DNA of 64,000 nt from a bacterium (GTDB lineage: Bacteria; Electryoneota; RPQS01): contig JAHDVH010000003.1 of assembly GCA_023382385.1 (NCBI GenBank), positions 62,001 through 126,000 of the forward strand. Reading direction: 5' to 3'. Shown here piece after piece: positions 1-64,000 of the stretch (its first letter is position 1; each line of letters begins with the position of its first letter). The position numbers and the translations under genes were made by a program. A model generated the notes under the pieces. The model was not told where the DNA came from. It did no database searches and saw nothing but the letters and a program-made list of their open reading frames with translations.

Positions 1-565
1 GCGTGCCATAGTCGCGTGCAAGATTCTGAGATTCCGCGAGAATCTGAGCGAGCGCGATGGGTTTTACCGCCGCTTTCTGTCGCGCTGGCGTGGCAAAGTA
101 GATACTGACTTGCGCGACCGAGTCCTGCTTCGACTTGGGCTTGTAATGATCAAAGCTCCAATGACCGAGGATCAAACCGTCCGTAATTGCGCGCGCAGTC
201 TTCCCCGCGTCGAGATCTCCGCCGTAAGAGTTCGTACTGAAGAGCGCGAGATTCTTTGCCGAATTACTCTTTGCCGCGCGAATCACGGACCCAGCCGACA
301 GTCGCAGGCGGCGCCACGTAAAGTCCTGTCGCGACCCAAGCCCTTGCAAAATGAGCAGCGGAGCCTGAGCACCATCACTAAAGTGCACGACTGTCTCTGT
401 ATGCTTGCCCGAAAACCTCGACGCAGAAATCAGTTTTGCGAACGCTGAGACCGTGCGCCTGTCCAGCCCTGTGAGTTTCGGAGCCTTCAGCTCGTCGTCG
501 AACAGACAGACCGCGATGGCATCGGTACGGCCCTTAAGCGCACCGGTTACGGGAGTAATCTTCAT
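1..565 (-). CDS. pepA: Leucyl aminopeptidase (M17), N-terminal part, cut by window edge
   Basis: About 188 N-terminal residues are visible before the window ends. They match the non-catalytic N-terminal (macro-like) domain of cytosolic leucyl aminopeptidase: a LLILQGLG strand, a GLILGHWSFDHYK segment, and the NLARDYGT stretch that in M17 enzymes leads into the catalytic domain. The metal-binding and catalytic residues lie beyond position 1. Family role: a hexameric, two-metal cytoplasmic aminopeptidase that trims N-terminal residues from peptides. The ATG at 565 overlaps the TGA of panD (ATGA), which suggests translational coupling. The family call rests on the regulatory domain only. Confidence 0.8.
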   Translation of the reverse strand, partial: MKITPVTGALKGRTDAIAVCLFDDELKAPKLTGLDRRTVSAFAKLISASRFSGKHTETVVHFSDGAQAPLLILQGLGSRQDFTWRRLRLSAGSVIRAAKSNSAKNLALFSTNSYGGDLDAGKTARAITDGLILGHWSFDHYKPKSKQDSVAQVSIYFATPARQKAAVKPIALAQILAESQNLARDYGT

Positions 566-942
566 CTGGGCAATGCTCCCTTGTGCTCAATAACTCTGGA
601 AATTTGGTTTCGATTGTCCACGAGGACAACTTTGGATCGATGTTTGGGAAGCTCTTCATCACTCACCTGAACATACGAGACAATAATCACTTTGTCACCC
701 TGTTGTCCGAGGCGCGCAGCCGCTCCGTTCAGGCCGACTTTGCCTGAACCGCGTTTTGCAGGTATTGCGTATGTATCCAGACGCGCCCCGCTGGTGATAT
801 TATAGACGTGAACGCGCTCATAGCAAGCGATGCCTGCCGCATCGAGCAAATCGCGGTCAATGGCACAACTGCCTTCGTAATCCAGCTTTGTTTCTGTCAG
901 TGTTGCGGAGTGGATTTTTCCGCCGAGTATCTCGCGTAACAT
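562..942 (-). CDS. panD: Aspartate 1-decarboxylase (pantothenate pathway)
   Basis: Pyruvoyl-dependent enzyme that converts L-aspartate to beta-alanine for pantothenate and CoA. The proenzyme self-cleaves at a Gly-Ser bond. Here the YEGS motif sits at residues 22-25 when translation starts at the ATG at 942, which places the cleavage at Gly24-Ser25 as in E. coli PanD and gives 126 aa, the usual length. Further family landmarks are the GKIH segment near the N-terminus, GARLxTY, and LNGAAARLxQxGDKVIIVSY. A GTG at 951 is in frame and overlaps the upstream stop. The ATG at 942 is preferred because of an AGGTGAG ribosome site just upstream and the matching length. It is coupled to pepA downstream. 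Confidence 0.95.
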   Translation of the reverse strand: MLREILGGKIHSATLTETKLDYEGSCAIDRDLLDAAGIACYERVHVYNITSGARLDTYAIPAKRGSGKVGLNGAAARLGQQGDKVIIVSYVQVSDEELPKHRSKVVLVDNRNQISRVIEHKGALPR

Positions 943-947
943 TTCAC

Positions 948-1925
948 TCACCTACGATTTCCCGCCACACGTTCCCGTGCTGCGCGATATTCTGCCAACA
1001 TGCGATTCACGAGCGTCTCCACAGTCGGGACGTCATGAATTAGACTTGCTCCCATTCCCGCCTCGAATTGTCCCTCTTCCCAGTCTCCTTCGAAGATTCC
1101 GCGCTGCTCTCGCTTGCGACCAAGAAGCTCTTGCAGTTCCTCAGGCGTCGCACAGCGCTGTTCATACTCGATGCACTTAAGCGCGAACGGAGTCTTAATC
1201 ATTCTCGTCGGCCCAATCTTCTTAAGCGAGAGAATTGTGTCCGATTCTCCGGCATCCACGACAGCTTGTTTGTAGCGCTCACTTGACGAGGATTCCTTCG
1301 TAGCGGCGAAGCGTGTGCCGATCTGAACACCGTCCGCCCCTAAAGCAAGCGCAGAGAGGATTCCTCTGCCATCGACTATACCCCCGGCGGCAATCACCGG
1401 AATGTTCACCGCATCACGAACCTGCGGCACAAGTACGAACGTGGGGATTTCGTCCACTCCGTTATGACCGCCCGCCTCTGTTCCCTCGCAGACCACTGCA
1501 TCCACGCCGCGCTCTTCGGACTTCCTCGCAAGCTTTGCCGTTGGGACAACGTGAACAACCGTTGCGCCGGATTTCTTCAGAGTCTCGGTGTACAGCGCCG
1601 GATTGCCCGCAGAAGTGAAGACTATTTTCACCTCTTCGTCAAGGCAGACTTGAATCAGTTCCTTTACATCTCCGCGCAAGAGCGGAACGTTCACCGCAAA
1701 GGGAGTGTCCGCCGAGAGTGCTCTGCGCGCTTCGTGAATATGTTGGCGCAACAACTCGGGTTTCATTGATCCCGCGCCGATCATGCCAAGACATCCGGTC
1801 TTGGCAACTGCTACGCAGAGCTTCCAGCCGGACGTCCAGACCATGCCTGCCTGAATAATTGGGTGTTCAATCCCGAACAAATCAGTTATTCGGGAAGACG
1901 GCCATTGCAAGGAAAAGTCGCTCAT
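948..1925 (-). CDS. FMN-dependent FabK / nitronate monooxygenase family protein
   Basis: TIM-barrel flavoprotein of the 2-nitropropane dioxygenase/FabK superfamily, about 325 aa. Visible signatures are FGIEHPIIQAGM at the N-terminus, SAGNPALYTETLKKSG, the EGTEAGGHNG loop with the conserved His, IPVIAAGGIVDGRG, and ALGADGVQIGTRF for FMN phosphate binding. The sequence resembles FabK (enoyl-ACP reductase II, fatty-acid elongation) at least as much as nitronate monooxygenase, and the two cannot be told apart by eye. The ATG at 1925 (MSDFSLQW) is chosen because the family homology begins right after it. An in-frame start at 1982 would add 19 residues unlike the family. It lies between nuoI and panD and is probably the tail of the same transcript. 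Confidence 0.85.
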   Translation of the reverse strand: MSDFSLQWPSSRITDLFGIEHPIIQAGMVWTSGWKLCVAVAKTGCLGMIGAGSMKPELLRQHIHEARRALSADTPFAVNVPLLRGDVKELIQVCLDEEVKIVFTSAGNPALYTETLKKSGATVVHVVPTAKLARKSEERGVDAVVCEGTEAGGHNGVDEIPTFVLVPQVRDAVNIPVIAAGGIVDGRGILSALALGADGVQIGTRFAATKESSSSERYKQAVVDAGESDTILSLKKIGPTRMIKTPFALKCIEYEQRCATPEELQELLGRKREQRGIFEGDWEEGQFEAGMGASLIHDVPTVETLVNRMLAEYRAARERVAGNRR

Positions 1926-2009
1926 CGTACCAAATGTCACAATAGCATAAGCCGCACGAATTTTCCTTCGTACGGCCCGCAAATTTCCGATATGACCGTT
2001 GTCTTCAGC

Positions 2010-2609
2010 TTAGTGCTGTTTGGCTTGTGCCAATAGGTCAACGCGGGTTACCACCACTCCGTCCAGCTCTCCGCGATACTGTGCATGAGTGGTCAGTGCG
2101 GAATCTTTAAGCATGAAGTCGCGATCCATATAGAACTCTGCCCGACTGTAGCCGCCCAAGTCTATGTAACCGGAATCCATGCGAATCGCATCCTCAGGAC
2201 AGGCCTCAACACACAGTCCGCAAAAGCAGCAGCGCAGAAGATCTATTTCGAACGCGACTGGATATTTTTCGACTCTCCCGTCCAGCGCCTCGCCCGCAGT
2301 AATATAGATACACTTGTCCGGACAAGCGGTCTCGCACATCATACAGGCTACACAGCGCGGTGCACCATCTGGACGCAACATCAGTCTATGACGGCCGCGC
2401 CAGCGCGGTGCGATCGGACGCCTTTCCTCGGGATACTGGAACGTCACGAGGGGACGCTTTACCTTCATCCCAAGAGCGCGACCTACAAAACGATTGAAGT
2501 TCTGGAAGAAATGGCGAGACGTGACCCACATCCCTCGCAAAAGCTCAGGATAGTAGGTCATCTGCCAGGCAGACAGTTTAACTTCGCGGACAGGTCTTAC
2601 AGTGATCAT
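2010..2609 (-). CDS. nuoI: NADH-quinone oxidoreductase subunit I (two 4Fe-4S clusters)
   Basis: Complex I peripheral-arm ferredoxin subunit, 199 aa. It carries clusters N6a and N6b, which pass electrons from NuoG to NuoB. Two CxxCxxCxxxCP motifs are visible: CVACMMCETACP and CCFCGLCVEACP. Each binds one 4Fe-4S cluster, with the fourth Cys exchanged between motifs. The N-terminal region (MTYYPELLRGMWVTSRHFF) has the amphipathic helix that in NuoI lies against the membrane arm. It starts 6 nt after nuoH. This is the last nuo gene of the cluster. nuoJ would normally follow, but the next gene is a flavoprotein. Confidence 0.96.
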   Translation of the reverse strand: MITVRPVREVKLSAWQMTYYPELLRGMWVTSRHFFQNFNRFVGRALGMKVKRPLVTFQYPEERRPIAPRWRGRHRLMLRPDGAPRCVACMMCETACPDKCIYITAGEALDGRVEKYPVAFEIDLLRCCFCGLCVEACPEDAIRMDSGYIDLGGYSRAEFYMDRDFMLKDSALTTHAQYRGELDGVVVTRVDLLAQAKQH

Positions 2610-2615
2610 CGTATG

Positions 2616-3722
2616 TTATTTTGCCAGCCACAAGACAAGCAAACCCGTAACGGCGATATTCAGAAGTGCGATGGGCATCATTTCGCGCCACGAGACACGC
2701 ATCAATTGGTCGTAACGGAAACGTGGGAATGTCCAGCGGATTTGCATCTGCAGCCACATCAGCACACTTAGTTTGACACCGAAGGCAACCATTCTCAAGA
2801 TGACCACGGTCCACTCGCCGAGCGGGAAGTAGGCACCCCATGGGAAATGGAAACCCGCTTGACCAAGCTTTTCCGTCGCGTCAAATAGGAAGGGGATGTG
2901 ATAGCCGCCGAAAAAGACGGTAGTCATGACACCGGCGAGCACGACGATTTCCGCAAATTCGCCTAAGAAGAACATCCCCCAGCGCATCCCTGAGTACTCA
3001 GTGGCAAATCCGATGATTTCAGACTCGCCTTCAGGTAAGTCGAACGGCGCTCGCTTGGTTTCCGCCATTGCGGCAGGCAGGAAGAGCAGGAAGGCAACCG
3101 GCTGCATAATGACGCCCCACTGCGGCAGCCATCCCCACAGGTAATTATTCTGCGCGAAAACCATCCTACCCGGTTCAAGCGTACCAAAGACGAGGATAGG
3201 ACCAATCAGGGACAGGCCAAGAATGATTTCATAGGAAATCATTTGAGCAGAGGCACGCATGCCGCCCAGCAACGCATATTTGCTGTTCGACGCCCAGCCG
3301 GCAAGCATTGTACCATAGACGGCCATCGATCCGAACGCAAGAATATACAGCATCCCAATGTCGAGATCGAGAATCTGCAGCTTGACCTCGCGTCCCCACA
3401 ATTCAATTGGCGGACCAAACGGGATAATTGCCATCGTGAAGAAGACAGGTGCCATGGCAAAGACCGGCGCCAGAAAATGCAGAACGCGCACACCTCTGGG
3501 GGGAACAAAGTCTTCCTTGAAGATAAGCTTGAGCGCGTCGGCCAACGAATTAACCAAACCGAGCAATTTGATGCCCAGTATCGACGCGCGGTTCGCACCA
3601 ATACGATCCGATATCAAAGCGCTCTGTTTGCGTTCGACCCATGTCAAGATGCCGGCGCCGTTCAAAATATTGACCAGCACAAAGGCAATTTTGCCGACGA
3701 TTATTCCAAGGTCTATAAACAT
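2616..3722 (-). CDS. nuoH: NADH-quinone oxidoreductase subunit H
   Basis: Membrane subunit of complex I that forms the quinone-access chamber at the junction of the peripheral and membrane arms; 368 aa with about eight hydrophobic helices. Family landmarks are WVERKQSALISDRIGANRA in the first cytoplasmic loop, ADALKLIFKEDFVP, the acidic FDLPEGESEIIGFATEYSGMRW loop near the quinone site, and a C-terminal WTFPRFRYDQLMR. It is separated from nuoG by 3 nt and from nuoI by 6 nt, so translation is probably coupled. Length is normal for the family. Confidence 0.97.
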   Translation of the reverse strand: MFIDLGIIVGKIAFVLVNILNGAGILTWVERKQSALISDRIGANRASILGIKLLGLVNSLADALKLIFKEDFVPPRGVRVLHFLAPVFAMAPVFFTMAIIPFGPPIELWGREVKLQILDLDIGMLYILAFGSMAVYGTMLAGWASNSKYALLGGMRASAQMISYEIILGLSLIGPILVFGTLEPGRMVFAQNNYLWGWLPQWGVIMQPVAFLLFLPAAMAETKRAPFDLPEGESEIIGFATEYSGMRWGMFFLGEFAEIVVLAGVMTTVFFGGYHIPFLFDATEKLGQAGFHFPWGAYFPLGEWTVVILRMVAFGVKLSVLMWLQMQIRWTFPRFRYDQLMRVSWREMMPIALLNIAVTGLLVLWLAK

Positions 3723-3725
3723 ATT

Positions 3726-5402
3726 TTAGTACGCCGGAAGTGGTCTTGACGTCTGTACCCGCCTATACTGCGGCTCCGGGGCGTTACTCAGCATCTTGCC
3801 ACCCGTGCCTAAAGAGTCCCAAGTCAGGCCTTTAAATCCTTCAAAAGTCTCACCGATCGCATTAAACACCTCTTGAGCCTTCACATACGAAAGACTCAAG
3901 CCGAGCTTCGCGCTCAAAGATTGCCAAAGTTCCCACTCTGCAACTGCGAGACCCTTGGGATCAAACGGCTTCTGTGTCTTCTGTACGCGGCCTTGAAAGT
4001 TTGTATAAGTCGCTTCGCGCTCCGCCCACATCGCCAACGGCAGGACGTCGTCCGCAACCTCGGTCAAACCGTTTTCATGTGAAGCGACATACAGAACATA
4101 GGCCGTGTTTTTGCGAAGCTTCGCCAAGTCGCGGGCTGAAAGCACTGCTGATAAATCGTGACGAATCACGATAACGACTTCGAACTCCCCTTCTACGGCG
4201 GCGGAAATCAGATCGTCACCACCCTGACCATCCCCCCAGGGCCGAACTTTCAGTTCGAGCGCTCCGCGACGGTTCGGACTAAGATCCGCCCGTTTCAGAA
4301 TGTCATCTTCCTTACCCTTCTTTTCAAAGCCGAAGGTGACGTCGATGTTCTGAATCCCCAATCTCTCGATGAATAGCTTGTTCAGGAGAAAGAGGTCTTC
4401 GTTCGAAGATGCGGCCGAACCAATAACTGCAACTGAGTCTGCGCCGTGTTTCTCGATGGCTCGTTCCACTTGAGCCGCTGCGCGGGCCAGGACTTCATCG
4501 ACTGAAGGCGAGTGTCCGTTTCCCTGAGAATTGACACGTGGTACGAGCACGCGATTGGGAGCATCCACCGCGTGATAGCTGTAGCGTCCCTGATCGCAAA
4601 TCCACCACTCATTGACCAAGCGATTGTAGCGCGGCTTCAAACGCTGGATACGCCGGTCAGGGTCTTTGTAGCGACGGTCGATTTCCCAATCCATGAAGAT
4701 ATTGCAGCCACGCGAACAGCCTGTGCAAACAGATGCCGTGCGCTTCATGTACCAAACCCTGCGCTTGAAACGAAAATCCTTGTCTGTCAGCGCGCCGACG
4801 GGGCACAAGTCCACAACATTGCCCGAGTAGTCGTTGTCTAACTGCTTGCCCGGGACATTCAGCAACTCTGCGTCGCGACCATGCCCGAAAATTCCCAGTT
4901 CATCACTGCCCACAACTTCTCTGCAAAAGCGCACGCAGCGAGAACAGAGCACGCATCGTTCGCTGTCCAACACAACGGTCGGCCCGACATCCACAACTTT
5001 ATGCTTATGCTTCTTCTCTGCCAGCGGCATTCGGCTGTCGTGCAGACCGTGTTCCATATAGTAATTCTGGAGGTCGCATTCGCCCGCATCATCGCAAATC
5101 GGACAATCGAGAGGATGATGCTGCAAATAGAACTCAAGTACTGAGCGGCGTAGCTTGAAGACCTCTTCGCTCTTTGTCGTGATCTTCATGCCGTCGGCGG
5201 CCTTCGTATTGCAGGCGATCGCGACACTCTTACGTCCGCCAGTTTCTACTTCGACCTGGCACATACGGCACGAGCCCACAACAGTCAGCCCGGCATGGTA
5301 ACAATAATGCGGTATCTCCACATTAAGCAGCCTTGCCGCCTCGATGAGGTTTACTCCTGCCGGTACTTCAACCGGTTTGCCGTCTACTTCAAGCCAGGGC
5401 AT
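3726..5402 (-). CDS. nuoG: NADH-quinone oxidoreductase subunit G (short form)
   Basis: Peripheral-arm Fe-S subunit, 558 aa. A 2Fe-2S ferredoxin domain shows C34, C45, C48 and C64. Next comes the His-ligated cluster motif H96-x3-C100-x2-C103-x5-C109, then CVLCSRCVRFCREV with a distal Cys-Pro in DLCPVGALT, then CTGCSRGCNIF at the start of the molybdopterin-oxidoreductase-like domain. That last domain is much shorter than in long NuoG proteins (about 700-900 aa), so most of the degenerate molybdopterin fold is reduced. It sits between a membrane-protein gene and nuoH. The ATG at 5402 opens directly into the ferredoxin fold. Confidence 0.95.
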   Translation of the reverse strand: MPWLEVDGKPVEVPAGVNLIEAARLLNVEIPHYCYHAGLTVVGSCRMCQVEVETGGRKSVAIACNTKAADGMKITTKSEEVFKLRRSVLEFYLQHHPLDCPICDDAGECDLQNYYMEHGLHDSRMPLAEKKHKHKVVDVGPTVVLDSERCVLCSRCVRFCREVVGSDELGIFGHGRDAELLNVPGKQLDNDYSGNVVDLCPVGALTDKDFRFKRRVWYMKRTASVCTGCSRGCNIFMDWEIDRRYKDPDRRIQRLKPRYNRLVNEWWICDQGRYSYHAVDAPNRVLVPRVNSQGNGHSPSVDEVLARAAAQVERAIEKHGADSVAVIGSAASSNEDLFLLNKLFIERLGIQNIDVTFGFEKKGKEDDILKRADLSPNRRGALELKVRPWGDGQGGDDLISAAVEGEFEVVIVIRHDLSAVLSARDLAKLRKNTAYVLYVASHENGLTEVADDVLPLAMWAEREATYTNFQGRVQKTQKPFDPKGLAVAEWELWQSLSAKLGLSLSYVKAQEVFNAIGETFEGFKGLTWDSLGTGGKMLSNAPEPQYRRVQTSRPLPAY

Positions 5403-5429
5403 AATAGTCGTTAGTGATACTACTCGTTC

Positions 5430-7034
5430 TTACAATACGAGAGCCGGTTCAACATAAGAAAAAAGCAACGCCAAATTTAGCAGTGCGCCAGCACAAGCAA
5501 TCAGAATAACCCATCCGTGTCTGCCAACCCTAAACACCACAAGACGTTGCAAGAGTGGCCGCGTTAAGAGTATCATCAAACCGATAACTGCAAGTGCCTG
5601 CAGACCACGCCGAAACACCTCAGAATAGTATGAAGCGTCATGCCGTAAGTTCAGCGCGCTGCCAATAGATTCCGCAATGCCGTTCAGTAAGCTATTTGGC
5701 AAGGCCAACAGTACAACTGCTGCGGACGCAGTTATGGTCACACTCTTAGAGAAGCGTGGAAGTCCGGCTATCCTCTCTACCGACATGTCGCGCGCGAACA
5801 AGGCCAAGCCCGCGAGCAGGCCCGGAACATATCCCAAAAGCAACCGGGCGTTCATGGTTTCGCCCGAGGCACGAAAACGAGCCGTAGTCGCGACAAGCAG
5901 AATAAGTAATGCAAGAAGTGATGCCGCCACAACAGTGTGGCGAGCCACAATCTCTTGGCAACGCGACCGGACACCACCTTCCTGTGGTCTTGCATGATTC
6001 ATCAGAGCAACCAGGAACCCGAAGAACAGCCCATATACCCAACCGGGTAACCATACAGTCTGCGCACCAAGCACACCAACTGACGTTGCGAGTGACCAGT
6101 ACACCATCTTGGCAAACGTCAACGGCCATGAGAGAGCTTGCCAGAGCGGACTGCTGTTGATCCATGCCAGCCGGATGGGATCAGGATCCATTACCGGATG
6201 CAGCGACAAAGAACGATAGGCGGCGGCTCCCCCGAGAAGAAGCGGAACTGCGCCGAAGAGAACTCGGGATAGCGTTGGCTTGAATCTTGGGGACCGTAGC
6301 ACCTCGAGAAGCAACAGCATTACCCAGAGAATCAGCACCGTGCTCTTCGTCATGATTCCGAACCCGAAAGCAAGTGCCGACCAAAGAACAGTTATCTGCG
6401 ATCCCGTGTTGCGATATCGCTGGTAGTACCATATTCCGCACACCGATAGAAGCGCAGCGAGGATGTCATTGGTAATGGTCGCCGCAGAGAATAACGTCGC
6501 AGGAACAAAGCACCAGACGACGACCAGCAGATCCCCTACGCGCTCCGCCCGAATCTCTTGCATCAGCTTGAAGCAAGCAAGAATCAGCAAAGACCCAAAT
6601 AACACGTTCAACATCCGAAACAGATATACGCCTCGAATTGACGCGGAGCTGCTTCTCTCTAAAATGGCTCGGTGATCGAAGAGATTCAATTCCCGATTGG
6701 ATCCCAAGGACTCATACCGCTCGTTCTCAACGGGGACGACCCCTGTTTGAACGACACCAGAACGAATCAGCCCGGCCAAGAGCGCATAGTAGAGCGGCGG
6801 CTGAAACCCTTCCCACAAGTTCTTGACGTCTTCGCCGTCGGGGAGTTTGCCGTGAGCGGCGATAAACTCAGCGTATCTGTAATGTGAAAGCTCGTCCGGC
6901 GCTTCAAAGAGCGGTACCGTCCGGCTCCAAATCAGAGCCGTCACAAAGAACAAGAACGCGGCGACTAAGTGATGTCGCCGGAAAATCCACTCAGTTCCTG
7001 CAGGCCGCTTCGAATTCGTGGCGGAATTTGACAA
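5430..7034 (-). CDS. Polytopic membrane protein, DUF2142/ArnT-like glycosyltransferase fold
   Basis: 534 aa with roughly 10-12 hydrophobic segments. Just after the first one comes TVPLFEAPDELSHYRYAEF, which resembles the PPDEPAHF motif of DUF2142 proteins and of the GT-C glycosyltransferases, where an acidic residue in the first periplasmic loop is catalytic. FQPPLYYAL follows as in that family. A role in transferring sugars from polyprenyl phosphate donors is possible but inferred. The gene sits between nuoF and nuoG, where no such gene is expected. The only in-frame start far enough upstream is a TTG at 7034, which overlaps nuoF by 44 nt and has no clear ribosome site. The true start may be a non-ATG codon nearer nuoF's stop. 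Confidence 0.75.
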   Translation of the reverse strand: MSNSATNSKRPAGTEWIFRRHHLVAAFLFFVTALIWSRTVPLFEAPDELSHYRYAEFIAAHGKLPDGEDVKNLWEGFQPPLYYALLAGLIRSGVVQTGVVPVENERYESLGSNRELNLFDHRAILERSSSASIRGVYLFRMLNVLFGSLLILACFKLMQEIRAERVGDLLVVVWCFVPATLFSAATITNDILAALLSVCGIWYYQRYRNTGSQITVLWSALAFGFGIMTKSTVLILWVMLLLLEVLRSPRFKPTLSRVLFGAVPLLLGGAAAYRSLSLHPVMDPDPIRLAWINSSPLWQALSWPLTFAKMVYWSLATSVGVLGAQTVWLPGWVYGLFFGFLVALMNHARPQEGGVRSRCQEIVARHTVVAASLLALLILLVATTARFRASGETMNARLLLGYVPGLLAGLALFARDMSVERIAGLPRFSKSVTITASAAVVLLALPNSLLNGIAESIGSALNLRHDASYYSEVFRRGLQALAVIGLMILLTRPLLQRLVVFRVGRHGWVILIACAGALLNLALLFSYVEPALVL

Positions 7035-8250
7035 GGTAGCTCTTGGTTGGCCAGGCTACTGCGGCACCGAGCGCGCAGATGGTTTTGCCATCTATGTTGT
7101 CCGCCAGTTCCCACATGTCATCTATATCGCGCCTGCGTGCCGTCCCGTCAAGGAATTTCTTGGATAAACGTAAGAGCCAGTCAGTACCTTCGCGGCAGGG
7201 AGTGCATTGCCCGCAACTCTCATGCGCGTAAAAACGAACCATCCAGTGCATCAACTTCGGAATCGACACCGTCTCATCGATCACCATCACGGCCGCACTG
7301 CCGAGCATCGAGCCGCGTGCAGCAACCGATTCGAAATCAAGCGGCAGGTTCTCGCATTCTTCGGCTGTAAGAATGTGCGAGGACGACCCGCCAGGAATCA
7401 CTGCCTTGAGCTTCTTACCGTTGGGGATGCCGCCACCAAACTTATCAATCAAGTCCATAAGCGGCGTGCCCATGGGCAACTCATACACACCCGGCCGATT
7501 GACATGACCGGACAGGGAATAGAGTGCAGTACCTCCGTTCTTAGGCGATCCGAGCGAAGAGAACTTCTCAGCGCCGATTTCGAGAATTCGCGGAACAAAT
7601 GCGAGTGTCTCGACGTTATTTACGATCGTCGGCTGCCCCCATAGGCCGATTGCCGCTGGATAGAAAGGCGGCTTTAAGCGCGGCCAACCCTTCTTCCCTT
7701 CCAAAGACTCAATCAGTCCAGTTTCTTCGCCGCAGATGTATGCGCCTGCACCATTGTGCATGTGAATTCCACATGACCAGCCGCTGTTCAGTATATTCTG
7801 TCCAGCGAAGCCTTTGGCATAGGCTTCTTGAACCGCTCGGGCGGTGACCATCGTGGGATAGAAATACTCGCCACGAATGTAAATGTAGATCCGCTCGGCC
7901 TGAACGGCATAGGCGCAGATCAACGCGCCTTCAATCAGGAGATGCGGATCGCGTTCAAGGATGAGTCGATCTTTGCAGGTGCCCGGTTCGGACTCGTCGC
8001 CATTCACGGTGACGTATCGCGGAAACTTATCCTTCGGAACAAAGCCCCATTTAGTGCCGGTCGAGAATCCCGCGCCACCATGACCTCGCAAACCGGATTC
8101 CTTGACAACCTGTGTTACTTCTTCGGGCTTCATCTTCAGCGCGCGCTTGAATTGCTCGTATGCGCCGTTCTTCATGGCCACGTCGATCGAGGCCATATTA
8201 TCCACGGCAAAGTTGCGAGAAAGGAGCAATGTGGATCCGTTACCGATCAT
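6991..8250 (-). CDS. nuoF: NADH-quinone oxidoreductase subunit F (NADH/FMN site)
   Basis: Subunit that oxidises NADH, binding FMN and cluster N3; 419 aa. RGHGGAGFSTGTKWGFVPK is the glycine-rich NADH/FMN motif. GDESEPGTCKDR, YICGEETGLIESLEG and the C-terminal ESCGQCTPCREGTDW (Cys ligands of the 4Fe-4S cluster) all match. The ATG at 8250 overlaps the nuoE stop in ATGA. The next gene, for a membrane protein, overlaps the 3' end by up to 44 nt. Confidence 0.97.
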   Translation of the reverse strand: MIGNGSTLLLSRNFAVDNMASIDVAMKNGAYEQFKRALKMKPEEVTQVVKESGLRGHGGAGFSTGTKWGFVPKDKFPRYVTVNGDESEPGTCKDRLILERDPHLLIEGALICAYAVQAERIYIYIRGEYFYPTMVTARAVQEAYAKGFAGQNILNSGWSCGIHMHNGAGAYICGEETGLIESLEGKKGWPRLKPPFYPAAIGLWGQPTIVNNVETLAFVPRILEIGAEKFSSLGSPKNGGTALYSLSGHVNRPGVYELPMGTPLMDLIDKFGGGIPNGKKLKAVIPGGSSSHILTAEECENLPLDFESVAARGSMLGSAAVMVIDETVSIPKLMHWMVRFYAHESCGQCTPCREGTDWLLRLSKKFLDGTARRRDIDDMWELADNIDGKTICALGAAVAWPTKSYLVKFRHEFEAACRN

Positions 8251-8789
8251 GACACCTTCTCTCCTGCCACGTTCCCGAGCAGTGGTGTCGGATTGTCGGC
8301 AGGAACAGGTTCACCTGCCCGTAATCCATTGATGATGCGATCAACTTTCTCCGTGGTCAGTTGGAAATACTGATCTTCATTCACGAGTAGCATCGGCCCC
8401 CAGGAACAACCTCCAAGGCACTCCACACACTTTAGCGTGAACAACCCGTCTTTGCTCGTCTCGCCGGGATGAAGACCAAGCTTCTCTTCGATGTGACGCT
8501 GGAGTTCCACCCCACCCATCAAACAACACGAGATATTCTGGCAGAATTGAATCAAGTATTTCCCGGAAGGTTCTGCGCGCATCATCGAATAAAACGTGAT
8601 GATCTCACGCACCTTGATCGCTGACACACCCAATGTTTCGGCTACCCAAACTTCAGATTCAGGTGTAATCCACCCCAGCTCGCGCTGCACCTCAAAGAGC
8701 AACGGAATCAACGCAGACTGCCGTTTGTCCTCCGGATAACGGAAGACAAACTCTTCTGCCTTCTTCTTAAGTGTCTCGGGAATTTGCAT
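8247..8789 (-). CDS. nuoE: NADH-quinone oxidoreductase subunit E (2Fe-2S)
   Basis: Thioredoxin-like 2Fe-2S subunit that carries cluster N1a next to NuoF; 180 aa. The cluster ligands are C-x4-C in FCQNISCC and C-x3-C in CLGGCSWGP. The N-terminal helical part (RQSALIPLLFEVQRELGWI) and the IKVREIITFYSMM stretch are typical. It starts 6 nt after nuoD and overlaps nuoF by 4 nt, so it is part of the same operon. Confidence 0.96.
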   Translation of the reverse strand: MQIPETLKKKAEEFVFRYPEDKRQSALIPLLFEVQRELGWITPESEVWVAETLGVSAIKVREIITFYSMMRAEPSGKYLIQFCQNISCCLMGGVELQRHIEEKLGLHPGETSKDGLFTLKCVECLGGCSWGPMLLVNEDQYFQLTTEKVDRIINGLRAGEPVPADNPTPLLGNVAGEKVS

Positions 8790-8794
8790 GTAGA

Positions 8795-10054
8795 TTATCT
8801 ATCCAGCTCGCCGCCGATCATGTTGATCGAGCCGAATGTCGGGACAATATCAGCAACCATATAGCCATTGATCATCTCCTGAAGGCTGGCAACCGTCGTG
8901 AAGCACGGCGGACGGCAACGCACGCGCCACGCGCGATCATTGCATCCGTCCTTTGAATGCTCATCCGGATGACTGACAATGTAAAACCCTAACTCGCCAT
9001 TGCCTCCCTCGACCGGGAAATACACTTCGCCTTCAGGAACGCGAATGCCGTGGCCGTACATGATCAACTTGAAGTGATTCATCAGGCCTTCGATATTGCC
9101 GTAAGTATCCTTCTTGTCCGGCAACACGACGCGCTTGTTATCACAACTTACCGGGCCGCCCGGGATTCTTGCGACACACTGTTCGATGATTCGACAGCTC
9201 TGCTCCATCTCAGCCATGCGCACAAGATAACGATCGAGATTGTCTCCACGGCGACCGACAGGTACTTCCCAATCAAGCTGATCGTAAACCAAATACGGAA
9301 AGTCCTTGCGCACATCGTAGGCTACGCCGCTGCCCCGCAAACACGGTCCGGTCCAGCCCCAGGCGATCGCTCGCTCCGCGGGCATGATGGCGATGTTTTC
9401 CATGCGCTCCACGAAAATCCGATTGTTTGTCAGCAGGATATCACACTCGTTCAAGATTTCGCGGATCTCCTTAACGACCCACAAGCACTTGTCGAGCCAG
9501 CCTTCGGGGAGATCATAGGGCATGCCGCCGACCCGCGTCGTCATCGTGGTCACACGTGCACCGCAATACTCTTCAATCAACTCCCAAAGATACTCGCGGC
9601 CTTTGATCATGTAGAGAAAGACCGTGAAGCCGCCAAGTTCCATTGCCGATGCGCCGACACAAGTCAGATGGTCGCTGATCCGCGCGATTTCGCAGAGCAA
9701 AGTACGGATGTACTGACCGCGCGGGGGAAGTTCAAGGCCGAGCAGCTTCTCGACCGCCATGCAATAGCCGACGTTGTTGATTGGCGAAGAAACGTAATTC
9801 AAGCGATCCGTATAGATGATCGCCTGATTCCACGTGCTCTCTTCGCAACTCTTCTCAAACGCGCGATGCAGATATCCGATCTCGACTTCCGACTCCACGA
9901 CCAGCTCGCCTTCGAGTTTGGTCATAATGCGGATAATTCCGTGCATGGCAGGATGCGCGGGCCCGATGTTCAGCAGCATCTCTTTCTGCTGAAACTCAGG
10001 CTCGTCCGGCGGCACCGCGGCTTTGATTTCGGAAAGTGCGTCGAGTTCTGGCAT
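8795..10054 (-). CDS. nuoD: NADH-quinone oxidoreductase subunit D
   Basis: 49-kDa-type subunit, related to NiFe-hydrogenase large subunits, that lines the quinone-reduction site with NuoB; 419 aa. Landmarks are NIGPAHPAMHGIIR (the His loop at the quinone pocket), EIGYLHRAFEKSCEES, the LTNNRIFVERM segment, and the C-terminus FGSINMIGGELDR. The cysteines that bind Ni-Fe in hydrogenases are absent, as expected for complex I. It lies 4 nt after nuoC. Confidence 0.97.
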   Translation of the reverse strand: MPELDALSEIKAAVPPDEPEFQQKEMLLNIGPAHPAMHGIIRIMTKLEGELVVESEVEIGYLHRAFEKSCEESTWNQAIIYTDRLNYVSSPINNVGYCMAVEKLLGLELPPRGQYIRTLLCEIARISDHLTCVGASAMELGGFTVFLYMIKGREYLWELIEEYCGARVTTMTTRVGGMPYDLPEGWLDKCLWVVKEIREILNECDILLTNNRIFVERMENIAIMPAERAIAWGWTGPCLRGSGVAYDVRKDFPYLVYDQLDWEVPVGRRGDNLDRYLVRMAEMEQSCRIIEQCVARIPGGPVSCDNKRVVLPDKKDTYGNIEGLMNHFKLIMYGHGIRVPEGEVYFPVEGGNGELGFYIVSHPDEHSKDGCNDRAWRVRCRPPCFTTVASLQEMINGYMVADIVPTFGSINMIGGELDR

Positions 10055-10057
10055 ATC

Positions 10058-10534
10058 TTAGTTCTGCGGTCCCATCAGAGGTTGGCGCTTGGTCTTGGGA
10101 TAGTCCTTGCGCAACGGGTGGCCTTCGAATTCTTCATAGAGCATGATGCGCTTGAGATTCGTGTGACCTTCAAATTTGATACCAAACAGGTCCCAGACTT
10201 CGCGCTCAAACCAGTCGGCAATCGGATATAGTCCGGTCAGCGTCGGAATGCGAGCGTTCGACTCTTCCAACTGCGCCTTCACACGCAGCCGCGTCTTGCT
10301 CTCGACGTTGAGGAAATGATAGACCATCTCAAAACGCGGGCGGCGCGGCAGGTAATCCACGCACGTCAAGTCCACGAGCATGTCGTAGCCGAATGCATCT
10401 TTAAGAATGCGCACGATCTCGACGATCTGCTTGGCTTCAACGATCATCGTGCGATCCCCAAACCGCTCGTGCCAATCCAGCACGGCCGTCGGGTGCGCTT
10501 TTTCGATTGCAATATGTTCGGGGAATTTAGACAT
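10058..10534 (-). CDS. nuoC: NADH-quinone oxidoreductase subunit C
   Basis: 30-kDa-type scaffold subunit of the peripheral arm, 158 aa. The family signature ERExWDLFGIxFEGHxxLxRIMLYEEFEGHPLRKDYP is present near the C-terminus (ending KDYPKTKRQPL). It has no cofactor. It is a stand-alone gene, not fused to nuoD. Its upstream neighbour is not nuoB but the two-protein secreted cassette, whose last gene ends 3 nt before this start. nuoC translation may therefore depend on read-through of the inserted genes. Confidence 0.95.
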   Translation of the reverse strand: MSKFPEHIAIEKAHPTAVLDWHERFGDRTMIVEAKQIVEIVRILKDAFGYDMLVDLTCVDYLPRRPRFEMVYHFLNVESKTRLRVKAQLEESNARIPTLTGLYPIADWFEREVWDLFGIKFEGHTNLKRIMLYEEFEGHPLRKDYPKTKRQPLMGPQN

Positions 10535-10537
10535 AAA

Positions 10538-11464
10538 CTAAGGGCCAAGAACTTCACGATTGTGGTTCAGCATTACGTGAAGCCACTTCAAGTAATTTTG
10601 TTCAGCGCCTGACAGAGGCCCTGCGGTTGAATCAGGAAGAAGCGGGTCTGTATTATTTTCAAGCCTATCAATCGCTTTGTCATATGAGTTTATTGCATCT
10701 GATGTATCGCCTTGCGCAAGCGAGGATCTTGCCCTTAACGTCAAACCAACTACAGAGTTCTCGTCTAAAGCCAATATAGAGTCAGTCCAAAGTTCCGCAG
10801 CTGTAAAATTCGTGTCCTTCATCGCGCGAAGAAAACACGCCTCATATGCGTTTATTGTGTCGGAAACAGATTGAGCTTGATAAAACTCAAAAACGTATCC
10901 CCCTGAAATCCCGTAAAAGTCCGCTGGTACCCTATCAGTCGGGGCGAAGCAAATTTGATATCTACCCTCAGGCAAATCCCATATATCAAACTGCGCAATA
11001 TAATCAATAGAGGCAACTGGAATTTCATTGGGAGGAGGAGTGGGACCGATTCGTGAATACCACCCTCTAAGTCGGTATCCCAATTGACTCGCATCCCTAA
11101 AAACTGGACCATCTGCATCCACTACAAAAAGCTGGAGAACACGAGGCGCGAACCATTCAGCTACATCCTTCCCATCCAAACTGTATGCTTTGTTTGGTTG
11201 ATTGTTGACAAAATTTATAGAGACCTCAAGAGTATCATTCACACCTTTAATCAGCGATTTATGGTATGGATACCCAATGCCTGGTAAATCACCGGAAAAG
11301 TACACGTGGTTATAGATGCTTGTATCAGGATAAGGTTGATACCATCTACATCCGGGCGCATCTTGTGAATACTCTACCCATTGGCGTGAAGAGTAAAACA
11401 ATCTATCAAGCTCACCATCAGCCCAAGCAAGCCTAATTGTGTTCAACTCAATCAGAGTGAACAT
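10538..11464 (-). CDS. Unrecognised protein, probably extracytoplasmic, TPR-like C-terminus
   Basis: 308 aa, no family recognised. The middle is beta-rich with many aromatic residues. The C-terminal third (ACFLRAMKDTNFTAAELWTD and QGDTSDAINSYDKAIDRLE) has alternating small and large residues typical of one or two degenerate TPR units. The N-terminus (MFTLIELNTIRLAWA) is only weakly hydrophobic, so export is uncertain. It starts 5 nt after the metzincin-like gene and ends 3 nt before nuoC. Base composition is visibly AT-richer (about 40-45% G+C by eye) than the nuo genes around it. It may be a partner or substrate of the neighbouring protease. Confidence 0.6.
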   Translation of the reverse strand: MFTLIELNTIRLAWADGELDRLFYSSRQWVEYSQDAPGCRWYQPYPDTSIYNHVYFSGDLPGIGYPYHKSLIKGVNDTLEVSINFVNNQPNKAYSLDGKDVAEWFAPRVLQLFVVDADGPVFRDASQLGYRLRGWYSRIGPTPPPNEIPVASIDYIAQFDIWDLPEGRYQICFAPTDRVPADFYGISGGYVFEFYQAQSVSDTINAYEACFLRAMKDTNFTAAELWTDSILALDENSVVGLTLRARSSLAQGDTSDAINSYDKAIDRLENNTDPLLPDSTAGPLSGAEQNYLKWLHVMLNHNREVLGP

Positions 11465-11469
11465 AACAA

Positions 11470-13689
11470 TTAAAGAGCAACTTCGAATGTCAATCCTCTT
11501 CGCTTTCTTTCTTTGATGCTGATTTGAGCTTTGCTTTCATCAGAATAGGTCGAGTCAGTCGAAGTAAGGAAAAACCTACGTGTGGAGAGAAACTTGTACT
11601 TTGACATTATTGTGCGAATCACAATATTGTCAGATTGATGAAGCATTCCTACTGTGTGCCCAAATTCATGAGCAATTGTTCGACTGTACGCGAAAGGGAA
11701 GTCAACTTGCCAAAGTGAATCAGACACATATAAGTCACGATAATTCGCATAGGCATTTAAGTTTACTATCGATCGTGCAGTGTTGTTCGGTATTGATGCA
11801 CCGTTATCTGTGGTACCAAAGTCAGTAGCTCCTTGCCACGTAATTCCTAAATCTGTTTCAGGGTTCGCGTTTCCTCGAATCATCTCATCATATTCTACGT
11901 CACGTCGCCACGTCCAAAATGTGACAGCACGTACAGTATCTGTTTTTGACATCGGATATGGAGATGGATAACCAAGTCCAAAGTACCATAAACTCGCTCC
12001 AACACGGTTGAAGTTGATATCACGTCCATAAACGTCTGTATCACCAATCATAAGCCTTACGTTCTCGATTGTCGCCTGGTCATCGATGCGGTACTTCGTT
12101 GGACTAAATCTTATTGAGTCTGTGAACAAGATTTCGAGTGTATCTATGCGATTCACTGTATCAAATGCTGCAGTGTCAGTGAATGACTTATAAATGAAAC
12201 CGGGCATAAGATCAAGAACTTCCCGATTATTAGGATCCTGGCCCATATCATTGCGAACATGTACAATGACCGATTTCTTACGCGGGTCCAGTCTTCTGTG
12301 GCTATTACCTGCCGAAGTATCCGTGCTATCGTCTGTTATCATCAATCCCCGATACTCAGCGAAATTGCAGAGACTATCGCCGTCGATTAATCGCCCTTGC
12401 GGTACTATGTCGTAATCGGTAATCCCCAAGAACGGCGTCACAAATGGCCTGAAATATCGAATATCTATTGGCACCCATGATGATCCTTGCCAGTATTTTG
12501 CAACTCTTGATTCCCACGCATCTGACATGCAGTCGCCATAGTTAACACCGGCATCATAATACCCATCATAGTCAAATGGAACAGTAATCGACCATAGAGA
12601 ATCTACAATATATGCAGAATCCGGATGCCACATTTTCATTCTTCGGTCTTTGCCGGGACCAACCTCGGGAGTCACAATGGAGTGCGCGCCGTAATCGAGC
12701 GCCTTGAGCCACAACGTATCGTACTCAACATTTGCCTGAGCAATATAGGCAATAATATCGGTCTTGAATAGCTCTCTGCCGGCAGGGAATGGGTAGTTTG
12801 GTTGAGGATTGACCTGTATTGTATCACCGGGCAGGAACCAGTAGTTACCGGGAGCCGAGGCAATCGTCTGAACCGTGTCGAAGACATAGTATCCATACTT
12901 CTCGGGGTAGCCTACAGTGTAGTCCCAATACCGAAACTTATCCAGTGAATCCCAGGGCACAGGTCCGGAGAAGCCCATTGTATGCGGCTCAGTGTCGCGC
13001 TGACCAAACCGAGTTGAATCATCAAATCTCGGCGAATTCATACACTCGCCCTGCCACATCGACATATCCCAAATGTGGTATCGGATATCAAAAACGCCCA
13101 AGCTTGAGTCCGGAGAAAATTGGAACACAAGTCCTATAGAATCGCCGGGCGTTGGGAGCCAACTACGGCCGTCATTGCCCTGAGAGTCAATATAGCCAAG
13201 AAAATCCGTTTTCACTTCGCCTGCAAATGGTGGATATTCTTCACATTCGCCTAAGTTCACGTCAAGAGACATTTGCATCACTGTGACATTCTGAAGATAT
13301 GCCACAAGATTAGTATCGATTCCAGCACAGTCGTCATCCTGTAAACGGGGCTGAAACATAAAACAGCGCATTGCTGTGACCCCGTACTCGGGATCATTGT
13401 TGCCGCCGCAAAACGTAAACCAAGGGTTACTATCTACAACATACCAAATCCGCCATCTTCCGCACGGACCCAACGGGGCCTTCAGTAAAAGCTCGCCACT
13501 CGCGGTAACTCGGACGATTGCCGAGTCACAGAATCCGGAAGGGTCGTCTTGATCTCTATAGCAGTTGAGAACTTCTTCACGATACCAATGCTGGCCAAGC
13601 CTTGGGTAATTATCCTCGTTTAGAACTGCTACACTTTCTTCCGTAAACGCACGCCCTTTGTCATCGGGATCGTCGAGGTTCTGAAACAC
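11470..13689 (-). CDS. Secreted metzincin-like zinc metalloprotease, body
   Basis: 739 aa read from a GTG at 13689. Near the C-terminus HEFGHTVGMLH (about residues 674-684) is a textbook metzincin zinc site, HExxHxxGxxH, with the catalytic Glu and three His ligands. About 10 residues later IMS supplies the Met-turn. The rest is a long Asp/Tyr/Trp-rich beta-type sequence of unknown fold. There is no signal peptide of its own: export information lies in the short reading frame just upstream (13689-13940), and the two probably form one gene broken by a frameshift. It is AT-richer than its neighbours and sits between nuoB and nuoC. Its substrate is unknown. Confidence 0.75.
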   Translation of the reverse strand: MFQNLDDPDDKGRAFTEESVAVLNEDNYPRLGQHWYREEVLNCYRDQDDPSGFCDSAIVRVTASGELLLKAPLGPCGRWRIWYVVDSNPWFTFCGGNNDPEYGVTAMRCFMFQPRLQDDDCAGIDTNLVAYLQNVTVMQMSLDVNLGECEEYPPFAGEVKTDFLGYIDSQGNDGRSWLPTPGDSIGLVFQFSPDSSLGVFDIRYHIWDMSMWQGECMNSPRFDDSTRFGQRDTEPHTMGFSGPVPWDSLDKFRYWDYTVGYPEKYGYYVFDTVQTIASAPGNYWFLPGDTIQVNPQPNYPFPAGRELFKTDIIAYIAQANVEYDTLWLKALDYGAHSIVTPEVGPGKDRRMKMWHPDSAYIVDSLWSITVPFDYDGYYDAGVNYGDCMSDAWESRVAKYWQGSSWVPIDIRYFRPFVTPFLGITDYDIVPQGRLIDGDSLCNFAEYRGLMITDDSTDTSAGNSHRRLDPRKKSVIVHVRNDMGQDPNNREVLDLMPGFIYKSFTDTAAFDTVNRIDTLEILFTDSIRFSPTKYRIDDQATIENVRLMIGDTDVYGRDINFNRVGASLWYFGLGYPSPYPMSKTDTVRAVTFWTWRRDVEYDEMIRGNANPETDLGITWQGATDFGTTDNGASIPNNTARSIVNLNAYANYRDLYVSDSLWQVDFPFAYSRTIAHEFGHTVGMLHQSDNIVIRTIMSKYKFLSTRRFFLTSTDSTYSDESKAQISIKERKRRGLTFEVAL

Positions 13690-13940
13690 TATGGGTCCCT
13701 CGCGAAACGCGGAGGGCCAAATTCCAACCCATCATTCACTCTGAAATTGTAAAACGTATCGGTATAGGAGTAGCTGTAAGTCAAGAGCAAGCGAACGCCA
13801 TACCATCGGCCTCCGTCGTTCTCGTGAATCGGACCACCAGACATGCCGATTTGAAAGTCTGCGAAAGAGGCGGTTGTCGTGACGAGAAACAGTGCGAGAC
13901 ATACGGCTAATCGTCTTGACGTCTTGCCTTCTACTTCCAC
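13689..13940 (-). pseudogene. Signal-peptide fragment, likely 5' end of the frameshifted metzincin gene
   Basis: 83 codons from a GTG at 13940, which overlaps nuoB by 10 nt. The product has a clear Sec signal peptide (basic RR, then LAVCLALFLVTTTASFA) and about 55 mature residues, then stops at TAG (13689-13691). The protease frame starts on the last base of that stop. Adding one base in the short G/C runs at 13693-13699 would join the two frames into a continuous product (...FARGPIVFQNLDD...) of about 820 aa with signal peptide, beta region and C-terminal zinc site. Alternatives are a sequencing indel, a real inactivating mutation, or programmed frameshifting with coupled restart at the GTG. 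Confidence 0.6.
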
Positions 13941-14434
13941 TCGTGCTTTTGGTTTTGAATCAGCTCTTGGAGCTTCAAGAGGCCATCCAGCACGGCTTCG
14001 GGACGGGGTGGACAGCCGGCAATATAGACGTCCACAGGGATGATGGTGTCTATGCCCTGCACGGTCGCATAGTTGTCATATGGCCCGCCGCAGCTTGCGC
14101 AGGCACCAAAACTCACCACCCACTTCGGATCCGCCATTTGCTCATAAATTGTTTTTAGAACCGGAGCGATCTTATGACTGATCGTTCCCACCACCCAGAG
14201 CACATCCGCCTGACGTGGTGAAAAGCGCGGAAACGCCGCGCCGAAGCGATCCAAGTCATAATGCGAACAGGCCGTCGACATGAACTCCATGCCGCAGCAA
14301 GCAGTCACGAACGGGTACTGAAACAGTGAATACTTGCGCGCCCAGCCCAGCAGCTTGTCAAACCTGGTGGTCATCACGTTGGCCGACAGCGAACGCGTCA
14401 TATCCATGGCGGGGCTTTGCATCAATTCGCTCAT
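13931..14434 (-). CDS. nuoB: NADH-quinone oxidoreductase subunit B (cluster N2)
   Basis: PSST-type subunit that holds the terminal 4Fe-4S cluster N2 and reduces quinone with NuoD; 167 aa. The adjacent cysteines in TACCGMEFM, then SFGACASCGG, and AGCPPRPEA are the N2 ligands. VDVYIAGCPPRPEAVLDGLLKLQ is the usual C-terminal block. It starts 1 nt after nuoA. It is not followed by nuoC: the secreted protease cassette begins inside its last codons. Confidence 0.96.
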   Translation of the reverse strand: MSELMQSPAMDMTRSLSANVMTTRFDKLLGWARKYSLFQYPFVTACCGMEFMSTACSHYDLDRFGAAFPRFSPRQADVLWVVGTISHKIAPVLKTIYEQMADPKWVVSFGACASCGGPYDNYATVQGIDTIIPVDVYIAGCPPRPEAVLDGLLKLQELIQNQKHEWK

Positions 14435-14435
14435 C

Positions 14436-14807
14436 TTATTTCCACTCCAGCACGCGCTTTTTCACGGCGTAATACAGCCCAACGGCAAGGATGGCCAGAA
14501 AGACCGTCATGGAGATCAACCCCAGCATCCCGACTTCGCGGAAACTTACCGCCCAAGGATACAAAAAGGCCACCTCAATGTCGAACACGACAAACAAGAT
14601 GGCCACGAGGTAATACTTGATGGGGAACGGCTGAGTCGCATCAGTCTTCGAGACGAACCCCGACTCAAATGGGGCGTTTTTGATTTCGTTCGGGCGCTTC
14701 GGACCCAGAAAAACGGTCAGAGCCACAAACAGTCCAACCACCGCGGCAACGCCGGCGGTCAGAACGAGGAAGACGATGAGATTATTATTGTGGAGGACGT
14801 CCGGCAT
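14436..14807 (-). CDS. nuoA: NADH-quinone oxidoreductase subunit A
   Basis: Small membrane subunit of complex I, 123 aa with three transmembrane helices. The loop KNAPFESGFVSKTDATQPFPIKYYLVAILFVVFDIEVAFLYPWA has the family's PFESG and FDIEVAFLYPWA motifs. The acidic residues of the latter sit by the E-channel. It is the first gene of the operon. An extended -10 promoter lies about 70 nt upstream. Confidence 0.96.
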   Translation of the reverse strand: MPDVLHNNNLIVFLVLTAGVAAVVGLFVALTVFLGPKRPNEIKNAPFESGFVSKTDATQPFPIKYYLVAILFVVFDIEVAFLYPWAVSFREVGMLGLISMTVFLAILAVGLYYAVKKRVLEWK

Positions 14808-14874
14808 GGCGGGCGAAGGACGGGACGCTTGCTACGTTTTTCACGAGATGGCAATATCTTGAGCCAAGCGTTGC

Positions 14875-14905
14875 ATTATAGCATCCGGAATCACGGTCAT
14901 CTCAA
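14875..14905 (-). promoter_or_regulatory. Predicted sigma70-type promoter of the nuo operon
   Basis: On the minus strand TGCTATAAT (-10 at 14875-14880, preceded by the TGn extension) lies 19 nt downstream of TTGAGA (14900-14905). The spacer is slightly long, but the extended -10 compensates. Predicted initiation near 14868 gives a leader of about 60 nt before nuoA. No other gene lies between this site and the end of the DUF3857 gene at 15027. Confidence 0.5.
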
Positions 14906-15026
14906 GTGAACATAACACTTTACGCTGACACGCTCGGAAGTTTGCTTCACTGCCCAATTGTGCGTTAAACTACGGAAAACTTTCGGCTTTGTCAATAAGC
15001 GAATCAGCGGCCCTGCGCCTTTCCCC

Positions 15027-16955
15027 CTACTTTTTTCGCTCAAGTACCAGCAGCCTGTTCTTGGTGTCGATTAGCTCTTCGAAGGCATCCCGCAGAGTCT
15101 GGTACTCTTCAACTGGCACAACATCCTGCTTAAATCGCAGACTTTGGCTCCATTCGATCCTATCCGATAGCTGCTTGGGGACCAGCGTCAGAGAGACAAA
15201 CGGGTTCTCTACAATTAAGGGCGGAGGCAGATAGGACACACGATACTCTGCCGGGTAAGACAAGAGAACGGTGGTCGTAGTTGTTCCTTCAGTCGGCAAG
15301 TCGACCGGATACTTCACCTCAGGCATTGACGGGTAAAATCCCGAAACTGCGAAGGAAAACGGCGTCACTGGAAGTTCAACCAGAATCAAGTCATCTTGAT
15401 GTACTGCGTAATCTTTGCACTCGAACTCGAGACTCACGCGCATCGGCTGCGTCAGAATCTCCGGACTTGAGACTTCACTATTGACGACCTTCGCGCCCTG
15501 GCCAATCCGCGACACAGCACGTTGGAAGTAGATGCTCCTTTCCTGCTCTTTCTGGTCAGCAAAGATATTGCGGGCACTTGCAGCATAGTCTCCAACGGCC
15601 TCGCAGTCAGCCCGGCCGGACAAAGTTCCTTCTCGGTCAAGCTGAACGGACATCCGCGTATCGACATGCCGATCCATGTGAACGAGATCTCTCGCCAGCG
15701 ACACAAGCGGCGCACCGAGCACCATTTGACAGGCCATGCCCTGCGTTCGTGAATAGGAAATTTCGTGCGGAGGCAAGTACCGCGGCGTGGGATCCAGAAA
15801 GAGAGTGTCTTCGGCCATCGGAACGGCCAGTATCATGTGATTGAATTGCGCAAGCGCGGGCAGCATGCTGAACGGTGTGTTGGACGACTGCATCAGCACC
15901 GGATAAGAGTTAAGGCCGTATCCTCCCAACAGCGCGGAGAGTAGCACCAGCTTGTCCCGCACGTCGCCGTATCGATTCTTCCATACATTGTCCGCGTCAT
16001 TCGGCTCATAGCCTACGGCTCCGAACGACAGCGGCACAGTGCGAATGTGCTGCTGCACCCAATAGGCAATGTTCTGGGCGATCGGACGCGCTGTTTGGCC
16101 CGGTACGGTTGCCACCTTGGAAAAGTCGCTTATTGCCTGATTGCCTGCTTCTACCGCCTTCCAAAACCGCTCGCCGACATACAGCCCGCAGTCACTCCAC
16201 TCTTCGAACGACGTGTAAACCAGTCTCGGCATCAGGTGTGAACTTGGCACCATATTCGGTTCCTGCACAAGCTGCTCGAGATCATTGAACTGCCAGACAA
16301 GTCTCCTTCGCGAACCCTCGAAGCTTTCGTCGGGCACAGCAGCGGAATTCTGCATCTCGTATCGAATTCTTCGTGATGAACTATTCACAATCTCAAATCG
16401 TTGCTCCAAGACCGGCTCAAAGCCGCCAAACTCCATCGTCCCGTCTTGAAAGTCATCCGGCCAGGGCGTGCGGCCCGTCTTCGGCACAATCCGGTATTTC
16501 CAGAAAATCACAGCCCCCGCTGCAAGACCCGGAAAGCTGACGTTTTGCTGTTTCAGCTGCGAATAGGCCGAAGCCCACTGCACTTCCGGAGCACTGGTGA
16601 TGGTAAAGGCGTCGGACTCCGGCTCAATCCAAGTTCCATCCGCCTGGCGGGTCCACACCGCATCGAATATCACCGTGTCGCGGGTGTCTTCAAATCTAAT
16701 CGAGCGATCTCCCTGATCATCTTTTGCCCGATCGTCCAAAAGCTTAATACATTGATCAACACTCATGGTGGCCGCTCCTGAGGAGTCGATTTCCAGAGTG
16801 TGCCGATCCCAAATCACGAGGATTGAGGCTTGGGGATATCTTTCCGGTCCCGGCGCTGAACTAATGGCGAGTTCTACTTCTGCAGGAACTTCGGCAGCGA
16901 TAAGCGAGGCTCGTGCAAAAAGCACGGCACACGCCAGCAAGATGAATTGCAGCAT
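15027..16955 (-). CDS. DUF3857/transglutaminase-like protein with catalytic Cys lost
   Basis: About 642 aa, exported: signal peptide MLQFILLACAVLFARASLIAA from the ATG at 16955. An in-frame start at 17150 would run into the neighbouring gene and hide the signal peptide, so it is rejected. Order: signal, DUF3857 beta domain (about 25-250), transglutaminase-like core (about 290-430), C-terminal beta domain. In the core the nucleophile position reads NRYGDVRDK where the paralogue at 17802-19694 has NKYGVCRDK, so Cys is replaced by Val. The His (QFNHMIL) and Asp (FLDPT) remain. It is therefore probably a non-catalytic binding protein in the periplasm. It is the last gene of a three-gene operon. 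Confidence 0.85.
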   Translation of the reverse strand: MLQFILLACAVLFARASLIAAEVPAEVELAISSAPGPERYPQASILVIWDRHTLEIDSSGAATMSVDQCIKLLDDRAKDDQGDRSIRFEDTRDTVIFDAVWTRQADGTWIEPESDAFTITSAPEVQWASAYSQLKQQNVSFPGLAAGAVIFWKYRIVPKTGRTPWPDDFQDGTMEFGGFEPVLEQRFEIVNSSSRRIRYEMQNSAAVPDESFEGSRRRLVWQFNDLEQLVQEPNMVPSSHLMPRLVYTSFEEWSDCGLYVGERFWKAVEAGNQAISDFSKVATVPGQTARPIAQNIAYWVQQHIRTVPLSFGAVGYEPNDADNVWKNRYGDVRDKLVLLSALLGGYGLNSYPVLMQSSNTPFSMLPALAQFNHMILAVPMAEDTLFLDPTPRYLPPHEISYSRTQGMACQMVLGAPLVSLARDLVHMDRHVDTRMSVQLDREGTLSGRADCEAVGDYAASARNIFADQKEQERSIYFQRAVSRIGQGAKVVNSEVSSPEILTQPMRVSLEFECKDYAVHQDDLILVELPVTPFSFAVSGFYPSMPEVKYPVDLPTEGTTTTTVLLSYPAEYRVSYLPPPLIVENPFVSLTLVPKQLSDRIEWSQSLRFKQDVVPVEEYQTLRDAFEELIDTKNRLLVLERKK

Positions 16956-16992
16956 GGCAGTTACGAAGGGATTGTTGGGAGAGGAAAGGCTG

Positions 16993-17781
16993 CTACGTGT
17001 GCAGCCGGTACCGATGCAGTGCGCGCCCTGCCATGCTCCCGATGAGTGTCGGGAGAACCGCGATGGCCACTGCGAGCGAGAGTTCAATCGGAAAGAGGCC
17101 GTTGGCTTCGGGATAGTGATAAAGTTCAAGCGCTGTTCGCAAGAGTGCAACGGCCGGGATACCGTATCCCAGCAGTATCACCCATCGCCACAACCTGTCG
17201 CTGTAGTGATAGCCGAGATAGGCAGCTGAAACCAACAGCAGCGCGCTGGCCAGAAGCAGGCCCCCCTTGCCGGGAATCTTGATGAAAATGACAGCAGACG
17301 ACGCACCCAAAGCTAATGCGGCGATGCGGGCGACGCGCGGTGTTTCCATGCCTGACCAATGCAATCTGCCACGCGCAAGCTTGCGAATCACCGCACCCGC
17401 ATAGGAGCCAATCGCCGCCGGAATTGCAAGCGTCGCGCCGAGCTGCAGACGAATCAACATGGACTTCCAAGAGTCGAATCCACCCAACAGCAATCCGACC
17501 AGCGTGTAGCCCAGAGCGAGCATCACCGGAAAACGCCACGGGGCACGCGAGTTCAAAAGACCAAGCAATAGGCCTGATACGGAGAGACCGATCGCCCAAG
17601 CGACGGTTCCCGCTTGATCAGCCAGCATGAACGGAGCGATAACACCTGCGATGCTGCACGCAATAGCCAGAAACCACCACAGAATCCTGCGCTGGCGGAC
17701 CTCGTCCTGGTCTTTCTGATAGAGGGTGTGCAAAGGCAATTCCTGAGGCATGGATTTCGTCACTGCAAGAATCCCGCCCAT
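16993..17781 (-). CDS. Unrecognised polytopic inner-membrane protein
   Basis: 262 aa. A short charged N-terminus (KDQDEVRQRR) is followed by about seven hydrophobic helices rich in Leu, Ala and Gly (for example WFLAIACSIAGVIAPFML, VMLALGYTLVGLLLGG, GLLLASALLLVSAAYLGY). I do not recognise the family. Its start is 20 nt after the stop of the upstream DUF3857 gene, and its stop is 37 nt before the start of the second DUF3857 gene, so all three should be co-transcribed. It could anchor or export something used by the two periplasmic proteins, which is speculation from context. Confidence 0.65.
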   Translation of the reverse strand: MGGILAVTKSMPQELPLHTLYQKDQDEVRQRRILWWFLAIACSIAGVIAPFMLADQAGTVAWAIGLSVSGLLLGLLNSRAPWRFPVMLALGYTLVGLLLGGFDSWKSMLIRLQLGATLAIPAAIGSYAGAVIRKLARGRLHWSGMETPRVARIAALALGASSAVIFIKIPGKGGLLLASALLLVSAAYLGYHYSDRLWRWVILLGYGIPAVALLRTALELYHYPEANGLFPIELSLAVAIAVLPTLIGSMAGRALHRYRLHT

Positions 17782-17801
17782 TGCGAAACTGCGCCGTTTT
17801 G

Positions 17802-19694
17802 CTACGATTGAGTGGTCAGCACAATTTTCCCCCGCTCCAGCCCATCCAGCCTGTTGACAAGTTGCAACAGATCCGCGTATCGGGACAACGGGATGTCCAG
17901 TGCCCGGAGTTCAAGTGCCTGCTTCACGGTTACTTTTTGACCAGCGGCGCTACACGTACGCGATAACCTGAACTCATCCTGCCGAAGGTCCACGGAGTCG
18001 GGAAGGCTGCGAACCTTTAGACTCTTGGGGAACTCCAAAGTCTCTGTCATCTGCAATGCAAAGGTAGAGGACAGGCGAAGGGGATAGCGACGCTCTGTTA
18101 GCTCAGAACCCGAAAGCAACCAGCTTGAGAGAAAATCGAGGTCGCGCCCCTGCGCGACTGAGTTCATCAGCCAGAATCCCCCTGCCATAATCACATACTT
18201 CTCTGCAGCAACCTTCAGATTGATGTCGAGCGGCTGATCAAGATTCGTGAAGTCGGTGAAAGATAACTCTTCCAGCCTTGCACGCGGGGAGAGGCGCTGT
18301 ACGATGCTCTTAAAAACCATTTCACGCTCCTGCGGCGAAATGGATTGCATGTAGGAGCGCAGCGCCAAGTCCGGGAGGCCGCGAGTCGAAATCTTGATGG
18401 TCGATGTAAATCGCCCATCTTCATCAACCCTGCTCTGTGCCGCTACCTGATACAGATTTTTGCTCGGGTCCTCCACCGGCGTCCAGTCAAGGTCCATCCC
18501 TTCACTCGTGCACGTCAAAACCGCGCGGTCCTGCTCGTTGGCAGCAAGGAACTCGGTTGTCTTTTCGACCGTCGGATCGATGTAGATTTCCTTCCTGCCA
18601 TCCCAAACTGTCACGATGGCATGATTAAACTGGTCTACCGCGAGTTCACCATCGATCTTCCACGAGGGATTCATCAATGTGATGTTGGAATTTATACCCG
18701 CTTCACGTAACATCGTGACCATCAACGCCGCTTTATCGCGACAGACGCCATACTTGTTGCGGTAGGTCACGGCGGCCGGTTCGGGCTTGTAACCCGCCTT
18801 GCGGCCTGTCAGAGCTGTATCGACATAACGAATCCGATTGGAGACGAATTGAAAGATCGCACGAATAGACTCTTCCCGATTCTTGCCTTTCGTCAACTCT
18901 GCTACTTCCGCCTTGATCGAGGAATCCGCAACCATCTCAGGTTCCGCGAGGCCGTGATACCAGCGTGACCAAGTTTCCCAATCAGGAATCGTCGTCGCTA
19001 AGAGCTGTCGCGATACTTCAGGAAACGGCGGCATTCCGGGTTCCGGGACGACCTGAGGAACATCCTGAATTTGCCACTTATGCACCTTGCGTCCTTCGCG
19101 CGTCGACTCGCTGTGAACCACGCCCGACCCCCGAGTTTTCCATTTTAGCGGCATCGTGGCAGGCAGAGAGGCTTCCACAACCTTGGCCTGCATCGGATCT
19201 GTATGCTCAAAATACTCTGAAAGGTTGAATTGACCGTCCATCGGCGGTTCTCGAGTGATCTCGCGCAGTCTCACTTCAACTTCAGCCCCCTTTTCAAGGG
19301 CCGGGAATGTGATGATTTTCTCCCTGACGTTCTGCAGATAGAACTTCCCATAAGCGGGTAATGGAACATCTTTGATGGCAGCCGGGTCAACCTCAACCAC
19401 TTGTCCATCGGGAAGGTAAACCTTTGCCGAGATCACCTCGACAGTGTCGTATCCGAGATTGTATACCGTAATGTCCTGCGCATACTCGCGCAAAGCACGA
19501 TCCGACAGAAGAGCAACACGGTAGCGGCGGAGCGTCTCACCCGAGCCGTCCTCGTTCACCCACACGCTTGTGCAGTCGTATCGGACCACAGCGTTGGCCT
19601 GGTCAAATGGAACAGATGGACGAGGTGTCGGGACCTCCTGTGCCCAAGCATGCGCTAACATCAACAGTGTAGCGGAAAAGAAAGCTGCTCTCAT
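17802..19694 (-). CDS. DUF3857/transglutaminase-like secreted protein, intact triad
   Basis: About 630 aa. Start chosen at the ATG at 19694: AGAGGA ribosome site 8 nt upstream, and the signal peptide MRAAFFSATLLMLAHAWA follows directly. The in-frame start at 19808 lies upstream of the predicted promoter. Order: signal peptide, DUF3857 (about 30-260), transglutaminase-like domain with Cys in NKYGVCRDKAALM, His in FNHAIVTVW and Asp in YIDPT, then a C-terminal DUF3858-like beta domain. Family members are exported proteins of mostly unknown substrate, with a papain-like fold that could cross-link or cleave proteins. It is first in an operon with a membrane protein and an inactive paralogue. Confidence 0.88.
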   Translation of the reverse strand: MRAAFFSATLLMLAHAWAQEVPTPRPSVPFDQANAVVRYDCTSVWVNEDGSGETLRRYRVALLSDRALREYAQDITVYNLGYDTVEVISAKVYLPDGQVVEVDPAAIKDVPLPAYGKFYLQNVREKIITFPALEKGAEVEVRLREITREPPMDGQFNLSEYFEHTDPMQAKVVEASLPATMPLKWKTRGSGVVHSESTREGRKVHKWQIQDVPQVVPEPGMPPFPEVSRQLLATTIPDWETWSRWYHGLAEPEMVADSSIKAEVAELTKGKNREESIRAIFQFVSNRIRYVDTALTGRKAGYKPEPAAVTYRNKYGVCRDKAALMVTMLREAGINSNITLMNPSWKIDGELAVDQFNHAIVTVWDGRKEIYIDPTVEKTTEFLAANEQDRAVLTCTSEGMDLDWTPVEDPSKNLYQVAAQSRVDEDGRFTSTIKISTRGLPDLALRSYMQSISPQEREMVFKSIVQRLSPRARLEELSFTDFTNLDQPLDINLKVAAEKYVIMAGGFWLMNSVAQGRDLDFLSSWLLSGSELTERRYPLRLSSTFALQMTETLEFPKSLKVRSLPDSVDLRQDEFRLSRTCSAAGQKVTVKQALELRALDIPLSRYADLLQLVNRLDGLERGKIVLTTQS

Positions 19695-19719
19695 CGCATA
19701 TCCTCTTGCATTGTCACAG

Positions 19720-19748
19720 AGTATAGTGTTTCCAAGCCGGAATTGCAA
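19720..19748 (-). promoter_or_regulatory. Predicted sigma70-type promoter for the DUF3857 operon
   Basis: On the minus strand TTGCAA (19743-19748), a 17-nt spacer and TATACT (19720-19725) form a well-spaced promoter. Transcription would begin near 19713, leaving a leader of about 20 nt that contains the AGAGGA ribosome site of the ATG at 19694. This supports that start over the longer in-frame one. Confidence 0.6.
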
Positions 19749-20420
19749 TACCCAGGCGAAAGACCCCGATAGGTTATGTACGAGGTCATTTCCAGCAAAT
19801 TCCTGCAAGCCAAGGAGTCCTCTTTGACACCAGAGCTTCCTTGATCGAAGTGAAGGACTTTGAGGTCAGGCTGCAGAAGTATGCCCAGGACGTCATCGCA
19901 AAGGATCAAATGCGCAGAACTCCACGATAGCCATAGGTCTGGAGGAATTTCCATTAAAAGCAATGCGGCTCTCCGCGGCACAGCAGTTCGCACCAATGAC
20001 TCACAATATGGTTCGCCGCATCACGTACGAAGTCCCGTACGGGCAACGCCTAACGTGGGATATTGTAAGCTGTAACGCGTGCTCTGTTTTGTTCACATGC
20101 AAGGCAGTCTCTCCGATCTGAAAACGAATCTTCTGCGGGTCGCGCCGTCGACTCGAGAACCGGGTCAATCCAAACATCGAAAATCGCATGGCTCGGTTTG
20201 ATCACGTTAGTCGAGTTGCTTCAACCTCACCTGCACTTGCAGAGTCATTGCAGCGATATCGCCTCGAGAAAGAGGGTGCACGATTGGCAATCTTCAAAAA
20301 AAACAAGGGTTTCGATGGTGTAATCCCAAAGTATTGCCTCAGAAGTGCCGGGTCAACGCCATTGAATCGTCTAAACATAATGAAAACAAGCTCGCGGGTG
20401 ATAGATCAACTTTGATTTGC
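19749..20420. other. Non-coding stretch between DUF3857 operon and tRNA-Ala
   Basis: About 670 nt with no supportable gene. Open frames here are short, lack ribosome sites and match no family I know. A 30-codon stretch from about 19843 (LIEVKDFEVRLQKYAQDVIA, then more) has protein-like composition and could be a gene remnant, but nothing confirms it. The left end carries the minus-strand promoter of the DUF3857 operon and the right end the plus-strand promoter of the tRNA. Confidence 0.4.
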
Positions 20421-20449
20421 TTGACAATCCGCCTGATGCTCGTTATATT
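20421..20449 (+). promoter_or_regulatory. Strong predicted promoter for tRNA-Ala and SRP RNA
   Basis: A consensus TTGACA (20421-20426), a 17-nt spacer and TATATT (20444-20449). Predicted initiation near 20456 leaves only about 5 nt before the tRNA. No comparable promoter fits in the 23 nt between the tRNA and the SRP RNA, so this probably drives both. Confidence 0.75.
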
Positions 20450-20460
20450 GCGAGTCTTTC

Positions 20461-20533
20461 GGGGCAGTAGCTCAGCTGGGAGAGCACCACGTTCGCAACG
20501 TGGGGGTCGGCGGTTCGATCCCGCTCTGCTCCA
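20461..20533 (+). tRNA. tRNA-Ala (anticodon CGC)
   Basis: A 73-nt cloverleaf with a seven-pair acceptor stem (GGGGCAG with CTGCTCC) that contains the G3-U70 wobble, the identity element for alanyl-tRNA synthetase. The anticodon CGC is at 20494-20496, flanked by the five-pair stem CCACG/CGTGG, and the T loop is GGTTCGATCCC-like. The discriminator is A73. The 3' CCA is not encoded. It lies immediately upstream of the SRP RNA. alaS for the same amino acid is in this window at 29853. Confidence 0.95.
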
Positions 20534-20556
20534 CTACCGCAGTTTGCCCGTTATTT

Positions 20557-20675
<119 letters not shown>

Positions 20676-20683
20676 CTTTTTTT

Positions 20684-21224
20684 GTGTCCACATGTGATGA
20701 AATCGGTTATTCTGAAGCTCTTCAAATTACATCTTCCCGCACATAAGCATTCAAGAGCATCATCCCAGAAGCCTGTGCATGGGAATAAGAGTCATGCCAG
20801 CCCTGCGTAGCAAGCGCTTCAGGTAGTGTCACTTCAGTCGTCATATCTGATGGGTAAACTTAAAGAAATTAACGAGTTCAAATTGGAATCAACTGTTGCT
20901 TCTCGCCCGAGCGCAAGCCTCGGAGTTTTCGGCGATAGTGATGCCTCTTTGAATCATTGCACTGTCGTAAGCTCAGGCCACAGCGGTGCTTTGGAAACAG
21001 AACTGCTGCGCCCAGAGGTTGCGAGCATGTTAATAATGGGTCCATGCTCGTAAGTAAGTCTTTATGAAATACTTAGATATGAACATGTGTGCAATTTTCT
21101 TGTGCTGGACGTTGACTTTCCAGCGAAAAAAGGCTACTTTCAAAGTTACGTCTATGGCATTCCCTGTCAGCGGACCTTGACATATTCCTTCTAATTCCAG
21201 ACTCCTTTTCAAGCACAACCCAGT
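20684..21224. other. Leader region upstream of dnaX, no clear gene
   Basis: About 540 nt. A 38-codon frame from the ATG at 20697 and a 75-codon frame from 20826 have no ribosome site and no recognisable product. Near the right end TTGACT (21112-21117), a 17-nt spacer and TACTTT (21135-21140) could be a weak promoter for dnaX. The better -35 match TTGACA at 21177 has no -10 at a suitable distance. Confidence 0.35.
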
Positions 21225-22904
21225 ATGACCTATCAAGTTCTTGCCCGCCGCTGGAGGCCTCAGCGATTTGCTGATGTCATCGGCCAAGAGCACATCACCC
21301 GTACCCTGCAGAATGCCATCGCGCAGAATCGCTTGGCGCACGGCTTTCTGTTTACCGGGCCGCGCGGCGTGGGCAAGACCTCTACGGCCAGAATACTCGC
21401 ACGCGCTATCAACTGTGAGCGGGCAGGTCAGATTTCTCCCGCCGAACCATGCAACGAGTGCGAGACTTGTCGTGCATTGCTTGAAGACAGAGAATTGGAC
21501 GTGATCGAGATCGACGGTGCAACATACCGTAAGATCGAAGACATGCGCTCGATCCAAGAATCTGCGCGCCTCTCCCCCATCGCGGGATCCAAGAAGGTCA
21601 TCATCATCGACGAAGTGCATATGCTCACGAAGGAAGCATTCAACGCATTTCTGAAGACGCTTGAAGAGCCGCCCTCACATGTCATCTTCATTCTGGCCAC
21701 GACGGACGTGCATAAGGTTCCCGCTACAATTCGCTCTCGAGTGCAACGCTTTGACTTTCGTCCCCTTTCTGCGGCTGAAATCTCACAGCACTTGGGATAC
21801 ATCGCTCAAGCTGAGGGATGGAAGAATGAGCCGGAAGTACTCTACCAGATTGCTCGTGCAGCTGACGGTTCCTTGCGGGATGCCGAGGGACTGCTGGATC
21901 AGGTCGTGGCATTCTGCGCGGACGTCATTACGCTTGACGAAACGCGCAAAGTACTTGGTGCATTGTCACATGCAGTACTGGAGCGGGCGACCGAGCTGAT
22001 CGCGAGGCAGGACCTGAGCGGGCTGCCCGAATTCTTTGACCTGTTAGCAAAGCAGGGGACAGATTATAGCCTTCTGCTCCGAGAGTTGCAGAGCTACTGG
22101 ACGGACGGCGTATTTCTGCTACAAGGGCTTACTGTCCCGGGCCGGTCCCAGGAGGAGTGTGACGCACTCAAAGCCTCAATGGGTGAGTTGCAGGTCGAAG
22201 ACATGTTCAGGCTGATACGACTTGCCGCCACACTTGAAGATGATATCAAATGGTCGGTATCACCGCGCACGCGTTTCGAGATATCGCTGCTGCGTTGGGT
22301 TACTCTTGATAGAGCCGTGTCCATCAAACAACTGCTCGAACAGCTTTCGTCAGGTAAGACCGCAACTGAAAGCCGGCTTGCCGCAACGGTGACTCCGCAG
22401 CCTGTAGCTCCGAAAGCTCCCGTGCAAAAGGCGGTGTCTGCCGCACTGACACCCAAACCCGCAGCGGCAATCACTCCACCTGCCGCTCCTCCCAGTCGCA
22501 ATTCGGCGTTGACGCTGGACGAATTAAATCAGTCTTGGCAGCAGATTTGTGACGCGCTTGACAAGATCAGCAGCGCCGCAGCAGCATTTGCACACAATGA
22601 TTGGGAGATCATCTCGCTTGACGCGTCAACTCTCGCACTACGCCCGAAGCATTCCGGCAAGTTTCATTTTGAACAACTTAAGATGCACGCGCAGTCTCTC
22701 GAGCAAGCCGTGATGCAAGTCACCGGCGCGAAGGTGAAAGTCAGCGCATCGCAGGCTGCAGAGAATCCTGCACCAGCAAACAAGGACCCAGAGAGTCCCG
22801 CGACGGAAGGCAAGCAGAAAGCGCCAGGTGATCTATTCAGCAACGTGATGTCGCAGTTTGGCGGAGAGGACGTGACCTCCAGAATGAAACGGCAGGGGAA
22901 GTAG
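21225..22904 (+). CDS. dnaX: DNA polymerase III subunit gamma/tau
   Basis: Clamp-loader ATPase, 559 aa. Walker A is GPRGVGKT (45-52). The zinc module has C64, C76, C79 and C82. Walker B and sensor regions appear as KVIIIDEVHML and ILATTDVHKVP, with the SRVQRFDF arginine-finger segment following. After domain III there is a Pro/Ala-rich linker (about 390-430) and a C-terminal tau-like domain that would contact the polymerase alpha subunit. No slippery A-run typical of programmed gamma production stands out. It is 1 nt upstream of recR, as in many bacteria, but the usual ybaB/ebfC gene between them is missing. Confidence 0.96.
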   Translation: MTYQVLARRWRPQRFADVIGQEHITRTLQNAIAQNRLAHGFLFTGPRGVGKTSTARILARAINCERAGQISPAEPCNECETCRALLEDRELDVIEIDGATYRKIEDMRSIQESARLSPIAGSKKVIIIDEVHMLTKEAFNAFLKTLEEPPSHVIFILATTDVHKVPATIRSRVQRFDFRPLSAAEISQHLGYIAQAEGWKNEPEVLYQIARAADGSLRDAEGLLDQVVAFCADVITLDETRKVLGALSHAVLERATELIARQDLSGLPEFFDLLAKQGTDYSLLLRELQSYWTDGVFLLQGLTVPGRSQEECDALKASMGELQVEDMFRLIRLAATLEDDIKWSVSPRTRFEISLLRWVTLDRAVSIKQLLEQLSSGKTATESRLAATVTPQPVAPKAPVQKAVSAALTPKPAAAITPPAAPPSRNSALTLDELNQSWQQICDALDKISSAAAAFAHNDWEIISLDASTLALRPKHSGKFHFEQLKMHAQSLEQAVMQVTGAKVKVSASQAAENPAPANKDPESPATEGKQKAPGDLFSNVMSQFGGEDVTSRMKRQGK

Positions 22905-22905
22905 C

Positions 22906-23511
22906 GTGGCTCAAATGTCCCCCACCTTACAAAGACTGGTGGATGAGATAGCCAAGTTGCCCGGGTTGGGGAAGAAGTCGGCGATGCGACTTGCCCTGCA
23001 TATCTTAAAGCAAAGTGAACCCGAAGCGCGCGCGCTTGCCGAAGCTATTATGCAAGTGAAACTGCGACTGCATCTCTGTGCGCGCTGCGGAAATTTGACC
23101 GAAGCAGAATTGTGCGTGATCTGCGCTGATCCCAAACGTGACTCAGCGATGGTCTGCATTGTCGAGTCACCTCAGGAGATACTGCGTTTCGAAAAAGCGA
23201 CCGGCTATCGCGGTGTCTATCACGTCCTGGGCGGCAATTTGAGTCCGTTGGACGGAGTCGGCCCGGCTGACCTGCGTATCGCTGAACTCTGGAAACGTGC
23301 CGACGCGGAGAAATTTCGCGAGGTAATCCTTGCACTGAGTCCGACCGCAGATGGAGATGCTACTTGTTTGTATCTTTTGCGGGAGCTGAAGCATCGGGGG
23401 ATTCCTGCCACGCGTCTGGCACGCGGTGTACCGATCGGTGCCGAAATTGAGCATGTTGATGAAGTCACGCTGGCACGAGCCTTAGCTGAACGAACGAGAG
23501 CTGACGGGTAA
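22906..23511 (+). CDS. recR: Recombination mediator RecR
   Basis: 201 aa. With RecO it loads RecA at gaps; RecO is also in this window at 48303. N-terminal helix-hairpin-helix (LPGLGKKSAMRLALHIL), then the four-Cys zinc finger (CARCGNLTEAELCVIC), then a Toprim domain (AMVCIVESPQEILRFE, LSPTADGDATCLYL). The GTG at 22906 is preferred over the ATG at 22915 because AGGGGAAG lies at the proper distance upstream. It follows dnaX by 1 nt. Confidence 0.96.
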   Translation: MAQMSPTLQRLVDEIAKLPGLGKKSAMRLALHILKQSEPEARALAEAIMQVKLRLHLCARCGNLTEAELCVICADPKRDSAMVCIVESPQEILRFEKATGYRGVYHVLGGNLSPLDGVGPADLRIAELWKRADAEKFREVILALSPTADGDATCLYLLRELKHRGIPATRLARGVPIGAEIEHVDEVTLARALAERTRADG

Positions 23512-23514
23512 AAC

Positions 23515-24102
23515 ATGATTCCCGGATTCAATCTTGCAAATCAGCTCACGCTATCGAGACTCGCGCTGGGGCCGCTGTTTCTGGTAGCCTATTTGGGTGA
23601 ATTCAAGTATTCCATCGAGCTTGCGCTGGCCGTTGCGGTTCTCATTGAAGCAACGGATGTCGCGGACGGCATCGCTGCTCGATCCCGCAGCCAAGTGTCT
23701 GATATCGGCAAACTGCTCGACCCGATGAGTGACACTATTGCCCGAATGTCCTACTTTATCGGATTTCTGGTCATGGGATTTGCCGCAGCATGGATGGTTG
23801 CAATTCTCGTTTACCGTGACGTCGTTGTGGCATATTTGCGCGTCTTCTCCGCTCTGACAGGCACGGCGATGGGACGACGCACAACGGGGAAATGGAAAGG
23901 GATTCTGCAGGGTGCTGTGTCGCTGACTATCCTCGTCTTGCACTGGATTCACGTGCGGCTGATGCCATTGCCGTATTTTGCGCACATTGTCTATTGGATT
24001 CTGGCGGGTGTCACAGTTTACACTCTATTCACCCTGATCGAGTATCTGCATGCGAATCGAGAATTGCTGAAGGAAATTCGCCATCGAGGACGCCCGATCT
24101 AA
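23515..24102 (+). CDS. pgsA: CDP-alcohol phosphatidyltransferase, likely PGP synthase
   Basis: Membrane enzyme, 195 aa with about five helices. The complete CDP-alcohol phosphotransferase motif D-x2-DG-x2-AR-x8-G-x3-D-x3-D is visible from DVADGIAARS through GKLLDPMSD. PgsA makes phosphatidylglycerophosphate from CDP-diacylglycerol and glycerol-3-phosphate. The next gene is pgpA, which dephosphorylates that product, and this strongly supports PgsA over other members of the family. It starts 3 nt after recR. Confidence 0.9.
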   Translation: MIPGFNLANQLTLSRLALGPLFLVAYLGEFKYSIELALAVAVLIEATDVADGIAARSRSQVSDIGKLLDPMSDTIARMSYFIGFLVMGFAAAWMVAILVYRDVVVAYLRVFSALTGTAMGRRTTGKWKGILQGAVSLTILVLHWIHVRLMPLPYFAHIVYWILAGVTVYTLFTLIEYLHANRELLKEIRHRGRPI

Positions 24103-24105
24103 GGT

Positions 24106-24621
24106 ATGACCAAGTTCGAGGAATCAATCACAACCGTATTGTGGACAGGCTACTCGCCGGTTGCACCGGCTACGGTCGCGTCGGCAGTCGTTTGCGCAGT
24201 CTTTTGGTTTATTCCATCCGCACTTGATCTGTTGATGATCGTTCCGATCGTTCTGTTGACGTTTGTCGGAGTGTGGCTTTCCAATCGTTACATTGACGGC
24301 TACGAAGTGCGTGATCCCGGTAAGTTTGCGGCTGTCCGCAGAAAGAATCCCAAACGCGATGACCCCGATCCGGTGGTGTTCGACGAACTGATTGGTCAAT
24401 GGATTACGTTGCTTGCAGCGCCGCATAGTATTCTTGGATTTGGTGCAGCGTTCGTTCTGTTTCGAGTCTTTGACATCACGAAGCCGCTCGGCGCCGGACA
24501 ATTACAGCGTCTTCCTCGAGGGTGGGGAGTAATGCTGGATGACGTGCTGGCGGGAGTTTACGCCGCGCTTGTCCTGTATGGCTTGAACCGTTGGAAGCCT
24601 GAACTATTTTCAGCATTCTAA
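24106..24621 (+). CDS. pgpA: Phosphatidylglycerophosphatase A
   Basis: 171 aa membrane protein. Motifs: GYSPVAPATVASA at the N-terminus, DPDPVVFDELIGQWITL, FRVFDITKPLGAGQLQ, and MLDDVLAGVYAAL, which hold the acidic metal-binding residues of the PgpA family. It removes phosphate from phosphatidylglycerophosphate to give phosphatidylglycerol. It follows pgsA by 3 nt, so two consecutive steps are paired. Its stop overlaps the cinA start (TAATG). Confidence 0.94.
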   Translation: MTKFEESITTVLWTGYSPVAPATVASAVVCAVFWFIPSALDLLMIVPIVLLTFVGVWLSNRYIDGYEVRDPGKFAAVRRKNPKRDDPDPVVFDELIGQWITLLAAPHSILGFGAAFVLFRVFDITKPLGAGQLQRLPRGWGVMLDDVLAGVYAALVLYGLNRWKPELFSAF

Positions 24622-25877
24622 TGAACGAAACTCCGAGCAGCGAGATTATCACAGTTGGCGACGAACTCCTGCTCGGACGCACGATCAACGGCAATGCGGC
24701 ATTTCTTGGAAGGAGGCTCGCCGAGTGCGGCATCCCTGCGCGCTGGTCGTCATGCGTGGCGGACAGTATCGAAGACATTCAGGCTTCGGTCAGTTTAGCC
24801 ATGAATCGTGCGGATGTCGTCGTTCTATCAGGGGGCCTCGGCCCAACTCCTGACGACTTGACACGCGATGCTATTGCGGCTCTCTATGACTTGCCGCTCC
24901 TCGACTCCGCAGAGCAACGCGAACACGTGAAACAGATCTTTCAGAAGTCCGGGCGGGATGTCCCCGCACAATCGATGAATCAAACTCTCGTGCTGGGCGG
25001 GACACAAAGACTGCCTAATCCGCTTGGCACTGCGGCGGGCATTTACCTTCAATGGAAGCATCGCCATTTGTTCGCGCTACCCGGAGTGCCTCCTGAGATG
25101 GAGCGGATGTTTGATGAACAAGTTTCTCCGATTCTTGCTCAAGCGTTCGGGGAATCAAAGTACTTTGCGCGAACGCTTAGAATGGCTGGAATCGGAGAGT
25201 CGACGTTGCTCCAAAGACTTGGGGATCTTGATCCGCTTTCCCGTCGAGTTTCGCTCGCTTATCTGCCGCACCAGGGATTGCTCGACGTGCGTCTGACATC
25301 GCGGGCGATGGACAATTTGGAAGCGGACGCCGACATCGCCTTCGCGGAACACTACATACGTGAACGCGTCGGAGAGCATATCTATGCGACAGGCCGCGAC
25401 ACATTGGCGCAGGTTATCGGCGACATTCTGCTGAACAGAGGCCAGTCGCTGACCACTGCGGAAAGCTGCACGGGCGGACTGGTCGCATCGCTGCTCACAG
25501 ATACGCCGGGCGCTTCGCGGTGGTTTGCGCGCGGCCTGATTGCCTATGCCAACGAAGTTAAGCATGAATTGCTTGGCGTGCGCGAGGAGACTTTGCGTGA
25601 GCACGGAGCTGTATCAGAACAGACGGTAAAAGAGATGGCAGAGGGCGCGCGAGCAAAGGCGAGAGCTGACTGGGCAGTTAGTCTATCTGGAATCGCTGGA
25701 CCCGACGGAGGCTCGGCGGAGAAGCCCGTTGGAACGGTCTGGATTGGAATTGCATCTGCGCACAGGACTCTGGCACAGAGGATTCAAGTTGGCAGTTTGA
25801 GCCGCGAGCTGGTCAAGCTGCGCGCGGCGCACAATGCGCTCTTTCTGCTCTACCGCGAACTGGTTCAGGCGCGATAA
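24621..25877 (+). CDS. cinA: CinA, nicotinamide-nucleotide amidase / NMN-related hydrolase
   Basis: 418 aa with both CinA domains. The N-terminal MoCF-like domain (IITVGDELLLGRTINGNAAFL, VVLSGGLGPTPDDLTRD, LPGVPPEMERMF) is a nucleotide-related hydrolase. The C-terminal amidase domain (LTTAESCTGGLVASLLTD, VSLSGIAGPDGGSAEKPVGTV) contains the catalytic Ser of PncC-type NMN deamidases. CinA is often found beside recA and thpR, as here. The start overlaps the pgpA stop by 1 nt. Confidence 0.95.
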   Translation: MNETPSSEIITVGDELLLGRTINGNAAFLGRRLAECGIPARWSSCVADSIEDIQASVSLAMNRADVVVLSGGLGPTPDDLTRDAIAALYDLPLLDSAEQREHVKQIFQKSGRDVPAQSMNQTLVLGGTQRLPNPLGTAAGIYLQWKHRHLFALPGVPPEMERMFDEQVSPILAQAFGESKYFARTLRMAGIGESTLLQRLGDLDPLSRRVSLAYLPHQGLLDVRLTSRAMDNLEADADIAFAEHYIRERVGEHIYATGRDTLAQVIGDILLNRGQSLTTAESCTGGLVASLLTDTPGASRWFARGLIAYANEVKHELLGVREETLREHGAVSEQTVKEMAEGARAKARADWAVSLSGIAGPDGGSAEKPVGTVWIGIASAHRTLAQRIQVGSLSRELVKLRAAHNALFLLYRELVQAR

Positions 25878-25880
25878 CCC

Positions 25881-26438
25881 TTGCGACTGTTCGTGGCCAT
25901 CATGCTGCCTGATGATTGGCAGCGGATACTCAAACTTCCGCAGGAGAAGATCGGCTGGCTGGGGCGAGGTGTAAAGTGGGTCGAACCGGAGAATCTGCAT
26001 CTGACCCTGAAATTCCTGGGGGAAACGCCGGACTCTCTACTGCCGCAGATCACCGATGCCCTGATGGAGTGCGGCCGCGCGGTTGATTCCTTCAAGATTG
26101 CAATTCAGGGTGTGGGAACGTTTCCCAACAAGCAGCGACCGCGAGCGTACTGGGCAGGATTGTCTCAATCCAAGGCCTTAACGGATTTGCAACAGATCGT
26201 GGACGATCGCATGAGCGACTTGGGGTTTGAGCCTGAAGAAAAGAAGTTTGTCCCGCACCTGACCGTCGCACGCATCAAGGAACCGATCGGCAAAGAACGT
26301 ATGACCAGCGCGTTTCTGAGCTTTGATTTGCGGAGCGAATCATTTTCCGTAACACATTTCAGCCTTGTGCAGAGTCTGCTTCGTCAGGAGGGGCCGGTGT
26401 ACACCGTGCTCAAGGACTTTCCACTTGGCGTCAAATAG
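25881..26438 (+). CDS. thpR: RNA 2',3'-cyclic phosphodiesterase (LigT/ThpR)
   Basis: 185 aa 2H-phosphoesterase. The two catalytic HxT motifs are HLTLKF (His40) and HLTVAR (His126). The start is a TTG at 25881, reading MRLFVAIMLPDDW. This is the family's invariant beginning and no ATG exists nearby, so TTG initiation is well supported even though the ribosome site is weak. It lies 3 nt after cinA. Its natural RNA or nucleotide substrate in bacteria is unsettled. Confidence 0.93.
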   Translation: MRLFVAIMLPDDWQRILKLPQEKIGWLGRGVKWVEPENLHLTLKFLGETPDSLLPQITDALMECGRAVDSFKIAIQGVGTFPNKQRPRAYWAGLSQSKALTDLQQIVDDRMSDLGFEPEEKKFVPHLTVARIKEPIGKERMTSAFLSFDLRSESFSVTHFSLVQSLLRQEGPVYTVLKDFPLGVK

Positions 26439-26468
26439 TATCTGTCACTAACGAGACTGGAAAGACTC

Positions 26469-26939
26469 GTGCCAAAAGAAATTGTCACCACCGAGATTGA
26501 GGCTCCGATGGAGCACGTCTGGAACTTGTTAACCGTTCCCAAGGAGGTCGAGTTCTGGGCGCCGAATGTCAGAGAATTGCGAATAGAGCCGAACGGCAGC
26601 TTCGCGAAAGACTCAACGCGCCACTTTCAACTTGACATTGCCGGCAAAGACGTGACGCTCGACACTGTTATCACACACTATGTACCCGGCGAACTGTTCG
26701 CCGAATCTGTCACGGGAGGCAGCGCGGGCGTTCATGAGAAGACTGAGCACGCGAGAATTGTGTTCCGTCTGATCTCTTTGGCAGAGAAGCGCTGTGCTGT
26801 GAACTTTACTATCGACTACGAAATGAAGGGCTTCTTGAACAAAATGCTCGAGAAGGTCGTGATGGGCGGCGTCATTTCGCAGTATAAGCTGTGGTTCGAG
26901 AGACTAAAGACATATGCCGAGACCGGACGACCGGTCTGA
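26469..26939 (+). CDS. SRPBCC / polyketide cyclase-like small ligand-binding protein
   Basis: 156 aa from a GTG at 26469 with GGAAAG upstream. The START/Bet v1-like fold is suggested by the opening [29 protein letters not shown], a strand-rich middle, and the long C-terminal helix [29 protein letters not shown]. Such proteins bind hydrophobic ligands or lipids in the cytoplasm. No catalytic residue can be named. It sits between thpR and recA, 25 nt before the recA start. Confidence 0.75.
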
Positions 26940-26964
26940 TCCACCTAACGCCTGCGAGGGTCAC

Positions 26965-28038
26965 ATGAGCAAACCGATAGATGCTGAAAAGCAGAAGAAT
27001 CTCGATCTGACGTTGCAGCAGATCGACAAGCAGTATGGAAAAGGCTCGATTATGCGTCTGGGCGACAGCGGACCGATTGCGAAGCTGGACGTCGTTTCTA
27101 CCGGGTCGCTTTCTCTTGACGCTGCGCTGGGCGTCGGTGGTGTTCCGCGCGGTCGGGTCGTGGAAATCTACGGCCCGGAGTCGTCAGGTAAGACGACACT
27201 GGCACTGACGATCATTTCGGAAGCCCAGAAAAAGGGAGGAAAGGCGGCAATCATAGATGCCGAGCACGCGCTGGATCCAAGTTATGCCCGAGCGCTTGGC
27301 GTGGACATCGATGACCTGCTGGTGTCACAGCCGGACACGGGGGAGCAGGCACTGGACATTGCCGAAATGCTGATCCGTTCAGGCGCGTTGGATGTCATTG
27401 TCATTGACTCTGTGGCGGCTCTGGTTCCCAAGGCCGAGATTGAGGGTGAAATGGGCGACTCGCTGCCGGGACTTCAGGCGAGGCTCATGAGCCAGGCAAT
27501 GCGCAAGTTGACGGCAGTGGTCTCCCGCTCCCGGACTTGTTTGATTTTTATCAACCAGCTGCGCATGAAGATCGGCGTGATGTTTGGTAATCCTGAGACG
27601 ACTACCGGAGGCAACGCACTGAAATTCTACAGCTCCGTGCGCCTCGAGATCCGCCGAATGGCTGCTATCAAGGACGGTGACACGATCATCGGGAACCGAA
27701 CGAAGGTCAAAGTTGTAAAAAACAAAGTCGCACCTCCATTCCGCGAGGCTGAATTCGACATCATCTACGGACAGGGTATTGAGCGGGTCGGAGATTTGCT
27801 CGATCTGGCCTCAACGCTGGAAATTGTGAGCAAGTCTGGAACGTGGTACTCTTTCAAAGACGACCGTCTTGGTCAGGGCCGCGAGCGCGTCATCAGCATG
27901 CTCAAGGAAACCCCTGACATGCTGGCCGCTATTGAGACAGAAGTACGCCGTGAGATGGGCTTCCTCCCCACTGAAGTCACAACACCGGCAGAACCGGAAA
28001 CTGAAAATTCGAAACCAAAATCCAAAAAGTCTGCGTAG
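26965..28038 (+). CDS. recA: Recombinase RecA
   Basis: 357 aa from the ATG at 26965 (GAGGG ribosome site); an in-frame start at 26914 would lie inside the previous gene. Walker A is GPESSGKT (70-77). Walker B is [10 protein letters not shown]. The loop L1 region [23 protein letters not shown] and L2 [21 protein letters not shown] are intact, with no intein. It catalyses strand exchange and LexA-type coprotease activity. No LexA box can be claimed. It is embedded in a run with cinA and thpR upstream and recX downstream. Confidence 0.98.
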
Positions 28039-28639
28039 CTTTGTCGGCGGTTTCATCCTGCTCTTGCTGTTTTCCTTCAGCAACTCGCAGGCGTACCACC
28101 TTATTCTGTCCACGGGCTATGCCAATTCTGCTACGCCGAAGACAGGCACAAACGTGGAACGAGGCGGGCTATTCAGGGCCGGCAGTGGCTATGTAGGCAG
28201 CTTTCGCTTTGAAACAGTCAGTCCGCACTTCTTCTGGGGTCCCTCCCTGTTGTTCTGGAACAACGTCACGGGAAACCCGACGCAGTCGTCTCGTACCAAC
28301 TACTTGCAACTTGAGGTAGGGGGTCGAGTGATGTACCGAACCGCCACAGTTCCCGATTTTTACGGCGGTGCGGGTGTGGGGTACAGTTTTGCGCAGGGGA
28401 GTTACCGAGAAAGGTTTTTCGATGCTCCGACCTATACAGTCGACGGGGACTTTCCGACAGCGTCTGTACTGCTGGGTGTCAAGACCGATGCCAGAAAGAA
28501 TGGTGTCGGCGTGCTTGGCGAATTGTCCTACCATTGGGGACTGGACGAACCATCTGCGCCGAGATCGATAGGCCCTGCGAACGCGTACCTTGTGCAAATC
28601 GGTGTATTTTTCGACTCGCAAGCGATGATGGGCAAATGA
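28031..28639 (+). CDS. Exported beta-rich (outer-membrane-type) protein between recA and recX
   Basis: About 200 aa, family not recognised. A signal peptide ([18 protein letters not shown]) is followed by alternating hydrophobic/aromatic strands with Gly/Tyr turns, consistent with a small outer-membrane barrel. No ATG lies between the recA end and the signal peptide. The frame is open further back inside recA to a TTG at 27869. The best start is a CTG at 28031, which would give [13 protein letters not shown] and overlap recA by 8 nt. The start is therefore uncertain. The gene's end overlaps recX in ATGA. Confidence 0.6.
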
Positions 28640-29139
28640 CAACGTCTGAGCGAAAACCTCCCCGTGAGCCGGTGCTTCCTTATGCAGTAAAATTGCTCGC
28701 TGCGAGAAACTATTCGACGCGCAAGCTGCGAGATAAGCTCAAGTTGCGCGGCTATGATATCGCAGAGATCGAGTCTGCGATCGAGAAACTCCGTGAACGG
28801 CGTCTGCTCGATGATGAGCGTTTTGCAGAAGGCTTCGTGCGCACTCGAATTGAAACACACCCGCGAGGCAAGGATGCCCTCGTAAGAGATTTGGTTTCAC
28901 GCGGCATTTCGGCGTCATCCGCAAGAAAAGCTGTCTCAGAATCGCTTTCGGAAGATCAGGAATTGCAGTTGGCGAAAGACCTGATCGCACGCAAGGGCAG
29001 GCAATACGCCGGGCTTGACAAAGTGACGCGAACTCGGCGCTTAACCGCCTTGCTGTCGCGGAGGGGATTCAGGGTTGATACGATTCGAAAGGCGTTACAA
29101 CTTTCTTCCCTTGCGGAAACTCCGGAGGAAAATTCCTGA
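28636..29139 (+). CDS. recX: Regulatory protein RecX
   Basis: 167 aa made of RecX three-helix repeats: AVKLLAARNYSTRKLRDKL, then AIEKLRERRLLDDERFAEGFVRTRI, then DLVSRGISASSARKAVSE. RecX binds RecA filaments and limits their growth. The ATG at 28636 overlaps the previous stop (ATGA) and opens into the conserved part. A longer in-frame start at 28534 is rejected. Confidence 0.93.
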   Translation: MTTSERKPPREPVLPYAVKLLAARNYSTRKLRDKLKLRGYDIAEIESAIEKLRERRLLDDERFAEGFVRTRIETHPRGKDALVRDLVSRGISASSARKAVSESLSEDQELQLAKDLIARKGRQYAGLDKVTRTRRLTALLSRRGFRVDTIRKALQLSSLAETPEENS

Positions 29140-29194
29140 ACCTTGTCAGCCGCTTTCTTTCATCCTTGTCGATTGATTTGGAGGGACCCGCTGC

Positions 29195-29830
29195 ATGAGG
29201 TTTCCGATTCTTCTCTTGATCTTGCTCGTTTGCACGCCTTTTGCTTTTTCGGCGGAGATTGACCGTCTCTCGTATGCCGAAGTGCAACTCGGATTCGCCA
29301 CAACGACAGGTCTGACTGTCTACAAAGATGTCGAAGGTGAGCGTGTTGCACCAGGATCAATCGGTACTACCCTGCAGTTCAGCGGTTACTTTCCGCTGAT
29401 TGGCGTGTTGTCGTTTAGTCCGCACTTCACCCTCTTGACGACGGATGGACGGGTGACCGATGATCCGTCGCCGCCGCCGTCCTTCGATGTCAGATTTCAC
29501 CAGCGGGAATTGGGTTTGGATTTGCTTTTTCGGCCGGGAGACTTGCGAAAACTGAGACTTGGAGCGGGATCTTCGATCGCATGGTGGACAGCGGCAGAAG
29601 ACAATGCTCGGCCTGTAATAGACGGGGAGTATTTGCGGGGAAGATCGATTGACGGACAGGCGTTAATGGGTCGCGGAGTGATCCACCTCGCGCTGCGAAA
29701 TCCTGAAGTCTCAGGTGCCTCGCTGAAGCTCGTCGCCGCCTGGCCGCTCGCCAATCTCATTCGCGTCGAGAACACCGCCGCCACGGGTTACATCGGCCTG
29801 CAGTGTGGTTTTTCCATGATTCTGAACTAA
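29195..29830 (+). CDS. Exported beta-rich protein of unknown function
   Basis: 211 aa. Good ribosome site (GGAGGG, 9 nt before ATG). Signal peptide MRFPILLLILLVCTPFAFSA, then amphipathic beta strands with Gly-rich turns, ending in SMILN. The strand pattern resembles a small outer-membrane barrel. It is similar in style to the protein at 28031-28639, but I see no convincing sequence identity. It is the last gene before alaS, 22 nt away. Confidence 0.6.
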   Translation: MRFPILLLILLVCTPFAFSAEIDRLSYAEVQLGFATTTGLTVYKDVEGERVAPGSIGTTLQFSGYFPLIGVLSFSPHFTLLTTDGRVTDDPSPPPSFDVRFHQRELGLDLLFRPGDLRKLRLGAGSSIAWWTAAEDNARPVIDGEYLRGRSIDGQALMGRGVIHLALRNPEVSGASLKLVAAWPLANLIRVENTAATGYIGLQCGFSMILN

Positions 29831-29852
29831 CCTAACACAGATAACGCACCTT

Positions 29853-32516
29853 ATGACCGCCGCCGAAATTCGTCAGCAATTTCTTGAGTTCTTCAAAGAG
29901 CGACAGCACTTGATTGTTCCCTCGGCTCCAGTCGTTCCGCAGGACGATCCGACATTGCTATTTACGAACGCAGGGATGAATCAGTTCAAACCTTATTTCC
30001 TCGGACTTGCCAAGCCTGAAGCGACACGCATTGCCGACACTCAGAAGTGCATCCGCGTTTCAGGCAAACACAATGATCTCGAAGAAGTCGGTGTGTCACC
30101 GTACCATCATACCTTCTTTGAGATGCTCGGCAACTGGAGCTTCGGCGACTATTTCAAGTATGACTCGATCCGCTGGGGCTGGGAATTGATGACCGATGTC
30201 TTCAAGCTTCCCAAGGATAAGCTCTATGCCACTGTATTCGAGACCGACGATGAAGCAGAGGCCCTCTGGCGCAACGAAACGGACATCCTCCCGTCGCATG
30301 TTTTGAGATTTGGAAAGAAAGATAACTGGTGGTCTATGGGGGACACCGGTCCATGCGGCCCTTGTACTGAAATCCATATTGATCGCGGCCCTGAGTTTGA
30401 CAGCGATCCAAATGCCTTCGTGAATACCGGTTCGCGCAGGTACATTGAGCTTTGGAATCACGTCTTCATACAGTTCGACTCGCAGCAAGACGGCAGCCTC
30501 GTACAGCTTCCTGCCAAGCATGTGGACACAGGTGCGGGCCTCGAACGATTCGCGGCGGTGCTCGGCGGGTACCGCTCCAATTATGACACCGATTTGTTCC
30601 AGCCGTTGATTCGCGAGATTGTCAATTTGACCGGCAGGGAGTATGCTCAGGAAGATTCAGGTATTCCCCATCGAGTGATCGCCGATCACGTGCGCTGTCT
30701 GACATTTGCAATCGGCGATGGAGCGATGCCGGGGAATGAAGGACGAGGTTACGTGCTGAGACGCATTCTGCGCCGAGCCGCACGCTTCGGTCGAAAACTC
30801 GACCTGCATGAGCCGTTCTTACACAAACTCGTTCCGGTCCTCATCGATACGATGGGTCAGGTCTTTCCGGAAATCAAGGATAGACACGCACACATTGCGC
30901 GAGTGATCGAAGCGGAAGAATCACATTTTGGCAAGACATTGGATCGCGGCTTAGAACAATTTGACGCCGTGCTTGTGGAAGCACGCAAGACGAATGCCGC
31001 GGAGATACCCGGTGAAGAAGCTTTCAAGCTCTACGACACTTTTGGGTTTCCGCTTGACCTTACACAGTTGATGGCAAGAGAAAGCGGCTTGACAGTTGAT
31101 GAAGCGGGATTCCACCAGGCTATGGAGCGTCAGCGGGCACGCGCAAGAGCCGCAGGGAGTTTCAAGACGGATCGCGATGATTTCATACTGAATGGCGAGC
31201 TGCCGTCGACAGAGTTCGTCGGTTACGACACATTGTCTGCGGCGACACAGATCCTTCCAGTTCACTTTGATCCCGAAAGCGGCCGATTCCTCTTTGCCGC
31301 AACACGAACTCCCTTCTACGTGGAGTCGGGCGGGCAAGTCTCGGATACAGGATTTGTCGAGTTCATGCTCGGTGAAGACATATTTCGGTCGAAAGTGGCG
31401 GGCGCATCGCGTCGAGATAAAGCTATACTCCATACTGCGATGCTCGATCATCTCGTTCCGGGTTTGCTGGAGGCTGTGTCGCAGAAGCAGTGGCTTAGCG
31501 CCGAGCTTTCTGTGGCGCGAGACCATCGCCTTCCTACCCAGTTCAATCACACTGCGACTCATCTGCTGCACGCTGCACTTAGGGCGGCATTCGGCGAGCA
31601 TGTGCATCAGGCAGGTTCGTATGTCGGACCAGATTACTTGCGTTTTGACTATACACACTTTGACAAACCAAAACCAGACGAACTCGCACAGATTGAACTT
31701 CAGGTCAACGACTGGATACGCGGAAACTTCCTCGTGAATCCGGCTATTGTACCATTGAAACTAGCACAGAACCTTGGCGCGATGGCATTGTTCGGTGAGA
31801 AGTACGGTGATGAAGTGCGAATGATTGAGATATCTGACGACGAGCAGATAGTTTCACGCGAACTTTGCGGTGGATGTCACGTGCGGAGAACTGGCGATAT
31901 TGGCGTATTTGTAATCAAAGCAGAGACCTCCGCGGCAGCGGGAATTCGCCGCATTGAAGCGCTGACAGGAGAGTCGGCGTGGAGTTTTCTTGCACAGCAG
32001 CGCAATAAGGTCGATGAGTTCATCGACCTGCTTGGCAGCGCCGGAAGTGACCCTGCGGAGAAGTTGAGGCTTACGCTCGAAGAAAAGAAGAAACTTCAGA
32101 AGGAGCTTGATCAGCTTCGCGCGCAGGTGGCAGGAAACGCCATGCAGACTCTCGCGGAGCAGGCAATCCCGGTCGGCGGGATCAAACTTGTTTCCAAGCG
32201 CGTCAGTGCTCAGAACCTCGATCAACTCAAGGAGATGGGCGATGCGATTCGGGAACAGCTTGGAAGCGGCATTGGAGTGCTGGGAATGGTTGCTGAAGAC
32301 AAACCTTCACTGGTAGTGGTAGTTACTCCAGACTTAGTGAAGGCGGGGTGGGACGCGGTGCCCATTGTAAAAGAGCTTGCCAAACTCATGAAGGGCGGCG
32401 GTGGTGGTAAAGCCCACCTTGCCACCGCAGGAGGCAAAGACGCATCTGCGCTCGATCAGGCTCTCTCTGCCGCAGCACAACTGATTCAAAATCTTGCGAC
32501 AGCGGCCGCAAAATGA
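29853..32516 (+). CDS. alaS: Alanyl-tRNA synthetase
   Basis: 887 aa class II synthetase with all domains. The catalytic core opens with AAEIRQQFLEFFKERQHLIVPSAPVVP and includes FTNAGMNQFKP. The editing domain has HTATHLLHAAL (HxxxH) and CGGCH (Cys and His zinc ligands). The C-terminal coiled coil (LRLTLEEKKKLQKELDQLRAQ) precedes the C-Ala/DHHA1 domain with KGGGGGKAHLATAGG. It charges tRNA-Ala through the G3-U70 pair; such a tRNA is at 20461. It is translationally coupled to gmhA (ATGA). Confidence 0.98.
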   Translation: MTAAEIRQQFLEFFKERQHLIVPSAPVVPQDDPTLLFTNAGMNQFKPYFLGLAKPEATRIADTQKCIRVSGKHNDLEEVGVSPYHHTFFEMLGNWSFGDYFKYDSIRWGWELMTDVFKLPKDKLYATVFETDDEAEALWRNETDILPSHVLRFGKKDNWWSMGDTGPCGPCTEIHIDRGPEFDSDPNAFVNTGSRRYIELWNHVFIQFDSQQDGSLVQLPAKHVDTGAGLERFAAVLGGYRSNYDTDLFQPLIREIVNLTGREYAQEDSGIPHRVIADHVRCLTFAIGDGAMPGNEGRGYVLRRILRRAARFGRKLDLHEPFLHKLVPVLIDTMGQVFPEIKDRHAHIARVIEAEESHFGKTLDRGLEQFDAVLVEARKTNAAEIPGEEAFKLYDTFGFPLDLTQLMARESGLTVDEAGFHQAMERQRARARAAGSFKTDRDDFILNGELPSTEFVGYDTLSAATQILPVHFDPESGRFLFAATRTPFYVESGGQVSDTGFVEFMLGEDIFRSKVAGASRRDKAILHTAMLDHLVPGLLEAVSQKQWLSAELSVARDHRLPTQFNHTATHLLHAALRAAFGEHVHQAGSYVGPDYLRFDYTHFDKPKPDELAQIELQVNDWIRGNFLVNPAIVPLKLAQNLGAMALFGEKYGDEVRMIEISDDEQIVSRELCGGCHVRRTGDIGVFVIKAETSAAAGIRRIEALTGESAWSFLAQQRNKVDEFIDLLGSAGSDPAEKLRLTLEEKKKLQKELDQLRAQVAGNAMQTLAEQAIPVGGIKLVSKRVSAQNLDQLKEMGDAIREQLGSGIGVLGMVAEDKPSLVVVVTPDLVKAGWDAVPIVKELAKLMKGGGGGKAHLATAGGKDASALDQALSAAAQLIQNLATAAAK

Positions 32517-33163
32517 GCAAGCCCGAACACCTCGCTTCAGTTCACGACCCTTTGATGGTTAAAGCCATCGAGAAATTGCAACATGCAGTGCAAGAAGCTG
32601 CAACGATGCACAGTCAGCTTTCCACGACTTGTTTTGCTGAGTTGACAGCCATTGCCCAAGCCTGCTCAAGTACCCTGCGTCACGGCGGCAAATTGTTTTT
32701 TTGCGGCAATGGGGGATCGGCTGCGGAGTGCCAGCATCTTGCAACCGAATTTGTCGTCAGGCTCACAGCCCAGCGCGAACGACAAGCACTTGCAGCCATC
32801 GCCTTGACCACCGATACATCACTTATCACTGCGTGCTCCAATGACTACGGATTTGATCGTGTTTTCTCCCGGCAGGTTGAGGCTTTGATGCACGCCGGCG
32901 ATGTCCTGTTCCTTTTGTCTACATCCGGTCGCTCTCCAAATCTCATACTTGCTGCAGAGGCGGCGGCTAAGATCGGCGGTAAGCGAGTGGCCATGCTGGG
33001 GATGGACCCCACTCCCTTGGATCGTCATGCAGATTACGTGTTGCATATTCCATCAGCGTCCGGTCAGCGTGTGCAGGAAGCTCATTTGCTCTGCGGACAC
33101 ATGCTGGTTGAACTCATTGAAGACTTACTTTCGAGCGGCGATAACCTCCATTCGACTCGATGA
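32513..33163 (+). CDS. gmhA: SIS-domain phosphoheptose isomerase
   Basis: 216 aa. The SIS fold has FFCGNGGSAAECQHLATEFVVRL (phosphate-binding Ser and active-site Glu region), LTTDTSLITACSNDYGFDRVFSRQ, and LLSTSGRSPNLILA. This matches GmhA, which isomerises sedoheptulose-7-phosphate to heptose-7-phosphate for lipopolysaccharide core synthesis. DiaA is the main alternative, but the length and TDTSLITACSNDYGF favour GmhA. It overlaps alaS and the next gene by 4 nt each. Confidence 0.88.
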   Translation: MSKPEHLASVHDPLMVKAIEKLQHAVQEAATMHSQLSTTCFAELTAIAQACSSTLRHGGKLFFCGNGGSAAECQHLATEFVVRLTAQRERQALAAIALTTDTSLITACSNDYGFDRVFSRQVEALMHAGDVLFLLSTSGRSPNLILAAEAAAKIGGKRVAMLGMDPTPLDRHADYVLHIPSASGQRVQEAHLLCGHMLVELIEDLLSSGDNLHSTR

Positions 33164-35241
33164 CTTTTCTTAATTCTGCGCTGCTTGCCGCTCTCTCACT
33201 CGGACTGATCCCGATACTTATTCACCTTCTGAACCGTCAGCGGTTTAAGGAGGTGGACTTTCCGACGCTACGCTTCTTGCAGGAGATGCAGAGGCAAAAG
33301 ATGCGTCGTGTACGGGTACGCCAATGGCTGTTGCTGGTGCTCCGCACCCTGGCAATTCTCGCTTTGGTGTTTGCGATGGCCAGACCCGTTTTGCGTTCTG
33401 AGACCGGATTTTTGGGAACCGGCGAAGCGAGGGCGAGCGTTGTACTTGTCCTTGATCGCTCAGCTTCAATGCGCGCCGAATCTCCAAATGGCACACGCTT
33501 TAGAGAGCTACAGACGCGTGCGCAAGAAGTAATCCAGTCTCTCGGCTCCTACGATGAGATACAGATCGTCTGGGCCGACCCTGTCCCGCAGTTGTTCCCC
33601 GACTCCCCCACGCAACACAAAGCTTTGCTGCGTGAAGCGATAGAGGCTGCCACAGCACAGGAGTCCGGCGGCACGTTGTCTGATGCTGTGGGTCAAGCGA
33701 GAAGCATCTTAGGCAAGTCGCAGAATCTGCTGAAGGAAGTATACGTCATTTCCGACTTCAGTGAAAGCGCATGGCTCGAACGATTGCCCGATGCTCCTAT
33801 ACTTCCCAATGACGTCCGTCTCTACGTCGTCCCCATTGCCAAAGACGATGTGCAAAATGTAGGGATTGTCCATGCGGAAATCTCATCCAGACTAATTGCC
33901 CCGGGGCGCACAATAGAGCTAAGCTTTTCTGTGGTTAACAGTGGCAGCGATGCGGTTAGTGATCGAATAGTTTCCGCCTATCTGGATGGTGCTCGCGTAG
34001 CACAGTCACGACTTTCTCTTAGAGCTAGTGAAGCGCGAACAGAGCAGCTTCGATTTGTTCCTGAGAGCGTCGGAGACATGGCGGGATACGTGAGGCTCGA
34101 AGATACGGATGCCTTCGCTGATGATGATGTCAGGCGATTTGTATTGCGTGTGCCTGCCCGTCTGAACGTCGCCATTGTCGGGGCGATTGGGCCGGCACGC
34201 AGACTGACCGCCTTGGCGATGGACCCTGCTGCAAGCGCAGAGTCTTTCGTGCACGCAGTGGAAATGACGACCTCTGAGTTTGAGTCAGCGGATTGGTTGA
34301 GCTATGATGCGGTATTTGTGGTTGACGCACCCGCGTTCTCCGGTGGTTTTGCAGAACGCGCGCGAAGCTACCTGCAAACAGGACGTGGAATCTTCGTCGC
34401 AGGTGGTCCAAATTTTGATCTGAGATCTCATGCCGTATGGATGCAAGCATTGGGTCTGCCGGCACCGCTCGGTGTTGACGATGCGGGAGACGGCCGTACG
34501 CGTTGGAGCAAGGTTGATCTGGAGCATCCTCTTTTTGAAGGCGTCTTTCAGGAAAGGCCTGCCGACATTTCACCTGAGTTCGCGCGAACGCTTGCGATAT
34601 CCCGCGATGCCGCAGCCGCCACGGTAATCGAAGGAGCTGGAGGCAAGGTCTATTTGTGCGAGGCGACTCAGGGACGTGGGCGAATTCTCTTCTTTACGAG
34701 TTCGCCTGATCCGGAATGGTCGTCCCTGTTTCGCGCAGGTATCTTTGCCCCGCTGATGACGGGAAGTGCGGCTTACCTGGCTGGCTCAGGACGAGCGGGC
34801 GTTGACTTGACACAGACGGTTGGTCAGGGAGGTGAACTACTGCTACGTTCAACGGATGCCATACAGTATGATCTTTCGTCCAACGAAGTCTCCCTGAAGT
34901 TGACAGCTTCACCTGTTGCTGGCGGGCAAGTTTTGCGCATTCCTCCCCTAAGTTCCAGTGGCGAGTTTCGATTGCGCCAGGCAGAGCGCGACGTGCTGCC
35001 AATCGTTGTCAATATCCCTGCGAAAGAATCTTTCTTGAAACCTATGACCGACGATCTGCACTTGGAAAGTCTTGGGGGACAGCTGCAGCGATTGGGTCAG
35101 ACAGCAAACATGGAGACCGTGATCAGCGAAGGCAGATACGGGCGTGAACTTTGGAGACTCTTTCTAATGCTGGCGCTGTGCCTGCTAATCGCTGAAATGT
35201 TCATTGCGCGAACACCGAAGAAGGAAGCGATTGCGACATAG
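33160..35241 (+). CDS. BatA-type membrane protein with VWA domain
   Basis: 693 aa. The N-terminal BatA region has a first helix (LLAALSLGLIPILIHLLNR), a cytosolic basic loop (RQKMRRVRVRQW) and a second helix. A von Willebrand A domain follows, with the MIDAS motif DRSAS, Thr in GGTLSDA and Asp in VISDFSES. The C-terminal half contains a glutamine-amidotransferase-like region (DAVFVVDAPAFSGGF...GIFVAGGP) and a final membrane helix (LFLMLALCLLIAEMFIA). Such proteins usually sit with moxR and other bat genes. Here none is nearby. The ATG overlaps the gmhA stop. Confidence 0.85.
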   Translation: MTFLNSALLAALSLGLIPILIHLLNRQRFKEVDFPTLRFLQEMQRQKMRRVRVRQWLLLVLRTLAILALVFAMARPVLRSETGFLGTGEARASVVLVLDRSASMRAESPNGTRFRELQTRAQEVIQSLGSYDEIQIVWADPVPQLFPDSPTQHKALLREAIEAATAQESGGTLSDAVGQARSILGKSQNLLKEVYVISDFSESAWLERLPDAPILPNDVRLYVVPIAKDDVQNVGIVHAEISSRLIAPGRTIELSFSVVNSGSDAVSDRIVSAYLDGARVAQSRLSLRASEARTEQLRFVPESVGDMAGYVRLEDTDAFADDDVRRFVLRVPARLNVAIVGAIGPARRLTALAMDPAASAESFVHAVEMTTSEFESADWLSYDAVFVVDAPAFSGGFAERARSYLQTGRGIFVAGGPNFDLRSHAVWMQALGLPAPLGVDDAGDGRTRWSKVDLEHPLFEGVFQERPADISPEFARTLAISRDAAAATVIEGAGGKVYLCEATQGRGRILFFTSSPDPEWSSLFRAGIFAPLMTGSAAYLAGSGRAGVDLTQTVGQGGELLLRSTDAIQYDLSSNEVSLKLTASPVAGGQVLRIPPLSSSGEFRLRQAERDVLPIVVNIPAKESFLKPMTDDLHLESLGGQLQRLGQTANMETVISEGRYGRELWRLFLMLALCLLIAEMFIARTPKKEAIAT

Positions 35242-35261
35242 CCGATCCAGACATTTATGCA

Positions 35262-35289
35262 AAAGAGGCTCCCGCGAGGGAGCCTCTTT
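35262..35289. terminator. Perfect hairpin terminator between convergent genes
   Basis: A 12-bp perfect stem (AAAGAGGCTCCC with GGGAGCCTCTTT) around a GCGA tetraloop. It lies 20 nt after the BatA/VWA gene and 19 nt after the convergent T9SS cargo gene. The A/T ends of the stem let it serve both strands, although no long T run follows. Confidence 0.75.
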
Positions 35290-35308
35290 GTTGGCCCCCA
35301 AATCACTA

Positions 35309-36781
35309 TCAGCGAAGAAGAGTTACACGGACGGACGAATGAGCGTCGCTTGCACGAAGCCAATAGGATCCGCTGGGCAAGCCGTCAGGCAGTTTCCAAG
35401 TCCGACTCATGTTTGATCCACCTATACTTGTAATCTCTCTTCCTAAAATGTCGTACAGACGAATCTGTGACGACTCGCCAAGAGGAGCGATCGTCACCCA
35501 ACCGGTCGTAGGATTGGGAAACAGACTTAGTGTAGGCGAGGGACTTCGGGACTGATCTTCACTTGCAGTACCTCTCCATGAACCGTCGAAAAACACATCT
35601 CCGTCGTCACCGATCAGACGACCACTCCAGACGACCGCGAAGCCTTCTTCATCGGCGGCACATCCAAAACCTTCAGAAACTACAAGCCCGTTCAGATCCG
35701 AGACCGGTTCTTCCAATTCCCATGCCCAAGGTTGGTTGATACTGGCACGGCGAAACAAGAGCTGTCCGGTCTGGTTTTGTACCTGAACACGGGCATAGCA
35801 AATGCCAATCTCACCTGCCGCTTCCATCAATCGCGGGTTTACGTTATCGAAGGGGCTATCCGTAAGCTGAAGGGGGTCTGACCACGACACGCCGTTGTCC
35901 GGGGAGTACGTCGCGTAAATCTCACGGGCGACAGAGGCATTGTTCCGTCGCTGATATGCAAGCATGATCGTACTCTCACGGGAGATAAGAGTGGGCCTTG
36001 TCTGAGCGTAGCTGCTGATATCGGGAGTTAATTGAGTGCTCCAGTGACTGCCAAGGTCATCTGAGTAATACAATGCTATCTGCTCGCCGGTTGAACCTGG
36101 CCGGTCAATCGCGGTGGCAACCCAAAGCCTCTCATTCTCACCTTCCCATGTCACTGCGGCTGCGATACTCGCCGAAGAATCCTGCATGGGAAGGCCCGAT
36201 GCGAACCAGCCGCTACTAAACCAGTCCTGACCGTAGTTCATCGCATAGAAGTGACCAAGCGTCCCCATGCCATTTGAAGAAGCTGCCAGCACAAACAAGT
36301 GAACATAAGGATCCTCGTTGGAAAAGTCGAAGTCTGAGAGCAATACTGCGTCTTTCAGCACCGTATTCTCGGGGACAACCAGAGGAGAGGAAGGTTCCGG
36401 CCAATTTGACGACGTATGAGATATTCTGCGATAGTGTATATCTGAGCCATCGCGAGCAAAATTCGATATATACGCGTACCGGTCGTCACTGGCAGTTGCG
36501 AACTTTATGTACTCAGGAGTCACTGTCCTGTCAGTAAACGCTTCCCAAACTTCGCCGTACAATTGCGAGGTTCGCATGCTCAGGACATTTGATTCGCGCA
36601 CACAAAAGGCTCGAAACTGACCGTCACCGATCGGGACTACTTGCGGACTCCATTCGTGTTGATCCGTACCAAAAACTACCACATCATGACTCCAGTCCAG
36701 CTGCGCACAAAGCACACCCGGCAGTAGCAGGATTGAGAAAAGACTAAAGGTCTGACCAGAGTTGAAGTATCTGAATCGCAT
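35309..36781 (-). CDS. Secreted protein with BNR-like repeats and T9SS C-terminal sorting domain
   Basis: About 490 aa. Signal peptide MRFRYFNSGQTFSLFSILLL (continuing to VLCA) from the ATG at 36781, preferred over an in-frame start at 36811 deeper in asd. The body has repeats of the sialidase/BNR type (GSHWSTQL, NGVSWSDPL). The last 75 residues match the type IX sorting domain: LSLFPNPTTGWVTI, then IRLYDILGREI, then LPDGLPSGSYWLRAS. This implies export through the Sec system and then T9SS. No catalytic residue can be named. It overlaps asd by 38 nt and ends the slt-selD-asd operon. Confidence 0.85.
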   Translation of the reverse strand: MRFRYFNSGQTFSLFSILLLPGVLCAQLDWSHDVVVFGTDQHEWSPQVVPIGDGQFRAFCVRESNVLSMRTSQLYGEVWEAFTDRTVTPEYIKFATASDDRYAYISNFARDGSDIHYRRISHTSSNWPEPSSPLVVPENTVLKDAVLLSDFDFSNEDPYVHLFVLAASSNGMGTLGHFYAMNYGQDWFSSGWFASGLPMQDSSASIAAAVTWEGENERLWVATAIDRPGSTGEQIALYYSDDLGSHWSTQLTPDISSYAQTRPTLISRESTIMLAYQRRNNASVAREIYATYSPDNGVSWSDPLQLTDSPFDNVNPRLMEAAGEIGICYARVQVQNQTGQLLFRRASINQPWAWELEEPVSDLNGLVVSEGFGCAADEEGFAVVWSGRLIGDDGDVFFDGSWRGTASEDQSRSPSPTLSLFPNPTTGWVTIAPLGESSQIRLYDILGREITSIGGSNMSRTWKLPDGLPSGSYWLRASDAHSSVRVTLLR

Positions 36782-37721
36782 TGGAGGCCGCGCCTTTTCG
36801 CAAATTGTCACCTACGACCCAAAAATGCAGCCAATGATTATCGTCCGGGTCGATTCGCACACGTCCGACATGCACATCCTGCTGACCGCTGACTTCGAGG
36901 GGAGTCGCGTAATCAGATCCGTCACAAATGAGTCCTGGAAAATCAGAAAGACATTTCAAGACATCGGCCAATGATGTCCCCTGCAGCAACTCCACGCTGA
37001 CGGAGGCCGCATGCCCAATTTCGACAGGCACACGTACAGCCGTCGCACTTACGTGAACGTGCTCTCGGTTCAGAATCTTCTTGATCTCACTGACTATCTT
37101 GGTTTCTTCCGCACTATAGCCACTACTCTCCCAGTGTCCGACTTCTGGGAAGAGATTTCCGGCAATCCGCCGAGGTAGAACTTCAGGCTTGGCGTTAGCG
37201 TCACGATTCTGAGCTCTCATTTCTTCAACTGCGGCCGACCCTGCACCCGATACGCTTTGGTATGTCGAAATTAGAGCACGACGCAAGCCGAATCGTCGAT
37301 CAAGCGGTGCCAGGGCCATGACAACCACTGATGCCGAACAATTCGGATTTGCGACCACGCGAGTTTGTGATGTGATTCTGTCGGCATTAACTTCCGGAAT
37401 CACTAAAGGCACGTCGTCGTTCATGCGAAATGCGCTGGAATGGTCAATCACCCGAATCCCACGCGCCTCTAACTGCGGCACCCACACTCTCGAATGTTCT
37501 GCCGAAAGAGCGAGAATGGCATACTCTGCGTCAACTTCGTCGCCTTCCATCGAGCGGACTTCATGAAGCTCTCCGTTGCACTTCATCGTTTTACCGACCG
37601 AAGACGTCGACGCATATAGACTTAGCTCTGCCAATGGGACGCCCCACTCTTCCAGGACTGCAAGCGTTGTCTGGCCTACCAATCCGGTTGCCCCTAATAC
37701 TGCAAGTCGCACAGGTTTCAC
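36744..37721 (-). CDS. asd: Aspartate-semialdehyde dehydrogenase
   Basis: 325 aa. GATGLVGQ is the NADP-binding loop. The catalytic Cys128 is in NPNCSAS, where most relatives have NPNCST. The substrate-binding region includes YQSVSGAGSAAVEEM and RVPVEIGHAASVSVEL with the active-site His. It reduces aspartyl phosphate to the semialdehyde in lysine, threonine and methionine synthesis. The ATG at 37721 shares its last base region with the selD stop, so selD and asd are coupled. Confidence 0.95.
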   Translation of the reverse strand: MKPVRLAVLGATGLVGQTTLAVLEEWGVPLAELSLYASTSSVGKTMKCNGELHEVRSMEGDEVDAEYAILALSAEHSRVWVPQLEARGIRVIDHSSAFRMNDDVPLVIPEVNADRITSQTRVVANPNCSASVVVMALAPLDRRFGLRRALISTYQSVSGAGSAAVEEMRAQNRDANAKPEVLPRRIAGNLFPEVGHWESSGYSAEETKIVSEIKKILNREHVHVSATAVRVPVEIGHAASVSVELLQGTSLADVLKCLSDFPGLICDGSDYATPLEVSGQQDVHVGRVRIDPDDNHWLHFWVVGDNLRKGAASNAIQILQLWSDL

Positions 37722-38767
37722 TATTGAGTCACCACGATTCCAGTGCCTTCAACGACTTCGCCAATCTCCGCATAGTAAATATTCTGTGTACCGAGGGATT
37801 GCTGCGCCAGTTCAAATTGTCCTCGAGGAATGGCGACCAGCAGTCCCCCGGACGTCTGGGCGTCAAACATTATCCACTGCATTGCGCTCGACACCTCCGA
37901 AGCGAACTCCACATAACTCCCGAGGTACAGCTTGTTCATCTTTGTTCCGCCAGGGACCTTTCCCTGTTCTGCAAGTGGGAGAGCGCTTTCCAGCACAGGT
38001 ATTGAAGCCGCATGCATCTTGAACTGAACGTTTGATGCCTTGGCAATTTCGGCGGCATGACCGAGCAGCCCGTTGCCCGTAATGTCTGTGGCAGCCTTGA
38101 TCCCACAGTCACGCAAGGCAAGCTGTGCGTGCTTATTCAATGTTTGCATCCATCCTACTGCAGCACCAATCTCCTGCGCAGTCAACAGTTCATTCTTCAA
38201 CGCAGTCGTGAGAATTCCCAACCCAAGCGGTTTAGTGAGAATCAGCACGTCGCCCGGCCGTGCACCGTTGTTACTCCACATGTTTGCCGGGTCAACCAAT
38301 CCTGTGACGACCATGCCATATTTTGGCTCTTTATCGTCAATCGTGTGCCCGCCTGCGACAACGATGTCTGCTTCCGCCGCCTTTTCGGCACCGCCGCGCA
38401 GCACTTCACGCCAAATGTCCGGCGAAATTGCCTTGGGAAAAGCACAAATGTTAAGAGCAAAGAGCGGCCTGCCGTTCATCGCATAGACGTCGGAAAGGGA
38501 ATTAGCCGCTGCAATTGAACCATAATCGTAGGGGTCGTCGACCACAGGAGTGAAGAAGTCCACTGTCTGTACAATCACCTCACCCGAAGGGAGGCGATAG
38601 GCTGTGGCATCATCACGATGGTCGAACCCGACAATCAGGTTCTTGTCGCGTGCTGCAGGAAGCCCGCCAAGAATGAGATCCAGCACCGCCGGATCCATCT
38701 TAGACGCTCAACCAGCACAGCTTACCAGATGCGTCAGCTTGGTCAGCTCTTCTTTTGTGTAGGACAT
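37721..38767 (-). CDS. selD: Selenide, water dikinase, a selenocysteine-containing enzyme
   Basis: Makes selenophosphate from selenide and ATP. Reading from the ATG at 38767 (2 nt after the slt stop) gives 348 aa, the E. coli SelD length, with one in-frame UGA at codon 20 (38708-38710). The context is SCAG-U-ASKMDP. Aligned with E. coli GCGCKISP, the UGA falls on the catalytic Cys17 position and K23 on Lys20. Downstream are the usual VQTVDFFTPVVDDPYDYG, GGHTIDDKEPKYG, DITGNGLLGH and FDAQTSGGLL motifs. A start at the ATG of codon 24 would remove the entire active site. A SECIS-like hairpin follows the UGA. Sec in SelD is known in several lineages. Confidence 0.93.
38669..38701 (-). promoter_or_regulatory. 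Putative bacterial SECIS hairpin in selD mRNA
   Basis: Beginning 6 nt after the UGA, AAG-AUG-GAUCC pairs with GGAUC-CAU-CUU, with two single-U bulges on the 3' side, around a nine-base loop GGCGGUGCU. The loop starts 17 nt after the UGA, within the spacing expected for SelB-dependent bacterial SECIS elements, and has exposed G residues. The pairing was done by eye. No energy was computed. Confidence 0.6.
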
Positions 38768-38769
38768 GG

Positions 38770-40929
38770 TTACTGTTCTGAATCCGGCGATGTTAGATTC
38801 AAATCCGGATAGACACGGCGGTAGGCCGCAATGTGCTGAAGGATGTGCTTGACATAAAGTCGTGTTTCCCGATAAGGGATCAACTCGACAAACACATCAG
38901 GTGGAAAGTTGCCAAATTCGGATTGCCACCGCCTGGCTGCGTTGATGCCGGCGTTATATGCGCAAAGCGTGAGAATCACGTCTCCATTCAGACTGCGCTG
39001 CAAATCCGCGATGTGCGCAATCCCGATTTCGAGGTTTCGCGGGCCATGATAGAGTTCTTCTTCTCGCAAAACCTGCCCCATGCGCTTGACCTGTAAACGA
39101 GCGGTCTCCGGCATCAGCTGCATCAATCCAATAGCGCCGGATGGACTTACGATTTTCTCATCAAAATGGCTTTCCTGACAAATCACGCCAAGGGCAAGAT
39201 ACGGATCCACTTCGTAGCGGCGGCACATGTCCAACAGGAGCGGTTCGTAATCAAGCGGATACCACAGTTCATAGAACTCAGCGGGACGGCTCCCTACGGA
39301 CGAAGCTTCATTGCGAAACTCCTTGATAATCCACTTCCACGACTCGAAACGATCCCCATTCTTCCAGTAGAGCAGTGGTCTCCACCAAGCGAGATCTGCG
39401 CGCTTTCCACACTCAGCTTCGACTTGAGGCCATTCGCGTAACGCAAACTCCCATAGACCAAGCGCCGTTAGCTGAGCGAAGGCGCGAGAGTGTGATCCAC
39501 CCAGCGCATGGACTTCATTTAAGCTCAGTACTCGCATGTCACGCCGAACAGGAGTTGGCAAGTCACTCAGCGAGCATGATAACAGAGCGTAGTATGAGAA
39601 AGGAAAGCGGCTGAGAAGCTCAGAGCACAAGCTGTCGCGCATATCCCTTCGGCCGATTTCGCTGAAGCTCCTGGCTGCCCAGTAGAGGCCGATGGGAACA
39701 TAACCGGACTCGGGATAACTGCGCACAAGGCGTACGAAATCGGAGGATGCGCTCTCATACTTTGCAGAAAGATAGCGAGTCCAACCGCGCATCCAAAGGG
39801 CATCGTCCGCCCCTCCGGCACCTTGCGCAGCCTCATACCACTTGCTCGCGGCGTTGGCTGCCTCTGCAAGGTTGTTACGGTCAATGTGCAGCAAGGCAAT
39901 CAGCCGCCAGGATTCTCCGACTCGCGACTTATCCGTGCCGGTTCTCGCAAGCTCTTGGGCCGTACTAATCGCCAACTGATCTTGATCTTTCAAGTAGGCT
40001 GATCGCACAATGCACCAACGCATTTCATCCCGAAAACTCGACTCCGGAAACTGCTTTATGTGCTGTTGAGCAAACTTAAGCGCATCGTCATGCCTGCGAA
40101 GTGCTACTGAAAGTCTTGCCTGCATTGCTATCATTTGCTCGTCGTACGCCGCGTAACGGCCACGACTTCGCAAAGCTGACAGTCGGTCAAGCGCATCATT
40201 TTTCATCCCCGCACGCTCAAGGCGCTCGACCTCGGCCCACTCGCCGCTCCAGCCAGGATCAGGCGGAGTGAAGCCGTAGGTTACAGCATAGGAAGACAAC
40301 CTTCGCTTCGCGTCCTTTCCCTGCGACGAAGCGGGAGCATCGAGATACGTTGACCGAAGCAGAGTGGTCGCGTCGGAGTGTTTCCCGGAGAGCGAAAGGA
40401 ATTTGGCAATCTCGAGATTGATGGCCTGTCGAATCCCGACCGCCACTTGATTTGAGCGAGCAGCGCTGGCGAGGCTGTTCAACGTGTCCAAATTGCCCTG
40501 TGCGCGGGCATCTTCAAACAACTCCTTTGCCGCAAGATCACGATAGTCGGGCAGTGATGAGGAAAGGAGCCTTCTCCAATAGATTCCCGCAAGATGAGGC
40601 TGGCCAAGTTGCGTAAGTGACTTTGCTCGCAGCCATGCGGCATGATCCTCAAGGTCGGGTGGAACCCCGAGATCGAGTATGGTGGGGACTAGTGCAATGT
40701 TGGAATCTGAGTATGCGAAACAAGCGGATAGGAAGTTTGCGAGACTTTCCCACTCCGGCGAAGATGGTAAACTGCGGGATGCCAACAAGGACTCGGAGGC
40801 AAGCGTGTCTCCTGCCAATCGATAGCCCCAAATCTGGGCAACTCGAGCAGAGTCATCCGCAAGAGTTGCCGCCAGTATCGGATATGGCGCGAGAAGAATT
40901 GCCAAGAGCGTGCTAAGTTGGCGAAGCAT
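38770..40929 (-). CDS. slt: Soluble lytic murein transglycosylase (Slt family)
   Basis: About 719 aa. Signal peptide MLRQLSTLLAILLAPYPILA from the ATG at 40929, preferred over an in-frame start at 40968. A long alpha-helical superhelix (many TPR-like pairs, about 30-550) is followed by a C-terminal SLT domain with catalytic Glu in ICQESHFDEKIVSPSGAIGLMQLMP and the downstream LTLCAYNAGINAA. It cleaves peptidoglycan glycan strands to 1,6-anhydro products in the periplasm. It is first in an operon with selD and asd, which have no evident functional link to it. Confidence 0.9.
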   Translation of the reverse strand: MLRQLSTLLAILLAPYPILAATLADDSARVAQIWGYRLAGDTLASESLLASRSLPSSPEWESLANFLSACFAYSDSNIALVPTILDLGVPPDLEDHAAWLRAKSLTQLGQPHLAGIYWRRLLSSSLPDYRDLAAKELFEDARAQGNLDTLNSLASAARSNQVAVGIRQAINLEIAKFLSLSGKHSDATTLLRSTYLDAPASSQGKDAKRRLSSYAVTYGFTPPDPGWSGEWAEVERLERAGMKNDALDRLSALRSRGRYAAYDEQMIAMQARLSVALRRHDDALKFAQQHIKQFPESSFRDEMRWCIVRSAYLKDQDQLAISTAQELARTGTDKSRVGESWRLIALLHIDRNNLAEAANAASKWYEAAQGAGGADDALWMRGWTRYLSAKYESASSDFVRLVRSYPESGYVPIGLYWAARSFSEIGRRDMRDSLCSELLSRFPFSYYALLSCSLSDLPTPVRRDMRVLSLNEVHALGGSHSRAFAQLTALGLWEFALREWPQVEAECGKRADLAWWRPLLYWKNGDRFESWKWIIKEFRNEASSVGSRPAEFYELWYPLDYEPLLLDMCRRYEVDPYLALGVICQESHFDEKIVSPSGAIGLMQLMPETARLQVKRMGQVLREEELYHGPRNLEIGIAHIADLQRSLNGDVILTLCAYNAGINAARRWQSEFGNFPPDVFVELIPYRETRLYVKHILQHIAAYRRVYPDLNLTSPDSEQ

Positions 40930-40993
40930 GGACGCAAAGTAAGCAAAAGAACCTCGAAAAACAATCATCTTAATAGTCTCATTCAGCTGCTCA

Positions 40994-41002
40994 TGCTATA
41001 CT
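40994..41002 (+). promoter_or_regulatory. Extended -10 promoter candidate for the surface cassette
   Basis: TGCTATACT: a near-consensus -10 (TATACT, 40997-41002) with the TGn extension. The -35 region (about 40974-40979) is poor. It lies about 110 nt upstream of the ATG at 41113, in the divergent gap between slt and the surface cassette. Confidence 0.4.
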
Positions 41003-41112
41003 TACAGTCATGGAACCCCCTATAGATCACTTGTGTTTCCGGTGGAGTTTCGTTATTTTACCAAGTCTTGTCTAATCCCCCTTCCGATTCTCAACTTTCC
41101 ACCCCAATTCGT

Positions 41113-43998
41113 ATGCGACTTCAGGCGGCAATCGCTCTTAGTGTTTTATTATCAATAAGTTATGCACTGGCAGACCCGATTTCAGTGTACTCGATTCAGT
41201 ATACTGATAACCCTGACGGGTCATCTCCACTTGTAGGCCAGTCGGTAGAAGTAACAGGGCTTGTTTCCGGGGTGCGATTCGGCACCTCCCGGCTGCAGTA
41301 CTTCCTTTCGGACCCGGGCGGAGGACCATGGAGTGGCATTCTGGTTTTCGACACTCAGGAACGCAATTTTCAGGTCGGCGATTCCGTAACTCTTCGCGCG
41401 ACCGTGGCAGAAAGCGCCGGCCAAACAAGGTTAAATAGCCCTGAATTACTTGCAGGACCTTATGCCGGGCCGAGGACCATCGCCCCACATCTCTCCCTCT
41501 CTGGCAGCATCGAGGAACGGCACGAAGGGGTATTCGTTGAGCTGAGTAATGCCGTCGTGACAGAGATTACCGGCAGCACTTTCATCGTGAATGACGGCAG
41601 CGGACCACTGCGGGTGCGCGAGGGATTCGAGTTCGGATACGAGCCGTTCGTCGGCGACACACTGCAATACTTGCGCGGAATAGTTTCCTATCAGAGTAAT
41701 GAGTTTGCGATCAACCCGCGTAATGACGCTGATTTCGGTTTCTTCTCAAACCGGCCGCCGATTATCACGAATGTCGGCCATACACCCGATCGTCCCACTG
41801 GGGTACAGCCTGTAACCGTGCGTGCGTCGATTAGCGATGATAATAACCAAGTCGCTGAAGCATTGGTGTTCTACAGATTCGGCCAAGCTGGTGACTTCTC
41901 AGCAGTGATGATGTACGACGACGGGCTTCATGGGGACGGTGCCGCACAAGATGGTGTATGGGGCGGCATTCTGCCTGCGGGGCCGGAGCGTTCCACCGCA
42001 TACTACTATCTTTCCGTCCGCGATGCTGAGGGAGCACAGGCTCTTTCCCCTGCAAACGCACCAAGCCAAACTTATTCATATTTCGTGCGTTCTATCACGC
42101 TCTCGATTTTCGATATTCAGTACGTCGGCAGTCCGACGGGAGGTGACTCACCCTATAACGGACAGATAGTCACTTTAACAGGTATTGTTACGGGTTCGGG
42201 TTTTGACGGGGGAAGCTTTTTCATGAGTGACCCGGGCGGCGGACCTTGGTCAGGGGTGCTTGTGTTCAATCCCTCTTTGACTCCGGCGCAAGGTGACTGT
42301 GTTTCCGTCACGGCACGGGTGCAGGAGTATTTTGGGTTAACGGAGCTGTCCAGCGTATCGAATGTCACCGTGCTCGGAACCGGAGTAGTGCCGCCGCCGG
42401 ATACTCTGTATGCGTCTATGCTGCCAGATTCTTCCGAGGCTTACGAAGGCGGGTTTGTTTACATCGGTCCATGCGTGGTAACGAACATCTCGAGTTTCGG
42501 GAGCTTTAACCAGTGGACCGTACGCGACGCATCGGGTGAAGGAGTCATTCTTGGCGATTTCGGACTGGAATATGTTCCTGCGCTGGGTGACAGCTTCACC
42601 TATATTCAAGGGTGTGTCGGCTTCAACAGCAATCCCGGACATATGATCGCTCCCCGATATGATGAAGACATGGGCATCATCGACCGCCGCGCACCGCAGT
42701 TGGTGAGTGTCTCCACCGTGACAGAGTATCGAGTGAATGTAAGATTCAATGAGCGGCTTGCGCCTTCCGTCGTGGATAACCTTGATCGATTCAGGATCGT
42801 TGAGGTTACCAATCCTGCTTTCCCCACCTTGCACGTACTCTCTGCGCAACTCTTTTCAGACAGCAAAACCATTCAGATCGAGACGATAGAGTCGATGCCC
42901 GCAACGGCCGCGTACGAGCTGACAGTCACGGAAATTTCTGACTTGGCCGGAAACGTGCTCGCGAGCGCCTCGTTTGGGTTTGGAGGCTACTTCCCAAATG
43001 AAGTCGTTGAGATCGCCGACATCTATAGCAACTTTGCGGCATTCAATCAGACGCGCGTCACCCTGCGCGGGGTTGTAAACTTTGTTCAAGATGTTACCAC
43101 AAGCTCAGGTTCGCGGCGAATCTCAGCTTTCATACAGGATAACAGCGGCAGAGGCTTCAGCCTTTCGCAAACCGGCGCGGCAGGTACTTTTCCCGGAATT
43201 CGCCGCGGTAATCTAATCGAGATCACAGGGCTTGTCAATGAATTTGGGGGTGCCATCCAATTAGGTGAATTTGCGAGCGGCGCGAACTCTCCTGATGTCC
43301 GAGTGCTCTCAGAGAACATGCCCCTGCCTCAGCCCATCGAACTCCGCACAGGTGATTTGCGTGCACAAGCCGCAGTAGTTGCCGTCTCGGATCCAAATTT
43401 ACGCGGTTCAGGAACATGGTGTCTGGCCACCGGCACCGTCTATCAGGTTGACGAAAATGTTGGTGGCGGGACGAACATCTTTATTGATGATGGCAGTGGA
43501 AATTTGACTGTCCGCGTCTGGAACTCCATGGAGTTAGACAGCGTGTATGACGACGGCCAGTGGATACCGCTTGGCGAGCTTGTCGGACATCGCGTGAGCA
43601 TTGCAGGACCGTCTTCTACTTTCAATGGCGACTTCCAAATGCTCGCGGGCTACTCTGAGGATTTTACGGATCCGGATGCTACGGGTGCGCCGAGTGGCAG
43701 ACTAATTCTGGAAGTTCCAAATCGACCGTTTGCACCTGACATTGGACAGACGCTGGAAATATTTTACGATGCGCCGCCGTTGGGAGCAGTGAGGCTGCGC
43801 CTATTCAATTTACGAGGACAGCTTGTGCACACTTTTGTGGACAAACGGGCCGGAGGCCCGCAATATATCGTCTGGAACGGGCGAAATGATCTTCGTGAGA
43901 TTTTGCCTCTCGGCACGTACATCTTGCATCTTGAGTCCATCGAGAACGGGAGAACAGACTCCGTGACAAAACCTGTGGTTGTGGGGACACGCCTGTGA
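41113..43998 (+). CDS. Large secreted beta-rich repeat protein with FlgD-like C-terminal domain
   Basis: About 961 aa. Signal peptide MRLQAAIALSVLLSISYALA from the ATG at 41113; an upstream TTG at 41068 is less likely. Two long repeats share a start (SIQYTDNPDGSSPLVGQ / DIQYVGSPTGGDSPYNGQ), a VTGLVSG/LTGIVTG strand and a nearly identical FLSDPGGGPWSGILVF / FMSDPGGGPWSGVLVF block. Two weaker related units follow (TLRGVVNFVQ, ATGTVYQVDENVGG). The G-x-V...D-x-S-G-P pattern resembles secreted OB-fold domains seen with nucleases. An Ig-like segment lies between the main repeats, and the C-terminus is FlgD-Ig-like (LFNLRGQLVHTF...LPLGTYILHLES). I do not recognise an enzyme. Its stop overlaps the next start (TGATG). 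Confidence 0.75.
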   Translation: MRLQAAIALSVLLSISYALADPISVYSIQYTDNPDGSSPLVGQSVEVTGLVSGVRFGTSRLQYFLSDPGGGPWSGILVFDTQERNFQVGDSVTLRATVAESAGQTRLNSPELLAGPYAGPRTIAPHLSLSGSIEERHEGVFVELSNAVVTEITGSTFIVNDGSGPLRVREGFEFGYEPFVGDTLQYLRGIVSYQSNEFAINPRNDADFGFFSNRPPIITNVGHTPDRPTGVQPVTVRASISDDNNQVAEALVFYRFGQAGDFSAVMMYDDGLHGDGAAQDGVWGGILPAGPERSTAYYYLSVRDAEGAQALSPANAPSQTYSYFVRSITLSIFDIQYVGSPTGGDSPYNGQIVTLTGIVTGSGFDGGSFFMSDPGGGPWSGVLVFNPSLTPAQGDCVSVTARVQEYFGLTELSSVSNVTVLGTGVVPPPDTLYASMLPDSSEAYEGGFVYIGPCVVTNISSFGSFNQWTVRDASGEGVILGDFGLEYVPALGDSFTYIQGCVGFNSNPGHMIAPRYDEDMGIIDRRAPQLVSVSTVTEYRVNVRFNERLAPSVVDNLDRFRIVEVTNPAFPTLHVLSAQLFSDSKTIQIETIESMPATAAYELTVTEISDLAGNVLASASFGFGGYFPNEVVEIADIYSNFAAFNQTRVTLRGVVNFVQDVTTSSGSRRISAFIQDNSGRGFSLSQTGAAGTFPGIRRGNLIEITGLVNEFGGAIQLGEFASGANSPDVRVLSENMPLPQPIELRTGDLRAQAAVVAVSDPNLRGSGTWCLATGTVYQVDENVGGGTNIFIDDGSGNLTVRVWNSMELDSVYDDGQWIPLGELVGHRVSIAGPSSTFNGDFQMLAGYSEDFTDPDATGAPSGRLILEVPNRPFAPDIGQTLEIFYDAPPLGAVRLRLFNLRGQLVHTFVDKRAGGPQYIVWNGRNDLREILPLGTYILHLESIENGRTDSVTKPVVVGTRL

Positions 43999-44918
43999 TG
44001 CGAATTTTGATCACACTGTTCAGCGCGTTTTTCGCTTTGTCCTTACCTGCATTTGCGCAGTTAGTCTCGAATCCGCATCTTCCGACACCAGCCGCACAAG
44101 GCATGGGTGGTGCATTTACAGCCGCAGCTCGTGGCAGTGACGCAGTGCTGTGGAACCCCGCTGGTCTCGGGATGAGTCACGGAACAGGTGGTCGGCTCGC
44201 TTACCATCAACCCTACGGAACCGCCTTTCTTTCGCATCTTGCGGCGTCCGGATACACTTTTTTGCCCCGTAAGGCAGGGTCAATTGGTGTCGCCATACAG
44301 TCTTTGGGAACACGGCTTGGCGGAGAAACAATCTCAAGCGAAACGGAAATTTCTGTGGCTCACGGAGTCTTGCTGCAGGAAGACATTCATTCTGCGCTTA
44401 GCTTTGGCTATGCGCTTAAGCTGATTTCATGGGGATTAGGAGAGTCGGTGGAAGGCCCGTCCGGCAGTTATGATCTGGGAAGCTCGACGGTCTTCGGACT
44501 GGACGTCGGAGCCACAGCCAAGCTTTGGGATCGATTCTATCTCGCGGGAGCCTTTCACAACATTAATCATCCCCAGATGGGCGAATATTTGAAACGCGAT
44601 TTGCCGCGCACAATGACGGCAGGTGTTCAGTATGAGCCGTACTATGGTGTGCGCACAACGTTTGACATTGAGCGCCGCCTTGATGCAGGAGCAGTGTTTA
44701 AGGCGGGTGGAGATCTTCAGGTTGTCAAGCCTTTCCACATTCGCGTCGGAGTGATGTCCAATCCGAACATCTTTACTGCCGGCTTCGGGCTTAACTACCG
44801 CGACTTGATAGTCGACTACGCACTGCTTTATCATCCGATACTCGCTCCTTCGCATACTTTCAGTGTTGGTTTCGACGTTCCAAGGAGTCTTGGCCAAATT
44901 TGGAAGCCAGCGTCGTGA
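43998..44918 (+). CDS. PorV/PorQ-like outer-membrane beta-barrel protein
   Basis: 307 aa. Signal peptide MRILITLFSAFFALSLPAFA, then the family opening AQGMGGAFTAAARGSDAVLWNPAGLG, found in UPF0164/PorV-type and FadL-like barrels of FCB bacteria. The remainder is amphipathic strands (SIGVAIQSLGTRLGG, AGFGLNYRDLIVDYALLY). PorV-type proteins shuttle or anchor T9SS cargo at the outer membrane. Others are channels. The ATG at 43998 shares a base with the previous stop, and the stop overlaps the next ATG at 44918 (TGATG both times), so all three cassette proteins are translationally coupled. Confidence 0.82.
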   Translation: MRILITLFSAFFALSLPAFAQLVSNPHLPTPAAQGMGGAFTAAARGSDAVLWNPAGLGMSHGTGGRLAYHQPYGTAFLSHLAASGYTFLPRKAGSIGVAIQSLGTRLGGETISSETEISVAHGVLLQEDIHSALSFGYALKLISWGLGESVEGPSGSYDLGSSTVFGLDVGATAKLWDRFYLAGAFHNINHPQMGEYLKRDLPRTMTAGVQYEPYYGVRTTFDIERRLDAGAVFKAGGDLQVVKPFHIRVGVMSNPNIFTAGFGLNYRDLIVDYALLYHPILAPSHTFSVGFDVPRSLGQIWKPAS

Positions 44919-47476
44919 TGTCCATGCGATGGTTATTGTGCATTCTACTCGTTTGTTCGAGTATCGCAGCCGCTGACGAGCTGCTGGACTTGAATTTTGC
45001 GACCCGTGAGCAAATCGTCGCTTTGCCTATCACTCCAAAGCAGGCGGATGCGATTTGGGAACGCCTGCTGTATGAAGGTCCGTTTAAGAACCTCTACGAG
45101 CTGAATGATCTGCCCGAAATTGACGCAATCACTCTGAAGAAATTGCGATCACTCGTGCGGATCAGCCCACCTCGCCCGGGCGACGACCGCATGGACCGAA
45201 TCGAGGACGCGTATTATCGTATCGAAACCCTCGGCACCGAGGAAGGTACGAATGTAGGGTTGGTCGATGAGTGGATCGACCGCATGCTGGAGCCGATGAA
45301 CGTCAACGAAGCGACGCTCGATGAGTTGATGGACTTGCAAAATGTCTCGCCTGCAGACGCTGTGGCGATCCACAATCAAGTGAAATTGCAGGGCGGGATT
45401 CGTGGCGCGCGCGATTTGCGAGCGGTTCCGGGTTTGTCCTCCTGGGGATATCGCAATGCTCGAAACTATCTCTCTTACGACACAAGGGAGCTGCGCCGCG
45501 AATGGCACGGAGCCTACACATTTCGGGCATACGATACGCCGTTTTTCGCCGACGAGGAGCTCGCCATTGATCCTACGCTGCTGGTCGATCCCACCCCCGA
45601 TGTAAGTCACAAACTACGTCTTAATTACGCAAGAGACTTCAAGGCAGGCGCGCTCTGGCACCGAAGCCTCGGAGAGAAGACGTCGTACTGGGATGTTGGT
45701 GGTGCACAGATTCCACAAATGAAGTGGTTCGCCGGTCTCGAAAAGAAGATGCTCGGGCCAGTGCGAATTGACCGTGCATATATTGGAAGCTACCAGATTT
45801 CGCTTGGGCAAGGCGTTGCGCTAGAGAGTGGCGATTACTTCAATCCCCGATACTCCGGCTTTGGGTTCGACAAGCGTTTAACGGGAATTGCTCCTGATCT
45901 TTCACGCTCTCGTGAGTTCACATTGAAGGGCGCGGCAGTTGAAGCGAGCTATGGGCGGTGGAAGGCTGTTAGTTTCTTGTCAAGTCAGAGAAAAGATGCG
46001 ATATTGAATCCGGATGGATCGTTGAATCGCCTGATCACATTGGTACCACGTGACGATCAAGACATCTATCCAACGACGCAGGTTCTTCCCAGCGGCGACA
46101 CAGTCCAAGTTTCCGCATTCGACGGCAAGCAGTCCATGCTTGACGCCGTTCGGGAAGTTGCTTACGGTGGAGAGCTTTCTTATCGGCCATTCGCGGGAAC
46201 TTCGCTTGGTGTCATCGCGTCTGAGTTTGCGTATGATCGTCCGATCAAGCCTGATTTCGGGCAGGGCTACCAAGTGAACGCAACAACCAGCACGGGAAGA
46301 GACACCGTAGTTACTATCTATCCCGTCATCCATCCACTCGAGCGAGACGAAATTGCTGACAATCGGATCAACTCCGAGATTCTCAATGCGCATCGTTCTG
46401 ACGTTGATGGATCGTTGTGGAGCGGAGCGCGAGGAGTCAGGCGGGTCTTTGGGATTGACTTGATGACGGTTGTCAGGAACTACACTTTTCAGTTTGAGTA
46501 TGCGGAACTCGAGCAGTCAGGTGGCGTTCTTGGCATAGGTGATGATCCGCACGGCCTTGTCGCATCAGGTCACGTGCAATGGAACTCGCTGACCATGTTG
46601 GGTGTGTTTCGCGACTATTCGATCGGGTTTGACAATCCGTACTGCAGAAGTTTTGCAAATTACTCTCGTTACAACGGCACAACTTACGAAGACGAGTTTT
46701 ATCTTGCTACACCCACATTTGCTCAGTTAGAGAGAAATTCGGCAGCTCCACAAGCTGAGACAGGTATCTATTTCGAGGCTCGCTACCAGATCTCGCGCCC
46801 CTTGCTTGTGGTCGCAGAGATTGACAATTGGACACGCGTGCCGGATCAAGCTGACTATTACCGCTGGGTTGGGAAGTTTACATATCGTCCCGTTTGGCCC
46901 ATCGTGCTGAGGTTGAGGCAAAAGCTGCAAGGACGTTGGAATAGTGCTCCGACACAACCTGCAGGCTTCCAGACCTACGAGAATCGAGTCAACCTTGAGT
47001 ATCGTTTGTCACGATTTAATGAGCTCGAGCTTATGTACGCCAGCGGATACACGAGGTTCACACCGCGACCACGTTTAATCGGTGAACCTGATCCCACCGG
47101 GCAGAGTCCGATCGACGCACAAACGGCTTCTCCGCAGGAGGCAGTCGGATTGGAGCTTACACACAATTTTTCGCATACGCTTAAGTTAAAGACTGCATGG
47201 CTGATGTACGACGGTTTTCTCTGGAACTTCGAGGACACAGAGTTTGTTGTCGTGGATGGCAAGTCTACACGCTGGTGGGTTTCACTGACAAATCGCTTCT
47301 CGAGCGCACTTACAGCCAGACTTAAGATCACTGGCGACAGCCCCGTCACAAAGACGTTTGTTCAAGCACGAGACGGAAATAGCTATCCGGATCCGATACC
47401 GGGGCGTGAATTCGCAGGGGACAACATCGTAAAACGCGCGTGGTCCTTCCGCGTGCAGCTTGACTATCTGTTTTGA
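44918..47476 (+). CDS. Outer-membrane barrel with N-terminal ComEA-type helix-hairpin-helix pair
   Basis: About 852 aa. Signal peptide MSMRWLLCILLVCSSIAAA, then two HhH units of the ComEA type: LDLNFATREQIVALPITPKQADAI...GPFKNLYELNDLPEI (about 20-75), and MNVNEATLDELMDLQNVSPADA...IRGARDLRAVPGL (about 125-180). The remaining roughly 650 residues are alternating aromatic/hydrophobic strands. The last residues, FRVQLDYLF, end in Phe like a Bam-recognised beta-signal. ComEA HhH domains bind double-stranded DNA during uptake; whether these do is inferred. The start overlaps the PorV-like gene and the end overlaps rsmA. Confidence 0.8.
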   Translation: MSMRWLLCILLVCSSIAAADELLDLNFATREQIVALPITPKQADAIWERLLYEGPFKNLYELNDLPEIDAITLKKLRSLVRISPPRPGDDRMDRIEDAYYRIETLGTEEGTNVGLVDEWIDRMLEPMNVNEATLDELMDLQNVSPADAVAIHNQVKLQGGIRGARDLRAVPGLSSWGYRNARNYLSYDTRELRREWHGAYTFRAYDTPFFADEELAIDPTLLVDPTPDVSHKLRLNYARDFKAGALWHRSLGEKTSYWDVGGAQIPQMKWFAGLEKKMLGPVRIDRAYIGSYQISLGQGVALESGDYFNPRYSGFGFDKRLTGIAPDLSRSREFTLKGAAVEASYGRWKAVSFLSSQRKDAILNPDGSLNRLITLVPRDDQDIYPTTQVLPSGDTVQVSAFDGKQSMLDAVREVAYGGELSYRPFAGTSLGVIASEFAYDRPIKPDFGQGYQVNATTSTGRDTVVTIYPVIHPLERDEIADNRINSEILNAHRSDVDGSLWSGARGVRRVFGIDLMTVVRNYTFQFEYAELEQSGGVLGIGDDPHGLVASGHVQWNSLTMLGVFRDYSIGFDNPYCRSFANYSRYNGTTYEDEFYLATPTFAQLERNSAAPQAETGIYFEARYQISRPLLVVAEIDNWTRVPDQADYYRWVGKFTYRPVWPIVLRLRQKLQGRWNSAPTQPAGFQTYENRVNLEYRLSRFNELELMYASGYTRFTPRPRLIGEPDPTGQSPIDAQTASPQEAVGLELTHNFSHTLKLKTAWLMYDGFLWNFEDTEFVVVDGKSTRWWVSLTNRFSSALTARLKITGDSPVTKTFVQARDGNSYPDPIPGREFAGDNIVKRAWSFRVQLDYLF

Positions 47477-48294
47477 GTGTTCCACCGCTCCCGAAGAAGA
47501 GCCTTGGTCAATGCTTCCTGACTGAACGGCGTTACGCTCAGGAAATCGTCGCGGCACTGCAGATACGTCCCGGAGATACGGTAGTAGAAATCGGTCCAGG
47601 TCGCGGGGTGCTCACCGAATTGCTAGTAGAATCACCCGCGCGAGTTATCGCGATCGAGATTGACGACCGACTGCAGGACTATCTTGCAAAGAAGTTTGGT
47701 GCAAGCGAGAACTTCTCTCTCGTTCATGCAGACTTCATGGATTTTGACCTTCAGTCAATTCGTGAGTTCGAGACTCTCAAGGTTGTCGGGAATCTGCCTT
47801 ATCACCTTTCGAGCGGGATCATCTATCGGCTGCTTGAGCACAATCGACACGCTCGATTGGATACATCACTTCCATGGTTTTCGCTGGCGGTGATGATGAT
47901 GCAACGCGAAGTCGCCGAAAGAATGGTTGCCCGTTCAGGGTCGCGGGTCTACGGAAAGCTCTCCGTCTTTGTGCAGGTTGAGGCTCTTACCGACCTTCAC
48001 GTTATCGTTCCGGCGAGCGCCTTTCGGCCGACGCCGCAGGTTGACGGGGGTGTAGTTCGATTGGAATTTCTCAGAATCCCAGAAGTCTATCCGACTAACT
48101 ACAAACTCTTTGAACGAATTATTCGCTTCGTGTATTCGCAGCGGCGCAAGATGCTCAAATCGACCCTTTCTCAATTAGCGGGCATCCATCCAAGCTGGCA
48201 GCGTGTCGAATTTGACTTTACGCGCAGACCGGAAACACTATCCGTTGAGGAGTGGTGCTCACTGGTCAACGCAATATCCCGAGAGTTGGAATAG
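47473..48294 (+). CDS. rsmA: 16S rRNA dimethyladenosine transferase
   Basis: 273 aa KsgA/RsmA. The family opening KKSLGQCFL and the SAM-binding motif VVEIGPGRGVLT are followed by IAIEIDDRL, the catalytic NLPYHLSSGI, and a C-terminal RNA-binding helical domain (FVYSQRRKMLKSTL). It dimethylates two adjacent adenines in helix 45 of 16S rRNA. Translation starts at TTG 47473, which overlaps the TGA of the HhH-barrel gene (TTGA). No ATG is available. Confidence 0.95.
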   Translation: MSVPPLPKKSLGQCFLTERRYAQEIVAALQIRPGDTVVEIGPGRGVLTELLVESPARVIAIEIDDRLQDYLAKKFGASENFSLVHADFMDFDLQSIREFETLKVVGNLPYHLSSGIIYRLLEHNRHARLDTSLPWFSLAVMMMQREVAERMVARSGSRVYGKLSVFVQVEALTDLHVIVPASAFRPTPQVDGGVVRLEFLRIPEVYPTNYKLFERIIRFVYSQRRKMLKSTLSQLAGIHPSWQRVEFDFTRRPETLSVEEWCSLVNAISRELE

Positions 48295-48302
48295 TTGACA
48301 CA

Positions 48303-48995
48303 ATGAGCGAGCTGATACGCGATTCTGTCCTGGTCTTACGCGTAACACCCTTTAGCGAAAGCTCGGTTATTCTGAATGTATTCAGCAGGCTTCATGGCAA
48401 GCTTGGACTGTTAGCCAAGGGGGCACGTCGCAAAGTCAAGAATGGTTCAGCACTGGCAATCGAACCGTGTTATGAGCTGGAAGTCGTTTGGGGGCATAAA
48501 TCTTCGCGTGAAGTTCAGATCGCGCACGAGATCACACTACTTCGTTCAAGGTATGCGCTACGCAACTCCCTTGAGCTTCTGGTGGTTGCTCACACAATCG
48601 CAGAGCTATTGCTACGATGCTTGAAGGACGAGGACCCGCATCCCGAGCTTTATGGCATCTCCCAGTCCGCGTTATCAATGTGTGAGTCGCGGGTGTTGAG
48701 GATCATGCCAGTCCTTTGGAAGTTTGAGCTGGAACTTCTGACGCAAATCGGTTTCACGCCGACTGAAATTGACATCAAAAGTGAATTCGGTTCACATTTG
48801 AGCTTGGAATCTGTCGCCATTTTGAGGAAACTACGGGATTCATCCATAGAGATGGCGGCCCGACTAAGGACTTCGCAACTTGCCGAACAAGAAATCACGA
48901 TATGGTTCCGAAACTACTTTACTCGACACTTAGCTTTTCCTGCACAGTTGCGGTCGCTTGGTGCATTGAATTGGGCAAGAGTCAAACTTTCATGA
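48303..48995 (+). CDS. recO: DNA repair protein RecO
   Basis: 230 aa. The N-terminal OB fold is typical: RDSVLVLRVTPFSESSVILNVFSRLHGKLGLLAKGARR. A helical C-terminal domain follows, without the Cys cluster that forms a zinc site in some RecO proteins. RecO displaces SSB and, with RecR (22906), loads RecA (26965). The ATG at 48303 is chosen because the conserved fold begins immediately. An in-frame start at 48252 would lie inside rsmA. The gap to rsmA is 8 nt. Confidence 0.92.
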   Translation: MSELIRDSVLVLRVTPFSESSVILNVFSRLHGKLGLLAKGARRKVKNGSALAIEPCYELEVVWGHKSSREVQIAHEITLLRSRYALRNSLELLVVAHTIAELLLRCLKDEDPHPELYGISQSALSMCESRVLRIMPVLWKFELELLTQIGFTPTEIDIKSEFGSHLSLESVAILRKLRDSSIEMAARLRTSQLAEQEITIWFRNYFTRHLAFPAQLRSLGALNWARVKLS

Positions 48996-49013
48996 CAAAC
49001 AACTAACATAGCG

Positions 49014-50429
49014 ATGGCCTCTCAGAATCTCATGGACAAAGTCGTTAGCCTTTGCAAGCGCCGCGGCTTTGTCTACCAATCCTCAGAAATCTACGGCGGT
49101 CTGGCCTCGATATGGGACTACGGCCCACTCGGGGTCGCTCTGAAGAATAACATAGCCAACTATTGGTGGCGCGAGATGACCCAACTTCACGAGAATATCG
49201 TGGGCATCGATGCGTCCATTCTCATGCACCCGCAGGTCTGGAAAGCCTCCGGACATGTTGACGGTTTCGTTGATCCTTTAGTCGACTGTAAAAACTGCAA
49301 GGCGCGGTTTAAAGCCCAGGACCTCATCAAACAGTGGCGGACAAAGAAGAAACTCGGCGCGTTAATGGAGGGAGAGATTCGCGAGGGCGGAGAAGGAGAT
49401 CTTCACGAGCTTGTCAAAGTCCGCTGGGCTGAGGCAACCTGCCCAACCTGCGGCACGACTGGGAATCTGACATCACCACGCTTGTTCAATCTAATGCTCA
49501 AGACGTTTCTGGGTCCTGTGGAAGAAAGCGCAGCAGTCGTTTACCTACGCCCGGAAACAGCCCAGGGCATTTACGTCAACTACTTGAATGTCCTGAATAC
49601 TTCGCGGCTGAAACTGCCGTTCGGTATCGCACAAATCGGCAAGGCATTCCGAAATGAGATTACTCCCGGCAACTTCATTTTCCGCACGCGCGAGTTTGAG
49701 CAGATGGAGATGCAGTTCTTCGTTCGTCCTGAAGAGGCGACCGAATGGCTGATGAAGTGGCGCGACAAACGTTTCGACTATTACAGGAAGCTGGGCATTC
49801 GAGTTGAGAAACTTCGCTTGCACCAGCATACGCCGCAGGAGCTTGCCCATTACGCCGCTGATGCGTACGACATTGAGTATGAATTTCCGTTCGGCTGGCA
49901 AGAGATCGAGGGAGTCCACAATCGGACGGACTTCGACTTGAAACGCCATAGCGAGTTTTCCGGGAAAGATTTGAGCTACATGAATGAAGAAACAAAAGAC
50001 CGTTTCACACCATTCATTGTCGAAACTTCTTCCGGCTTAAATCGAACTCTTCTTACCTGTCTTGTTGACGGGTACTACGAGGATACACAAGACGGGGAAC
50101 CTCGAACCGTCCTGCGACTCGCTCCGGCCATTGCGCCTGTCAAAGCTGGCGTCTTCTCGCTTGTGAAGAAGGATGGGTTAGCGGAAATTGCGGATCAACT
50201 GGCAAATGACCTGCGAAAGGTCGGCACTGTTTTCACGGATCATTCTGGATCCATCGGCCGGCGCTACCGCAGGATGGACGAAATCGGGACGCCGTGGGGA
50301 GTGACGGTTGATTATCAGACAAAAGAGGATCAAACAGTCACCTTGCGAGATCGTGATTCGCTCGAGCAGCTGCGGGTTCGTATGGCCGAACTTCCTTCAT
50401 TGCTCGCCACAAAGCTGGCCGCCAACTGA
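49014..50429 (+). CDS. glyQS: Glycyl-tRNA synthetase, homodimeric class II type
   Basis: 471 aa. The opening VVSLCKRRGFVYQSSEIYGG and GLASIWDYGPLGVALKNNI are characteristic. There are zinc-type Cys pairs (CKNCKARF, CPTCGTTG), motif 2 (FRNEITPGNFIFRTREFEQMEMQFF) and motif 3 (SSGLNRTLL). This is the single-chain alpha2 enzyme, not the glyQ/glyS tetramer. It follows recO by 18 nt and is probably in the same transcript. Confidence 0.96.
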   Translation: MASQNLMDKVVSLCKRRGFVYQSSEIYGGLASIWDYGPLGVALKNNIANYWWREMTQLHENIVGIDASILMHPQVWKASGHVDGFVDPLVDCKNCKARFKAQDLIKQWRTKKKLGALMEGEIREGGEGDLHELVKVRWAEATCPTCGTTGNLTSPRLFNLMLKTFLGPVEESAAVVYLRPETAQGIYVNYLNVLNTSRLKLPFGIAQIGKAFRNEITPGNFIFRTREFEQMEMQFFVRPEEATEWLMKWRDKRFDYYRKLGIRVEKLRLHQHTPQELAHYAADAYDIEYEFPFGWQEIEGVHNRTDFDLKRHSEFSGKDLSYMNEETKDRFTPFIVETSSGLNRTLLTCLVDGYYEDTQDGEPRTVLRLAPAIAPVKAGVFSLVKKDGLAEIADQLANDLRKVGTVFTDHSGSIGRRYRRMDEIGTPWGVTVDYQTKEDQTVTLRDRDSLEQLRVRMAELPSLLATKLAAN

Positions 50430-50464
50430 TCAACCAATTCGCGCGAGTATCTAAGACTACCTAC

Positions 50465-51220
50465 ATGCTGTACGATGAAATGTGCCGACAAGGCAACTCG
50501 CTTTTCCGCTACAGGAGTTACCTGCCGCTGCTCCTTGTACCCCTGGGAATTTGGAACATTCTTCACTACAAGCGATACATTAGCGATAGTCACAATGTTG
50601 ACCTGATGTTCGATCTTGCTTGCCTTGGACTCGGATTGATCGGTAGTGCAATTCGATTTGTATCCTTGGGATTTGCGCAAAGCGGCACTTCTGGAAGGAA
50701 TACGCGAAGCGGTCAAGTTGCCGATGCCTTGAATGTGAAGGGGATGTATTCGCTGTGCCGTCATCCTCTTTACCTTGGGAACATGATTATCTACACGTCT
50801 GTCCTATTGTTCACAAAGTCGCCGTGGTTTGCGTCGGCAGGAGTGCTCGGACTCTACATCTACTACGAGCGAATCATCTCGACCGAAGAGTCATTCTTGC
50901 ATAAGAAGTTTGGGGAAGCATACCGTACTTGGGCAAATACCGTCCCTTGTTTGATTCCGCGGTTTCGGGGATGGATAGCTCCCAGCCTGCCTTTTTCCTT
51001 TCGTGCAGGGTTACGGAGCGAAGCGTATTCACTGGCCGGGCTTGTCGTGACTTTCTATGTGCTGGATGCAATTGAGCACTATGTAATCGAGGGCCGCTTC
51101 CGAACTGATCTTGTCTGGGACGTGCTGCTGGGTTTGTCGCTCTTCATGTTTCTCGTCGTTCGTTTCATGAGAAAACATACACGCATTCTAAGTGAACCAG
51201 ATGTCCGAATAGAAGCGTAG
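50465..51220 (+). CDS. Isoprenylcysteine carboxyl methyltransferase-like membrane protein
   Basis: 251 aa with about five or six helices. The SAM-binding signature of the ICMT/PEMT family is present: GMYSLCRHPLYLGNMIIY, then EESFLHKKFGEAYRTWANTVPCLIP. Bacterial members methylate small lipids, isoprenoids or other hydrophobic groups. The substrate here is unknown. A C-terminal extension adds two hydrophobic segments. It ends just before a bidirectional terminator. Confidence 0.82.
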   Translation: MLYDEMCRQGNSLFRYRSYLPLLLVPLGIWNILHYKRYISDSHNVDLMFDLACLGLGLIGSAIRFVSLGFAQSGTSGRNTRSGQVADALNVKGMYSLCRHPLYLGNMIIYTSVLLFTKSPWFASAGVLGLYIYYERIISTEESFLHKKFGEAYRTWANTVPCLIPRFRGWIAPSLPFSFRAGLRSEAYSLAGLVVTFYVLDAIEHYVIEGRFRTDLVWDVLLGLSLFMFLVVRFMRKHTRILSEPDVRIEA

Positions 51221-51245
51221 TTGCGCCTCGAATGCAATTGATGAT

Positions 51246-51280
51246 AAGCAGAAGCCCGACCATTGGCCGGGCTTCTGCTT
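51246..51280. terminator. Bidirectional hairpin terminator
   Basis: A 13-bp perfect stem (AAGCAGAAGCCCG with CGGGCTTCTGCTT) around a nine-base loop, followed on the plus strand by TTTGTTTA. It lies 25 nt after the methyltransferase gene and about 20 nt after the convergent rplI stop, so it serves both. Confidence 0.85.
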
Positions 51281-51299
51281 TTGTTTATCCGAGTCTGAC

Positions 51300-51746
51300 T
51301 TACAAGTTGGGAACGACGTCCACCGTAACCGTCGCGATAACCTCGCGGTGCAGCTTGATAGGAACATTGAACTCGCCCAGATGTTTGATCGGCTCTTCGA
51401 GCTGAATTTTGCGGCGGTCTATTTCGTAACCCCGCTCCTTAATCAGCTCAGCGATATCAGCGGAGGTCACAGCCCCAAACATCCTATCTTCTTCGCCCAC
51501 TTGAACGCCCTTGAGAAGCCGCAGTCCGTTGATCTGGGCATAAACGTCTCCGGCCTTTCGACGTTCTTTCAGGTCCCGCATCTGGAGTGTCTTGCGCTCT
51601 TGGTCAAGGCGCGCCAAATTTGATTTTGTCGCGGCAAACGCAATTCCACGCGGAATAAGGTAGTTTCTGGCATACCCGGGCTTGACTTGCACCAGATCGC
51701 CGATCTTGCCTAACGACTCATAATCTGTTCGCAAAATAACTTGCAT
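51300..51746 (-). CDS. rplI: 50S ribosomal protein L9
   Basis: 148 aa. The signature GKIGDLVQVKPGYARNYLIPRGIAFAAT is near the N-terminus, followed by a long connecting helix (LARLDQERKTLQMRDLKERRK) and the C-terminal RNA-binding domain. It is last in the rpsF-ssb-rplI cluster, 13 nt after ssb, and ends at a strong terminator. Confidence 0.96.
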   Translation of the reverse strand: MQVILRTDYESLGKIGDLVQVKPGYARNYLIPRGIAFAATKSNLARLDQERKTLQMRDLKERRKAGDVYAQINGLRLLKGVQVGEEDRMFGAVTSADIAELIKERGYEIDRRKIQLEEPIKHLGEFNVPIKLHREVIATVTVDVVPNL

Positions 51747-51759
51747 GTGTCTATCTTGG

Positions 51760-52239
51760 TTATGGCTTGTTTAGTACGTAGTTCTGGAACGTGAAGTGTG
51801 TATGTTCACGCTCATCTTCGTCGTGCGGATGCGGGTGTTCTTCATCTTCATAGGAGTCAACATGCGCATGGTGCTCACTATCACCGAGATGATCGCGGCG
51901 GTTAAGGAATTGAATACGGCGCGCCTTTATCTCAACCCAGCTTCTCGTGGTGCCGTCCTCGTTGGCAAAACTTCGGCTTTGCAATTCTCCTTCAACCAAC
52001 ACAGCGCTGCCTTTGTGCAAATTCTCCTTGCAGCTTTCTGCAAGTTTGTACCAAGCGACAATGCCGATGAAACACACGTCTTCTTTGATCCGTCCGCTCG
52101 AATCCTTGAATTTTCGGTTCGACGCGATTGTAAAGTTCGCAACCGGCACGTCGGAGGTCGTCTTGCGAAAAGTGGGGTCCTTAATCAGGTTGCCCGCAAT
52201 TATGACACAGTTGATATCCGGCATTTTGAATTCCGCCAT
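51760..52239 (-). CDS. ssb: Single-stranded DNA-binding protein with unusual acidic/His tail
   Basis: 159 aa with a strong ribosome site (GAGGGAGAG). The OB fold (INCVIIAGNLIKDPTFRKT, VANFTIASNRKF, VLVEGELQSRSF) covers about residues 8-115. The tail is rich in Glu, Asp and His (DEEHPHPHDEDEREHTH) but ends FQNYVLNKP, not the DDDIPF-type tip that recruits repair proteins in most bacteria. It lies between rpsF and rplI, the classical ssb locus. A second ssb elsewhere may carry the normal tip. Confidence 0.92.
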   Translation of the reverse strand: MAEFKMPDINCVIIAGNLIKDPTFRKTTSDVPVANFTIASNRKFKDSSGRIKEDVCFIGIVAWYKLAESCKENLHKGSAVLVEGELQSRSFANEDGTTRSWVEIKARRIQFLNRRDHLGDSEHHAHVDSYEDEEHPHPHDEDEREHTHFTFQNYVLNKP

Positions 52240-52315
52240 ACTCTCTCCCTCTTATTGCCACAAATACGTTTACGTGATACCGCGCCTCTCCCTGAAGGCG
52301 AGGATCATCATTCCG

Positions 52316-52810
52316 TTACGCCGGCTTATCGGCAGTAGGGTCTCCCGCTACGCCTGCCGTCTCCGTATCTTCATCCACAATATCCTCAATCTCGTCATCG
52401 ATGGTTACATCCAGCACATCTGCTGCCATAGATGGCGTCGAATCCAATTCCGGTTCAACCTGCTTCGCTGCGCCCAAAGACGCGACCGATTCATCATCCA
52501 CTTCAGGAACCCGTTCGGGATCAACGACTGTGACTAAATGGCGAAGCAATGATGTCGTCAAGTGTAACAAGCGGTCAAGTTCATGAGTCTCAGACGTCGC
52601 CAAATCGTAGACCGTCAGAACATACACTCCGTATTGGCGGTGACGGATTTCATAGGTAAGACGGCGCTTGCCCCAACGCTCCCAGCGACGGAACTTTCCA
52701 CCGTGCGACTGCACCAAGTCGTGAATCTTTCGCAGATCATGCTCGATCTGCTCTGCTTCGACGTTTGAGTCGAAGATTAGAACAAGTTCGTAGGTCGTTA
52801 TACGGCTCAT
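52316..52810 (-). CDS. rpsF: 30S ribosomal protein S6 with acidic C-terminal extension
   Basis: 164 aa from the ATG at 52810 (AGGGAG seven nt upstream); an in-frame start at 52855 is rejected. The S6 fold is TTYELVLIFDSNVEAEQIEHDLRKI followed by GGKFRRWERWGKRRLTYEIRHRQYGVYVLT. After about residue 100 comes a long Asp/Glu-rich tail, reminiscent of the glutamate tails of some S6 proteins but longer and not poly-Glu. S6 normally pairs with S18 on the 30S platform. rpsR is not in this cluster. Confidence 0.93.
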   Translation of the reverse strand: MSRITTYELVLIFDSNVEAEQIEHDLRKIHDLVQSHGGKFRRWERWGKRRLTYEIRHRQYGVYVLTVYDLATSETHELDRLLHLTTSLLRHLVTVVDPERVPEVDDESVASLGAAKQVEPELDSTPSMAADVLDVTIDDEIEDIVDEDTETAGVAGDPTADKPA

Positions 52811-52868
52811 TATGCTCCCTTTGGTCTTTGCGGCTTGCTGTGTTGCCTCCAACAAGCAGGGTTTATTA

Positions 52869-53438
52869 TTAGTTTTCGGACGCGTTAAAGCGATTCATCG
52901 CTGCGTCCAATCCATATTCCAGCCAGTGCTCAATTGCATCCGCTCCGCGCGCAGCAAGTTCGTGAAAGGCGTCTAACTCCTTGCCGCGTAACTTGCGCAA
53001 AACCCAATAGGCGACATCCGCACCCGCTACACCACCCCCTACCCCGAGACGAAGGCGAGGAATGTCCTCCGTACCAAGTGTCTCGATAATCGAGCGTAAC
53101 CCCTTCTGGCCACCTGGACCTCCTGCAGCGCGAATGCGCAACTTGCCAGACGGCAAATTGACATCATCACAAACCACTATCAACTGCCGGGGCTCAAGCT
53201 TGTGCCAGCGCAAAGCCGCAGACACAGGACGCCCAGAGAGATTCATGTAAGACAGCGGCAGAAGCAGCATTGCGTCGCGTGCCGGGAGGTTGGCAGACAT
53301 GCTCTCAGGCACGGGTCCGCGCTTGAAACCAACTCCGACTCTTCTCGCAAGTTCTTCCGCAACGGCAAAACCAATATTGTGCGGCGTGTTGTCGTATTCG
53401 GAACCGGGATTGCCAAGTCCAACTACAAGCCGCATCAT
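52869..53438 (-). CDS. pth: Peptidyl-tRNA hydrolase
   Basis: 189 aa. Motifs: LVVGLGNPGSEYDNTPHNIGF with the catalytic His of the family, LLPLSYMNLSGRPV, and the IVVCDDVNLPSGKLRIRAAGGPGGQKGLRSI segment with the catalytic Asp. It recycles peptidyl-tRNAs dropped from ribosomes. Two consecutive ATG codons (53438, 53435) could start it. It sits directly after rplY/ctc, as in Bacillus. Confidence 0.96.
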   Translation of the reverse strand: MMRLVVGLGNPGSEYDNTPHNIGFAVAEELARRVGVGFKRGPVPESMSANLPARDAMLLLPLSYMNLSGRPVSAALRWHKLEPRQLIVVCDDVNLPSGKLRIRAAGGPGGQKGLRSIIETLGTEDIPRLRLGVGGGVAGADVAYWVLRKLRGKELDAFHELAARGADAIEHWLEYGLDAAMNRFNASEN

Positions 53439-53466
53439 CCGTCAAACAGTCGCAGAGCGCGAGGAA

Positions 53467-54099
53467 CTACTCCTCAACCTGCTTCTTCTCGCGAATTACT
53501 TCCGGTTCAGCTGCTGCACCTTCAACTCCGGCGCCAGCCTCCGCTTCCAACTCGGCCTTCTTGCCGCTCACGTGCGCTATGACCGATTGGGGGTCTCCAT
53601 GAACGGTGATTCCCTCGATCGAGATATCCTGAATACGCACGGCGTCGCCGATATGGAGGTTTGTCACATCGACGTCAATATGACTGGGCATTGCATCAGG
53701 AAGACACTCTATCTCAAGTTCATATAGAATGACGTCGAGGATACCGTTCTCGGTCTTGACGCCGTAAGACACGCCGACGGCATGGACCGGAACACGCACT
53801 CTGATGCTCTGGCTCAAATCAACGCCCATCAGGTCAACGTGCAGAACTTCTCCAAACACCGGATGGCGCTGCACTTCGCGAATGACGCACGGCAGCGTCT
53901 GGCCGGAGACTCTCAAGTCAATCACGGCCGTTTCCTTACGAAGCAAGCGACCAAGCTCGATCGAGTCAAAAGACACGTGCTTGACTTCGTGCTTGGCGTT
54001 ATAGTATACCCCGGGGATACGGCCACTTTTGCGAAGCTGGTGGCCTTTAGGCTCGCTCGGCTTGCGCGGTTCAGCGGAAAGAATTGCGTGCTCTGACAT
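53467..54099 (-). CDS. rplY: Ribosomal protein L25 / general stress protein Ctc
   Basis: 210 aa, two-domain TL5/CTC form. N-terminal L25 domain binding 5S rRNA (SGRIPGVYYNAKHEVKHVSF, LPCVIREVQRHPVFGEVLHVDL) and C-terminal TL5 domain (SYGVKTENGILDVILYELEIECLPDAMPSHIDVDV). The tail is Glu/Ala-rich. It lies between prs and pth. Confidence 0.94.
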   Translation of the reverse strand: MSEHAILSAEPRKPSEPKGHQLRKSGRIPGVYYNAKHEVKHVSFDSIELGRLLRKETAVIDLRVSGQTLPCVIREVQRHPVFGEVLHVDLMGVDLSQSIRVRVPVHAVGVSYGVKTENGILDVILYELEIECLPDAMPSHIDVDVTNLHIGDAVRIQDISIEGITVHGDPQSVIAHVSGKKAELEAEAGAGVEGAAAEPEVIREKKQVEE

Positions 54100-54125
54100 G
54101 GTTTGCTATAGGTGATTTTGAATGA

Positions 54126-55145
54126 TCAATCGGTTGTACTGGATCCAGCCAACGCTTCAATTTCGCGTTGGTCAACCATTAGTTCACGCTCCTCGTCATG
54201 CGAGTCGAGGAACAGATGACTGATGGACTCTTCTCCGTGAATGCGGCGAATAGCTCCCGCGAACAATTTCGCGGTTGAGAGTTTGGAAATCTTGTGAAAC
54301 TGATGTTCGCGTGGCGTGGGAAGCGTATCACATACCCACAAGCGAGTGATCTCGCTGGCTTCAATACGATCCACAGCGGCACCGGACAATACAGGGTGGG
54401 TTATCGCGCCGTAGATGTCCAGACATCCACGGTCTTTGAGCATCGCAATTGTCGCGGCAAGCGTTCCGGCAGTATCGACAATGTCGTCAACGATCAGGCA
54501 GTTCTTGCCGCGAACATCTCCAATCAGATTCAGTGCGACAGCTTGATTGGGTCCGGTCCGGAACTTGTCGACAATCACAAATTCCGTTTTCAAATAGTTG
54601 GCGTAGAAGCGCGCAAGCTTTGTAGATCCTACGTCAGGCGCAACGATAACGAGATTGGGCACCGGCTGAACCGAAAAAAGATCGATGAACAGCCGCGAAG
54701 CCATCAGATGATCAAAGGGAATGTTAAAGAACCCCTGAATCTGTGGTGCGTGCAGGTCCATCGTCAGAATGCGATGTATACCAGCGGCCTGCAAAAGATC
54801 GGCGACGAGTCTTGAAGTGATGGCGACACGGGGGCCATCTTTTCTATCCTGTCGTGCGTAACCGTAGTAGGGCACTACTGCCGTGATGCGAGCCGCGCTA
54901 GCGCGCTTGGCGGCATCCACCATGATAAGCAACTCAAGCAGGTTTTCAGCAGGCGGACATGTCGGCTGAATCAGAAAGACATCTCGGCCTCGGATGTTCT
55001 CCTCAAACTGCACTCCGATTTCGCCATCGGAAAACCGGCTAATCTTCACTTCGCCCAACGGCTGGCCTAGTCCGGCAGCAATTCGTTCGCCGAGCGCACG
55101 ATGGGCCGTTCCGCTGAAGATCTTCAGTTTGTAGCTATCCGGCAA
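54126..55145 (-). CDS. prs: Ribose-phosphate pyrophosphokinase
   Basis: 339 aa. Makes PRPP from ribose-5-phosphate and ATP. Signatures: KIFSGTAHRALGERIA, FSDGEIGVQFEENIRGRDVFLIQPT, the flexible loop YYGYARQDRKDGPR, DLHAPQIQGFFNIPFDHL, and the PRPP-binding CLIVDDIVDTAGTLA. The C-terminus is about 20 residues longer than usual. It is followed by rplY (26 nt). Confidence 0.96.
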   Translation of the reverse strand: MPDSYKLKIFSGTAHRALGERIAAGLGQPLGEVKISRFSDGEIGVQFEENIRGRDVFLIQPTCPPAENLLELLIMVDAAKRASAARITAVVPYYGYARQDRKDGPRVAITSRLVADLLQAAGIHRILTMDLHAPQIQGFFNIPFDHLMASRLFIDLFSVQPVPNLVIVAPDVGSTKLARFYANYLKTEFVIVDKFRTGPNQAVALNLIGDVRGKNCLIVDDIVDTAGTLAATIAMLKDRGCLDIYGAITHPVLSGAAVDRIEASEITRLWVCDTLPTPREHQFHKISKLSTAKLFAGAIRRIHGEESISHLFLDSHDEERELMVDQREIEALAGSSTTD

Positions 55146-55210
55146 TCACTCGCTCCGGGTTTGCGGCAGCGACCGTCGTTGTCATCACTCTATTTACCAA
55201 GCCCAACTCG

Positions 55211-55283
55211 CTGGGGCGGAAGGACTCGAACCTCCGAATGGCAGGACCAAAACCTGCTGCCTTACCAACTTGGCTACGCCCCA
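55211..55283 (-). tRNA. tRNA-Gln (anticodon TTG)
   Basis: 73 nt. The acceptor stem TGGGGCG/CGCCCCA begins with U1-A72 and ends with discriminator G73, both typical of tRNA-Gln. The anticodon TTG is at 55248-55250, within the stem GCAGG/CCTGC. The T arm GGAGG-TTCGAGT-CCTTC has one G-U pair. The CCA is not encoded. It lies between spoVG and prs, where Bacillus has glmU. Confidence 0.95.
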
Positions 55284-55299
55284 ATACTTTCACTAAAAC

Positions 55300-55608
55300 T
55301 CAATCCCTGGTGCTTAGGTGTCCATGCCCCGGAGCTACCGGTCTGACAGCTGCTTCATCCGAAAGTCGTTTGAACTCTTCCAGAATCTGCGTCTCAATCT
55401 GGCGGCGAAACTCATTGGTGATTGGATGGGCAATGTCCTTGTACGTGCCGTCTTCGAGTTTGCGGCTTGGCATGCACACGAACAATCCTTCCTTGCCTTC
55501 AATAATCTTCAGCCCTCGAACGACGAAGACATCGTCAAACGTAATGTTCACGAATGCCTTCAACTTGTCCTCGTCCCGAAGGTTAATGTGAATCTCCGTA
55601 ATGGTCAC
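55300..55608 (-). CDS. spoVG: SpoVG family RNA/DNA-binding regulator
   Basis: 102 aa. Core signature: MTITEIHINLRDEDKLKAFVNITFDDVFVVRGLKIIEGKEGLFVCMPSRK, then YKDIAHPITNEFRRQIETQILEEF. SpoVG proteins bind nucleic acids and modulate gene expression in both Firmicutes and non-sporulating phyla, so the name does not imply spores. It is placed between ispE and tRNA-Gln/prs. Confidence 0.95.
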   Translation of the reverse strand: MTITEIHINLRDEDKLKAFVNITFDDVFVVRGLKIIEGKEGLFVCMPSRKLEDGTYKDIAHPITNEFRRQIETQILEEFKRLSDEAAVRPVAPGHGHLSTRD

Positions 55609-55641
55609 AACACAACCCTCTGCTTCCCATGCGAGAATGAC

Positions 55642-56559
55642 CTATCCCAATGTCTTTCGAGTGCGAGCCACGGCGCGGCTCATCGTGACACGCACTTTCT
55701 CACGGGCAAGTTTGTGAGCAGCCTCACTTGCCTGTTCTTGGCTTTCAAAAACCCCGAAAACGGTAGAGCCGCTTCCCGAGAGCAGGGCGTACCTTGCCCC
55801 CGCCTCAAGAAGCTGGTCTCGGATTAGCCGGAGTGCCGGAACCTTGTGGAAAACTATAATTTCCAAATCGTTAAGAGGGGATGTTTCAGGGTATACCCCG
55901 CCCTTTTCGGCAAGCTGCAGAGGACTAAATATAACATTCTTCTCCACTTCTGTCAAGCGCTGCTGAAACTCGGCGAAGACGTGGGCTGTTGACGAACCGT
56001 AGGGGGGTGTGACGAGAAGGAACACTCCTTCAGCGCGCCCTTCCAGTGGTGTGACAATATCTCCCCGTCCATTTGCCCTTGCCAGCCCGCCTGTCAGGAA
56101 GAACGGGCAGTCCGCTCCAAGCTCCCGAGCAAGAGGCATCAGGCTTGAGAGTGGCCAAGAAAGTCCCCAAAGGTGATTCAGACCGATAAGAGCTATGGCG
56201 GCATTAGACGACCCGCCTCCCACCCCACCCTGGATTGGGAGGCGCTTATGGAGCACTACTGACCCCGTCAAAGGCAACGATCCAGCCCTCGCAAGCAGCC
56301 GCGCAGCCCGAACCACAAGATTTGAATCGTCTGAGGGCAGATCTGCGCCCTCCGTTCTGACGGTGAACTCACGCGACTGGCGGAATTCGAGCTCGTCGTA
56401 CCAGTCCAACTCCTGAAAAACTGTCTCCAGCTCGTGGTAACCGTCTTCCCGCTTGCCGAGCACGCGCAGCGAAAGGTTGACTTTTGCAGGCGATCTCAGA
56501 GCAAAGCCATCTGAGAGTTCCGTGTAATCAGGATACGACAGTGTGAACGGGGGCGTCAT
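55642..56559 (-). CDS. ispE: 4-diphosphocytidyl-2-C-methyl-D-erythritol kinase
   Basis: GHMP kinase of the MEP isoprenoid pathway, about 305 aa. Motifs: SPAKVNLSLRVLGKREDGYHELETVF, the ATP-binding LPIQGGVGGGSSNAA, and YALLSGSGSTVFGVFE near the C-terminus. The ATG at 56559 is chosen. The upstream in-frame start at 56610 would place the first codons inside a terminator hairpin and add 17 residues unlike the family. Confidence 0.94.
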   Translation of the reverse strand: MTPPFTLSYPDYTELSDGFALRSPAKVNLSLRVLGKREDGYHELETVFQELDWYDELEFRQSREFTVRTEGADLPSDDSNLVVRAARLLARAGSLPLTGSVVLHKRLPIQGGVGGGSSNAAIALIGLNHLWGLSWPLSSLMPLARELGADCPFFLTGGLARANGRGDIVTPLEGRAEGVFLLVTPPYGSSTAHVFAEFQQRLTEVEKNVIFSPLQLAEKGGVYPETSPLNDLEIIVFHKVPALRLIRDQLLEAGARYALLSGSGSTVFGVFESQEQASEAAHKLAREKVRVTMSRAVARTRKTLG

Positions 56560-56571
56560 GCGGATGAGGTG

Positions 56572-56608
56572 AAATAAGACGGCTCCGCACATGATTCTGT
56601 ACGGAGCC
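56572..56608 (-). terminator. Intrinsic terminator between BY-kinase and ispE
   Basis: On the minus strand GGCTCCGTACA pairs with TGTGCGGAGCC (11 bp, one G-U) around GAATCA, followed by GTCTTATTT. It ends only about 12 nt before the chosen ispE start, so it either separates the exopolysaccharide operon from ispE or works as a leader attenuator. Confidence 0.7.
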
Positions 56609-56632
56609 ACTTTGTGAAAGCAGAACTTTGCG

Positions 56633-58927
56633 TCAGGTCATCTCGGAAACATCAGAAGAAGAGCGCTGCGTGCTGTGATCCCGCGATACTTTGCGCTTTT
56701 TCTTCTTTGCTCCGGATTCTGAACCGTAGTAGTAATAATACTGGTAATAGTGGAAGTAGTAATAATAGGACCCGTACATCTTCTTAATGTCCAGTCCATT
56801 CAACACCACGCCCAAAACATGTGAACCAACATTCTGAATCAGGTTGATCGCCCGCTTCAACTCGGAACGACCAGTCATCCCGGAACTTACGACAACGATA
56901 GTCGCGTCGGCACGTGTGGTCAAAATTGCTGCATCAGTAACAGCGACGACGGGGGGGCTATCCAGCAGCACAATATCGTACCGCGCGCGCGCCTCATCCA
57001 GAAATGCCTTCATACGCTCTGAACCAACCATTTCGGCAGGATTTGGAGGAATATCGCCTGCCGTAATCAAATCCAGATTCTCAACCTCCGTACGCTTGAT
57101 CACATCGTTGAATGACAAGGATCCTATCAATACGTTCGTGAGGCCATACATCCTGTCAACATTGAAGAAATTGTGCAGCGTCGGCCTGCGCAGGTCGCTG
57201 TCAACAAGCAGAACACGAGATCCCATTTGCGCAAACGTCGTCGCCAAATTGACGCAGGTTGTGGACTTTCCTTCCTTCGTCGCCGACGACGTCATCAATA
57301 TCACACGTTTCGGGTTGTCTATATCGGAAAACTGAATGTTGGTCCGCAAACTCCTGTAAGCTTCGCTGATTGGCGACTTCGGCGAGAACTTTGTGATCAT
57401 CTTCGACTCTAACCGAACTTCGTCGGCTCTCGTCAAAGACTTGCCTTTGCGCTTCATGCGACGGCGAATCTCGTCAACGTTCACTACAGGTATCGTTCCA
57501 AGCGGAGTCAAGCCCATTCGCTCAAGCTCTTCAGGCGTCTTAATTGTATCATCCAGAAGATCGATCAGCAACGTTATGCCAACTCCGAGCGCGAGACCAA
57601 AGAGCATCCCGAAGAGAATGTTGAGTTTCTTGCGCGGCTTAACCGGCTCTTCCGGCGGCTTGGCAGTATCCACGATCTCTACACCTGCAGACTTAGCTGC
57701 CTCGCTGATACGCGCTTCCTCATACTTCTCGTTAAGAATCAAATATAATTCTTCGTTAAGCTTTCGGTCACGGGTCAGCCGAGCCAGCACGAGAGTCTTT
57801 TCGGGCAATTGCTCAAGCTGGTAGTCAATGTTCGAAATTGCAGCGCGAAGTGCTTCGGCCCGGGCCGTCAGCGCTTTAATCTCAACTTCGCTCTTCAGAA
57901 TATTGTCAAAGAGCTCCTGCGATGTCTTCAGCGGCTGAATTGACCCGCCAGATCCGGCAATCTTGCGAACTTCCTCAACGAGTTTGCCTTTGATCGTCTC
58001 GATCTCGTTCTCGAGAGCCTGAATGGTAACATCGGTGCCCGGCCCTGGATTGGACACGAGCGAAGCGAGACGGCTTTGCTTGTCTGCAATTTCCCGTTGA
58101 AGCGTTTCAATAATCGGGCTTGTGACGTTAGTCATGTCCTCGACCAACGCCCCGCGAACATCCTCAAGCTGACTTTTCAGATAGTCTTTTCTTCGAAGCT
58201 CGGCATTCAGGTCACTCTCAGTGGCGTTGTACAAAGCATGCATATCCGCGGACTGCGTGACCAAGTTTCTTGATTCCTCGTCCAAGGCGGCGACGCCACG
58301 ACTCTCTTTATACGATCGCTCCAGTTCCTCGGACTGGGAAAGCTGATCGCGAACGACTTCAAGCTGCTGCTCAAGAAACTGCCTAATTTCGGAGACTTCA
58401 CCACGAGCACTACGTAATTTGTAACGATAATACTCTTCAGCAATCGCATTGGCAAGGAATGCCGCTTCAAAGGCGGAGTGCGCTCGAACCGATACACGTA
58501 GAATGTCGGTATCCTTCAAGTTCTCCACACTGGTATTAAACCTCAGCATTCGAACACGATCATCAAAAGTTATCGTGTTCCCTTCCATATCAACTTCCCG
58601 CATGATTTCGAGTTCGCTGCGATACGGAGAGTCTGCCAGCGAGCGAAGCACATCCTCGGCTATGCGCCTGCTGCGCAGCAACTCCGTCTCATTCAAGTTT
58701 CTCGTCTTTCGATATGGAAGCGGCTCAGTATTGAGTATTGACGCGTCTACCGGATCCACATCCAGAATCAGCATGCTTGCCGATGCAGTGTATACGGGCT
58801 GCATTCGATACGTCAGGTATGTCGTTGCGGCGACGACCGCAAAAAAGCAGCCAATGATAATCCAGCGGCCACGGAACAAGACGCGGAAATACTCGGAGAA
58901 TCGATTCTGGGATTCCTGAAAACTCAA
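56633..58927 (-). CDS. Polysaccharide co-polymerase / bacterial tyrosine autokinase (Wzc-like)
   Basis: 764 aa. The N-terminal Wzz domain is flanked by two membrane helices (about 20-42 and 435-455), with long periplasmic coiled coils between. The C-terminal kinase has Walker A SSATKEGKST (547-556), Walker A' VDSDLRRP (about 575-582), Walker B IVLLDSPP (652-659), and a Tyr cluster with 12 tyrosines at 718-734 for autophosphorylation. A basic tail (KKKKRK) follows. It controls chain length and export of capsule or exopolysaccharide. Other polysaccharide genes are not in the window apart from the neighbouring flippase-like protein. Confidence 0.93.
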   Translation of the reverse strand: MSFQESQNRFSEYFRVLFRGRWIIIGCFFAVVAATTYLTYRMQPVYTASASMLILDVDPVDASILNTEPLPYRKTRNLNETELLRSRRIAEDVLRSLADSPYRSELEIMREVDMEGNTITFDDRVRMLRFNTSVENLKDTDILRVSVRAHSAFEAAFLANAIAEEYYRYKLRSARGEVSEIRQFLEQQLEVVRDQLSQSEELERSYKESRGVAALDEESRNLVTQSADMHALYNATESDLNAELRRKDYLKSQLEDVRGALVEDMTNVTSPIIETLQREIADKQSRLASLVSNPGPGTDVTIQALENEIETIKGKLVEEVRKIAGSGGSIQPLKTSQELFDNILKSEVEIKALTARAEALRAAISNIDYQLEQLPEKTLVLARLTRDRKLNEELYLILNEKYEEARISEAAKSAGVEIVDTAKPPEEPVKPRKKLNILFGMLFGLALGVGITLLIDLLDDTIKTPEELERMGLTPLGTIPVVNVDEIRRRMKRKGKSLTRADEVRLESKMITKFSPKSPISEAYRSLRTNIQFSDIDNPKRVILMTSSATKEGKSTTCVNLATTFAQMGSRVLLVDSDLRRPTLHNFFNVDRMYGLTNVLIGSLSFNDVIKRTEVENLDLITAGDIPPNPAEMVGSERMKAFLDEARARYDIVLLDSPPVVAVTDAAILTTRADATIVVVSSGMTGRSELKRAINLIQNVGSHVLGVVLNGLDIKKMYGSYYYYFHYYQYYYYYGSESGAKKKKRKVSRDHSTQRSSSDVSEMT

Positions 58928-58941
58928 GTTTACCTCTATTC

Positions 58942-60063
58942 TTAAGGCGAACTACCGCTAACGGTTCTAACTTCGGTGACTCCCGCGCTTTGGTGATCCA
59001 CGTCTACAGGAGTCTGAAATGACAGTCCATATTTCCAGAAGAATGCCAGTCCCATGATTGTCAACGGCAAGTAGTTCAAAGCGTGAAGCAGGACGGCAAA
59101 CGCCGCTGCGCGGTCACCCGGTACCTGAAAAAGACTAAGTCCCAATACCGCAACACCGTGATACGTCCCAACGGCGCCCGGTGCACCCGGAATTACAAAC
59201 CCGATTGTAGTGACTACCAGCATGACCAGCACCGAACCCACCACGTCTTTATAGATCAGCGGATACTCCGGGCCAGTCAGTCTGACAGCCGCCATCACCA
59301 GATAAACCATGATTGCGTACATCGCCCATAGCACCAGTGAAGAAATCGCAAGCTTCCATGCTAACTCCCTCCGCCCCATCACGCCCAAACCAGCACTGAA
59401 CGTGGAAAGAACAGTGAGAATCTTGCTGCCAAGTCTTGAAGGCAGAACGCTCAGCACTTTGCCTGTCCACTTCAGTGCGCGAGTGCGGTCAACTCCCAGC
59501 CACACACAGAATCCACCCAGAACAAACGCGGCGGCCGACAGTAAGTACGCAGCACTCCGCAATCTATCAGGGAGCGGATAAATAATCAGTGCGGCGCCAA
59601 TATATGGCACCATGTACACAAGATCAATCAGTCTCTCGGCGACAATCGTTCCAAAAGCTGCCGACCGTGACATGCCGGTCAATTGATTGACGACTTGCGC
59701 GCGGTAGACTTCCCCCAGTCGCATTGGAAGAAGATTGTTTGCCATGTAGCCAATCGTCATCGTGCCAAAAGTCGGAACCAACCTTATGCTCGTCAATGTA
59801 TTCAAGGTCAGCTGCCAACGCCAAGCACGGATAAAAAGCGTCGTAAAAAAGAACACCCCCGCGATGAGGATATACTTCCACTCCGCATGAGCTATTGCGC
59901 TACCTAACTCAGCAAGGTTGAACCGAGGGTAGCCAAAGAGCGCTTCGGCAATCCCCATCTTTCCTGTCAACAGATCCCCGAACTTCGGCTTGAATGCCGT
60001 CAGAAAGAGAAAGAATCCACTGATGCCGAGGCTGACCAGAATCCGAGTTAGTTTCTTATTCAT
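58942..60063 (-). CDS. UPF0104/LPG-synthase-TM family membrane protein
   Basis: 373 aa with about eight helices. Family features: LIAGVFFFTTLFIRAWRWQLTL, TMTIGYMANNLLPMRLGEVYRAQVV, ERLIDLVYMVPY, and FVIPGAPGAVGTYHGVAVLGL. The family contains the flippase domain of MprF and proteins proposed to move lipids across membranes. There is no soluble aminoacyl-transferase domain here, so lipid lysylation is not implied. It lies 14 nt before the BY-kinase gene and may act with it in envelope glycan assembly (inference). Confidence 0.85.
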   Translation of the reverse strand: MNKKLTRILVSLGISGFFLFLTAFKPKFGDLLTGKMGIAEALFGYPRFNLAELGSAIAHAEWKYILIAGVFFFTTLFIRAWRWQLTLNTLTSIRLVPTFGTMTIGYMANNLLPMRLGEVYRAQVVNQLTGMSRSAAFGTIVAERLIDLVYMVPYIGAALIIYPLPDRLRSAAYLLSAAAFVLGGFCVWLGVDRTRALKWTGKVLSVLPSRLGSKILTVLSTFSAGLGVMGRRELAWKLAISSLVLWAMYAIMVYLVMAAVRLTGPEYPLIYKDVVGSVLVMLVVTTIGFVIPGAPGAVGTYHGVAVLGLSLFQVPGDRAAAFAVLLHALNYLPLTIMGLAFFWKYGLSFQTPVDVDHQSAGVTEVRTVSGSSP

Positions 60064-60077
60064 GCAATAATCAGAAG

Positions 60078-60692
60078 CTATCTGGTTCTGAAGTCAATTC
60101 GATTTTCGGCTGGAACCGCGGGTGGAGAGAATAACGACGTATCCAGCCTCACAGACTCCTGCCACATGAGAATTTCGTAACGGCTGCTCACACCATCCTC
60201 ACCCACAAAGCGAATCTCCTTGGGTACACGCTTGCTTCCAGAAAATACCATTTCGACTTCCCCCGTTACTTGCGGAGACGCAGCATCAAGAACAAGAATT
60301 GTGTCACCACCAGCTTCGATCAATCGATGCGGCAGCAGTTCCCGGTCAAGACTAAGGAGTATTGCCTCGGGAGACCACTCAGAGCGTCCCAGTGCATCCT
60401 CAATCAAGAGTGTCTGCTGTCCCTTCAAGAGTCTCCACTGCATGCTGCCAACTTCGCAGTGAGTCCACTCCGGCGTGTCATGATAGAATGCGTCAGGTCG
60501 ACGAAAAACCAGCCGACCTTCAAGTCCTCCTTCCGGGAAATCCGATCCAGTGGCACGGTATCCGATTTCCAGCGAAGGCAAAGAACGCAAATGCCGTTCC
60601 ACGTCGGCGTAGAACTCATTAGCTCGAGTGTCCGCCCAAACGGGAACGGCCAGGGTCAGGAATAGTACTGTCAGCTTATGAAAGTTGTTCAA
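60078..60692 (-). CDS. lolA: Outer-membrane lipoprotein carrier LolA
   Basis: 204 aa with signal peptide MNNFHKLTVLFLTLAVPVWA. The LolA-like half-barrel is indicated by FYADVERHLRSLPSLEIGY, GRLVFRRPDAFYHDTPEW, LLKGQQTLLIEDAL, and EVEMVFSGSKRVPKEIRFV. It carries lipoproteins from the LolCDE transporter to the outer membrane. The start overlaps the ftsK stop by 17 nt, a common ftsK-lolA arrangement. Confidence 0.88.
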   Translation of the reverse strand: MNNFHKLTVLFLTLAVPVWADTRANEFYADVERHLRSLPSLEIGYRATGSDFPEGGLEGRLVFRRPDAFYHDTPEWTHCEVGSMQWRLLKGQQTLLIEDALGRSEWSPEAILLSLDRELLPHRLIEAGGDTILVLDAASPQVTGEVEMVFSGSKRVPKEIRFVGEDGVSSRYEILMWQESVRLDTSLFSPPAVPAENRIDFRTR

Positions 60693-63027
60693 GGTCCATC
60701 AAGGTTTGTTCATCGGCTAGCACTGCGCGTGCCTTTGATCCATCGAAGGGGCCGACGATACCGGCGCGTTCGAGCTGATCGATCAAGCGAGCAGCTCGGC
60801 TATACCCAACTTTTAGCCTGCGTTGCAATATCGAAACACTTCCTTGCCCAGTTCGCACGACAATCTTTGCCGCTTCAAGGAAGAATGGGTCGCGACCTTC
60901 CAGAATGGGATCGGAAGTATCAGAACCTTCGCGATCCTCCTGCGGATCCTGAGGGAGCACCAGTTTGTTTCTCGGCGATGGCTGCATTCGGATATGCGAA
61001 ATCACACGTGCTATCTCTTTTGATGTAAGAAGCGCGCCCTGCACGCGTTGCGGTGCCGGTTCTTCCGGATGCTGGAACAGCATATCCCCTTGACCCAGAA
61101 GCATTTCCGCTCCATTCGTATCCAGAATCGTGCGAGAGTCAACCTTCATGGCAACTCTAAAGGCAATTCGCGCAGGGAAATTTGCCTTGATCACACCTGT
61201 AATTACGTCGACGGAAGGCCGCTGAGTTGCGACAACAAGATGTATTCCTACAGCGCGAGCAAGCTGTGCGAGGCGCGCGATTGGTTCTTCCACTTCCCGC
61301 TGCGCAGTGACCATCAGATCCGCAAGTTCGTCAATAATAACGACAATGTACGGAAGGATTCGGTCCCCTTCGCGTGGGGCTTCGCGTACCATCGAGTTAT
61401 ACTCAGCTAAGTGACGTGCTCCGCGTTCTGCAAGTAGATCGTAGCGTTGCTCCATTTCAACCAAGCAGCTTCGCAGCACTTTGACGGCTTCGTCAGGCTT
61501 TGTAACGACGTACTCGCTTAGATCCGGTCGGTGTGTAAGATGGTGATTTCGAAGCTCGTTGTATGCCGAGAGCTCGAGCTTCTTCGGATCAATCATCACG
61601 AACTGAACCTCTTCTGGCGTTGCGCGGAGGAGAATCGAAGTGATAATTGCGTTTACACAAACCGACTTGCCGGAACCAGTTGTGCCGGCTATCAGCAAGT
61701 GAGGGAGCGCGCCAAGGTCGGCTGTCAAAATCTCACCATTCACAGTTCGACCAAGAGCGATCGTCAGTTTCGAAGGCGATGAATGGAACTGCGGCGATTC
61801 AACGACTTCTCGAAACGTCACGAGAGCCGGCTTAGGATTCGCCATTTCAATTCCGACGGCCGCTTTGCCGGGGATGGGAGCGAGGATTCGCAATCCCCGA
61901 GCCTGCAATGCCAAGGCAATGTCATTCGCCAGTGCTTCGATTCGTGAGACTTTCACGCCGGGTGCCGGCGCAAGCTCAAACTGAGTAATTACAGGTCCGG
62001 GATTTACCTGAGTGACACTTGCTTTGACACCAAATGTTTCAAGGCTTTTTTCGAGCAAATAGGCGTTATGCTGTTGCTCTTCCTGAGACATCCCCCCTAC
62101 CCGATCGGCCGGCGGACTGTTAAAACAATCTGCTGATGGATAAACGTATCCAGTCAAGTCATCCATCGGCATGACAAGCTGAGTTGCCGGCCTCTCGACC
62201 GCCCGTCGCGCACCAGTGAGCGGGTCAATCTCTTCGTTGAGATTATGAGCTACTTTGCCCGGACGACCGTCGGCCTGTGCAGATTGCGGCAGTATCTCAC
62301 CATCACGCTGCGGGATAGGAAGCTCAATGTGACGATCGATGTCGATTTCTTGAACGGACGGTTCACGATTGCTATGTTTGCTCAGGAGTGATCGAATCCA
62401 GCGCCAGGCAGGAACAACAGAAGGCAAGGGTAGGTTTCGCGCTCGGCCAGCTAATTGAGCAGTCTGCTCAGCGCGACGCTCCACCCATTCTGCAAACCCT
62501 GCGATCGTCATCGACAACCCAACAAACAAGAGTACAAACATCAACAGGAAGGCGCCGATGCGTCCAGTCAACAGGATGAGTTGACCTGTAGCCCAGTAGC
62601 CAAACTGTCCAGAATGAACATAATAAGTCGAAGGAGAATCACGATGAATGAACTCACCAAGCACTCCGATACTCGTTGAGCTCCAAAGGCCCAAAGCAAA
62701 TAGCCAAACAGATAGAATCAGTGCACTTCGTGCCGAGTGCCGACGTAGGATTGTCCAGCCCCAAATCAAAAGAAGCAGCGGGAATACCACTGCGGGCCAC
62801 TGTCCCAGAAACAATGGCCCCATCAGCGCAGACATGTACTCGCCAAAGCGTCCGGCTGCATTCTCTGGATGCGAGCTGAAGTCACGATATGGGTAGTCAT
62901 TCATCGAGTGACTCGCCATCGCAACAAACAAAAGCACACCCAAGCATAACAACACCAGTCCGCCTACCACAGGAGCGGCGGACCGAGTTGGCTCAGCTTT
63001 TTGGCCAGGATTCCTACGTACTGCCAT
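60676..63027 (-). CDS. ftsK: DNA translocase FtsK/SpoIIIE
   Basis: 783 aa. Four or five N-terminal membrane helices (for example VVGGLVLLCLGVLLFVAM) are followed by a short linker, the alpha/beta motor with Walker A AGTTGSGKSV and Walker B PYIVVIIDELADLM, MIDPKKLELSAYN, and QLARAVGIHLVVATQRPSVD. The C-terminal gamma winged helix ILQRRLKVGYSRAARLIDQL reads KOPS-type polar sequences. It moves chromosome ends through the division septum. It starts inside the last codons of comB. Confidence 0.97.
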   Translation of the reverse strand: MAVRRNPGQKAEPTRSAAPVVGGLVLLCLGVLLFVAMASHSMNDYPYRDFSSHPENAAGRFGEYMSALMGPLFLGQWPAVVFPLLLLIWGWTILRRHSARSALILSVWLFALGLWSSTSIGVLGEFIHRDSPSTYYVHSGQFGYWATGQLILLTGRIGAFLLMFVLLFVGLSMTIAGFAEWVERRAEQTAQLAGRARNLPLPSVVPAWRWIRSLLSKHSNREPSVQEIDIDRHIELPIPQRDGEILPQSAQADGRPGKVAHNLNEEIDPLTGARRAVERPATQLVMPMDDLTGYVYPSADCFNSPPADRVGGMSQEEQQHNAYLLEKSLETFGVKASVTQVNPGPVITQFELAPAPGVKVSRIEALANDIALALQARGLRILAPIPGKAAVGIEMANPKPALVTFREVVESPQFHSSPSKLTIALGRTVNGEILTADLGALPHLLIAGTTGSGKSVCVNAIITSILLRATPEEVQFVMIDPKKLELSAYNELRNHHLTHRPDLSEYVVTKPDEAVKVLRSCLVEMEQRYDLLAERGARHLAEYNSMVREAPREGDRILPYIVVIIDELADLMVTAQREVEEPIARLAQLARAVGIHLVVATQRPSVDVITGVIKANFPARIAFRVAMKVDSRTILDTNGAEMLLGQGDMLFQHPEEPAPQRVQGALLTSKEIARVISHIRMQPSPRNKLVLPQDPQEDREGSDTSDPILEGRDPFFLEAAKIVVRTGQGSVSILQRRLKVGYSRAARLIDQLERAGIVGPFDGSKARAVLADEQTLMDLEQLS

Positions 63028-63751
63028 TTGTCTTCGGTAACCTGATTTTGCCTTCTATGAGTACCGGCACGACTTGATGAGAATCCACTTTCGCGCAGTG
63101 GTCAAGGTCATCAGCATATCCAATTGACGCTAAATACCTTCCGTGAAAACAACTGCGCACGACTTCACGGATTTGAGATCTGTAGTATCGAAAGAGATCG
63201 AGCGCGGCCTGCGAGCCGTCGTGATCCTGAGCTGCGCCCGGCCCAGACACGCCCTCAACGATTTTCCCCGCACAAACAAAGTCTTCGAGTGAGAACTTGC
63301 CATGTCGCCCCGAGCAGATAATGGACACATCCCTTTGGAGGCCACGCGCTGCGGCAACCGCAGACGAAAAGTTGTTGAACCCAGCAACCAGCACATGGTC
63401 GGCGGTCTTGCATCGAACCAACGCCGGCGCGCCGTTTGTCGAGGAAAATACAATCGTGCGACCACCGATTCGTTCGGGCGTGTACTCAAACGGCGAATTC
63501 CCGAGATCAAATCCCTCAATAAGCTTGCCGTCGCGTTCACCCCCGAGAACCAAGTCGCTTCGACCGGCTTTGATCGCAAATTCGCCTGCTTCCGCAGGTG
63601 ATGTAACCGGAACAACTTCTCGCGCACCGTTGCTGATCGCTTGGATGATCGTCGACGAGGCTCGGAGCACATCAATGACGATTGCAGTCGTGCCGCGGAC
63701 ATCATCTTCGCTCCACTCGCGCGGAGTGGCAAAGACCTTAACCTTCAGCAT
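63014..63751 (-). CDS. comB: 2-phosphosulfolactate phosphatase family protein (ComB)
   Basis: 245 aa. Signatures: ATAIVIDVLRASSTI-like segment (TTAIVIDVLRASSTIIQAI), LVLGGERDGKLIEGFDLGNSPFEYT, IVFSSTNGAPAL, and SIICSGRHGKFSLEDFVCAG. ComB is an Mg-dependent phosphatase of the coenzyme M route in methanogens. Bacterial homologues are common outside that pathway and their role is often unproven. It starts 13 nt after gcvT and overlaps ftsK by 14 nt. Confidence 0.9.
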   Translation of the reverse strand: MLKVKVFATPREWSEDDVRGTTAIVIDVLRASSTIIQAISNGAREVVPVTSPAEAGEFAIKAGRSDLVLGGERDGKLIEGFDLGNSPFEYTPERIGGRTIVFSSTNGAPALVRCKTADHVLVAGFNNFSSAVAAARGLQRDVSIICSGRHGKFSLEDFVCAGKIVEGVSGPGAAQDHDGSQAALDLFRYYRSQIREVVRSCFHGRYLASIGYADDLDHCAKVDSHQVVPVLIEGKIRLPKTNGST

Positions 63752-63764
63752 GTGTTTCCACCGT

Positions 63765-64000
63765 TCAGTAAGGACGCTTGTAGAACGGTGGTTTCACAAT
63801 TGTGGCTGCGGCTGGTTTCCCATGGCAAGAAACTGCGACTCTCGTGCCGATAGAACTGAACTCGACCGGCACATAGCCTAGTGCAATCCCCTTGTTTAGC
63901 ACAGGAGAGACTGTGCCGGACGTAACGTTGCCGATCACAGTGCCGGAGTCATCGAGGATCGGGTAGCCGTGTCTTGGAAATGCCGATTCGGCAAGCTCGA
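63765..64000 (-). CDS. gcvT: Aminomethyltransferase (glycine cleavage T protein), C-terminal end
   Basis: The last 78 residues of a gene that enters from the right edge. AFPRHGYPILDDSG, VIGNVTSGTVSPVLNKGIALGYVP and the ending IVKPPFYKRPY are the standard C-terminal barrel of GcvT, which transfers the aminomethyl carbon of glycine to tetrahydrofolate. The catalytic part lies outside the window. The stop is 13 nt before comB. Confidence 0.93.
   Translation of the reverse strand, partial: ELAESAFPRHGYPILDDSGTVIGNVTSGTVSPVLNKGIALGYVPVEFSSIGTRVAVSCHGKPAAATIVKPPFYKRPY

Follow-up and report, generated by a model that had tools for sequence, protein, structure and literature searches.

Selenocysteine (Sec)-containing forms of SelD are well known in bacteria (PMC5029168, PMC1794560, PMC1088965, PMC4561486) and, together with FdhA, represent the most widespread bacterial selenoprotein (PMC5029168; also PMC1794560, PMC13188914), in agreement with an earlier preliminary description of the locus reported here, which had noted that some SelD enzymes contain Sec. 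The features by which Sec-containing bacterial SelD (COG0709, TIGR00476) is recognized – a catalytic Sec in the N-terminal loop, a Lys three residues further on, AIRS and AIRS_C domains, a bacterial SECIS (bSECIS) element just past the UGA, and Sec-decoding genes – are all found here, and there is no essential difference from the described proteins. The nearest relatives are 59–70% identical, and the closest records are metagenome-assembled genomes (MAGs) and one that carries the name candidate division KSB1 (60% identity).

The selD gene and its in-frame UGA codon

The window – the whole 64-kb stretch of DNA that was analysed – contains a selD gene (selenide, water dikinase) on the minus strand at 37721..38767. 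Translated with UGA as Sec, it encodes 348 residues, MSYTKEELTKLTHLVSCAG-U-ASKMDP..., in which the single UGA is codon 20 (38710-38708, minus strand) and the codon for Lys23 lies at 38699..38701 on the same strand. The product matches the NCBIfam model TIGR00476 over nearly its full length (358.7 bits; cut-off 125) as well as NF002098 (330 bits; cut-off 299), contains the domains AIRS and AIRS_C, and has an N-terminal start (MSYTKEEL/MAYTKDEL) that is kept across the family. The preliminary description had the coordinates right and left the strand unstated; a plus-strand reading of 37721-38767 gives a meaningless translation. It had also claimed that extending the gene upstream through one UGA restores the SelD active site, with its SCAG-type stretch, and that automatic annotation would start at codon 24 without that site. 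Both claims hold, the first by translation and the second by plain ORF calling, which places the start at 38698 (codon 24) and yields 325 residues with the active site lost.

Residues U20 and K23 of SelD align with the catalytic Cys and Lys of the solved chains 3u0o and 2yye, as the preliminary description had proposed, and both chains are homologous to the window protein along almost its entire length. As deposited, they carry Cys here, whereas the window SelD has UGA; 2yye is the SelD of Aquifex aeolicus, an enzyme that natively contains Sec. The gene thus has UGA where homologues have Cys, one criterion for a bacterial selenoprotein, and its N-terminal loop shows what is expected of a SelD, a catalytic Cys or Sec with Lys at the +3 position.

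A lone in-frame TGA proves nothing, since such codons are common by chance; a loose scan found 37 places in the window, selD included, where the frame is open on both sides of an in-frame TGA. The placement of this one is not chance, because it coincides precisely with the position of the catalytic Cys, has Lys three residues on, and is shared with relatives, Sec-containing SelD proteins having been suggested earlier for comparison: the residue-20 codon is TGA in 107 of the 109 relatives with a readable site, one of the others having TGT and one TGC, a ratio that applies to the nearest relatives picked by search and should not be taken as the share of SelD proteins in general that contain Sec. 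The 109 loci combine those from species genomes with those from whole-genome searches of relatives, some genomes being present in both collections; 103 of the 48-nt TGA stretches are distinct. In a set of 61 genomes, 42 of 45 SelD matches contain exactly one TGA, and the exceptions are two Cys-containing fusions and L105, where the match begins past the site, at a contig end. The SelD parts of the long fusions (L109 and L111) are 47 and 45% identical to the window protein; they differ from it in having frames of about 740–750 residues and a Cys codon (TGT, TGC) at the site. One genome (G016) contains both a Cys-codon SelD fusion and a UGA-containing SelD.

The codon and its conservation, both observed directly, bear on the simplest alternative, namely that the UGA either terminates translation or results from a sequencing error, the gene being broken or starting at codon 24. 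This would fit the 325-residue form given by plain ORF calling, and yet we consider it extremely improbable, as the same TGA recurs in relatives from many separate assemblies, the residues preceding it are also conserved, and a codon-24 start would leave a shortened SelD with neither the catalytic residue nor the Lys. At the level of sequence, codon conservation in practice refutes a stop or a broken gene.

The selD gene lies between a lytic transglycosylase-like gene (slt; 38770..40968, minus strand) and an aspartate-semialdehyde dehydrogenase-like gene (asd; 36744..37721, minus strand). A gap of 2 nt separates the end of the slt-like gene (38770) from the selD ATG (38767), just as the preliminary description had it, and the start of the asd-like gene meets the selD stop. 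An slt-like gene is found upstream of selD in all ten distinct relatives inspected and an asd-like gene downstream in seven; the other three are L106 and L107, from a sister family, and L108, a short stretch. The slt–selD–asd order (36744-40968) is thus kept in much of the family, and we know of no functional link of slt or asd to selD. Elsewhere in the window, a tRNA-Ala (CGC) is followed by a small SRP RNA (20461-20666, plus strand) upstream of a dnaX-like gene.

A SECIS hairpin downstream of the UGA

The bSECIS model, whose constraints are taken here from a 2026 review (PMC13188914), specifies a loop of 3–9 nt with G in the first two loop positions, an upper stem of 4–16 bp, a UGA-to-loop distance of 16–37 nt, and a minimum free energy (MFE) of −7.5 kcal/mol or lower. 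A SECIS-like hairpin had been proposed within 38660-38715, and folding and covariation locate its stem at 38677..38695 on the minus strand, with an 8 bp upper stem (GAUCCGGC/GCUGGAUC), the loop GGU (38687-38685), and further weaker pairs beneath. It agrees with all four constraints of the model: a 3-nt loop with G first, an 8 bp stem, 20 nt from UGA to loop, and −18.6 kcal/mol.

Among 23 distinct sequences from the same phylum, 174 of 184 stem base pairs (94.6% of cells) are retained, and compensatory changes, with both sides altered, are directly observed at three pairs. When the partner is slid by 1 to 3 columns, pairing in these sequences falls to 15–46%, and RNAalifold, unprompted, predicts seven of the eight stem pairs. 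As the hairpin lies within coding sequence, a stricter test followed, in which each sequence was recoded with synonymous codons according to its own gene's codon usage. The recodings gave 118.8 ± 4.9 pairs with a maximum of 139 (2000 trials), against the 174 observed; the summed folding energy of the 23 sequences is −356 kcal/mol, compared with −219 ± 14 kcal/mol after recoding (300 trials). The 23 sequences are kin rather than independent draws, and the gap to the recodings is nonetheless large. For the window's own selD alone, 0.7% of synonymous recodings fold equally well, and the two Cys-codon SelD genes show no excess folding over their recodings. The selD hairpin is conserved beyond the constraint imposed by the protein.

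Not all of the 103 distinct sequences, which include many from Chloroflexota, can be fitted to the fixed 8 bp register – only 23% have at least seven of the eight pairs in it – and the covariation test was therefore confined to the 23 same-phylum sequences. Nevertheless, 58 of the 103 fold better than 95% of their synonymous recodings, and these perhaps use another stem register. An inverted-repeat search did not pick up the selD hairpin, probably owing to its G-U pair and short loop.

Sec-decoding genes and other selenoproteins

The genome that holds the window is 2.9 Mb in seven contigs and is 98% complete. It contains a tRNA-Sec with anticodon UCA (C1:221551-221645; 57.8 bits, the sole match above the Rfam gathering score of 47), selB (C1:230132-231958; 335.3 bits against a cut-off of 242.25) and selA (C1:236547-237638; 415.9 bits). 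The SelB protein has a winged-helix domain (SelB-wing_3), and domains of this kind bind SECIS elements in characterised SelB. A full Sec-decoding gene set is thus directly observed, and the combination of tRNA-Sec, SelA and SelB in one genome, a further criterion for bacterial selenoproteins, is present; the preliminary description had predicted selA, selB and selC elsewhere in the genome, and their absence would have counted against its reading. The three genes lie within about 16 kb on contig C1 (L127, G000:C1:220000-239990), with a TlpA-like thioredoxin gene close to selA; selD lies on a different contig, C3.

SelA and SelD mostly co-occur in the phylum. G013 (100% complete) and G035 (89%) have no real SelA match and also no SelD, and G036 (80%) has neither. 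As for mismatches, G007 (88% complete) combines a UGA-containing SelD with the absence of a SelA match, and in G006 and G021 SelA is found and SelD is missing; the completeness of these three genomes is 77–88%, and the mismatches are likely due to missing sequence.

Other selenoproteins were sought one protein family at a time. A second UGA-containing gene, of the kind the preliminary description had suggested searching for, encodes a SelW-like protein (Rdx family) and lies outside the window, on the plus strand (L173:961-1182, equivalent to G000:C6:7160-7381). It has one internal UGA, in the CxxU motif (MNWSIEYCVVU), and all nine matches in the relatives searched have one TGA. The proposed UGA-containing fdhA was not borne out: none of the three molybdopterin-family matches in this genome has an in-frame stop, and no Sec-containing FdhA was found. 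Nor were in-frame stops seen in its AhpC/TSA-like, AhpD-like, HesB-like or thioredoxin genes. Members of the family differ in their selenoproteins, since UGA occurs in molybdopterin genes of some relatives (L136, L137 and L138, in G003:C232, G011:C16 and G005:C195; possibly formate dehydrogenase), in AhpC/TSA-like genes of others (G001, G002, G003, G004, G006 and G008), and in AhpD-like genes of G002 and G003.

These genes bear on two further alternatives. Reassignment of UGA throughout the genome to Trp or another residue, which the preliminary description had itself raised as fatal to its reading, would explain the one in-frame UGA read through in selD. We regard it as scarcely credible, given that the ten clear genes of the window end in TGA (5), TAA (4) and TAG (1), that the SelW-like gene has its internal UGA at CxxU yet terminates in UGA, that the genome encodes a tRNA-Sec with anticodon UCA, and that no conserved genes with UGA at Trp positions were seen. 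Alternatively, the UGA might be decoded with no involvement of selenium, which has been proposed for the UGA-containing SPS1 of Hymenoptera, where stem-loops beside the UGA are thought to aid the process (PMC4561486). Most of the Sec-decoding components are missing from Hymenoptera, however; here all of them are encoded, together with a second selenoprotein gene, and the chance of selenium-free read-through appears negligible.

Sec-decoding bacteria without FdhA all have Sec-SelD (Zhang et al. 2006; PMC1794560), and a genome with Sec-SelD and no detected Sec-containing FdhA is consistent with this pattern. The same authors suggested that Sec-SelD could maintain Sec decoding where FdhA is absent, perhaps serving selenouridine formation (PMC1794560); that beneficiary is missing here, as this genome has no match to selenouridine synthase (TIGR03167). 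It is conceivable, at somewhat less than even odds, that the whole Sec-decoding apparatus is kept for SelD and the SelW-like protein only, with neither Sec-FdhA nor selenouridine synthase; further selenoproteins may exist, because six other protein families are all that were checked.

Predicted Sec insertion and the proposed role of SelD

We conclude, with a probability of about 0.97, that selD here is functional and encodes a selenoprotein, with the UGA at codon 20 being read as Sec by means of SelB and the hairpin. Sec insertion itself, the enzymatic activity and the feedback described below we infer from the families to which the proteins belong. Delivery of Sec by SelB, formation of selenophosphate by SelD and its use by SelA are established steps of the bacterial pathway. 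In this organism, SelB with GTP and Sec-tRNA-Sec would bind the hairpin just 3′ of the UGA and deliver Sec at codon 20, where it would replace the catalytic Cys in the N-terminal loop and help to make selenophosphate from selenide and ATP. SelA would convert the selenophosphate supply into Sec-tRNA-Sec and, since it needs selenophosphate to do so, SelD would supply selenium for its own synthesis. Inherited SelD enzyme may keep this loop of self-dependence running, and the loop would presumably apply to any Sec-SelD.

The finding is an ordinary case of a known and widespread arrangement, and no general view is changed by it. For annotation, it means that the active site of this SelD is lost when genes are called in the standard way; it also contributes one more well-supported Sec-decoding lineage, in which selD has a clear SECIS hairpin.
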